DNA of 30,926 bases from a virus: positions 1 through 30,926 of the IMG/VR virus record IMGVR_UViG_3300031787_000574; one strand, 5' to 3'. The position numbers and the translations under genes are program-made. Below the pieces are notes generated by a model that worked only from the letters and a program-made list of their open reading frames with translations, made no database searches and was not told where the DNA came from. Positions 1 through 30,926 of the stretch are shown in pieces. Within the stretch, counting starts at the first letter, position 1; each line of letters opens with the position of its first letter.

Positions 1-2218
1 AAGTTGCTGAGAATGTTGGAACTTTAGAACCTGCAGCAGCACTACCACCACCTTTCATTCCAGACGATTGTACTATTGGTGGTAGAGTTACAACATTTTG
101 AGAACCATCTCTTGTCAATGGTTTTATCTGTGGAATATTCTTTGTCCTGTAACCAAGTTTAGCTGCATTTGAGTCACTGTCAGTCATTGCAACTAATTTA
201 TCAATGAGAGAAGTTCCAAGACGATTTACAGTATTAACAGGAAGAACATACTCTCCAGGTTGAGCGAAAATGGCTTGTCTATCTGCTGTTGCTCCACGAA
301 TATCCATTCCAGTATTCTCTTTAATCAATCCACCACCCATACGCTGCATAGGTCTAGGACCTTTATATCCAGGTGCATTATAATATGCATTAGGTCCAGT
401 AAGTTGACTATATGATGATGTTCCTTCCGGAAATAACATATCACTGATGACAGGAGCATTTAATAATCCACTGCCACGGGAAAGCGTTCTTCCAAATCCC
501 ATGCCAGTTCTCTGTGCTACTCCACTTGTTAACTGAGAACGAAGTCTATTTGCAAGAGGACTATTTGAATACCTACCAGAAAGTAATCTATCTGCCAAAA
601 CCTTTCCCTTATCAAATGTAGACGGATTTACAACAGATTGTGGTTCAATAATGTTTATACCTCTTGCACCTCCAGGAACTATTGTCTTAACTACACCACC
701 AGGAACTTGAGTTCCACCCAGAGACCCTGCAGAACCAGCATATCGTTGAGCTCCTTTTAACGTAGGTGCAGAGTATGCACCTCTACCAAGTATTTGTGGT
801 TTCCATCCTCCAAGTCTAAACTTATCACCCCCCATAATGGCTTCAAATCCCTGTTTTGCCATACCAGTAAATCCAGCCTGGACTCCTCTTGTACTGAGTC
901 CTCTAGGTCTATTGAATAGACTCATCAACCCACCAACGATTCCCCCAGTATTAAAGAATCTACCAAACTTAGGTTGGTTAGCACCTGAACCACCATAATG
1001 TCTGTTTAGACTTAAAAATGTATCCGCACCAACAGCATCTACAGTTTTCTTATTAATAACAACCTCTCCAGGCATTGCTGCAATCAATTGAGTATCAGGA
1101 CCAAATCCGGATATTCTTTGACCCGTGTTATTGTCTATACCGGAATATCCATTCATCACAGAACCACCACGGGCAGCACCCTGAAGGAGTCCGTAAGGTG
1201 TTGTTGGACCCATATTACCAACACTAGGAACCTTATCGGTCATAGTGTCAGTCCCCTGAGCACCTAAACCTTTTCCAGTCTGTGCCCGTGCTTTATTTTC
1301 TGCTTGAACTCCTGCTGCCTTTCTTTGCCCGGTAACTTCATTAGCAGCAGCTGCTAAACCAATTGCTGCGGCAGGAACAGCAACCCAAGGATTAAGTAAA
1401 ACTTTACTGAGACCTTTTATTGCCCCAGCAATCTTGGGTATTGCACCAACTAGTTTGCCAGTTAAACCACCAACGATTCCAAGTATTCCTCTTACAAATT
1501 TACCAAATGGTGTGAAAAATAAAACAAAAGCACCAAGTAAAGAAGGCCACCAATCCTTTACAAATCTCTTTAAAGTTTCTACTTTATTTTTATTTTTTGG
1601 GTCTTGAAACCATTTTACTAATTGCGTAAATGCATTACCAAGTAATGTGAAGAATAGGAATCTCCACACACGGTCAATAATTCCTTGAAATGGAGAAATA
1701 AATTTCTTTACCGCATCAGATACGGCAGACATTCCTTTCTTAACAGTCTCTAGTCCAGCCTCTCTTTTTGACCTTTTATTTGCCTCAGCGTCTCTCCTTT
1801 CTTGGTCGGCACTATCTTCTTTAAAATCTAAGAAAGAAACTAATACTTTCTTAATAGAATCTAGAGGTCCCTGAAGAGGTGCCAAATTTGCAGGTTGAAT
1901 TTGTGAAGATTGGACTCCGCCTGCAGGTGCAATTAAAGGAGTTGATAATGGTTGTACTGCTGGTTTTAAAAACTTAGTCGTCGCTATCTTATTTGCGTTT
2001 ATCTTCTGACTCTTTGGTTTAAATCTACCCTTCTTACCTCTTATTCTTTTTCTTTCATTTGCAAGTAAAGCAAGTTCTTCTGGTGGCAATCTTTTTGCAC
2101 CAGACACCATCGCTTCTCTAATGAGAGTATAATAGGTATCATAATCAATGTCATATGTATAGTTAAGACCCAGTAGCCTTAGAATTCTTTCATCGATTTT
2201 TTCGGATACTGAGTTCAT
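1..2218 (-). CDS. Tail tape-measure-like structural protein (partial, C terminus beyond window)
   Basis: Open from ATG at 2218 to the window edge (about 739 codons, no stop), so the C-terminal end is missing. Residues about 40-80 are Lys/Arg rich. Residues about 185-285 hold hydrophobic Gly/Ala/Ile-rich stretches with membrane-like segments. The rest is Gly-rich and contains two PGE(V/Y)V motifs near residues 379 and 652, of a type often seen in tape-measure proteins. It follows gp26 and the gp51-like gene, where tape-measure genes sit behind tail chaperones in many phages. I infer a tape-measure or hub role from position, size and composition; no catalytic motif is visible, and another large virion protein is possible. 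Confidence 0.5.
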   Translation of the reverse strand, partial: MNSVSEKIDERILRLLGLNYTYDIDYDTYYTLIREAMVSGAKRLPPEELALLANERKRIRGKKGRFKPKSQKINANKIATTKFLKPAVQPLSTPLIAPAGGVQSSQIQPANLAPLQGPLDSIKKVLVSFLDFKEDSADQERRDAEANKRSKREAGLETVKKGMSAVSDAVKKFISPFQGIIDRVWRFLFFTLLGNAFTQLVKWFQDPKNKNKVETLKRFVKDWWPSLLGAFVLFFTPFGKFVRGILGIVGGLTGKLVGAIPKIAGAIKGLSKVLLNPWVAVPAAAIGLAAAANEVTGQRKAAGVQAENKARAQTGKGLGAQGTDTMTDKVPSVGNMGPTTPYGLLQGAARGGSVMNGYSGIDNNTGQRISGFGPDTQLIAAMPGEVVINKKTVDAVGADTFLSLNRHYGGSGANQPKFGRFFNTGGIVGGLMSLFNRPRGLSTRGVQAGFTGMAKQGFEAIMGGDKFRLGGWKPQILGRGAYSAPTLKGAQRYAGSAGSLGGTQVPGGVVKTIVPGGARGINIIEPQSVVNPSTFDKGKVLADRLLSGRYSNSPLANRLRSQLTSGVAQRTGMGFGRTLSRGSGLLNAPVISDMLFPEGTSSYSQLTGPNAYYNAPGYKGPRPMQRMGGGLIKENTGMDIRGATADRQAIFAQPGEYVLPVNTVNRLGTSLIDKLVAMTDSDSNAAKLGYRTKNIPQIKPLTRDGSQNVVTLPPIVQSSGMKGGGSAAAGSKVPTFSAT

Positions 2219-2224
2219 TTATCG

Positions 2225-2395
2225 CTAGCGTTGTCTTTGTTTAAATTCTTCTTCTTCGAGATGATTCTTTAATAGTCCAACATAAACGTCCCTTTCCCAA
2301 GGAATCATATTTTCAATCTCCGTTAATGAATATTTATGGAACTGAATGAGAGAAAAATTTAATTTAAAATAATTCTCTAAGTCCATATGGGACAT
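2225..2395 (-). CDS. 51: gp51-like baseplate hub assembly / tail chaperone peptide
   Basis: A 56-aa ORF starting 2 nt after the gp26 stop and ending 6 nt before the large tail gene. It contains the short motif IPWERDVYVGLL followed by a Glu-rich tail, resembling the small proteins encoded next to gp26 in T4-like phages. A second ATG at 2386 has AGGA 9 nt upstream, so re-initiation could give a 53-aa form. The frame is also open upstream through the end of gp26 in the -1 frame, so a gp26-gp51 fusion is possible (see findings). The gp51 name rests on position and a weak motif. Confidence 0.55.
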   Translation of the reverse strand: MSHMDLENYFKLNFSLIQFHKYSLTEIENMIPWERDVYVGLLKNHLEEEEFKQRQR

Positions 2396-2397
2396 TC

Positions 2398-3117
2398 CTA
2401 TGCGAAAAAACTTGATAACCCTTCAAGAACAACTTCACTTTCAACTTCGGTATTTGGATTTGTAACTTTAATCTTATGAGAAAGTTTTGGCATCGTCTCA
2501 AAGAACTGTTCGATTTCTTTAAATTGAACCGAATTCATTTGGTCTAGAAATTCTAACAGTTCTTTCTTAGTAACATCAGCAGCAACCCATACATCATCCT
2601 CTGTATAAATTTTATCAATACAAGAAGATATCAATTCAAAAGACTGGTCCATAGTATTGTCTGAGGACAAATCAAAATTACTCTTAATAAACTGGTCTAG
2701 TGATGGATACTTCATTTCCATCATAATAGAGTCATCAAGTTTTATTTTATTATTATGTTCGGGAACTCTTAAAACTTGAATATCATCTACAGAAATTTTT
2801 ACAGGAACTACTGTCTCTTCATCATCAGGACAAATAACATTTACTTCAATCTCTTCCCCGACAGATTTACCTCGGATGTTAAGGAAAAGATATTCAATGT
2901 CAAAGGTTGGAAGAGACTCTACTTTGACGTTTTTTGTTTCAATACAATTCTTAATAACAGTTTTAATTGCTGTAGTAATTTGCTTGGTATCTTCAGACTC
3001 TAAAGCAAGAACTAAAAGTTTTTCCTCTCTTACAAGAAAAGGTCTATACTTAATTTTTTGTCTTGTGGATGGCAACTCAAGTTCATAAGTTGGCGTAGAA
3101 ATCTTAGGTAAAGGCAT
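2398..3117 (-). CDS. 26: Baseplate hub subunit gp26
   Basis: A 239-aa protein of the T4 gp26 family. The N terminus has the family pattern: MPLPKISTPTYELELPSTRQ, then YRPFLVREEK and LALESED near residues 24-43, then FDIEYLFLNIRGKSVG near 72-87. In T4, gp26 belongs to the baseplate hub assembly pathway. The start ATG lies 28 nt downstream of a late-promoter-like AATAAATA. The last codons read over TTTTTTC at 2404-2410, in the phase of a -1 frameshift site. Confidence 0.85.
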   Translation of the reverse strand: MPLPKISTPTYELELPSTRQKIKYRPFLVREEKLLVLALESEDTKQITTAIKTVIKNCIETKNVKVESLPTFDIEYLFLNIRGKSVGEEIEVNVICPDDEETVVPVKISVDDIQVLRVPEHNNKIKLDDSIMMEMKYPSLDQFIKSNFDLSSDNTMDQSFELISSCIDKIYTEDDVWVAADVTKKELLEFLDQMNSVQFKEIEQFFETMPKLSHKIKVTNPNTEVESEVVLEGLSSFFA

Positions 3118-3144
3118 AATGTCCTATAGAAACTTCAGTGTGAT

Positions 3145-3152
3145 TATTTATT
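3145..3152 (-). promoter_or_regulatory. Late-promoter-like AATAAATA before gp26
   Basis: Reads AATAAATA on the minus strand, one mismatch from the T4 late consensus TATAAATA, 28 nt upstream of the gp26 start. The same octamer stands before the TTG-started gene at 11286. Confidence 0.45.
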
Positions 3153-3167
3153 GCTTCTCTCAAATAC

Positions 3168-4097
3168 TTAAAAAAGAGGATTATTTTGCTGTCTTACAAT
3201 AAAGTCTTCGAGGAGACCTCTTCGAAGTTCATTTGCCTGTTCTCCCGGCAATCCAGGTCCATAATATTCTGGTTTTTTTGGAACCCCTGGTGGCGTTGAT
3301 GGAGTTGGTTCAGACTCTGGTGCATATGCTCGTGATGCAAGAATATATCTATTAAAAGTGAAAGAGACGGTACATTTAAGCAACTGAGATGAATCATAAG
3401 AAACTGGCATTGAGGCAACGCTTACTGGATAAGCCTTAACGAAGGTATAATTTAAATAATTTCCATTGAAATCCCTTTCAAACTTATTAATAAAAATTTC
3501 AGTTCTATATCCATTATCTCCATCAGGATATCCAACTCTATAATTATAATTTCCATCTGCTGCAGTAGAAGTTTCTCCCATTGCATATCTCATCCACCCC
3601 TCAAAAAAATTAATCACATTATATCCACTATTCAATACTCCACCATCAACATAAAAAGTAAAATCTACAGTATTATCATATTGCCTACGATATCCTAGTC
3701 TTTCAGTGACTCCAGTATAATCATCATTAATTTCATTTGTAATGATAGATGACCCAGGAAGAGATGCTTCGGTACAAGATATTGAAATAAAATCATCATT
3801 ATAATTTGTCACCGCCCTAACAGATGTTGGTGGATTAAACCAACACTGAAAATGTGAAGTCAGTGAAGGTCTCAATAAAAATGATTTTATTTGAAGCGCA
3901 CTTTTGTAATTCTTTGGTGGTGGAGCACCACCAGGATTAGATGTGACACGACTACCTGTTCCCGGACTTTTTCCTGTACCAGAAGTTTGAATGCTGGGAG
4001 CAGGAATTACAGGAACTCCAGAAGCTGGTGTTGGATTATATGGTCTCGCATTTTGTTCATTCTCAAAATCATAGATAGGGGGTCTATTTATAGTCAT
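3168..4097 (-). CDS. Tail-tube-fold baseplate protein (gp54-like candidate)
   Basis: A 309-aa protein. The first 65 residues are Pro/Gly/Ser-rich linker. Residues about 70-260 look like the T4 tail tube/tube-initiator fold, with SLTSHFQCWFNPP, CTEASLPGSS, TERLGYRRQ, a central FTFYVD strand, and VKAYPVSVASMPVSYDSS leading into CTVSFTFNRYIL. That last pattern recalls gp19/gp54-family C-terminal strands. The tail is Pro-rich. It is divergent from gp4 and next to gp26, which fits a tail-tube initiator or related tube protein. I cannot separate gp54 from another tube paralogue by eye. Confidence 0.55.
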   Translation of the reverse strand: MTINRPPIYDFENEQNARPYNPTPASGVPVIPAPSIQTSGTGKSPGTGSRVTSNPGGAPPPKNYKSALQIKSFLLRPSLTSHFQCWFNPPTSVRAVTNYNDDFISISCTEASLPGSSIITNEINDDYTGVTERLGYRRQYDNTVDFTFYVDGGVLNSGYNVINFFEGWMRYAMGETSTAADGNYNYRVGYPDGDNGYRTEIFINKFERDFNGNYLNYTFVKAYPVSVASMPVSYDSSQLLKCTVSFTFNRYILASRAYAPESEPTPSTPPGVPKKPEYYGPGLPGEQANELRRGLLEDFIVRQQNNPLF

Positions 4098-4098
4098 C

Positions 4099-4106
4099 TA
4101 TAAATA
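4099..4106 (+). promoter_or_regulatory. T4-type late promoter TATAAATA for the gp4-gp53 operon
   Basis: A perfect TATAAATA preceded by C, 31 nt upstream of the gp4 ATG, in the 39-bp gap between divergent gp4 and the tube-fold gene. Confidence 0.7.
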
Positions 4107-4136
4107 TTTTTACTGATATATTATGTATGATAGCAA

Positions 4137-4577
4137 ATGGCAGAAAGTATTAAAAGCATCTATAAACCATCCTATCCCGAAAAATATAAAGGAAACCCAA
4201 ATAATATTATATGTCGAAGTAGTTGGGAGAGAAAGTTTTGTTATTACTGCGACCACAATCCAAGTATAATTTCTTGGGCGTCTGAAGAATTTTGTATTTC
4301 TTATGTGTCTCCCGTGGATGGTAGAGTGCATCGATACTTTCCAGATTACCTTATCAAAGTTCAAGAGTCTTCGGGTAAGATTAAAACTTATGTGATTGAA
4401 GTGAAACCAAAGAAACAAACAATTCCACCAAAGCAAAGGTCTAGAGTAACGAAATCATATCTGTATGAATGCAAAACCTATGCAGTAAATCAAGCAAAAT
4501 GGAAAGCAGCAAAAGAATGGTGTGCGGATAGGATGCTAGAGTTTAAAGTCATTACCGAAGAGGAGTTATTTAATTAA
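4137..4577 (+). CDS. 4: Head completion protein gp4 (PD-(D/E)XK-like)
   Basis: A 146-aa protein of the T4 gp4 family, needed to finish filled heads before tail joining. It has CRSSWERKF near residues 26-34, FPD at 68-70 and VIEVKPKK at 86-93. The PD...ExK arrangement (D70, E88, K90) is that of the TnsA-like nuclease fold ascribed to this family. It is first in the plus-strand late operon and its last base overlaps the ATG of the next gene. Confidence 0.8.
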   Translation: MAESIKSIYKPSYPEKYKGNPNNIICRSSWERKFCYYCDHNPSIISWASEEFCISYVSPVDGRVHRYFPDYLIKVQESSGKIKTYVIEVKPKKQTIPPKQRSRVTKSYLYECKTYAVNQAKWKAAKEWCADRMLEFKVITEEELFN

Positions 4578-4963
4578 TGGCAAAAGGTTTCGGTCAATAT
4601 GCTAATGTTCCTCAAAGAATGAGAGAACTCAAAAAGAAAATTGATGATGCTGGAACCAATGACCCAGAAGATTTAATGCTGATTATTATGGATACTTTGA
4701 AAGAGGAAGTATTATATCCAGAGCCAGGAAAGTTTTATACCTTTATATACAATCCAAAGACACCAAATATCGAATACGACCAACATCCACTGATTGCTTG
4801 CACTTCACTAGAAAGATGGGGATTCAAAGCAATCAATTTTCATTGGAGAGAAGGTAGGCAATATACTTGGGAAGAAGTTGCAGGAAAACTTCACGTTGTA
4901 AAGTATGAAGAACTTGATGAGATGCTATCAATACCTTATGCAAAATTCCGTCTAAATAAATAA
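4577..4963 (+). CDS. Conserved-looking protein between gp4 and gp48, function unknown
   Basis: A 128-aa soluble protein beginning MAKGFGQYANVPQRM, with a basic N terminus and a Trp/Tyr-rich C-terminal half (FKAINFHWREGRQYTWEEV near residues 84-102). Co-transcription with gp4, gp48 and gp53 suggests virion assembly. I recognise no domain. Confidence 0.6.
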   Translation: MAKGFGQYANVPQRMRELKKKIDDAGTNDPEDLMLIIMDTLKEEVLYPEPGKFYTFIYNPKTPNIEYDQHPLIACTSLERWGFKAINFHWREGRQYTWEEVAGKLHVVKYEELDEMLSIPYAKFRLNK

Positions 4964-5038
4964 AAAACTCCTATAAATGTCTCATACTCTACAAAAAATT
5001 GAGATAACTAATCCTCTTGTAAGTGAGGAGGAGTTCTG

Positions 5039-6400
5039 ATGGCAAACCAAACATCTTTCAACTATGGTATGAAATTGGGTGGTAAAATGCTTCCCGGAAG
5101 AATATTAATAGATTATAACAATGGTAATGCTGAATGGTTTAGATTAGGTACATCATTTCCAACTTTTAGTTCATCAAAAGATACAGGTGGTTCTGGAAAG
5201 TGGGGATGGACGCCTTCAGCAAGCGATTCCATTTCAAATTTAAGAAAAGACTTGCCTGTAGGGTTAGACTACAACTCAGATGACGCTTTACTAAAAGATT
5301 TTTATACTGGAAATTCAATCGCTGGATTGAATAATGAAAGAGCATATGCATTCAATAAAAATGCACCTGTTACCGGAAGAAATCTTGCAGTTCCAGGAGT
5401 AAGAAGTACATCAGGAACTCCAGGAGCTCAACCACCACAACCATCAGACCCAGCACCTACTGCACCTAGCCCATCGTCAACACCATCTCCAGATGGACCA
5501 TCCAGCACTCCAGTAAGTACAGGAGTAAAACCTACAGTAGCACAAAATCAAAACACAAGTATGATTGCGGTTTATCCACTAGGTATGGATAAAGATGATA
5601 AGGTAACCGCTCAAGATAGAATTAAATTTACTGCACTAGAATATATTGCAAGCGGAAATCTTTCAACTACATCTATACAAAGTAGAGATAGAACATCAAA
5701 TCTAGAAGGAAAAAAACCTTTAGGACATGTATTTTTACCAGTTCAGGCATCAATCACTGATGCAAATTCTGTAGATTGGCAAGGTACAAGTTTAAATGCA
5801 ATAGAAAGAAAAGCCGTCAATCTTTCAACTGGTTTGATGAATGCTGCAGATGCAAATGCTGCAGGACAATTACTTGGTACAAAACTGGGAGAAGCAACAG
5901 GAGATGTCATTAAAAACGCCAATGCGGTTAAAGTTGCTCTTGCTGGAGAAGCAGTTAGTATACAAAATCTCCTTGGAAGATTTGGTTCTGTACTAAACCC
6001 AAACTTAGAACTTCTTTTCACAGGTCCACAATTAAGACCTTTTGATTTCAGATTTCAGATGTCTGCAAGAGAACAAAAGGAAGCGGAAAATATAAAAAGA
6101 ATTATCAATTTCTTTAAAAAAAATATGGCACCAAGAACAACTAAAGATAATATATTTTTAACTGCACCAAATACATTTCTTATTGAATATAAGTACAAAG
6201 GTAAAGAAACAGAACATCCAGGTATCAACAAAATCAAAGAGTGTGCTCTTCTTAATTGCTCCGTTGATTATACACCTCTCGGAACTTATATGACTTATGA
6301 TGATGGAACTATGGTTTCTTATAGTATGACATTATCATTCCAAGAACTAGAACCAATTTATGATAAGGATTATGATGGAAAGCATTCAATAGGTTACTAA
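5039..6400 (+). CDS. 48: Baseplate tail-tube cap protein gp48
   Basis: A 453-aa protein whose C-terminal 150 residues match the T4 gp48 pattern: LGRFGSVLNPNLELLFTGPQ, then RPFDFRFQMSAREQKEAENI, INFFKKNM, and a terminal SFQELEPIYDKDY. Gp48 caps the baseplate and starts tube polymerisation. A Pro/Ser/Thr-rich linker at about residues 118-165 makes it longer than T4 gp48 (about 364 aa). The start is supported by AGGAGGAG 5 nt before ATG. A late-like TATAAATG lies at 4972-4979. Confidence 0.85.
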   Translation: MANQTSFNYGMKLGGKMLPGRILIDYNNGNAEWFRLGTSFPTFSSSKDTGGSGKWGWTPSASDSISNLRKDLPVGLDYNSDDALLKDFYTGNSIAGLNNERAYAFNKNAPVTGRNLAVPGVRSTSGTPGAQPPQPSDPAPTAPSPSSTPSPDGPSSTPVSTGVKPTVAQNQNTSMIAVYPLGMDKDDKVTAQDRIKFTALEYIASGNLSTTSIQSRDRTSNLEGKKPLGHVFLPVQASITDANSVDWQGTSLNAIERKAVNLSTGLMNAADANAAGQLLGTKLGEATGDVIKNANAVKVALAGEAVSIQNLLGRFGSVLNPNLELLFTGPQLRPFDFRFQMSAREQKEAENIKRIINFFKKNMAPRTTKDNIFLTAPNTFLIEYKYKGKETEHPGINKIKECALLNCSVDYTPLGTYMTYDDGTMVSYSMTLSFQELEPIYDKDYDGKHSIGY

Positions 6401-6401
6401 T

Positions 6402-7415
6402 ATGGCAAATCATTACTTTAAAAACGTACCAAATTTTGAGTACATAAACAGGGACATAAACAACCAAGAAATTTCAAATTATGTTCCTGTAAAAAATATA
6501 TTCAGAAGAGCAAAATTACGTGAGGATATTTTTCAAAACTTATCCTTTTTTGAGAAGTATGAAATTCAAGGCGATGAAAGGCCAGATAATGTTGCTTTTA
6601 AATTCTATGGAGACTCAACCTTAGATTGGGTTGTTCTACTTTCTAATAATATCTTAAACGTCCAGACTGAATGGCCTCTTTCACAAAATACTTTTGATAA
6701 AGTAATGTTAGAAAGATATGAAACATATGATAATTTTTATAATGGAGTGCATCATTACGAAACAATAGAGACAAGAGACTCTTTGAATAATGTTATTCTT
6801 CCCGGTGGCATTCAAATGAAAAATACCTGGAGAACAAATGGAAACTTCATTGAAATGAGTAATTCAAAAATTTCTCAGGTGTTTTCTGGAAATGGAATTA
6901 CTCCAACGGATACGGCAACAATAACATTAAAAACTGGACTTCAAGGTTTAACTGTAGGTTCAGAAGTACTAGTTAATAATATATCAGAATCAATCTATAA
7001 TGGAAGATATGAAGTTACTTCTATTAGTCTTGATGCATCATCCAATCTAACAATATCCTTCACATATGCTTTACCATCTGTTCCTTCTGTGGCTTCACCA
7101 GTTCTAAGCACAAGTGGTGCTGAAGAAGTTTTATTTGCTGGTGGTTTATCTGGAAACTCATACTACTATGAATACTTTGACTCAAATCTTGGGTATTATG
7201 TAACTCTAACCTCATCAACAATTTTAAATCCAATTACAAACTTTGAATATGAGTTAGGTGTAGAAAACAAAAAGAGAAATATTTTTATATTAAAACCAGC
7301 ATATCTAAATGTAATGTTTAATGACCTTGCTGAAATTATGCCATATAAAAAGGGTAGCACTCAGTACTTGAGCGATACCCTTAAGAGAGGAGATAATTCT
7401 AGACTTTACGAATAA
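6402..7415 (+). CDS. 53: Baseplate wedge protein gp53
   Basis: A 337-aa protein starting 1 nt after gp48. The N-terminal 100 residues carry the family pattern: VKNIFRRAKLREDIFQN, then an IQGDERPDNVAFKFYGDSTL stretch, then DWVVLLSNNILN. Gp53 joins baseplate wedges in T4. The middle (about 140-250) is a Ser/Thr/Val-rich insertion, making it longer than T4 gp53 (196 aa). Its stop abuts the gp32 stop with no spacer, and its last 65 bases contain, on the other strand, the likely gp32 terminator. Confidence 0.85.
   Translation: MANHYFKNVPNFEYINRDINNQEISNYVPVKNIFRRAKLREDIFQNLSFFEKYEIQGDERPDNVAFKFYGDSTLDWVVLLSNNILNVQTEWPLSQNTFDKVMLERYETYDNFYNGVHHYETIETRDSLNNVILPGGIQMKNTWRTNGNFIEMSNSKISQVFSGNGITPTDTATITLKTGLQGLTVGSEVLVNNISESIYNGRYEVTSISLDASSNLTISFTYALPSVPSVASPVLSTSGAEEVLFAGGLSGNSYYYEYFDSNLGYYVTLTSSTILNPITNFEYELGVENKKRNIFILKPAYLNVMFNDLAEIMPYKKGSTQYLSDTLKRGDNSRLYE
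7347..7382 (-). terminator. Rho-independent terminator of gp32, inside gp53 antisense
   Basis: On the minus strand a 7-bp stem (7350-7356 with 7376-7382) extends through mismatches to a second 4-bp stem and is followed by TTTTT. It begins 34 nt past the gp32 stop and lies in the 3' coding end of gp53. Confidence 0.6.
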
Positions 7416-8366
7416 TCAATCTTCAGCAAGACGCTGGAAGTAAGAGAGAGCATCATCTTCATCATCATCCTGAGTAATTTTAGGAAGTGAAGGAGACTTT
7501 GAGCGAACATAAGACTGTTCCAATTCTTCCATAACTTTATCCTCACGAGTAGGAGTGGAAGAATAAGATTCAAACTCATCTTCTTGTTCGACTACAGCAC
7601 GAGACTGAACTGGAGTATTAGTCTGGCTCAGACCGAGAACATAGTTCATACGAGTCTCAAGTTCTTTATAAGTCTTAAACTGATCGGGAGCAGTGATAGC
7701 AGAAAGAGAATATTCTTTCTTCCAAATTGCTTCAAGTGCATCGTCATCATCAAGGAGAGGAGCAACACGATCAAACTCAGACTTGTCGTAGTTCCAATAA
7801 CCATCCTTCTTCACAATCTTCAGTTTGAAGTTTGCACCAGCCCAGAAATCAAAGGGATTGATGGGTTCTTCATCTTCAAATTCTGGTTGCATTGCATTCA
7901 GAATCTTATCAAAGATTTTCTTACCATACTTAAACAGAAATACCTTACCTTCATTTTGAGGATTAGCGGGATCCTTAATTACGTAAATGTTAGAGTAGTA
8001 GGACAGTTTACGCTTTTGCTTACGGACAGTATCCTTATCTTTGTCACTACCACTGTTCCAAAGACCACGATTATACTCCGAAACGGGATCTTTTTGACCT
8101 AGAGTTGTCAGGGAGTTTTCAATATACCAACCACCTGTACCTTGAAATGCATGTGAATACATTTTGATCCAAGGAAGTTCCTCACCATCAGGGGCAGGAA
8201 GAAAGCGGATAACTGCAGAACCTACTCCAGTCTTATCCATCTCCGGTTTCCAGAGACGATCATCGGCTCCACTGGAAGTAGTACTCATCTTTTCTACTTG
8301 CTTTACCAACTTTTCAGTCAGAGAACCAAGAGAAGATTGCTTTTTAAGATTTGCGAAATTAGACAT
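7416..8366 (-). CDS. 32: Single-stranded DNA-binding protein gp32
   Basis: A 316-aa T4 gp32 homologue, which coats ssDNA in replication and recombination. The N terminus holds the basic cooperativity segment, the core has YYSNIYVIKDPANPQNEGKV and FWAGANFKLKIVKKDGYWNY (matching T4 [20 protein letters not shown]), and the C terminus is acidic (TQDDDEDDALSYF). There is no cysteine, so the zinc site of T4 gp32 is absent. GAGGT lies 5 nt before ATG. It has a sigma70-type promoter at 8411-8439. Confidence 0.92.
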   Translation of the reverse strand: MSNFANLKKQSSLGSLTEKLVKQVEKMSTTSSGADDRLWKPEMDKTGVGSAVIRFLPAPDGEELPWIKMYSHAFQGTGGWYIENSLTTLGQKDPVSEYNRGLWNSGSDKDKDTVRKQKRKLSYYSNIYVIKDPANPQNEGKVFLFKYGKKIFDKILNAMQPEFEDEEPINPFDFWAGANFKLKIVKKDGYWNYDKSEFDRVAPLLDDDDALEAIWKKEYSLSAITAPDQFKTYKELETRMNYVLGLSQTNTPVQSRAVVEQEDEFESYSSTPTREDKVMEELEQSYVRSKSPSLPKITQDDDEDDALSYFQRLAED

Positions 8367-8410
8367 GTGTACCTCGTATTGTTTGAGATTTGGCCTTTGT
8401 GTACTTCGTT

Positions 8411-8439
8411 ATTCTACAGGTCTGAACCCGTTTTGTCAA
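8411..8439 (-). promoter_or_regulatory. Sigma70-type promoter for gp32
   Basis: TTGACA (8434-8439), 17-nt spacer, TAGAAT (8411-8416) on the minus strand. The -35 lies in the last codons of the upstream gene. Expected leader about 40 nt. Confidence 0.7.
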
Positions 8440-8758
8440 TCTGCTGCTTCATTATCTCAAGCATCTTTGACATGTTGCCAAGAATAATATTCATATCTGT
8501 GCCAGGAGGCATTCCCATCATAATGGCAGAACTAATAATGCGTTCTTTCATTTCTTTTGCCTCAGGATCATCAGATAAACTCATTCTTGTATAAAGAACT
8601 TTTTGTTTATCTAAAAGAGTTTCAAGAACTTCAACATGCTCTAGTTTTTCACTTTTAGTCATTGTTGGAAACTTAAAGATGTTGTTATAAATTTGTTCTT
8701 GAAGTTCTGCAATTTCAGTCATCTCTGCGCGGACAACTTCGGAACTAAAGAAACTCAT
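8414..8758 (-). CDS. DUF1825-like protein between gp32 and gp59
   Basis: A 114-aa protein starting MSFFSSEVVRAEMTEIAELQ, with two long helices and a Met-rich C-terminal segment (SAIMMGMPPGTDMN, residues about 78-91). The FFxSEVV start and overall pattern resemble DUF1825 proteins of cyanobacteria. The ATG overlaps the gp59 stop (ATGA). It sits between gp32 and gp59, which are adjacent in T4, so a replication role is plausible but inferred. Confidence 0.65.
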   Translation of the reverse strand: MSFFSSEVVRAEMTEIAELQEQIYNNIFKFPTMTKSEKLEHVEVLETLLDKQKVLYTRMSLSDDPEAKEMKERIISSAIMMGMPPGTDMNIILGNMSKMLEIMKQQIDKTGSDL

Positions 8759-9351
8759 TGATCCTCCAGGATAATTTCTTTTAAGATTCGCCTAAAACGA
8801 AATACGTCAATATTTAGGAATGGATTATATTTTTTAATCCTCCTGCTGACGGTTTGCCACACTGGGTCTTGAAGTTTCTTATCAAACTTATTCCCGTACA
8901 GGAATATTCGGTCATAGATCACCATGGTTTCCAGGCTAATCTTCCCGCTCAGGAACTTTTTTAGAAGAGGTGGATGCCCCTTAGAACACTTAAAAACATC
9001 CTCGAATTTATTTTCTTCAAATAAAGATTGACTTTCTTCCTTAAAGACATACGAAAGTGATTGAACTTTCTTTTGCCAGTTTTGATATCTTTCTTCTCCT
9101 TCTTTAATCATTTCACCAATCCAAAGTGTTTCTGGATCAGGACAAGATACAAAATTGGCAACGAAGAAATCAACTACTTCTTGATCTGTTTTTTGTCTTG
9201 CAATTTTCTCAAACCACATTCTATCTTTTCTTTTGTAAAAAGATTGAATAGTTGCTCTTGATTTACCACAATACTTAAAGTAATCATAACTGTCTTTTGT
9301 AAAATGATTTTTCAAAGACAGATAACATTTATATGAATCAAATGGCATCAT
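8755..9351 (-). CDS. 59: Helicase loader gp59
   Basis: A 198-aa protein matching T4 gp59, which loads gp41 helicase onto gp32-coated forks. Seen: an N-terminal YLSLKNHFTKDSYDYFKYCG (T4: YLMIKQHMNGKYDVIKYNW), then FYKRKDRMWFEKIA, VDFFVANFVS, WIGEM, and PPLLKKFLSGKISLETMVIY (T4: SYIFKLLQSNIISFETFILL). Start overlaps the gp33 stop (TAATG); a second ATG follows at once at 9348. Confidence 0.88.
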   Translation of the reverse strand: MMPFDSYKCYLSLKNHFTKDSYDYFKYCGKSRATIQSFYKRKDRMWFEKIARQKTDQEVVDFFVANFVSCPDPETLWIGEMIKEGEERYQNWQKKVQSLSYVFKEESQSLFEENKFEDVFKCSKGHPPLLKKFLSGKISLETMVIYDRIFLYGNKFDKKLQDPVWQTVSRRIKKYNPFLNIDVFRFRRILKEIILEDQ

Positions 9352-9608
9352 TAAAAAACTAATTTAGCGCGTGATGTTTTCTTGAGAAAATTAAGTTCCA
9401 TTGCTTCATACTTAATCTTTTCCTTCAAAGGTTTTGAAATAAGTTTAGGAACTGATTCTAAATCAATGTTGTTTTGTTCGCAGAAATAGATAATCGCATC
9501 AATGTAATTCATCTCGACGTTTACCTGTACGAGACTTTCAATCTCCTGAGCGAAACGTGACGGACAAAAGAATTTACTTTCTAATACTTTCTCTAATTCA
9601 TTCTCCAT
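9351..9608 (-). CDS. 33: Late transcription coactivator gp33
   Basis: An 85-aa protein. The core VEMNYIDAIIYFCEQNNIDL and PLKEKIKYEAMELNFLKK aligns with T4 gp33 (MSYLEATTAFLEENSIPE, then IIEKIQSEAIDENLL). Gp33 bridges host RNA polymerase and the sliding clamp for late promoters. The hydrophobic end KLVF may be the clamp-binding tail. I chose ATG 9608 because AGGTCAG sits just upstream; an in-frame ATG at 9632 would overlap the previous gene more. Confidence 0.75.
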   Translation of the reverse strand: MENELEKVLESKFFCPSRFAQEIESLVQVNVEMNYIDAIIYFCEQNNIDLESVPKLISKPLKEKIKYEAMELNFLKKTSRAKLVF

Positions 9609-10278
9609 CTGACCTAATATTGTGATGTACAAATTCTTTGATATAACGAACTAATAGTCTAATATAATCGTCTTTATTCCTTTTGTCAAATACTTTTACC
9701 TCACCACCAGGAGTAACCATGAGTGTGATAAGTTTTTTAACAACTTTTCCAGTAAGTTCGTAATATGCTGCAGCGTAGAATGTTTCCTGTACGAAGTAGT
9801 TTTCAATCCACTCCTCTGGTTTAATTTTGTCTGACGTTTTAAAGTCAATAACTGCTAACTCTCCCTCATACTCGGCAATACAATCAACTCGTCCAGCAAG
9901 TCCAAGATATTCCGAATAAAGAGTTCTTTCAATTGCATGAATATTATTTATCTTATCTAGATAAGGTTTTGCATGATGAAACATGTGTTTTGTCAGGACT
10001 TGATAATTATCCCAAACAAGTTCTTTATTTTCTAAGTAGTCCTGACAAACTTGGTGAAAATCAGTTCCCCTAGCAGTGGCTCTTTTAGTAATACGATTTG
10101 CTTCTTCAAGTCCAACACGTTGTCTCCACTTTGCAAAAATTTGGCGATTATAAAACGAAGTAACAGAAGTAATAGAAGGCACCCAGTTTCCATTAGGTAA
10201 ATTATAGAGACGGATGCTTTCTGTTGTTTTACACTCTAACTCAATGTCACCCAAATAATTATGATGAATAAAACTCAT
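9598..10278 (-). CDS. PD-(D/E)XK exonuclease (Cas4/MGME1-like)
   Basis: A 226-aa nuclease-fold protein. The catalytic pattern is GRVDCIAEYEG then VIDFKTS, giving D132, D145 and K147, followed by QETFYAAAYYE, the Q-x3-Y helix of RecB/Cas4-type exonucleases. It probably trims ssDNA ends in phage recombination or replication. Its start overlaps the phoH stop (ATGA) and its end overlaps gp33. Confidence 0.8.
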   Translation of the reverse strand: MSFIHHNYLGDIELECKTTESIRLYNLPNGNWVPSITSVTSFYNRQIFAKWRQRVGLEEANRITKRATARGTDFHQVCQDYLENKELVWDNYQVLTKHMFHHAKPYLDKINNIHAIERTLYSEYLGLAGRVDCIAEYEGELAVIDFKTSDKIKPEEWIENYFVQETFYAAAYYELTGKVVKKLITLMVTPGGEVKVFDKRNKDDYIRLLVRYIKEFVHHNIRSDGE

Positions 10279-11030
10279 ACACCAACTTCCATTTTTGCGA
10301 GAATATATTCTTTAACGAATCCACTACGAACAATGTCATCAACACCAAACTCAATAATATCAATTGAAGGCATGAGACGAAGAACCTTCATAAAATCAAC
10401 AATACCATTCCTTTCGTTTGTTTTAATCAAATCGGATTGAGTAGCATCTCCACAGAACATAATCTTAGAGTTCTCACCAACACGAGTAATGATACTATCG
10501 AGTTCATGATAGTTTAGATTTTGAAATTCATCTACAATAATGATTGCATTGTCCAGAGTAGTTCCGCGAATAAAAGAAGTGCTCCAAAAACTAATCGTTC
10601 CCTGAGTTTTGAGGTTTCCATAGAGCATTTCAAAATCTGCATCTGTTGGCAGTTGGAACATGTACTTTACCATATTCTTATAGGGAATTTGATAAAGTGA
10701 TGACTTGTCCTCATGATCACCAGGAAGAAAACCAATTTCACGGGTAGCGACAAGAGACCTAACGATATAAATTTTTTCAAAAGGGGTTCTTTCATCAAGA
10801 ACATCTTGAAGTGCATTATAAAGAGTAATAAACGTTTTACCAGTACCCGCACACCCATAAGCAACTATATGCTGACCTTTTTCATATGCTTCATATAAAA
10901 GTTTTTGATTATCTGTGAGAGGTTCTATATCCCTCATTAAATCGGAATTAATTGGCTTCCTGCGCTTCATTTGCTTTGCAGTCATTCCAACACCAATAGG
11001 TTGATCGTCTACTCTTTTTCTTCTTGCCAT
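10275..11030 (-). CDS. phoH: PhoH-family ATPase
   Basis: A 251-aa single-domain PhoH-like P-loop ATPase, common in cyanophages. Walker A is GCAGTGKT at 59-66, Walker B is AIIIVDEFQNL with D167/E168, and MFCGDATQSDL follows as a sensor motif. The first 35 residues are basic. The cellular role in phages is unsettled; host phoH belongs to the phosphate regulon. No clear Shine-Dalgarno site precedes the ATG. Confidence 0.9.
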   Translation of the reverse strand: MARRKRVDDQPIGVGMTAKQMKRRKPINSDLMRDIEPLTDNQKLLYEAYEKGQHIVAYGCAGTGKTFITLYNALQDVLDERTPFEKIYIVRSLVATREIGFLPGDHEDKSSLYQIPYKNMVKYMFQLPTDADFEMLYGNLKTQGTISFWSTSFIRGTTLDNAIIIVDEFQNLNYHELDSIITRVGENSKIMFCGDATQSDLIKTNERNGIVDFMKVLRLMPSIDIIEFGVDDIVRSGFVKEYILAKMEVGV

Positions 11031-11037
11031 AAAAAAA

Positions 11038-11286
11038 TTAAATTGGTTTTACTGTTGAACCTGGGACTTTTGATGCTTTGTGGAGAACGTCATTCCACCC
11101 TGGATGAGATTTTTTAAGTCTATCATAAACCTCACCCACTTCTCCAGATGAGGGACAAGTAGATGGATCAGACCAATCTCTTTCCCACTCTGGATTATCT
11201 TGTTTCCATTTGTCCCAATCATAAACACTAAGAACAACTTCTTTTTGTTCTCCTGTGTCTTTATTAATAACAGGATAAGTCGCCAA
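11038..11286 (-). CDS. Small protein with TTG start, unknown function
   Basis: An 82-aa Trp/Asp/Pro-rich protein: MATYPVINKDTGEQKEVVLS, then YDWDKWKQDNPEWERDWSDP. The start is TTG, supported by GGAGG 7 nt upstream. A late-like AATAAATA lies 27 nt before it. Probably co-transcribed with phoH. No domain recognised. Confidence 0.65.
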   Translation of the reverse strand: MATYPVINKDTGEQKEVVLSVYDWDKWKQDNPEWERDWSDPSTCPSSGEVGEVYDRLKKSHPGWNDVLHKASKVPGSTVKPI

Positions 11287-11312
11287 ATTTATTCCTCCAT
11301 TGTATGTAAGGA

Positions 11313-11320
11313 TATTTATT
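11313..11320 (-). promoter_or_regulatory. Late-promoter-like AATAAATA before the phoH cluster
   Basis: AATAAATA on the minus strand, 27 nt upstream of the TTG start at 11286 and overlapping the 3' end of thyX. Confidence 0.4.
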
Positions 11321-12026
11321 CAATAATCACTGAGGGGGGATCAATACACTCAGTACACCCATCACGAGACCAACCAAGTGCTTCAGATACTGCAGGGAAC
11401 TGACAAGTAAAAATACAACGAACTAGTTCTGCAATCTCCATATGTTCCTTCTGTGTACCGTGAGATGAACGAAGATCAATATAATGAATCCATGACCTTA
11501 CAGAGCCAGTCATATAGAGTCTTGTGGGCGTCGCTAAGGGCAGTACAAACCTAGCACACTCCTTTGCCACTCCCTTATCCAGAAGGCGGTTGTAGAGGCG
11601 TAGAGCACTCTCAAAATGAACGCGAATGTCCTCAAGCAAAGTCAGTTTGAGATAATCAGGAATATCATCGATTGAGTTCTGACGATTCTTTGTATCCTGA
11701 CGACGCAGTTCTGGAAGAGGAATAGTATTATTCAGAAGATTGGCATCAGCATACCGTTGTGAAAATTCTTGAAATGTAAACGAACGGTGTCGAAGGATTT
11801 GAGCCGCAATGCCTCTTGTGGTATTAATCTCAACTGTCATACTGGCTTGTTCGAAGATACTCCAGTGCTGATGTTGAATGCAATACTTAAGTAGTCCAGA
11901 GAACTTTTCATTCTCTTGATTTGCAGGGTTACTTACGCGAGCACAGTATGCCATATGCTTTTCTGCGTCAGGAGTAACACTGATTAGTTTTACTTCTGGT
12001 TTCATAAACTCAAAATCATCGAACAT
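11316..12026 (-). CDS. thyX: FAD-dependent thymidylate synthase ThyX
   Basis: About 236 aa. ThyX methylates dUMP to dTMP with methylene-tetrahydrofolate, FAD and NADPH. The signature RHR-x7-S is at residues 79-89 (RHRSFTFQEFS), followed by QRY. HQHWSIFEQASMTVEI and a C-terminal MTGSVRSWIHYIDLR also fit the family. ATG 12026 is best placed behind GAGGAAG; in-frame ATGs at 12035 and 12047 would lengthen the overlap with the upstream gene. Confidence 0.92.
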   Translation of the reverse strand: MFDDFEFMKPEVKLISVTPDAEKHMAYCARVSNPANQENEKFSGLLKYCIQHQHWSIFEQASMTVEINTTRGIAAQILRHRSFTFQEFSQRYADANLLNNTIPLPELRRQDTKNRQNSIDDIPDYLKLTLLEDIRVHFESALRLYNRLLDKGVAKECARFVLPLATPTRLYMTGSVRSWIHYIDLRSSHGTQKEHMEIAELVRCIFTCQFPAVSEALGWSRDGCTECIDPPSVIIE

Positions 12027-12189
12027 CGTATTCATCTTCCTCGTCATAAAATACTTCGTCGTAATCGTTTAAAAAAGTCTTAATCTCCTCATACTGAAGA
12101 TCTTTAGTTTTAGGTTCAATCTCTGACTTTAGACATTCTACCAGAGACTCAAGGTTTCTGACAATTAACCTAAGTTTTTCTCTATCCAT
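12016..12189 (-). CDS. Small acidic protein upstream of thyX, unknown
   Basis: A 57-aa protein from ATG 12189, chosen because GAGGT lies 8 nt upstream. An N-terminal helix (REKLRLIVRNLESLVECLKS) precedes an acidic tail (DYDEVFYDEEDEYDVR). Its end overlaps thyX. First gene after the composite terminator/promoter at 12213-12252. Confidence 0.55.
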   Translation of the reverse strand: MDREKLRLIVRNLESLVECLKSEIEPKTKDLQYEEIKTFLNDYDEVFYDEEDEYDVR

Positions 12190-12212
12190 TTTTATCAACC
12201 TCGACAAAGGTA

Positions 12213-12241
12213 ATTATACATAAAAAAAGAGAGGGAGTCAA
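12213..12241 (-). promoter_or_regulatory. Sigma70-type promoter with its -35 in a terminator loop
   Basis: TTGACT (12236-12241), 17-nt spacer, TATAAT (12213-12218) on the minus strand, directing the small acidic gene and thyX. The -35 occupies the loop and stem edge of the terminator at 12222-12252, and the terminator's 3' stem and U-tract form the spacer. Confidence 0.75.
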
Positions 12242-12252
12242 GTCCCTCTCTT
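12222..12252 (-). terminator. Rho-independent terminator of the micro-operon
   Basis: A 10-bp stem (12227-12236 with 12243-12252), 6-nt loop, followed on the minus strand by seven T. It begins 8 nt past the stop of the 28-aa gene. Confidence 0.85.
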
Positions 12253-12259
12253 AAAATAT

Positions 12260-12346
12260 TTACTTACTCAACAACAAAATTTCAAAATAGATTAAAAAAA
12301 TAAATGCTGTTGATGCACCAGTAATAGCAGCAATCGTAGCAATCAT
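12260..12346 (-). CDS. 28-aa single-pass membrane peptide
   Basis: Starts MIATIAAITGASTAFIFLIY and continues with a short hydrophobic stretch, so nearly the whole peptide is one membrane helix. Its ATG overlaps the preceding stop (ATGA) and the terminator follows directly. It does not match small photosystem subunits that I know (PsbM, PsbT, PetN, PsaM). Confidence 0.5.
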   Translation of the reverse strand: MIATIAAITGASTAFIFLIYFEILLLSK

Positions 12347-12441
12347 TTTCCTGCTCCTGCATTTGCAAGGAGTGCTTGATGACGACGTTGTTCTTTTTGC
12401 TTCTGCTCTTTAATGAGTTGAAGTACATTGAGTTTTTTCAT
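12343..12441 (-). CDS. 32-aa basic helical peptide
   Basis: MKKLNVLQLIKEQKQKEQRR followed by HQALLANAGAGK. ATGA overlaps on both sides tie it into the three-gene micro-operon. No function recognised. Confidence 0.5.
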   Translation of the reverse strand: MKKLNVLQLIKEQKQKEQRRHQALLANAGAGK

Positions 12442-12575
12442 TTGTGCCCCTCCTTTACAAACTTAACACCACGATAGGTTTCGTCGTACTGTTGGGGTTG
12501 CTGCATCATTTGTTGTTGATACTCAAGACGCTTTTGGGTGTCATACTCAACACCGCGATATACTACTTTAGACAT
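12438..12575 (-). CDS. 45-aa YRG-repeat protein (DUF4278-like)
   Basis: Two copies of a YRGV motif: VVYRGVEYD near residues 4-12 and TYRGVKFVK near 33-41, separated by a Gln-rich stretch. This YRG-repeat layout resembles the cyanobacterial DUF4278 family. AGGAG precedes the ATG by 8 nt. It is the first gene behind the promoter at 12709-12737. Confidence 0.6.
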   Translation of the reverse strand: MSKVVYRGVEYDTQKRLEYQQQMMQQPQQYDETYRGVKFVKEGHK

Positions 12576-12630
12576 TAGGGTTCTCCTTAATGGTTTAGGT
12601 TAAAGAGCGTTCCTTCAGTCGGCGTTTGCG

Positions 12631-12652
12631 TTCGCTATTTGCGAATAGCGAA
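12631..12652 (-). promoter_or_regulatory. Leader stem-loop in the micro-operon 5' UTR
   Basis: A perfect 9-bp inverted repeat (12631-12639 with 12644-12652) with a 4-nt loop, in a leader of about 125 nt. No U-run follows, so it is not a simple terminator. GAACG recurs several times around it. The gene-free stretch 12576-12755 (about 180 nt) holds only this leader and the promoter. Confidence 0.6.
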
Positions 12653-12708
12653 TGAACGTTCCGTTCCGCGTCGGCTTACTTCCGTCCCAGAGGGATGAAC
12701 GTAAGGTC

Positions 12709-12737
12709 ATTATAGACCTGTTAGTATAGTTATGCAA
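12709..12737 (-). promoter_or_regulatory. Sigma70-type promoter of the micro-operon
   Basis: TTGCAT (12732-12737), 17-nt spacer, perfect TATAAT (12709-12714) on the minus strand; transcription would begin near 12702. The -35 overlaps a T-run just downstream of a weak GTAAC-AAAA-GTTAC stem after speD. Confidence 0.75.
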
Positions 12738-12755
12738 AAACTTCTGTAACTTTTG

Positions 12756-13082
12756 TTACCGTTCTATGTAACTTAAGGTGTGATTTTGCGCGTAAAGTTG
12801 ATGAATAATCATATCACATCCAATTTTTGGATTACAATCGCCACATGTATATACATCTACTGCTGCCTTACCTTCTTCAGGCCAAGTATGAATACTGATG
12901 TGACTTTCCGACAACAAACAAATTACAGTGACACCTTGTGGATCAAACTTTTTAGAGATAGTCTGAACCACAGTAGCACCACTTGCAATTGCTGCATTTT
13001 CTAGTAAATCTATAAGACAACGTTCATCATCTAAAAGGACAAACGAACATCCGTATAAGTTAAGTAGATAATGTTTGCCCAT
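12756..13082 (-). CDS. speD: S-adenosylmethionine decarboxylase proenzyme
   Basis: A 108-aa bacterial-type SpeD, supplying decarboxylated AdoMet for polyamine synthesis. The processing site is LLSESHISIHTWPEEGKAAV; self-cleavage before S60 would create the pyruvoyl group. VYTCGDCNP holds the conserved Cys. ATG 13082 is used; a TTG two codons upstream is possible. The start overlaps the preceding gene by about 23 nt. Common in T4-like cyanophages. Confidence 0.9.
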   Translation of the reverse strand: MGKHYLLNLYGCSFVLLDDERCLIDLLENAAIASGATVVQTISKKFDPQGVTVICLLSESHISIHTWPEEGKAAVDVYTCGDCNPKIGCDMIIHQLYAQNHTLSYIER

Positions 13083-13284
13083 CGTCAAGTCCCACTTCTA
13101 ATTCGTCCAACAATGAACTTATGATAGTCTCAGTACCATCCATTGTCTTAATTTTATATAATGATGAATTTCTATATTTCTTTAATTTTTTATATTTTTT
13201 TAGAAGTTTAGTTACTTCATCATCATTGATTATAACTACTGCTTTGCCATTTTTTGCTCTTTCGGCACCAAATCCTGCACTCAT
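13060..13284 (-). CDS. 74-aa protein before speD, unknown
   Basis: MSAGFGAERAKNGKAVVIIN, then a Lys/Tyr-rich helix (KLLKKYKKLKKY) and an acidic end. Its ATG overlaps the preceding stop (ATGA) and its end overlaps speD. No domain recognised. Confidence 0.55.
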   Translation of the reverse strand: MSAGFGAERAKNGKAVVIINDDEVTKLLKKYKKLKKYRNSSLYKIKTMDGTETIISSLLDELEVGLDDGQTLST

Positions 13285-13616
13285 TTCCTTTTCTTTTTCT
13301 CCGGTTGCTTAATACCCCACAATTTTGGATTAGTTCTACCATATCCAAAATCAATTTTTCTAACTACATCAGGACCATACTTATCATAGTACATATCAAA
13401 AATACGTACTCTTGTTCCTCTTACGAGATCAATATATTCTTTATCTTCAAAATTATACCAAATCAAATATGCATCATTAGGAAGTGATGAATCTTTTACT
13501 TTTTCTATAGTAGTTTTTTCGAAAAGAATTTCGCACCCATATTCATGCGGCAGAACTTTACTAATTTTATTTTTGTTTTCTGCCATCTCCTTCTTTTCCC
13601 CTACAGCTACTGTCAT
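13281..13616 (-). CDS. 111-aa protein, unknown function
   Basis: Start ATG 13616 overlaps the upstream stop (ATGA); a further in-frame ATG lies 10 codons on. It contains HEYGCEILFEKTTIEKVKD, YLIWYNFEDKEYIDLVRGTR and a basic end PEKKKRK. Soluble, no recognised domain. Confidence 0.6.
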   Translation of the reverse strand: MTVAVGEKKEMAENKNKISKVLPHEYGCEILFEKTTIEKVKDSSLPNDAYLIWYNFEDKEYIDLVRGTRVRIFDMYYDKYGPDVVRKIDFGYGRTNPKLWGIKQPEKKKRK

Positions 13617-14185
13617 GAACGCCCACCCCACTGAATATCGGGATATGCTTCTTTTACATTTTCAAAAGATATCTTATATTTATCCGTAAGTTTCTTATCC
13701 TTTGTAAGAATCAATAGTTCTGCTTCTTTTGGATGAAGACCTTGCAGTAAATTGATAAACATCATTTCTCTACGGATGGTAGTTAAAGAATCATTACCAC
13801 CCTTTAAATAATGATAAAGATTCTGATACTCTCTTCGAAGAGAAGTTTTTCCTCTACCATCAAGATCTTGACCTGTAGCAGATTCTCCACCTAGAGATTC
13901 TCTCCTCAGATTTTCAGATAGGGTTCCTGAGTAAACAGATTGTTCTTCCGCATTAGCATACGGAACTTCTCCTTCAGGAAGAAGTGAAATTACGGATTCA
14001 TCAAAGTTCCAAATAAAAATGGCTTTCAGTGAATCATGTTCGTATGTTTTAAGAACTTCAACTTTCTTTGCATTAGACTTTTGTTTAGATGCAAGTTCTA
14101 ATACTTCAAATACAAAAGGATTTGTTGGAAGAGTTTCAATCGGTTTCTCAGTCGTCGTTCTCTTCGATTTCGTCGTCGTAGTCAT
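13613..14185 (-). CDS. 190-aa cyanophage-type protein, unknown function
   Basis: From ATG 14185: a Thr/Lys-rich start (MTTTTKSKRTTTEKP), then NPFVFEVLELASKQKSNAKK and KAIFIWNFDESVISLLPEGE, a variable middle, and LLQGLHPKEAELLILTKDKK near residues 147-166. The pattern looks like a protein recurrent in T4-like cyanophages. The start overlaps the upstream acidic gene by 38 nt and has no clear Shine-Dalgarno site; a TTG at 14206 is an alternative. Confidence 0.6.
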   Translation of the reverse strand: MTTTTKSKRTTTEKPIETLPTNPFVFEVLELASKQKSNAKKVEVLKTYEHDSLKAIFIWNFDESVISLLPEGEVPYANAEEQSVYSGTLSENLRRESLGGESATGQDLDGRGKTSLRREYQNLYHYLKGGNDSLTTIRREMMFINLLQGLHPKEAELLILTKDKKLTDKYKISFENVKEAYPDIQWGGRS

Positions 14186-14387
14186 AATCGTAATCGCTAT
14201 TTTCAAATCGTACAGATACTATTTCGTCAGGTATCACCTGGCCATTTTCATCAAAGAACTCTGGATGTAAATATGGAGGTCTTGACTCTAGTAAATGTCT
14301 ATAAGTTAACCAACCAATTATACCTCCTACCATAAAAAAGAGCAATGTGAACATCGTAACAAATGTTATTACATATGCTGTTTCCAT
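14148..14387 (-). CDS. 79-aa membrane-anchored protein with acidic tail
   Basis: One N-terminal membrane segment (VITFVTMFTLLFFMVGGIIG), then a Pro-rich region, and an acidic Asp/Tyr/Glu end (DYDYDYDDEIEENDD). GAAGG precedes the ATG. The N-out or N-in orientation is unclear. Looks like a small protein common to cyanophages; function unknown. Confidence 0.65.
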   Translation of the reverse strand: METAYVITFVTMFTLLFFMVGGIIGWLTYRHLLESRPPYLHPEFFDENGQVIPDEIVSVRFENSDYDYDYDDEIEENDD

Positions 14388-14405
14388 TTTCCTTCTCCAG
14401 AGAGT

Positions 14406-14612
14406 TTATTTTTTTCTAACATCAAAGTGAAATTCTATAAAGAAATGAAACTCTCTTCGAAAGAGAGAAATCATTTTACCAAACTTCACTTGAAAAGTCT
14501 TTGGCGTTAATGATTTCCTCCTCCTATTGCGTAGTAATAATTCAATGCCTCTGTTAATTTGAGGTCCTGACTTATTTAGTTTCCTTTTTTCTTCTTCCTG
14601 GTCGTTTATCAT
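14406..14612 (-). CDS. 68-aa basic protein, unknown
   Basis: ATG 14612 has GGAG 8 nt upstream. The protein is strongly basic (ELLLRNRRRKSLTPKTFQV) and ends with aromatic residues (SLFRREFHFFIEFHFDVRKK). Its start overlaps the preceding gene by about 40 nt. The stem-loop at 14451-14467 lies inside it. Confidence 0.5.
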   Translation of the reverse strand: MINDQEEEKRKLNKSGPQINRGIELLLRNRRRKSLTPKTFQVKFGKMISLFRREFHFFIEFHFDVRKK

Positions 14613-14931
14613 GATTATATCTCCAGGCATCCTCAAGAATACCGTATAGGTAATTTCTTATTTTTCTTGCTTGGGGTTTTGGAATATGACCGTACCCCTC
14701 CCTAAGTTGTTTATGAATCTCATCAGACCCACCCTCAAGATAATCATCCAAGTCCATCACAAGATTATTGATTTCATGAGCTGTAGAACTTTCAATAAAT
14801 TCTCCAACCTCAACTCTCTTTGTTCCACGAACTTTTAGATAGTCGTAAAATTTTAAGACAAATTGACCGTTAAAAGCATAATCAATAGCCTTTTCAACGT
14901 CATTATAAACTTCGTGAAGATTATTATTCAT
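14572..14931 (-). CDS. 119-aa protein, unknown function
   Basis: Helical, charged protein: MNNNLHEVYNDVEKAIDYAF, a central acidic stretch (MDLDDYLEGGSDEI) and a basic end (RPGRRKKETK). Its start overlaps the glutaredoxin stop (TAATG). No domain recognised. Confidence 0.6.
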   Translation of the reverse strand: MNNNLHEVYNDVEKAIDYAFNGQFVLKFYDYLKVRGTKRVEVGEFIESSTAHEINNLVMDLDDYLEGGSDEIHKQLREGYGHIPKPQARKIRNYLYGILEDAWRYNHDKRPGRRKKETK

Positions 14932-15167
14932 TAAACTAGATTTTGCTCCTTAAGGTATTGTACTGTATCAGAACATCCCCCAATATGTTTATCATTCAAA
15001 ATTACTTGGGGGAAAGTAGAACCATATCCAAATTCAGAATAAAATTCATCTTTAGTAAAATCTTCATTTAATTTATAAACAACATGTTGCAACCCCGTCA
15101 ACTCTAGCACTTGTTGGACTTTGGTGCAATATGGGCAACCATCTTTTGAATAAACTGTAAACTTCAT
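14931..15167 (-). CDS. grx: Glutaredoxin
   Basis: A 78-aa glutaredoxin with the dithiol site CPYC at residues 11-14, TFPQVILNDKHIGG (the cis-Pro and glutathione-binding loop) and a terminal helix. It would reduce disulfides, for example in ribonucleotide reductase, using glutathione. Located in the speD-glutaredoxin small-gene block. Confidence 0.9.
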   Translation of the reverse strand: MKFTVYSKDGCPYCTKVQQVLELTGLQHVVYKLNEDFTKDEFYSEFGYGSTFPQVILNDKHIGGCSDTVQYLKEQNLV

Positions 15168-15188
15168 AATTCGTTATAAAACTGAAAG

Positions 15189-15473
15189 TTATTTAGCGTT
15201 AACTGGAACTCCTTGTCCTTCAGGTAACCATACTTGCTGCTGAAGATCCATAGGAGGAAGTTCTTCTTTTGCTGCAGGTAGTCCTTGTTGACCAGGAAGT
15301 TGTTTGTCTGTCGTTGACGTTATGGTAATGACTTGATCTAAGATGAACTTTTGCTTGCGATAAGTTCTTTTATCTTTATCAAATCCAATTAACATTAGAG
15401 CATCTTTTTCTTCGCCACAGTGTGCGATTACTCTACCTGTGGTTTTATCTGTCACTACCCAATACTCATACAT
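15189..15473 (-). CDS. 94-aa protein with Pro/Gln-rich tail, unknown
   Basis: MYEYWVVTDKTTGRVIAHCG at the start looks like a small beta-rich domain; the C-terminal 40 residues are Pro/Gln/Leu-rich. Its ATG overlaps the end of the 39-aa frame upstream. No domain recognised. Confidence 0.6.
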   Translation of the reverse strand: MYEYWVVTDKTTGRVIAHCGEEKDALMLIGFDKDKRTYRKQKFILDQVITITSTTDKQLPGQQGLPAAKEELPPMDLQQQVWLPEGQGVPVNAK

Positions 15474-15585
15474 TCTTTTTCTTCTGACTTTTTGTATTAT
15501 AGGTTTCTTTTGCTGGTCTGTAAAGGTTTGGCCAAGTATCTCTAATGATCTCTGCTAGTTTATATGGAGTTGTTGAGGATATCAT
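15466..15585 (-). CDS. 39-aa peptide downstream of psbD (candidate)
   Basis: Encodes MISSTTPYKLAEIIRDTWPN and a basic end, overlapping the next start by 8 nt. There is no clear ribosome site. It lies after the psbD terminator, in the 220-nt gap to 15693, where nothing else is seen. Confidence 0.35.
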   Translation of the reverse strand: MISSTTPYKLAEIIRDTWPNLYRPAKETYNTKSQKKKNV

Positions 15586-15656
15586 AAGTCTTGCATAACA
15601 GATAATATAAACATTAAGATTCCAAAAAGTTGGAAAAGAATGAGAATGAGAAGCAT

Positions 15657-15682
15657 AAAAAAAGGAGTTCGGAGAACTCCTT
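15657..15682 (-). terminator. psbD rho-independent terminator
   Basis: A 9-bp perfect stem (15662-15670 with 15674-15682), 3-nt loop, then seven T on the minus strand, 10 nt past the psbD stop. Confidence 0.88.
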
Positions 15683-15692
15683 GTATTTATTT

Positions 15693-16754
15693 TTAGAGTG
15701 CGTTGCCTCTTGGCAAGACCTCTTCGGGAAACTGGAAATTTGCTCCAGGTTGATCTACTGGTGCCATCCAAGCACGAAGACCTTCGTTTAACAGAATGTT
15801 CTTTGTGTAGAACGTTTCAAACTCTGGGTCCTCTGCTGCTCTAATTTCCTGACTTACAAAGTCGTAAGCACGTAGATTAAGAGCAAGACCGATGATACCG
15901 ATGCTGGAAGTCCAAAGACCCATAACAGGGACGAAAAGCATAAAGAAATGCAACCAACGCTTATTACTGAAAGCAATACCAAAAATCTGAGACCAGAATC
16001 TGTTTGCAGTAACCATTGAATAGGTTTCTTCTTCCTGAGTAGGTTCAAAACCTTTAAATGTGTTTGACGCATCTCCATCTTCATACAGCGTATTTTCTAC
16101 AGTTGCTCCGTGAATGGCACAGAGCAATGCTCCTCCTAGTATACCAGCAACTCCCATCATATGGAAGGGGTTAAGGGTCCAGTTGTGGAAACCCTGCAGG
16201 AACAGCAGGAACCTGAAGATTGCTGCTACACCAAATGAAGGTGCGAAGAACCAACTGGATTGCCCCAGAGGGTACATCAGGAACACGCTCACGAAGACTG
16301 CGATGGGTCCAGAGAAGGCAATAGCATTATAAGGACGAATGCCTACAAGACGGGCAATCTCAAACTGCCTAAGCATGAATCCAATCAGAGCGAAAGATCC
16401 GTGGAGTGCCACAAAAGTCCATAGTCCCCCAAGTTGGAACCACCTGACGATATCCCCTTGAGCCTCAGGACCCCAAAGTAGAAGAAGAGAATGACCCATA
16501 GAATCTGCAGGCGTTGACACAGCTGCCGTAAGGAAATTAGCCCCCTCAAGGTAACTAGACGCCAACCCGTGGGTGTACCAGCTTGTAACAAACGTTGTGC
16601 CAGTAAGCCAGCCACCAAGGGCAAGATAAGCAGTGGGAAAAAGTAATAGTCCAGACCAACCCACAAATACAAAGCGATCTCGTTTAAGCCAGTCATCCAG
16701 GACATCAAACCATCCTCGTTGTTGAATTGGTTGTGAAAGTGTAGAAGAAGTCAT
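15693..16754 (-). CDS. psbD: Photosystem II D2 protein
   Basis: Full-length 353-aa D2, from [20 protein letters not shown] to [10 protein letters not shown], with the five membrane helices and [20 protein letters not shown] around the quinone/iron His. It would replace photodamaged host D2 in thylakoid reaction centres during infection. GC content looks higher than in the flanking phage genes, as in host-derived psbD. AGGAGGT lies 2-3 nt before the ATG. It has its own promoter and terminator. Confidence 0.97.
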
Positions 16755-16774
16755 AACCTCCTATGTATTTCTCA

Positions 16775-16808
16775 TATTTATCTTAACATTACTTAATAAA
16801 GAGGTCAA
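16775..16808 (-). promoter_or_regulatory. psbD overlapping sigma70 and late promoter
   Basis: TTGACC (16803-16808), 17-nt spacer, TAAGAT (16780-16785), with the late-type GATAAATA at 16775-16782 sharing the last three bases of the -10. Same layout as psbA. Confidence 0.65.
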
Positions 16809-16836
16809 TGAGTGTTTATGCTTAAAATAAATTTAT

Positions 16837-17067
16837 TCACAAGTTTTGATATTTTTTAAAAGAATCTAACCAAATTTTTTCTGCTTTAGACTTACCATTA
16901 GAATATGTTTTAACAAATTTTCTACCTAAGAAAAACATTTTTGGACTTCTTCCTGCAACAGGTCCAATATCATCAGCATTTGAACTAAATCCAGGTTTAT
17001 CAGCAGTGCTTTGTGTTGTCATTCCTTCAGACAAACATTCCAAAATAAACTGTTTGAAAGTTTTCAT
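16837..17067 (-). CDS. Small protein with capsid-targeting-like N terminus
   Basis: A 76-aa protein starting MKTFKQFILECLSEGM. This is close to the T4 capsid-targeting sequence of internal proteins (MKTYQEFIAE), which is cut after the Glu by the gp21 protease. The remainder is polar and basic at the end (KSKAEKIWLDSFKKYQNL). I infer a packaged internal head protein injected with the DNA. It sits between the 40-aa membrane peptide and psbD. An ACTAAATA at 17085-17092 could be a weak late promoter. Confidence 0.6.
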   Translation of the reverse strand: MKTFKQFILECLSEGMTTQSTADKPGFSSNADDIGPVAGRSPKMFFLGRKFVKTYSNGKSKAEKIWLDSFKKYQNL

Positions 17068-17094
17068 TTATGATAGTTTTTAAATATTTAGTTT

Positions 17095-17217
17095 TTATCC
17101 CCAATACATCTGACCGAGAGTGAATAAGACAAATACAAGAACAGTAAAGACCATCATACCCACACCAGCCCAGATAATCCAGGGTTCCATAGGATGATGT
17201 TGATTATTATGAGACAT
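17095..17217 (-). CDS. 40-aa single-pass membrane peptide after the endonuclease
   Basis: MSHNNQHHPMEPWIIWAGVG followed by a Met/Val/Phe-rich membrane helix. The His-rich head has no recognised function. The ATG overlaps the endonuclease 3' end by 11 nt. It lies between psbA and psbD. Confidence 0.5.
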   Translation of the reverse strand: MSHNNQHHPMEPWIIWAGVGMMVFTVLVFVLFTLGQMYWG

Positions 17218-17632
17218 TGAGATATGCAATCATTTTATGTAAGGTATCTATGTTATCACCTACAAGTCCTAGTGCGGTGTTGCAGTGATGGCATAAAAGT
17301 TTTCTTACTTTACCAGTTGTATGGCAATGGTCTACACATAACTTCTTCCACTTACCATTTCCTTCATTTCTACAAATAGCACATCTCCCATTCTGGTCTT
17401 CAAACATTTTTGTATGTTCTTCAAGAGTTATGCCATAGTTTCTTTTTAGATCGTTATTTCTTGTTTTTTGTGGGTTTGCTTGGTGCCTTGCTTTCACCCT
17501 TGCCTTATCACACTCTTTGCAGGCAGAGTGCCTCCTTCCAGTTTTTTTATCACGCATATAAAACTCGGTAATGTGCTTCTCAACATCACAGGTCATACAA
17601 GTTCTATACAGGTCGGAGTATAGTTTAGTCAT
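17207..17632 (-). CDS. HNH/endonuclease VII-type homing endonuclease near psbA
   Basis: A 141-aa protein. Two zinc Cys pairs come first (C12/C15 and C38/C41), then CAIC (C84/C87), the catalytic DHCHTTGKVRKLLC core (101-114) and CHHCNTALG, as in the recombination endonuclease VII family. It lies just after psbA exon 2, outside the intron, as F-CphI does in S-PM2, where that enzyme is described as cutting intronless psbA. It probably spreads the intron. A perfect late promoter precedes it; no strong ribosome site is visible. Confidence 0.82.
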   Translation of the reverse strand: MTKLYSDLYRTCMTCDVEKHITEFYMRDKKTGRRHSACKECDKARVKARHQANPQKTRNNDLKRNYGITLEEHTKMFEDQNGRCAICRNEGNGKWKKLCVDHCHTTGKVRKLLCHHCNTALGLVGDNIDTLHKMIAYLNVS

Positions 17633-17656
17633 TTCGTGCTTTCTTTCGTGCTTAAA

Positions 17657-17664
17657 TATTTATA
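17657..17664 (-). promoter_or_regulatory. Late promoter TATAAATA for the homing endonuclease
   Basis: Perfect TATAAATA on the minus strand, 25 nt upstream of the endonuclease ATG. Its first bases are the end of the psbA terminator U-tract. Confidence 0.7.
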
Positions 17665-17690
17665 AAAAAAGGAACTCCGAAGAGTTCCTT
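17663..17690 (-). terminator. psbA rho-independent terminator
   Basis: A 9-bp stem (17669-17677 with 17682-17690) with a UUCG loop, then a run of T on the minus strand. It begins 9 nt past the psbA stop. Confidence 0.88.
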
Positions 17691-17699
17691 AACATTATA

Positions 17700-18994
17700 T
17701 CAACCGATTGCGGGAGCAGTCAAGGCAACTGGTGTTGCTTCTGCTGCTGCAAGGTCAAGAGGGAAGTTGTGTGCATTCTTAAACTTCCCATAACTATCTG
17801 GTATTACTACCAGGATTGGACTATATCATCACCATTTCTGGTGTCGGACGCTTATTCCTGTTATTAAGGGAACTATATCCCTCAGGTAGTCTCTGAACCT
17901 TTCCAGAGTGTACTCTGGACTTGGCTGCTGATTGCCCACTTGGGGTTTCCAGCAATTCATCCGATTTAAAGAGCGCAAAGCACAACTTGACGCTCGTGCA
18001 TTACCTCCATTCCGAGACCAGCACGGTTAAGTACATCAGCCCAGGTGTTAACTACACGGTTCTGACTATCAACGATTGACTGATTGAAATTAAAGCCATT
18101 CAAATTGAAAGCCATCGTAGAAACACCAAGGGCAGTAAACCAGATACCGACAACAGGCCAGGCAGCAAGGAAGAAGTGCAGAGAACGTGAGTTATTGAAG
18201 GAAGCATATTGGAAAATAAGGCGTCCAAAATAACCATGAGCAGCAACGATGTTATAAGTCTCTTCTTCTTGACCGAACTTGTAACCATAGTTCTGCGACT
18301 CTTGCTCGGTAGTTTCACGAACCAGCGAGGAAGTAACCAGCGAACCGTGCATTGCACTGAACAAAGAACCACCGAAGACACCAGCAACTCCAAGCATATG
18401 GAAGGGGTGCATCAGAATGTTATGTTCTGCCTGGAACACAAGCATGTAGTTAAACGTACCAGAGATACCAAGAGGCATTGCATCAGAGAAAGAACCTTGA
18501 CCGAAAGGATAGACCAGGAACACTGCAGAAGCAGCAGCAACAGGTGCAGAGTAAGCAACACAGATCCAAGGACGCATACCTAGACGGTAAGAAAGTTCCC
18601 ATTCACGACCCATGTAGGCATAGATGCCGATGAGGAAGTGGAAAACAACGAGTTGGAAAGGACCACCGTTGTAAAGCCACTCATCAAGTGAAGCAGCTTC
18701 CCAGATGGGGTAGAAGTGCAGTCCAATTGCGTTGGACGAAGGGATAACAGCACCAGAGATGATGTTGTTTCCGTACATTAGAGAACCAGCTACTGGTTCG
18801 CGGATACCGTCGATATCGACAGGTGGTGCGCCGATGAAGGCGATAATGAAACAAGTTGTAGCAGCAAGCAGGCAAGGAATCATCAGAACGCCGAACCAAC
18901 CCACATAGAGGCGGTTGTCGGTTGAAGTTACCCAGTTGCAGAACTGTTCCCAAATATTCGATTGTGATTGTTGACGTGAAAGTGTAGCAGTCAT
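17700..18994 (-). CDS. psbA: Photosystem II D1 protein, split by a group I intron
   Basis: Exon 1 is 18994-17990 (335 codons, ending HER) and exon 2 is 17777-17700 (25 codons, starting [10 protein letters not shown], then stop). Joined, they give 360 aa, the usual D1 length. Unspliced reading stops at 17966 after seven intron codons. Mn-cluster ligands equivalent to D170, E189, H332 and E333 are in exon 1; H337, D342 and A344 are in exon 2. The residue equivalent to 130 is Glu ([13 protein letters not shown]), as in high-light D1:2 forms. No Shine-Dalgarno site precedes the ATG. The leader is about 160 nt. Confidence 0.96.
17778..17989 (-). ncRNA. Group I intron in psbA (212 nt)
   Basis: Exon 1 ends in U and the intron ends in G. 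P1 is visible: exon GAGCGT (17990-17995) pairs with the internal guide GCGCTC (17971-17976), closing with the U-G wobble at the splice site. P7 is GACTA (17887-17891) with TAGTC (17819-17823), inside the typical TTCAGAGACTA and ATATAGTCC boxes. It is too small for an ORF. 212 nt is the size I recall for the S-PM2 psbA intron. Self-splicing is inferred from the core. Confidence 0.93.
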
Positions 18995-19156
18995 TGTTTT
19001 AAACTGTTAGTAAGACCATCAGGGAAATGGTGGAGTTACTATGTTCCCGCCACCCTCAGGCAGGATATGAGAGACGTTCTTATACACCCATAGGTCTCGG
19101 TTAGCGGGTGTTTGTTAATGTTAAGAGTTGTGAGAAACTCGTAACATTTGTTTACC

Positions 19157-19190
19157 TATTTATCATACTACGGTCTGTTACTCCTGTCAA
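19157..19190 (-). promoter_or_regulatory. psbA overlapping sigma70 and late promoter
   Basis: TTGACA (19185-19190), 17-nt spacer, TATGAT (19162-19167), with GATAAATA (19157-19164) sharing the last bases of the -10. The leader from about 19155 to 18995 contains short stems (ACACCC/GGGTGT, CCTGCC/GGCGGG). The 240-nt gap 18995-19236 holds only this leader, the promoter and the upstream region of the plus-strand cluster. Confidence 0.7.
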
Positions 19191-19236
19191 GCCCTTTCTG
19201 CTAAATACTTCCAGTGTTTACCACAAAATAAGAAAA

Positions 19237-19698
19237 ATGAAAAGACTTCTATTAGCCTTTTCGTTATTCTTCGCAATCCCAGTTAATGCTGCTGAAATCA
19301 CATCAAGAATCACTGACTCCGTACAATTGAAAGTTGATGGTGCTGCAGTTCAATCAACCCGAATCGGTGCTTCATATTCAGCGTCAGGAACCAATATCCA
19401 ATCCACATCTTTTGGTGGTGTAGGTGGTGCTGGAACCTATGATATCAATACTCCAGGTCAGGCATTTAGTTTCTCAGAAACTATCAATGCTGCTGATACT
19501 CCAGTTACAACTCAGACGGTTACAAATGGTGTGATTGGAACACCAAATCTCTACGGAGATAGCGTAACTCAAGTTGGTGGTGAAAAAGGATCTCTTGCAG
19601 GTACTCTTTCCCCAACTGGCGTTCCTACTGTTACTGCTGGTGGAGCAGGAACAAGTGCTACCGCTCAAAGATCAATTGAGTTAAGCGTATTCAAATGA
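19237..19698 (+). CDS. Exported protein, paralogue of the next gene
   Basis: A 153-aa protein from ATG 19237, chosen because it starts a clean signal peptide (MKRLLLAFSLFFAIPVNA, cut before AEIT). The mature part is Ser/Thr/Gly-rich and probably beta. It shares with the next protein the pattern SY-x-x-x-GTNI, then GQAFSFSETI versus GAPFQFSETY, and an S-I-x-x-SVF end. A CTAAATA at about 19201 could be a weak late promoter. The function is unknown; a surface or virion role is possible. Confidence 0.65.
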   Translation: MKRLLLAFSLFFAIPVNAAEITSRITDSVQLKVDGAAVQSTRIGASYSASGTNIQSTSFGGVGGAGTYDINTPGQAFSFSETINAADTPVTTQTVTNGVIGTPNLYGDSVTQVGGEKGSLAGTLSPTGVPTVTAGGAGTSATAQRSIELSVFK

Positions 19699-20060
19699 GA
19701 CATTTAACTCCCGTTTTGCTTTTAGCAACGGGAGTCATTTGTACTCCCGTTCATGCTGAGAGTGTTGTGCCTAATTTTACTAGAGGTACAATCAACGCAA
19801 CAACAGAATCAGCAACCAAAATTATAGAAACCATTCGTCAAGTTGAATATACTACTGGCGAATCATATACTGTAACTGGAACGAACATTAACATTCCTGG
19901 CTCCCCACAAAAGGGTGCTGCGTATTCGATTATGACTCAAGGTGCTCCATTCCAGTTCAGCGAAACCTATCTTGGCCCTGGAGTGGCAAAAGAAACATGG
20001 ATAGACCGCACTACAGAAACTCAATCAACCACTACATCAATCTCTGTCTTTACGCAGTAA
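19695..20060 (+). CDS. Exported protein, second paralogue
   Basis: A 121-aa protein with a signal peptide (MRHLTPVLLLATGVICTPVH, cut near HA-ES). The ATG overlaps the previous stop (ATGA). It shares GTNI, FQFSET and SISVF patterns with its upstream neighbour, suggesting a tandem duplication. Unknown function. Confidence 0.65.
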   Translation: MRHLTPVLLLATGVICTPVHAESVVPNFTRGTINATTESATKIIETIRQVEYTTGESYTVTGTNINIPGSPQKGAAYSIMTQGAPFQFSETYLGPGVAKETWIDRTTETQSTTTSISVFTQ

Positions 20061-20581
20061 TCTCAACAGGAACTGCATTCGCTCAAAGCACTCCTGCACC
20101 TAGCAATACAAACATTGCTGGACCAAGTGCAAGTGCTACAGGAAATGTAACCAACCAAGCGGTTCAAGTTCTTCAAGGACCTTATGCAGTTAATACTTAT
20201 GGTGGTGGAGTAAGTTGTCAAGGAGCAACTTTTTCTATATCTCCATTTGCTATGAGTAGTAATAATGCTAGCGATGACCCAGAATCTTTTGCCTCACGCA
20301 ATGGAAACTGGGGTATTTCTGCGGGTCTTAACATTCCATTAGATGGAAATTTGATGGACTTATGTAAAAAAAGAGCCGCAACCGAAATTGCTAGGCAGCA
20401 AGCAGAGACTGATAAAGCAAGATTAGATTTTGAACTTGTAAGATTACTAAAATGTGGCGAAGCATATAAGAATGGAGTTATGTTCCATCCCAATAGTCCT
20501 TACTACAAAGTTTGTGCTGATGTTGTTGTGAAATACCCAAGAGTTGAGGATGCAGTCAATGGAACCAATACAACTAATTGA
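19997..20581 (+). CDS. Exported protein with C-terminal helix and cysteines
   Basis: A 194-aa protein whose start lies 64 nt inside the previous gene. The hydrophobic stretch LCLYAVISTGTAFA before QSTPAPS looks like a signal peptide with a long polar N-region. The mature part has a Gly/Ser/Asn-rich half (YGGGVSCQGATFSISPFAMS), NWGISAGLNIPL near residue 105, an Arg/Glu/Ala-rich helix and CGEAYKNGVMFHPNSPYYKV with paired Cys. No domain recognised. The start could be mis-set. Confidence 0.6.
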   Translation: MDRPHYRNSINHYINLCLYAVISTGTAFAQSTPAPSNTNIAGPSASATGNVTNQAVQVLQGPYAVNTYGGGVSCQGATFSISPFAMSSNNASDDPESFASRNGNWGISAGLNIPLDGNLMDLCKKRAATEIARQQAETDKARLDFELVRLLKCGEAYKNGVMFHPNSPYYKVCADVVVKYPRVEDAVNGTNTTN

Positions 20582-21443
20582 TAATCCGAATCTAAGACCC
20601 ATAATCGGAAATAATCCGATTAGTGTTCATAATTCAAATATAAATCGAATATCTGGTCCATCTGTAATTTCAACTATAGATGGACCAAATGTTCGTGGTG
20701 TAGAAGCACCTCTTGTTCGTGGATTGGAAGTTCCTATTATTGATGTTCCAAATACTGCGATTAAATATCCTGTTATCAATGTTCCAACTCAAGCAGAGTT
20801 TGATGCTGCAGTAAAAGCAGAACGCGAAAAACAAGCAGCAGAAAAAGAGGAAAAAACAAGAGGCTTACCAGATACTACCCCCCCTCCTCAACTGCCTCAG
20901 GTCGTTCAAAGCCCCTCTATTCAAACACCAACACCTGAACCTATTGCAGAAATTCCAGCAGATAAACCCCAACCCACCTTTTCTGTTTATGGAGTCGATA
21001 TTAATTTACCTGACCCTTCTCTTGTTGCTACGGCTGGTGCTGTCGCAGTAGTCACAACTGCAGCAACTATGGCATCTACAGCAGTTCTTAATGTATTGAA
21101 GAATGCTGCCGAACCATTAATCAAAGAAGCAACTAAGAATAAGTTTAAAATTAAAATCAAACAAGTCAAACCCGTCCTTCATTATGTAATGGCAGAGGAC
21201 GGTCACATTGATATATTTGAATATTCTGCTGACGGAACAAGACTTGTAGCACAAACAGACAATGTAGAACAGTATATTCGTGATGAAATTGAAAAGAATA
21301 CTTTATACGAAATAGAAAATAAAGTTATTATTGACGAACCAGTAAAGGATAAATTCACAAAAGAGGGGCAAGAAAGATTTAAATCTCTCTATGCCGCTCC
21401 TAAAAAAATTGCGAAGAAATTATCTGCTCGCTTGTCTTTTTGA
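20559..21443 (+). CDS. Unknown protein with Pro-rich linker and Ala-rich hydrophobic segment
   Basis: A 294-aa protein from ATG 20559, preferred over TTG 20544 and ATG 20550 because GAGG lies 9 nt upstream. The N-terminal third has beta-like Ile/Pro/Val repeats (GPNVRGVEAPLVRGLEVPII). A Glu/Lys helix, a Pro-rich linker and an Ala/Val/Thr-rich hydrophobic segment (ATAGAVAVVTTAATMASTAV) follow, then a charged C-terminal domain. It has no signal peptide. Its 3' end overlaps the convergent nuclease gene by 24 bp. A virion role is possible. Confidence 0.6.
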   Translation: MEPIQLIDNPNLRPIIGNNPISVHNSNINRISGPSVISTIDGPNVRGVEAPLVRGLEVPIIDVPNTAIKYPVINVPTQAEFDAAVKAEREKQAAEKEEKTRGLPDTTPPPQLPQVVQSPSIQTPTPEPIAEIPADKPQPTFSVYGVDINLPDPSLVATAGAVAVVTTAATMASTAVLNVLKNAAEPLIKEATKNKFKIKIKQVKPVLHYVMAEDGHIDIFEYSADGTRLVAQTDNVEQYIRDEIEKNTLYEIENKVIIDEPVKDKFTKEGQERFKSLYAAPKKIAKKLSARLSF

Positions 21444-21857
21444 TTCCAGTAAAGCAAAATCTTTTTTCTTTGTTCCACCATCATATTCCCAAGCATATCC
21501 TTCATCAATCATTTGTTGATTTACAGATTTCTTTTTATTGACTGCAGATACTTCTTTATCGCCAATAAACAAATGTCCCAGAATTCTACCATACTTTTCG
21601 GTAGAATCTGGGAGTTCTGTTTTAACAATAACGTCAGTTTGCCCTTCTAATTTCTTTTTAAGCCATTCTTTAACTTCAAGACCAAGTGTTTTTTCTTTGA
21701 GATCAATCGTTCTGCTCTCTGGGGTATCGACACCAGCAAGACGAATTCGCTTAGTAAGGGAGATATCAAAACCAAGATCAATAGCAGCGTCAATAGTATC
21801 ACCATCTACAACTTTAAGAACTGACTTGATTCTATAAATGTACGGATCCTTATCCAT
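21420..21857 (-). CDS. Staphylococcal-nuclease-family endonuclease
   Basis: A 145-aa SNase-fold protein: VVDGDTID (D20), RLAGVDTPE (R39, D44, T45, E47) and KYGRILG (R91), matching the calcium and catalytic residues of staphylococcal nuclease. No signal peptide is visible, so it may act inside the cell on nucleic acid. Last gene of the lysis/envelope block. Confidence 0.85.
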   Translation of the reverse strand: MDKDPYIYRIKSVLKVVDGDTIDAAIDLGFDISLTKRIRLAGVDTPESRTIDLKEKTLGLEVKEWLKKKLEGQTDVIVKTELPDSTEKYGRILGHLFIGDKEVSAVNKKKSVNQQMIDEGYAWEYDGGTKKKDFALLESKRQASR

Positions 21858-22069
21858 TAGAATGGCAACTTAAACTTCTCACTATTTAGTTTTGGAATGG
21901 GTAATTTTTCAAATGCTTTATTGACTTGGTTTTCCACAACCTTACCAACAAACTCTTCTGGATTATTCAGGATTGCTTCTGCTTTTTTATAAGTCACATA
22001 AGCACCATAACAAAGTGCTCCACTAATGAGAAGGCTTGTCGTCGATAGAATGATTGCTAAATTTTTCAT
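21857..22069 (-). CDS. 70-aa N-terminally anchored membrane protein
   Basis: One membrane segment (LAIILSTTSLLISGALCYGA) followed by a Lys/Glu/Pro-rich region. The ATG lies inside the preceding 49-aa gene. Cys20 is not in a lipobox, so a lipoprotein is unlikely. Function unknown. Confidence 0.6.
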   Translation of the reverse strand: MKNLAIILSTTSLLISGALCYGAYVTYKKAEAILNNPEEFVGKVVENQVNKAFEKLPIPKLNSEKFKLPF

Positions 22070-22172
22070 CTTTCATTTCCTCGTGGGCTAATCGTAATAT
22101 GTAGTAAATCACATACAAAGTAAAAATAAGACCACAACCTAATATTGTAATCACTCCCCAAGGCAATTCCAT
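22023..22172 (-). CDS. 49-aa single-pass membrane protein
   Basis: MELPWGVITILGCGLIFTLY, one membrane helix, then a charged tail (HEEMKDEKFSNHSIDDKPSH). The start overlaps the stop of the exported zincin-like gene (TGATG), and the end overlaps the next membrane protein by 47 nt. Role unknown; possibly envelope disruption, from position only. Confidence 0.5.
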   Translation of the reverse strand: MELPWGVITILGCGLIFTLYVIYYILRLAHEEMKDEKFSNHSIDDKPSH

Positions 22173-22918
22173 CAATACTTACCTTCTGTACAATACTCTA
22201 CTTTCTTATTTGGATAATAAGGATACTTACCTTCTTGTGGTTTCATCCATCCACATCCAATCAACCAATCCATCGTCATTGGTGTTGGACGAATTTGATC
22301 CCACAGAGGACCTTTGGAACACATCTCTAACTTTTCTGCAGTTACATTAGATTGCTCCTCTGCCCAGTTAGCATCTGCTTCCCAAGGAACTGCACGACTT
22401 TGCATCATGGATTCATAAGTCAGTCTAGTATTCTTCATTATCCAAGCAGGAATTTCACTGTCTTGATGCACTTGTGCCATAAATGATGTTTGCAATCCAC
22501 CACCCATACAATCTTGAACTACATGCCATCCTTCGTGTCTCATTGTTCCAAGAAACTCTCTTGGGTCCTTGAGTAGTTGTTCGTTCACAAAGAAACGATT
22601 GTAGTTTGGTTTATACAATCCCACTGTTCTCGGAGTAAAATATCTTTCTGGTGCAACATATACAGGAACATTTACTGCATTAAGAGCAGTAATAATCCTT
22701 TTAAGTTCTTCTCTGAATGGGTCAAAGTCTGGATCTTTTAATAATTCAGAATCTACTGTGAGTTTTTCTACACCCTCAGTACATTCTAGAAGTATCATAC
22801 AACCCATTGCAGCAGCACTGTATGGTTTTACAGTTGGTTGCGTTGGTGCTAAAGATGATGCTATTGCAGGAAATGATAATGATAAAATTAAACCAAATGA
22901 GGTGAATAACTTTTTCAT
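22172..22918 (-). CDS. Exported zincin-like metallopeptidase candidate
   Basis: A 248-aa protein with a signal peptide (MKKLFTSFGLILSLSFPAIA). The zinc motif HEGWH is at residues 128-132 in GTMRHEGWHVVQDCMGGG; a downstream WEADANWAEEQ could supply the third ligand. Cys-rich near the ends, compatible with a periplasmic location. ATG 22918 overlaps the upstream stop (ATGA). It may cut envelope proteins or peptidoglycan cross-links late in infection; the substrate is unknown. Confidence 0.65.
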   Translation of the reverse strand: MKKLFTSFGLILSLSFPAIASSLAPTQPTVKPYSAAAMGCMILLECTEGVEKLTVDSELLKDPDFDPFREELKRIITALNAVNVPVYVAPERYFTPRTVGLYKPNYNRFFVNEQLLKDPREFLGTMRHEGWHVVQDCMGGGLQTSFMAQVHQDSEIPAWIMKNTRLTYESMMQSRAVPWEADANWAEEQSNVTAEKLEMCSKGPLWDQIRPTPMTMDWLIGCGWMKPQEGKYPYYPNKKVEYCTEGKY

Positions 22919-23115
22919 TCGTTCCACCAACCTTCTTCTTTGTGTATCCAGACTTTCAAATCTTTTACATACTTTCTCAAGATCTGGGCCTGTTCTTCAT
23001 GCCAAAAATCACCCGTCTCCATAAAAAGACGGGTGTGATTATCTATTGCTTTCAATATTTGGTGAATTGGAGCATTCCAACACTCCCTTTTTGGAGTGTT
23101 CCATTCTCTTGGCAC
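22915..23115 (-). CDS. 66-aa Trp/Glu-rich protein, unknown
   Basis: MPREWNTPKRECWNAPIHQI, with a short internal repeat (EWNTP/ECWNAP), followed by an amphipathic helix and a WIHKEEGWW end. It overlaps the zincin start. Two stem-loops fall inside its coding sequence. Function unknown. Confidence 0.55.
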   Translation of the reverse strand: MPREWNTPKRECWNAPIHQILKAIDNHTRLFMETGDFWHEEQAQILRKYVKDLKVWIHKEEGWWNE

Positions 23116-23213
23116 GGTATTACTAGCGAATGAACTTCATTGTAACGAAAGTATTCCAACTGACAACTGCCAGAAGAAATTTCAGAATATCCAACAATCA
23201 TAAAAGCAATCAT
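23052..23213 (-). CDS. 53-aa frame overlapping the Trp-rich gene (candidate)
   Basis: MIAFMIVGYSEISSGSCQLE and a further 33 residues. Its ATG is 5 nt beyond the stop of the basic peptide gene, and its end overlaps the 66-aa gene by 64 nt. Coding is uncertain. Confidence 0.3.
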   Translation of the reverse strand: MIAFMIVGYSEISSGSCQLEYFRYNEVHSLVIPCQENGTLQKGSVGMLQFTKY

Positions 23214-23218
23214 ATCAA

Positions 23219-23335
23219 TCATTTTTTCTTACCACCATTCTTTGCTTTATTAGCATTAGCATTTCCAGAGTTCTGCTTTTTATTATTAGCAGAACCTGCT
23301 CCACCTTTCTTGGATTTGTTTGCTGACTTTGCCAT
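23219..23335 (-). CDS. 38-aa Lys/Asn/Gly-rich basic peptide
   Basis: MAKSANKSKKGGAGSANNKK, then an Asn/Ala/Lys-rich repeat ending GGKKK. Very basic and low-complexity. The ATG overlaps the stop of the holin-like gene (TAATG). It could bind nucleic acid or envelope polymers; unknown. Confidence 0.5.
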   Translation of the reverse strand: MAKSANKSKKGGAGSANNKKQNSGNANANKAKNGGKKK

Positions 23336-23649
23336 TATGCTCCTGTGCGTGGTTGAACTTGACCCTCAAGAACTTCTACTCTTTCTTCAAGAGTTGGTTC
23401 ATCCACAACAACTTCTGGTGCAGGTGGTTCTGGTAGTGATTCTACAACCACTTCTTTACGTGATTCTTCTTTTTTATCATCTTCATCGTCACCCTTGTTC
23501 TTCAATGTATTAATACCAAAAGTAGCAGCAGATGCGGTGAAAACAGTAGCAATAAAAGTGGGGTCCATCTTAGCAAGAGCACCCGCATAACTTGCAGTAA
23601 GAAGAGCGGCACTCCAACCCAAAATGGCAATACGAATAACAGTACTCAT
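23335..23649 (-). CDS. Holin-like two-helix membrane protein
   Basis: A 104-aa protein from ATG 23649, preferred because AAGGA lies 7 nt upstream (ATG 23679 is an alternative). Two short membrane segments occur (IRIAILGWSAALLTASYAGA and FIATVFTASAATFGINTL) with a brief turn, followed by an acidic, Pro/Glu/Val-rich cytoplasmic tail. It lies directly after the GH24 lysozyme, the classic holin position. Function inferred from topology and neighbours. Confidence 0.6.
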   Translation of the reverse strand: MSTVIRIAILGWSAALLTASYAGALAKMDPTFIATVFTASAATFGINTLKNKGDDEDDKKEESRKEVVVESLPEPPAPEVVVDEPTLEERVEVLEGQVQPRTGA

Positions 23650-23696
23650 ACATTTTTCCTTTTTGTTTGGCGTTTCCATTTGTTCCTAGTGTGAGG

Positions 23697-24368
23697 TTAA
23701 CCTTTTTTCCAAGCTTCACCTTCTGCTTTTCTTCTACGTGCTAGTCCTGCTTCTACGTTAGAACCAGGATTTCTGTAGAGATACAGCGCATCGGGAACTA
23801 GGTCCCACTCTTTGTTCTTCAGGCGTTTAGTAATAGTATTAAAGTTATCGCCACCGTAAAAACCGGCACCAAGATTATAAGCAAAGCTGAGCAGAGCGCC
23901 TCTTTTTCCATCTGACATTTCATTCCAATGTGGGATTTTACGCAATGCAGGCAGAAACTCATTCTTACACTGCTCGATGAGAAGTGCATCTGCTTCTGCT
24001 TGAGTTAAAGTATCACCAAGTTTAAAGTGTGATCCATCCTTCTTACGAGTTGATCCCCAACCAATTGTAATTGGAAGTCCACCAGTCAGAGGATCGGGAT
24101 ATGCATTTAAATGACATCCTTCAAACTCTTTAATGAGTTTAAGACCCATCATAGGAACATCATCACCACCTGCTACAGGAGCTGCAGCAGCGGGAGAGGA
24201 TGCTGGTGCAGCACTAGTCTTTTTTCCTCTATAAATCTCCGCCCAATCAATATTATCTTCTAGATACTTGACAGGTAGGTTATCTTCTAACCATTGAACT
24301 GCTTTAACGTGGTTTGGATTCTTCTCGTCATAGAACTTGAAGAAGTTATGTAGATCGATTCTTGCCAT
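23697..24368 (-). CDS. GH24 lysozyme (endolysin) with shared N-terminal domain
   Basis: A 223-aa protein. Residues 1-45 are a module shared with the C39-type gene (LHNFFKFYDEKNPNH, VQWLEDNLP). A Ala/Pro-rich linker covers about 51-70. The lysozyme domain begins near 73 with KEFEGCHLNAYPDPLTGG and ITIGWGST, giving E83, D92 and T101 as counterparts of T4 lysozyme E11, D20 and T26. It would cut peptidoglycan. No signal peptide, so a holin would be needed. Confidence 0.88.
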   Translation of the reverse strand: MARIDLHNFFKFYDEKNPNHVKAVQWLEDNLPVKYLEDNIDWAEIYRGKKTSAAPASSPAAAAPVAGGDDVPMMGLKLIKEFEGCHLNAYPDPLTGGLPITIGWGSTRKKDGSHFKLGDTLTQAEADALLIEQCKNEFLPALRKIPHWNEMSDGKRGALLSFAYNLGAGFYGGDNFNTITKRLKNKEWDLVPDALYLYRNPGSNVEAGLARRRKAEGEAWKKG

Positions 24369-24492
24369 TGTTGTCTCCGAAATACCGTTGATAAAGTTCG
24401 TTTGCTTCTACATGCTTACCATGATTTGTGAGATTTTTAATCACCTGCAGCATTTTTCTTTTAAAATTAATCGAAGATTCTTCCCCACCCAT
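24346..24492 (-). CDS. 48-aa peptide between the two lysins
   Basis: MGGEESSINFKRKMLQVIKN, then HGKHVEANELYQRYFGDNN. ATG 24492 is well supported by AGGAGG 5 nt upstream. Overlaps the C39-type gene at its start and the lysozyme gene at its end. Soluble, helical; function unknown. Confidence 0.55.
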   Translation of the reverse strand: MGGEESSINFKRKMLQVIKNLTNHGKHVEANELYQRYFGDNNGKNRST

Positions 24493-25138
24493 CGTTTCCT
24501 CCTGGGCACCAACGATGCTTAAGAACTGCTTTTGTGTAAATGGTTTTCTTACCATTTGTAACTGGACCAGTATAGTTATCGTTTAGAGAACCATATGGGT
24601 CATTGACATAGTATCCTTTACCATCTGGGGTCTTGCCGATTACAACACACATGTGCCCACCAGTAGGTGAAGTTAAAGAACCTCTGTGGAGAATACCAAT
24701 AACAACTGGCTTACCTCTATCAAGGCTTTTATCAATATCACTAAAACTAAGATTATAACTAAAATGAGATTTAATACCATAACCAGACAGAACTTTTGTC
24801 TGGACGGCATGATCCGTTGTATCACCGATAGCAAATACTTTCTTAACGTATTCGTCATCACCTTTAATGCTACCTGGCTTGAGGAAAGCAAGGCACATAG
24901 CACACGATGAACTGTTACAAGTTCTTTGTGCGTCTCTGTAGTTGTCTACTTGGTTGAAGTATGGAACATCAAGAACTGCTGGTGTGGGTGGTTTTGTTCT
25001 AAAGGTCCCGATCCAATCAGTCTCTGCGTCATCTAAAAATTGAGCAGGTAGGTTATCCTCTAACCACTGTACTGCTGCTACGTGATTTGCATTACCATCA
25101 TCATAAAATTTAAAAAAGTTATGAAGATCTAGCGTCAT
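24467..25138 (-). CDS. C39-like papain-fold peptidase with shared N-terminal domain
   Basis: A 223-aa protein. Residues 1-45 are the LHNFFKFYD module also in the lysozyme. The peptidase part runs from about 56 (LDVPYFNQVDNYRDAQRTC). The likely triad is C74, H162 (PTGGHMCVVIGK) and D180 (VNDPYG), as in C39_2 peptidases. It could cleave peptide cross-links in peptidoglycan. It is the first gene behind the late promoter at 25163-25170. Confidence 0.8.
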   Translation of the reverse strand: MTLDLHNFFKFYDDGNANHVAAVQWLEDNLPAQFLDDAETDWIGTFRTKPPTPAVLDVPYFNQVDNYRDAQRTCNSSSCAMCLAFLKPGSIKGDDEYVKKVFAIGDTTDHAVQTKVLSGYGIKSHFSYNLSFSDIDKSLDRGKPVVIGILHRGSLTSPTGGHMCVVIGKTPDGKGYYVNDPYGSLNDNYTGPVTNGKKTIYTKAVLKHRWCPGGNDGWGRIFD

Positions 25139-25162
25139 GGATTATCTCTATAAACACTAACG

Positions 25163-25170
25163 TATTTATA
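25163..25170 (-). promoter_or_regulatory. Late promoter TATAAATA of the lysis block
   Basis: Perfect TATAAATA on the minus strand, 25 nt upstream of the C39-type gene, continuing directly from the peroxiredoxin terminator U-tract. Confidence 0.7.
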
Positions 25171-25195
25171 AAAAAAGCGCCCTTTTGGACGCTTT
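25167..25195 (-). terminator. Rho-independent terminator of the redox operon
   Basis: A 9-bp stem (25174-25182 with 25187-25195, one G-U pair), AAAA loop on the minus strand, followed by a T-run. Starts 9 nt past the peroxiredoxin stop. Confidence 0.85.
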
Positions 25196-25203
25196 GATTA
25201 TTT

Positions 25204-25731
25204 TCAAGCAGTAACAGTTTCTCGAACTGTAGATTTCACATAATCGAGAACAACTTCTGGTGTAGTTGCTTCATAAGGGTCGGTGTCTGCATTGTCCCGT
25301 TGCCCCACCTCAACGAATAGTTTTTCGATGATTCCGTTATCCACGACTGCAGCATAACGCCAAGAGCGATCACCGAAACCAAGGTTAGACTTGTTGACGA
25401 GATATCCCATAGAACGTGTGAAGTAAGCATTACCGTCTGGAATGAGTTTTACATTCTTGATGTTCTGGTCTTGAGCCCAGGCATTCATTACAAACCCATC
25501 ATTAACAGAGATGCAGTAAATAGCGTCGATGCCACTACCAATAAAGTCGTCATATTTCTCTTCGAATCCAGGTAGCTGATAGGCACTGCAAGTAGGAGTG
25601 AAAGCACCAGGCAAACTAAACAGGACCACACGCTTTCCATCAAAGAGTTCTGAAGAAGTACGACTTACAAATTCACCGTTCTCACGGAATACAAATTCAA
25701 CTTGAGGAATTTGATATTGTTCTTTACGCAT
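25204..25731 (-). CDS. Peroxiredoxin (Prx5/AhpC-TSA type)
   Basis: A 175-aa thiol peroxidase. The site PGAFTPTCSAYQLPGFEEKY places the peroxidatic Cys at 48; WRYAAVVDNGIIEKLFVEVG follows later. It would remove peroxides produced by photosynthesis or oxidative stress. ATG 25731 is supported by GGAGGT 5 nt upstream. Last gene of the hli-petF operon. The host-encoded homologue is common in cyanobacteria, so an auxiliary gene is likely. Confidence 0.88.
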   Translation of the reverse strand: MRKEQYQIPQVEFVFRENGEFVSRTSSELFDGKRVVLFSLPGAFTPTCSAYQLPGFEEKYDDFIGSGIDAIYCISVNDGFVMNAWAQDQNIKNVKLIPDGNAYFTRSMGYLVNKSNLGFGDRSWRYAAVVDNGIIEKLFVEVGQRDNADTDPYEATTPEVVLDYVKSTVRETVTA

Positions 25732-25742
25732 TTTAACCTCCA

Positions 25743-25862
25743 TCAGAATACGCCGGGAATAATTTGACCAGTGGTGAGGTAAGCACCTACAGCAGCAACG
25801 AATCCAACCATTGCAGCCCATCCATTAATGCGTTCTGCTTTTTCGGTAAAAATTTTGTTCAT
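25743..25862 (-). CDS. hli: High-light-inducible protein (short form)
   Basis: A 39-aa one-helix Hli protein: [20 protein letters not shown], then AAVGAYLTTGQIIPG. The ERxNGxxAMVGF motif is the chlorophyll-binding LHC helix. It would protect photosystem II in the thylakoid. AAGGAG lies 7 nt before the ATG, which also overlaps the preceding stop (ATGA). Confidence 0.9.
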   Translation of the reverse strand: MNKIFTEKAERINGWAAMVGFVAAVGAYLTTGQIIPGVF

Positions 25863-26137
25863 TTGTTTTCTCCTTGATAAAGGTGTTGTTGTTTGAGTTC
25901 AGGATTTGGTTGTGAAGGAACAACTGGGTTCCTTGATTTATTTTTAATAACGATAAAAGCATCGTTTTGGTAGGACACTGTTCCAAATGGTTTCGCCCAT
26001 TTGGGATTTGCATCTGGGTGGGTTGCAGTTCCTGTTACTGCAACTCCTCCAATTTCAACTGAGATGTCATCATCAGCAGTCCATTTTAATTCTTGAAGAA
26101 CAATAGAAAGTTGTCCCAACCAGTCAGCACTTCTCAC
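25859..26137 (-). CDS. 92-aa protein between petF and hli, unknown
   Basis: Starts [20 protein letters not shown], with a beta-rich middle ([20 protein letters not shown]) and a Pro/Gln-rich end. ATGA overlaps on both sides link it to petF and hli. Soluble. No domain recognised; linkage to ferredoxin suggests a redox or photosynthetic role. Confidence 0.6.
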
Positions 26138-26427
26138 AGATTCTCTTCCTGCTCAGTGAGGATCACACAATCACTTGTGGGATAAGCAACACAAGTCAGA
26201 ATAAAACCATCAGAGATTTGATCATCATCGAGGAAAGATTGCTCCTCATTATCAACGGTTCCACTAACAAGTTTACCAGCACAGGAACTACAAGCACCAG
26301 CACGGCAAGAATAAAGCATCTCAATACCCGCTTCTTCTGCTGCTTCTAGAATATATTGATCACCAGCACATTGGATTACGTTCTCAGTGCCGTCAGGATT
26401 TTGGAGGGTGATGTTATAAGTTGTCAT
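26134..26427 (-). CDS. petF: Plant-type [2Fe-2S] ferredoxin
   Basis: A 97-aa ferredoxin. The cluster ligands are C41, C46 and C49 ([13 protein letters not shown]) and C79 ([12 protein letters not shown]). It would accept electrons from photosystem I and feed reductases. Its ATG overlaps the stop of the 29-aa membrane peptide (ATGA). Confidence 0.93.
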
Positions 26428-26513
26428 TCGTAAGTTTTAGAAAGTTGATTTACAGAGTGTGCCAGTAAAACAAAAAAGGCAACACTAGTAATTGTAAAGA
26501 TAACTGAGGTCAT
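26424..26513 (-). CDS. 29-aa membrane peptide before petF
   Basis: [20 protein letters not shown] and a polar end (VNQLSKTYE). One membrane helix, tightly coupled to petF and just after an hli gene. It resembles no small photosystem subunit I can name. Confidence 0.5.
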
Positions 26514-26526
26514 TGTCAATCAATTG

Positions 26527-26736
26527 TCAGAAGATGCCGAAGAAGAAGTTGCCAGTGCTAAGATAAGAAATGATCCCAGCAACAAAACCGACCATAGCCC
26601 AACGTCCATTCATTTTCTCCGCCTTCTCGGCATAAGGTTCGATACCATAACGCTCAAGGTCTTCCTTTGTCATATACATTGCAGGTTCTTTAGCAAACAT
26701 ATTCATTTGCCCGAACTCATTTTTAGTTACAGTCAT
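26527..26736 (-). CDS. hli: High-light-inducible protein (long form)
   Basis: A 69-aa Hli protein with a 35-residue polar N-terminal extension and the LHC motif AEKMNGRWAMVGFVAGIISY near 38-57. It would bind pigments in the thylakoid and dissipate excess light. First gene of the redox operon, behind the composite terminator/promoter at 26764-26801. Confidence 0.93.
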   Translation of the reverse strand: MTVTKNEFGQMNMFAKEPAMYMTKEDLERYGIEPYAEKAEKMNGRWAMVGFVAGIISYLSTGNFFFGIF

Positions 26737-26763
26737 TTTCGTTTTATTACGAATTGTTACACA

Positions 26764-26792
26764 ATTATATAGGAAAAATAAAGAGGGGTCAA
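26764..26792 (-). promoter_or_regulatory. Sigma70-type promoter with its -35 in the porin terminator
   Basis: TTGACC (26787-26792), 17-nt spacer, TATAAT (26764-26769) on the minus strand, driving hli-petF-hli-peroxiredoxin. The -35 falls in the loop of the hairpin at 26781-26801. Confidence 0.78.
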
Positions 26793-26801
26793 GCCCCTCT
26801 T
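26774..26801 (-). terminator. Porin rho-independent terminator
   Basis: An 8-bp stem (26781-26788 with 26794-26801) and a 5-nt loop, followed by TATTTTT on the minus strand, about 22 nt past the porin stop. Confidence 0.85.
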
Positions 26802-26823
26802 GTTACAGTTTTCTAACAGTCTA

Positions 26824-28293
26824 TCAGAACTTGAAGGTAGTCTGGATTACACCACCCCAGTTAGAGGAGTTGTTAGCAAGACGTTGGTTGTCACTACCGT
26901 AGATGATTGCAGGAGTGACGCTGATGTTATCAGATACTTGATACTTGTAGAAGATCTCAAGCATCGTTGCCTTCTCAAGATTTTCACCAGTAGGTGCTTG
27001 ACCGATAGCAACACCAGCAGAGTTACCACCAACGAATACATCCTCCCACTGAAGTCCAGCAAACCAGGACTGACTATCAGTAGCATCGCTAGCAGTTCCA
27101 CTCACGGTGTTCCAACCATAACCAGCAGAGATAGCGGGGATAATACCAGACTTCTCAGGCTCCCAATAAGCGTTCAGGGCATAACCGTTAGAGGTTTGAC
27201 CTGGAACAAGAGTACCAGAAGCACCGTTCAGACCGTTATAAGTGCGGACACGAGTGCCTTCAGTACCATAACGGTAACCAAATGCAGCACCCCAGTTAGT
27301 ACCACGATAACCAACTTGTGCCAGAGTATTCAGAGCACCAGTCTCATCAAATACCCCAGTCTCACTATTGTTACCACTTTGGGCGACATAGTTTACGCCA
27401 GCAATCAGACCTTTCTTACCATACTGAGCGCCGAATCCAGCACCAGTTGCTTTGTTATAAACACCAGGAGTACCAGCCACAGCGAAGAAGTCAAGAATGC
27501 CAGACTTGTAAGCAGAAGGCATCCAAGCAATCTCAGTGTTACGAACTGCGGCACCAGCAGTCAGAGTTGCTTTGTTATTGAAAGCAGGGAACTGATAGAA
27601 CAGACGGTCAATAATTACGTTGTTACCAACTTCACTAGTGGTGTTGTCTGCTTTATCAAGTTTGAAGAGTGACGAACTGGAACCAAAAGGATCACTACTG
27701 AAGTTAGCAGAACGCAGACGAGTACGAAGCAGATCCTTACCAGTGAACGAAGTATCCAGGTTCAGACGCAGATCATAGTTGAATGCGGTGTGAGTTACAT
27801 CACCACCTTTAGTCTGGTAGTCATCAACACCACCAAGAACAAAGTTTGCTTCACCACGGAGTTTGGTAGTAGTGGAGAACTGCTGCGCTTCAAGAGTAGT
27901 GACTTGTGCTTCCAGACCTGCAACTTTACCTTGAATTACAGTCAGTTCATTGCGGAACTCATCAGCAAGCCGCTTCAGTTCATCGGTGTTTTCAGTTACT
28001 CGATCTAGGCAAGCATTCAAAAGTGCTGCTGCCTCATAACGGGTCATTGCACGACCACCACCGAAGGTTCCGTTAGGATAACCAGCAACGCAGCCATAAC
28101 GCTCTACAAGGTTGCTAAGTGCTTGGTATGCCCAATCGGTGGGTTGAACGTCAGAAAGTTGTGAGACGCTTGTAACCTGCTCGGAGGTAGCATATTGGTT
28201 GACTGCTGCCATGTTAAGGTCTGCCGCATTCGCAGCAACAGGAGCAACCATTCCCAGAGCAACAGGTGCAAGCATCAGTTGTTTGAGTTTCAT
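26824..28293 (-). CDS. Cyanobacterial-type outer-membrane porin (SLH + OprB)
   Basis: A 489-aa protein. A signal peptide (about 1-23, ending ANAAD) is followed by one SLH domain at about 45-100 (DVQPTDWAYQALSNLVERYG, then GYPNGTFGG and MTRYEAAALLNACLDRV), a coiled coil near 100-140, and an OprB-like barrel to the end with terminal Phe (TTFKF). This matches Synechococcus SomA/SomB-type porins. It is complete, and looks GC-richer than its neighbours, as for a host-derived gene. It could alter uptake or phage entry. Confidence 0.88.
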   Translation of the reverse strand: MKLKQLMLAPVALGMVAPVAANAADLNMAAVNQYATSEQVTSVSQLSDVQPTDWAYQALSNLVERYGCVAGYPNGTFGGGRAMTRYEAAALLNACLDRVTENTDELKRLADEFRNELTVIQGKVAGLEAQVTTLEAQQFSTTTKLRGEANFVLGGVDDYQTKGGDVTHTAFNYDLRLNLDTSFTGKDLLRTRLRSANFSSDPFGSSSSLFKLDKADNTTSEVGNNVIIDRLFYQFPAFNNKATLTAGAAVRNTEIAWMPSAYKSGILDFFAVAGTPGVYNKATGAGFGAQYGKKGLIAGVNYVAQSGNNSETGVFDETGALNTLAQVGYRGTNWGAAFGYRYGTEGTRVRTYNGLNGASGTLVPGQTSNGYALNAYWEPEKSGIIPAISAGYGWNTVSGTASDATDSQSWFAGLQWEDVFVGGNSAGVAIGQAPTGENLEKATMLEIFYKYQVSDNISVTPAIIYGSDNQRLANNSSNWGGVIQTTFKF

Positions 28294-28322
28294 AAAATTT
28301 TTTATGTACTATAGGACAAATG

Positions 28323-28347
28323 TTAAGAATTACAACTGAATTCTTAA
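28323..28347 (-). promoter_or_regulatory. Porin leader stem-loop
   Basis: A 9-bp inverted repeat, TTAAGAATT with AATTCTTAA, 7-nt loop, in the 5' UTR between the porin promoter and its ATG. No U-tract follows directly. Confidence 0.5.
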
Positions 28348-28357
28348 GTACTTATTT

Positions 28358-28386
28358 AGTATAGAGGGAGTTTTAAATTCTGTCAA
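28358..28386 (-). promoter_or_regulatory. Sigma70-type promoter for the porin
   Basis: TTGACA (28381-28386), 17-nt spacer, TATACT (28358-28363) on the minus strand; leader about 58 nt. Confidence 0.78.
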
Positions 28387-28391
28387 GGATT

Positions 28392-29180
28392 TTACTGAGT
28401 GGAAGAATTTTCAACAACTCTACCCAAGTATGGATTATAATCCATGAGTTCATCTATTGTAAGATCGGATCCTCTTTGGCTCCAATGATTATATTGACCT
28501 TCATAATTTCCTTTATGAAAAGCATCAATATGATCCGGATGAATGGAGGAACCCAATTCAATTCTATAGAGAAGAAGTGGGAGAGAATAAGTATTTCCTG
28601 AATTATAAATCAAATCATCGGCAACAGGGCGAGGTTTGACACCATTATCAAGTTTATACTTATCACCTCTTACATGAAATTTAAGAAGTTTTTCTGCATG
28701 GTGACGAGTTATGAGATAACAAGCTGTAGAAAATTCGTTTACAAACCTTTTATGCACTTTTACATGAACGTCTCCCGTACAGATGATTGCTATTTGCATC
28801 ACATCCCAATCATATGGAATGCGGCAATAAAAATCATTCCAAGTAAAATTCCAAAATTTAACAAGATCTAGATTGCAATCATCTTCCATAATGACTGCAT
28901 ATGGACTATCTGATGTTTCATACCAATGCTTGATTGCTTTTAGGTGAGAAGTTACGCACCCAATTTCCCCAGAGGACATCATTTCAGGGTAACGCCCTTT
29001 AATAATATCACTCAAATCATCTTCGCGTCCATCATAAGCAGATATACGAGTATAATTCTCAATCCCCCAATATTTAAATTGGTCTTCCATATACTGACGC
29101 CTTTCTGGTTGGCCATCAAGATTCAAGTAATAAATTGGACCAATTCCATTTAATTTATATGTTGATTTATTTTTATCCAT
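28392..29180 (-). CDS. Glycosyltransferase family 25 (LPS-type)
   Basis: A 262-aa GT25-like enzyme: IYYLNLDGQPERRQYMEDQF at about 16-35, SSGEIGCVTSHLKAIKHW near 70-87, and AVIMEDDCN near 95-103 with the acidic nucleotide-sugar motif. It would transfer a hexose to LPS or another glycan. Its start overlaps the preceding methyltransferase-like gene by 8 nt. Confidence 0.82.
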   Translation of the reverse strand: MDKNKSTYKLNGIGPIYYLNLDGQPERRQYMEDQFKYWGIENYTRISAYDGREDDLSDIIKGRYPEMMSSGEIGCVTSHLKAIKHWYETSDSPYAVIMEDDCNLDLVKFWNFTWNDFYCRIPYDWDVMQIAIICTGDVHVKVHKRFVNEFSTACYLITRHHAEKLLKFHVRGDKYKLDNGVKPRPVADDLIYNSGNTYSLPLLLYRIELGSSIHPDHIDAFHKGNYEGQYNHWSQRGSDLTIDELMDYNPYLGRVVENSSTQ

Positions 29181-29874
29181 GATACCATTCGGTTGACATT
29201 ATACAAGTACTTTTCGGATTCAAACCTCTTACTAACTCATCAAGTTCTTCTGGTGTAATATAAAGTTCGTTAATATTATAATTATAATCTGGTAAATTTT
29301 TGGCAAGGTCATTTCTTACAAGAATTGCATTACCAACATATGCAACACATTTATAACCTTTTTTCTCACCAAGTTCTATTACAGATTTTAGAGAACATCC
29401 AGAATCACGAGAAATAAAATCTTGATGTGGGCGATAACCACCATTACATTCAACGATTAAAACTTTTGGAAAAAACTTCTCAATACTTTTAATCACATAG
29501 TAATCAAAAGAATCAATATCAACAGACATTAAAGCAAAGTTGTCTTTGTTAATTTTAAAAGAACAATTTGAAAGAATATTGTCGATAGAATTTTCACCCT
29601 CTTCAGAAATATATTCATTAATACAAATTACATTATCATAATCTTTCGTATTATGAATTAGAGTATTATATCTTTCTACAATACCTTCTATTAAGACAGA
29701 TTTAAATCCTCGATACAACCACAAATGAGCCGTATTGCTATCTAGAATTCCATCCCAAGCACCAAACTCACACACAACACCATCAGTGATATTTAAATCT
29801 TTAAACAACTGATTGATAATACCATCTTCACCATTAGCAGAATGGTAGTTTTTAGCAAACTGTCTATAAGTCAT
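29173..29874 (-). CDS. FkbM-like methyltransferase
   Basis: A 233-aa protein. HSANGEDGIINQLF near 11-24 and VVCEFGAWDGILDSNTAHLW near 33-52 form the SAM-binding start typical of FkbM-family and related enzymes; FALMSVDIDSFDYYVIKSI and VLIVECNGG near 113-145 continue the Rossmann fold. Possibly methylates a sugar in this glycan cassette. GGAGA precedes the ATG. Confidence 0.65.
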   Translation of the reverse strand: MTYRQFAKNYHSANGEDGIINQLFKDLNITDGVVCEFGAWDGILDSNTAHLWLYRGFKSVLIEGIVERYNTLIHNTKDYDNVICINEYISEEGENSIDNILSNCSFKINKDNFALMSVDIDSFDYYVIKSIEKFFPKVLIVECNGGYRPHQDFISRDSGCSLKSVIELGEKKGYKCVAYVGNAILVRNDLAKNLPDYNYNINELYITPEELDELVRGLNPKSTCIMSTEWYHG

Positions 29875-29907
29875 TAATCTCCATTTTCAATACAAATACT
29901 TTTTCTA

Positions 29908-30696
29908 TTATACTGTATAAACAGCACCATGTTGATATGTAAATCCTTTTACTGGAAAGATGTGCTCTGGTTCCATAAGAAGATTTATTGCAAGATATTT
30001 AACTGGAGCATCTCCCCATCGTTTAGTGTAGAACCCACCAGTTTTATCTAATTCATTATAGAATCTCATATACTCACTTGTCAAGAACCAAGATACTTTA
30101 CCGAGTTCAAAATTAGTATAAAACATCATACCTTCCTCAATAAAGTTTTCAGGAATCATTTCATTAACCTTTTCCCAAAGACCCTCAATTACTTTTGGAT
30201 TATCTTTTTGAATTGCTGGGGCAATAAATCCATAATAACATCCAACATCTTCCGCCCATTTAAAAATATCATAGTTAAGTGGAGTATGAACGAAAGAGTC
30301 AGTATCAAGTCTTAAATAATAATCATATTCTTTTACGATATCGTTATTATAAAGTTCGCCTGAAAAAAATCTACACATATGGCGATATCCTATTGAAAAT
30401 CCAGGATCACCCCATGCTATTGGGCCATTTCCATGAGTTGGATGAGGAAAAAACTCAGGAATTTGATCTAATATTTCTTGAGGGTAATCTGGAATATTAA
30501 ATTCAATTGTTTCATATCTAAGTTGCAAGTTTGTTTGAACCTTAGATTTATATTCATCAAATGATTTTTCACAAAATACTAAGACATCAGTATTAGAAGT
30601 ATATGGTATGAGATTTTCTTCTATCAATTTTAATGACTTATTAAAATCATCTACGTCTTGGTCGGATGATCTCACAAGATAAAGAATACAATTCAT
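29908..30696 (-). CDS. GT15-like mannosyltransferase (Kre2/Mnt1 family)
   Basis: A 262-aa protein. YRHMCRFFSGELYNND (104-119), YDYYLRLDTDSF (124-135), FYTNFELGKVSWF (192-204) and GGFYTKRWGDAPVKYLA (220-236) follow the order of fungal GT15 alpha-1,2-mannosyltransferases, including the DxD-like triad (131-133) and E197, the counterpart of the proposed catalytic Glu. The fungal N-terminal anchor is absent. AGGAG precedes the ATG. Confidence 0.75.
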   Translation of the reverse strand: MNCILYLVRSSDQDVDDFNKSLKLIEENLIPYTSNTDVLVFCEKSFDEYKSKVQTNLQLRYETIEFNIPDYPQEILDQIPEFFPHPTHGNGPIAWGDPGFSIGYRHMCRFFSGELYNNDIVKEYDYYLRLDTDSFVHTPLNYDIFKWAEDVGCYYGFIAPAIQKDNPKVIEGLWEKVNEMIPENFIEEGMMFYTNFELGKVSWFLTSEYMRFYNELDKTGGFYTKRWGDAPVKYLAINLLMEPEHIFPVKGFTYQHGAVYTV

Positions 30697-30740
30697 GAAA
30701 TTTTCTCCTACAAATTTATAGTATTGCTATATTTTTTCAT

Positions 30741-30926
30741 TTATAAAACCCACACTATTTGATATCCCTCATAAACAAGAGTTGCTCCAATATCATCCAT
30801 GAAGTCTTTTACATAATTTCCTTTACCAATTTTAAATTCAGTAAAGAAAGCATCATGATCGTCAACGGCAACTATAGAACCACTCTTGAGTTTATCTATA
30901 GAGGCGCATAATTCTTTCACATGATG
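30741..30926 (-). CDS. Methyltransferase-like protein, C-terminal fragment (partial)
   Basis: Only the last 61 residues are in the window: LKSGSIVAVDDHDAFFTEFK, then GKGNYVKDFMDDIG, ending YEGYQIVWVL. The VDDHD and C-terminal strand pattern recalls class I SAM methyltransferases. The start is beyond the window. The gap 30697-30740 has a TATAAATT at 30713-30720, a weak late-like site. Confidence 0.5.
   Translation of the reverse strand, partial: HHVKELCASIDKLKSGSIVAVDDHDAFFTEFKIGKGNYVKDFMDDIGATLVYEGYQIVWVL

Follow-up and report, generated by a model that had tools for sequence, protein, structure and literature searches.

The locus described here lies on the minus strand of a 30,926-nucleotide viral DNA from an IMG/VR virus record (the window, meaning the whole stretch analysed), whose closest annotated relatives are cyanomyoviruses. 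It comprises the gp26 gene, a short reading frame conventionally labelled gp51 and several signals around the junction of the two, flanked by a tail-tube-like gene and a tape-measure-like gene (Table 1). The gp26 product matches the PF12322 profile with 253.9 bits (curated cut-off 24.5), and its AlphaFold2 model has a pLDDT of 87.7. The part of the phrog_150 profile matched by the 56-aa ORF corresponds to the C-terminal end of long gp26-family members.

Table 1. Coordinates of the gp26/gp51 locus, its proposed signals and its neighbours in the window
Feature	Position	Strand	Evidence
Predicted short chaperone form (gp26, 239 aa; TAC-N, lambda G-like)	2398..3117	(-)	PF12322 T4_baseplate 1.7e-75; phrog_150 1.6e-79
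Slippery heptamer T TTT TTC, in gp26 phase, one codon ahead of the stop	2404..2410	(-)	direct reading
Shine-Dalgarno (SD)-like GAAGGG, 8 nt 5' of the heptamer; proposed frameshift stimulator	2419..2424	(-)	G conservation across clusters, codon over-use, anti-SD pairing
Small hairpin GUCC-CAUAU-GGAC, 10 nt 3' of the heptamer; proposed stimulator	2381..2393	(-)	structure z-scores
gp26 stop TAG	2398..2400	(-)	direct reading
-1 frame extension, 59 codons + stop; C-terminal domain of the predicted 297-aa form (TAC-NC, lambda GT-like)	2225..2404	(-)	
56-aa ORF, conventional label gp51 'baseplate hub assembly catalyst'	2225..2395	(-)	phrog_634 8.7e-26; phrog_150 positions 240-280
Tape-measure-like gene downstream, 739+ aa up to the window edge	2..2218	(-)	phrog_35029 (unknown) 5.8e-51; weak phrog_37649 tape measure 3.6e-4
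Upstream neighbour, tail-tube-like protein	3168..4097	(-)	PF23849 3.1e-12; phrog_45 1.6e-26

At its 3' end gp26 reads GGG TTA TCA AGT TTT TTC GCA TAG, and direct reading of the minus strand confirms the observation of an earlier note on this DNA that T-TTT-TTC stands there in the gp26 phase. After a -1 slip the frame continues as CGC ATA GGA ATG TCC ... to a stop ending at 2225, and the junction translates as RIGMSHMDLENYF...; recomputation gave the same 297-aa fusion, with no intervening stop, that the note had predicted. The peptide that it proposed for detecting the fusion by mass spectrometry, SSFF-RIGMSH, does not survive digestion with trypsin, which splits FFR-IGMSH after the R, so that the diagnostic tryptic peptide is VTNPNTEVESEVVLEGLSSFFR for the fusion and ...SSFFA for the short form.

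No other in-phase T_TTT_TTN or A_AAA_AAN heptamer in the 30.9-kb window has a -1 frame that passes the zero-frame stop. Two further X_XXY_YYZ matches in the window also have a -1 frame running past the stop. At AAAGGGT (19916; region 19695-20581, plus strand), the -1 frame of a 121-aa ORF runs into an overlapping 194-aa ORF, which is probably an ordinary ORF overlap. At AAATTTC (15735; region 15466-15771, minus strand), near the end of a psbD-like ORF, the -1 frame stays open over 89 codons and enters an overlapping 101-aa ORF. By eye, the minus-strand stretch 15693-18994 carries psbD-like and psbA-like ORFs with a 141-aa HNH endonuclease-like ORF in between.

Conservation of the junction was followed in 401 loci with both parts, collected from five collection scans and public phage records and grouped into 201 clusters; the clusters are related by descent rather than independent, and their counts indicate breadth, not p-values. 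The gp51 domain lies in the -1 frame relative to gp26 in every one of the 401 loci, and an in-phase T_TTT_TTN within the open -1 frame is present in 400 of them, with no case among the 401 of a heptamer upstream of a -1 stop. The joint conservation of heptamer and open frame, which the earlier note had put forward as the test of its reading, is thus found. The last base of the heptamer is mostly C (166/201 clusters), sometimes A or T, and G once; the six Ts are invariant in the 201 clusters, and adjacent silent sites vary. From the encoded peptides and gp26 codon usage the heptamer would be expected in about 80 of 201 clusters, compared with the 201 observed. In the remainder of these gp26 genes, 16 of 44,901 codon positions carry the motif, and other Phe-Phe pairs there are written T_TTT_TTT or T_TTT_TTC in 6 of 221 instances. 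A single sequence alone would be insufficient, but retention in 400 of 401 loci together with rarity elsewhere in gp26 excludes chance. The distance from heptamer to stop is 0, 1, 2, 3 or 8 codons, with the heptamer retained throughout, which shows that the slip site, and not the stop, is what is held.

Beyond the cyanophages, the T_TTT_TTN site is also found in Vibrio KVP40-like phages, Delftia phage phiW-14, an Aeromonas phage and Pelagibacter phage Mosig, and the variant T_TTT_TTT in Sinorhizobium phage phiM7 and Methylophilales phage Melnitz-2. The canonical heptamer is missing in Pseudomonas phage Cygsa01, the sole exception among the 401 loci, and in Serratia phage 3M (Ackermannviridae), examined besides them. 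The gp26 relatives of these two phages end in ATT TTC ACC TAA (Cygsa01, L083:2450-2670) and GTT TTC ATC TGA (3M, L422:2400-2640), with a gp51-like domain open in the -1 frame in both and no early ATG in 3M; possibly these two shift at a non-canonical TTTC instead.

An invariant six-T homopolymer would also be compatible with a fusion that arises by transcriptional rather than ribosomal slippage at the T6 run. Six Ts are, however, short for efficient polymerase slippage, and a polymerase would require neither the fixed codon phase, nor the prevalent C at base seven, nor an SD-like element at ribosomal spacing, all of which are seen here; we consider this origin extremely improbable.

The SD-like element is a GARGG sequence ending about 8-9 nt 5' of the heptamer across the 201 clusters, with G at -11 in all of them and G at -10 in 198. 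Conservation of these Gs persists where the residue preceding the Gly is Arg, Lys, Thr, Gln or Ser. At the element GAG accounts for 61% of Glu codons (29% elsewhere) and GGG for 27% of Gly codons (6% elsewhere), and pairing with the anti-SD sequence, at -6.68, exceeds in strength the -5.29 to -5.60 obtained when the same peptides are redrawn with synonymous codons. These properties suggest that the element may stimulate frameshifting. A role as the SD for gp51 initiation was considered and rejected for the window, where ATG 2395 is more than 20 nt away and no -1 start codon lies at 5-9 nt.

Local RNA structure peaks just 3' of the slip site (mean z -1.87, s.e. 0.20, at +6, in 60 clusters), against about 0 at -60 and -0.15 at +60, which points to downstream structure as a second candidate stimulator. 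The hairpin in the window itself is weak (-4.2 kcal/mol), and clear hairpins are seen in the P-HM1-like lineage (GCCCUC/GAGGGC) and the P-SSM2-like lineage (about 11 bp). The hairpins are lineage-specific; their pair counts equal or barely exceed the expectation from column composition, one pair shows a G-C to A-U double change, and a search for a consensus hairpin with alifold in 63 close relatives yielded nothing.

The earlier note named re-initiation at ATG 2395 or 2386 as a competing explanation. In this reading, widened to include stop-start coupling after gp26 termination, gp51 would solely be a separate 56-aa protein. In the window ATG 2395 sits 2 nt past the gp26 stop, and an AGGA precedes ATG 2386 by about 9 nt, with possible free products of 56 and 53 aa, respectively, and gp51 is mostly drawn as its own gene in public annotations. 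The relatives argue otherwise: the first 14 codons of the -1 extension lack ATG in 83 of 201 clusters and lack ATG, GTG and TTG alike in 63, where a separate start of full-length gp51 is hardly possible, and an SD-like motif at initiation distance before an in-frame ATG occurs in just 37 of 201. Moreover, coupling requires neither the six invariant Ts nor the fixed -1 frame, the SD-like element lies at a frameshift-type distance, and T4 carries the gp51 domain fused in frame. Re-initiation as the sole route is therefore disfavoured and, in our estimate, very improbable, and the 56-aa ORF is probably not a separate gene. A combined scheme, in which the fusion is made by frameshifting and some phages additionally produce the free C-terminal domain by internal initiation, would add to the frameshift reading; an ATG lies within ten codons past the slip in 117 of 201 clusters, but it is not conserved and has poor SD support, and Met codons there also encode residues of the fusion and hence are no evidence of starts. 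We regard such a second product as unlikely.

We therefore consider it highly probable, from the sequence evidence, that gp26 and gp51 constitute one gene for short and long tail assembly chaperones, expressed through a programmed -1 frameshift in the manner of lambda G/GT. In the proposed mechanism, most ribosomes would end at the gp26 TAG and release the short form, while some would pause at T_TTT_TTC, aided by GAAGGG on the 5' side and by RNA structure just 3' of the heptamer. The P-site and A-site Phe tRNAs would then move back one base, and the shifted ribosomes would read the 59 further codons to give the long form, whose C-terminal domain is 'gp51'. If the pair works as lambda G/GT does, abundant short copies may coat the tape measure protein and scarce long copies may recruit tail tube subunits.

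The lambda comparison, also drawn in the earlier note, holds in architecture and may extend to position, the next gene downstream being tape-measure-like by weak matches. Such weak matches are found for the downstream gene in four phages, to a different tape-measure family in each; its counterparts in phi-ST2, phiM7 and P-HM1 match families other than that matched in the window. A fold search with gp26 against the PDB gave no significant match (all E above 0.1); non-significant matches, with E of about 1 to 5, include 2OB9 (HK97 tail assembly chaperone), 3KLU and 3FGX, the latter two being small proteins that we take to be chaperone relatives. The model of a T4-like gp51 found no match in the PDB, and PDB sequence searches with T4 gp51 and the gp26 profile found no convincing solved relative. 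As the fold matches are non-significant, the proposed chaperone role rests mostly on the architecture and the published T4 assignment.

The homology of the two domains to T4 gp26 and gp51 is observed directly. T4 gp51 (249 aa) matches PF12322 over residues 1-201, phrog_150 over 3-248 and phrog_634, the family shared with the 56-aa ORF of the window, over 147-246, which shows it to consist of a gp26-like protein joined in frame to the short gp51 domain. T4 gp26 (208 aa) matches PF12322 along its whole length and is the short form. The predicted folds have a similar order of elements, with three extra C-terminal helices in T4-type gp51. In a tree of 31 PF12322 domains, T4-type gp26 proteins form one clade and the N-termini of T4-type gp51 another, and neither groups with the frameshift-type proteins. 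One duplication event on the T4 branch would account for this pattern; as the tree has no fixed root, the direction of change is one that we infer. We are reasonably confident that a -1 frameshift at T_TTT_TTN with an internal SD is the older route to the chaperone pair across the T4-like supergroup (cyanophages, pelagiphages, KVP40-like phages, phiM7 and phiW-14), that the T4 branch switched to duplication and in-frame fusion, and that what hundreds of cyanophage records show as a short 'gp51' gene is the mis-annotated tail of a fusion.

In these hundreds of cyanophage genomes gp51 is annotated separately, truncated to a late ATG or omitted. Several records leave it unannotated or start it late; at L425:2504-2670, at L422:2489-2640 and in several ACG-2014 cyanophage records the domain is present with no gene annotated, apparently because there is no early start codon. 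The label 'baseplate hub assembly catalyst' is probably misapplied, in that the domain would be the C-terminal part of a tail chaperone. As so large a T4-like branch retains the frameshift signal, the switch between frameshifting and gene duplication becomes traceable and testable in T4-like phages.

Among known -1 frameshift systems, the E. coli dnaX cassette places a slippery heptamer, A_AAA_AAG, between an internal Shine-Dalgarno some 10 nt 5' of it and a hairpin on its 3' side. The window shares this layout of heptamer, SD-like element and hairpin, whereas the shift yields a shorter product in dnaX and would yield a longer one here. In lambda G/GT the slip site is G-rich, in contrast to T_TTT_TTC with its upstream SD-like element in the window, and no sequence relation between the lambda and window genes is expected. 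The lambda chaperones and the conserved tail frameshift were described by Levin 1993 and by Xu, Hendrix and Duda 2004, as summarised in the Atkins review (PMC5009743), according to which the frameshift is widely conserved in long-tailed phages, T4 excepted; yet the signal persists across a very large group of T4-like phages that are abundant in oceans and lakes. The chaperone frameshift of Vandenendeviridae and Andersonviridae (phage Adele, PMC12846349) likewise has a poly-T slip and a -1 frame open without stops in every allele, but its slip motif is GTTTTT and the virus families are different. The T4 proteins are of the same family (PF12322) and form the same short and long pair as predicted for the window, but T4 encodes each form in a gene of its own, the two being transcribed divergently and the long one fused in frame, where the window has one gene and a predicted frameshift.

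The earlier note knew of no description of a tail-chaperone pair with programmed frameshifting in T4-like phages, and here the literature corrects it. As represented in papers citing it, Vladimirov, Gautam and Davidson 2022 (Virology 566:9-15) identified T4 gp26 and gp51 as tail assembly chaperones; PRFect (PMC10885494) cites it for T4-like phages in which a short gene is accompanied by a long fused one in place of frameshifting, and a later paper credits it with poly-T slip sites in T4-like chaperone genes. A search of titles and abstracts on gp26/gp51 frameshifting and cyanophage ribosomal frameshifting returned no report of this particular site. The kind to which the locus belongs is thus known, and some of the general finding has likely appeared in print already; the present analysis adds its breadth, the anatomy of the signal and the gp51 frames that lack a start.
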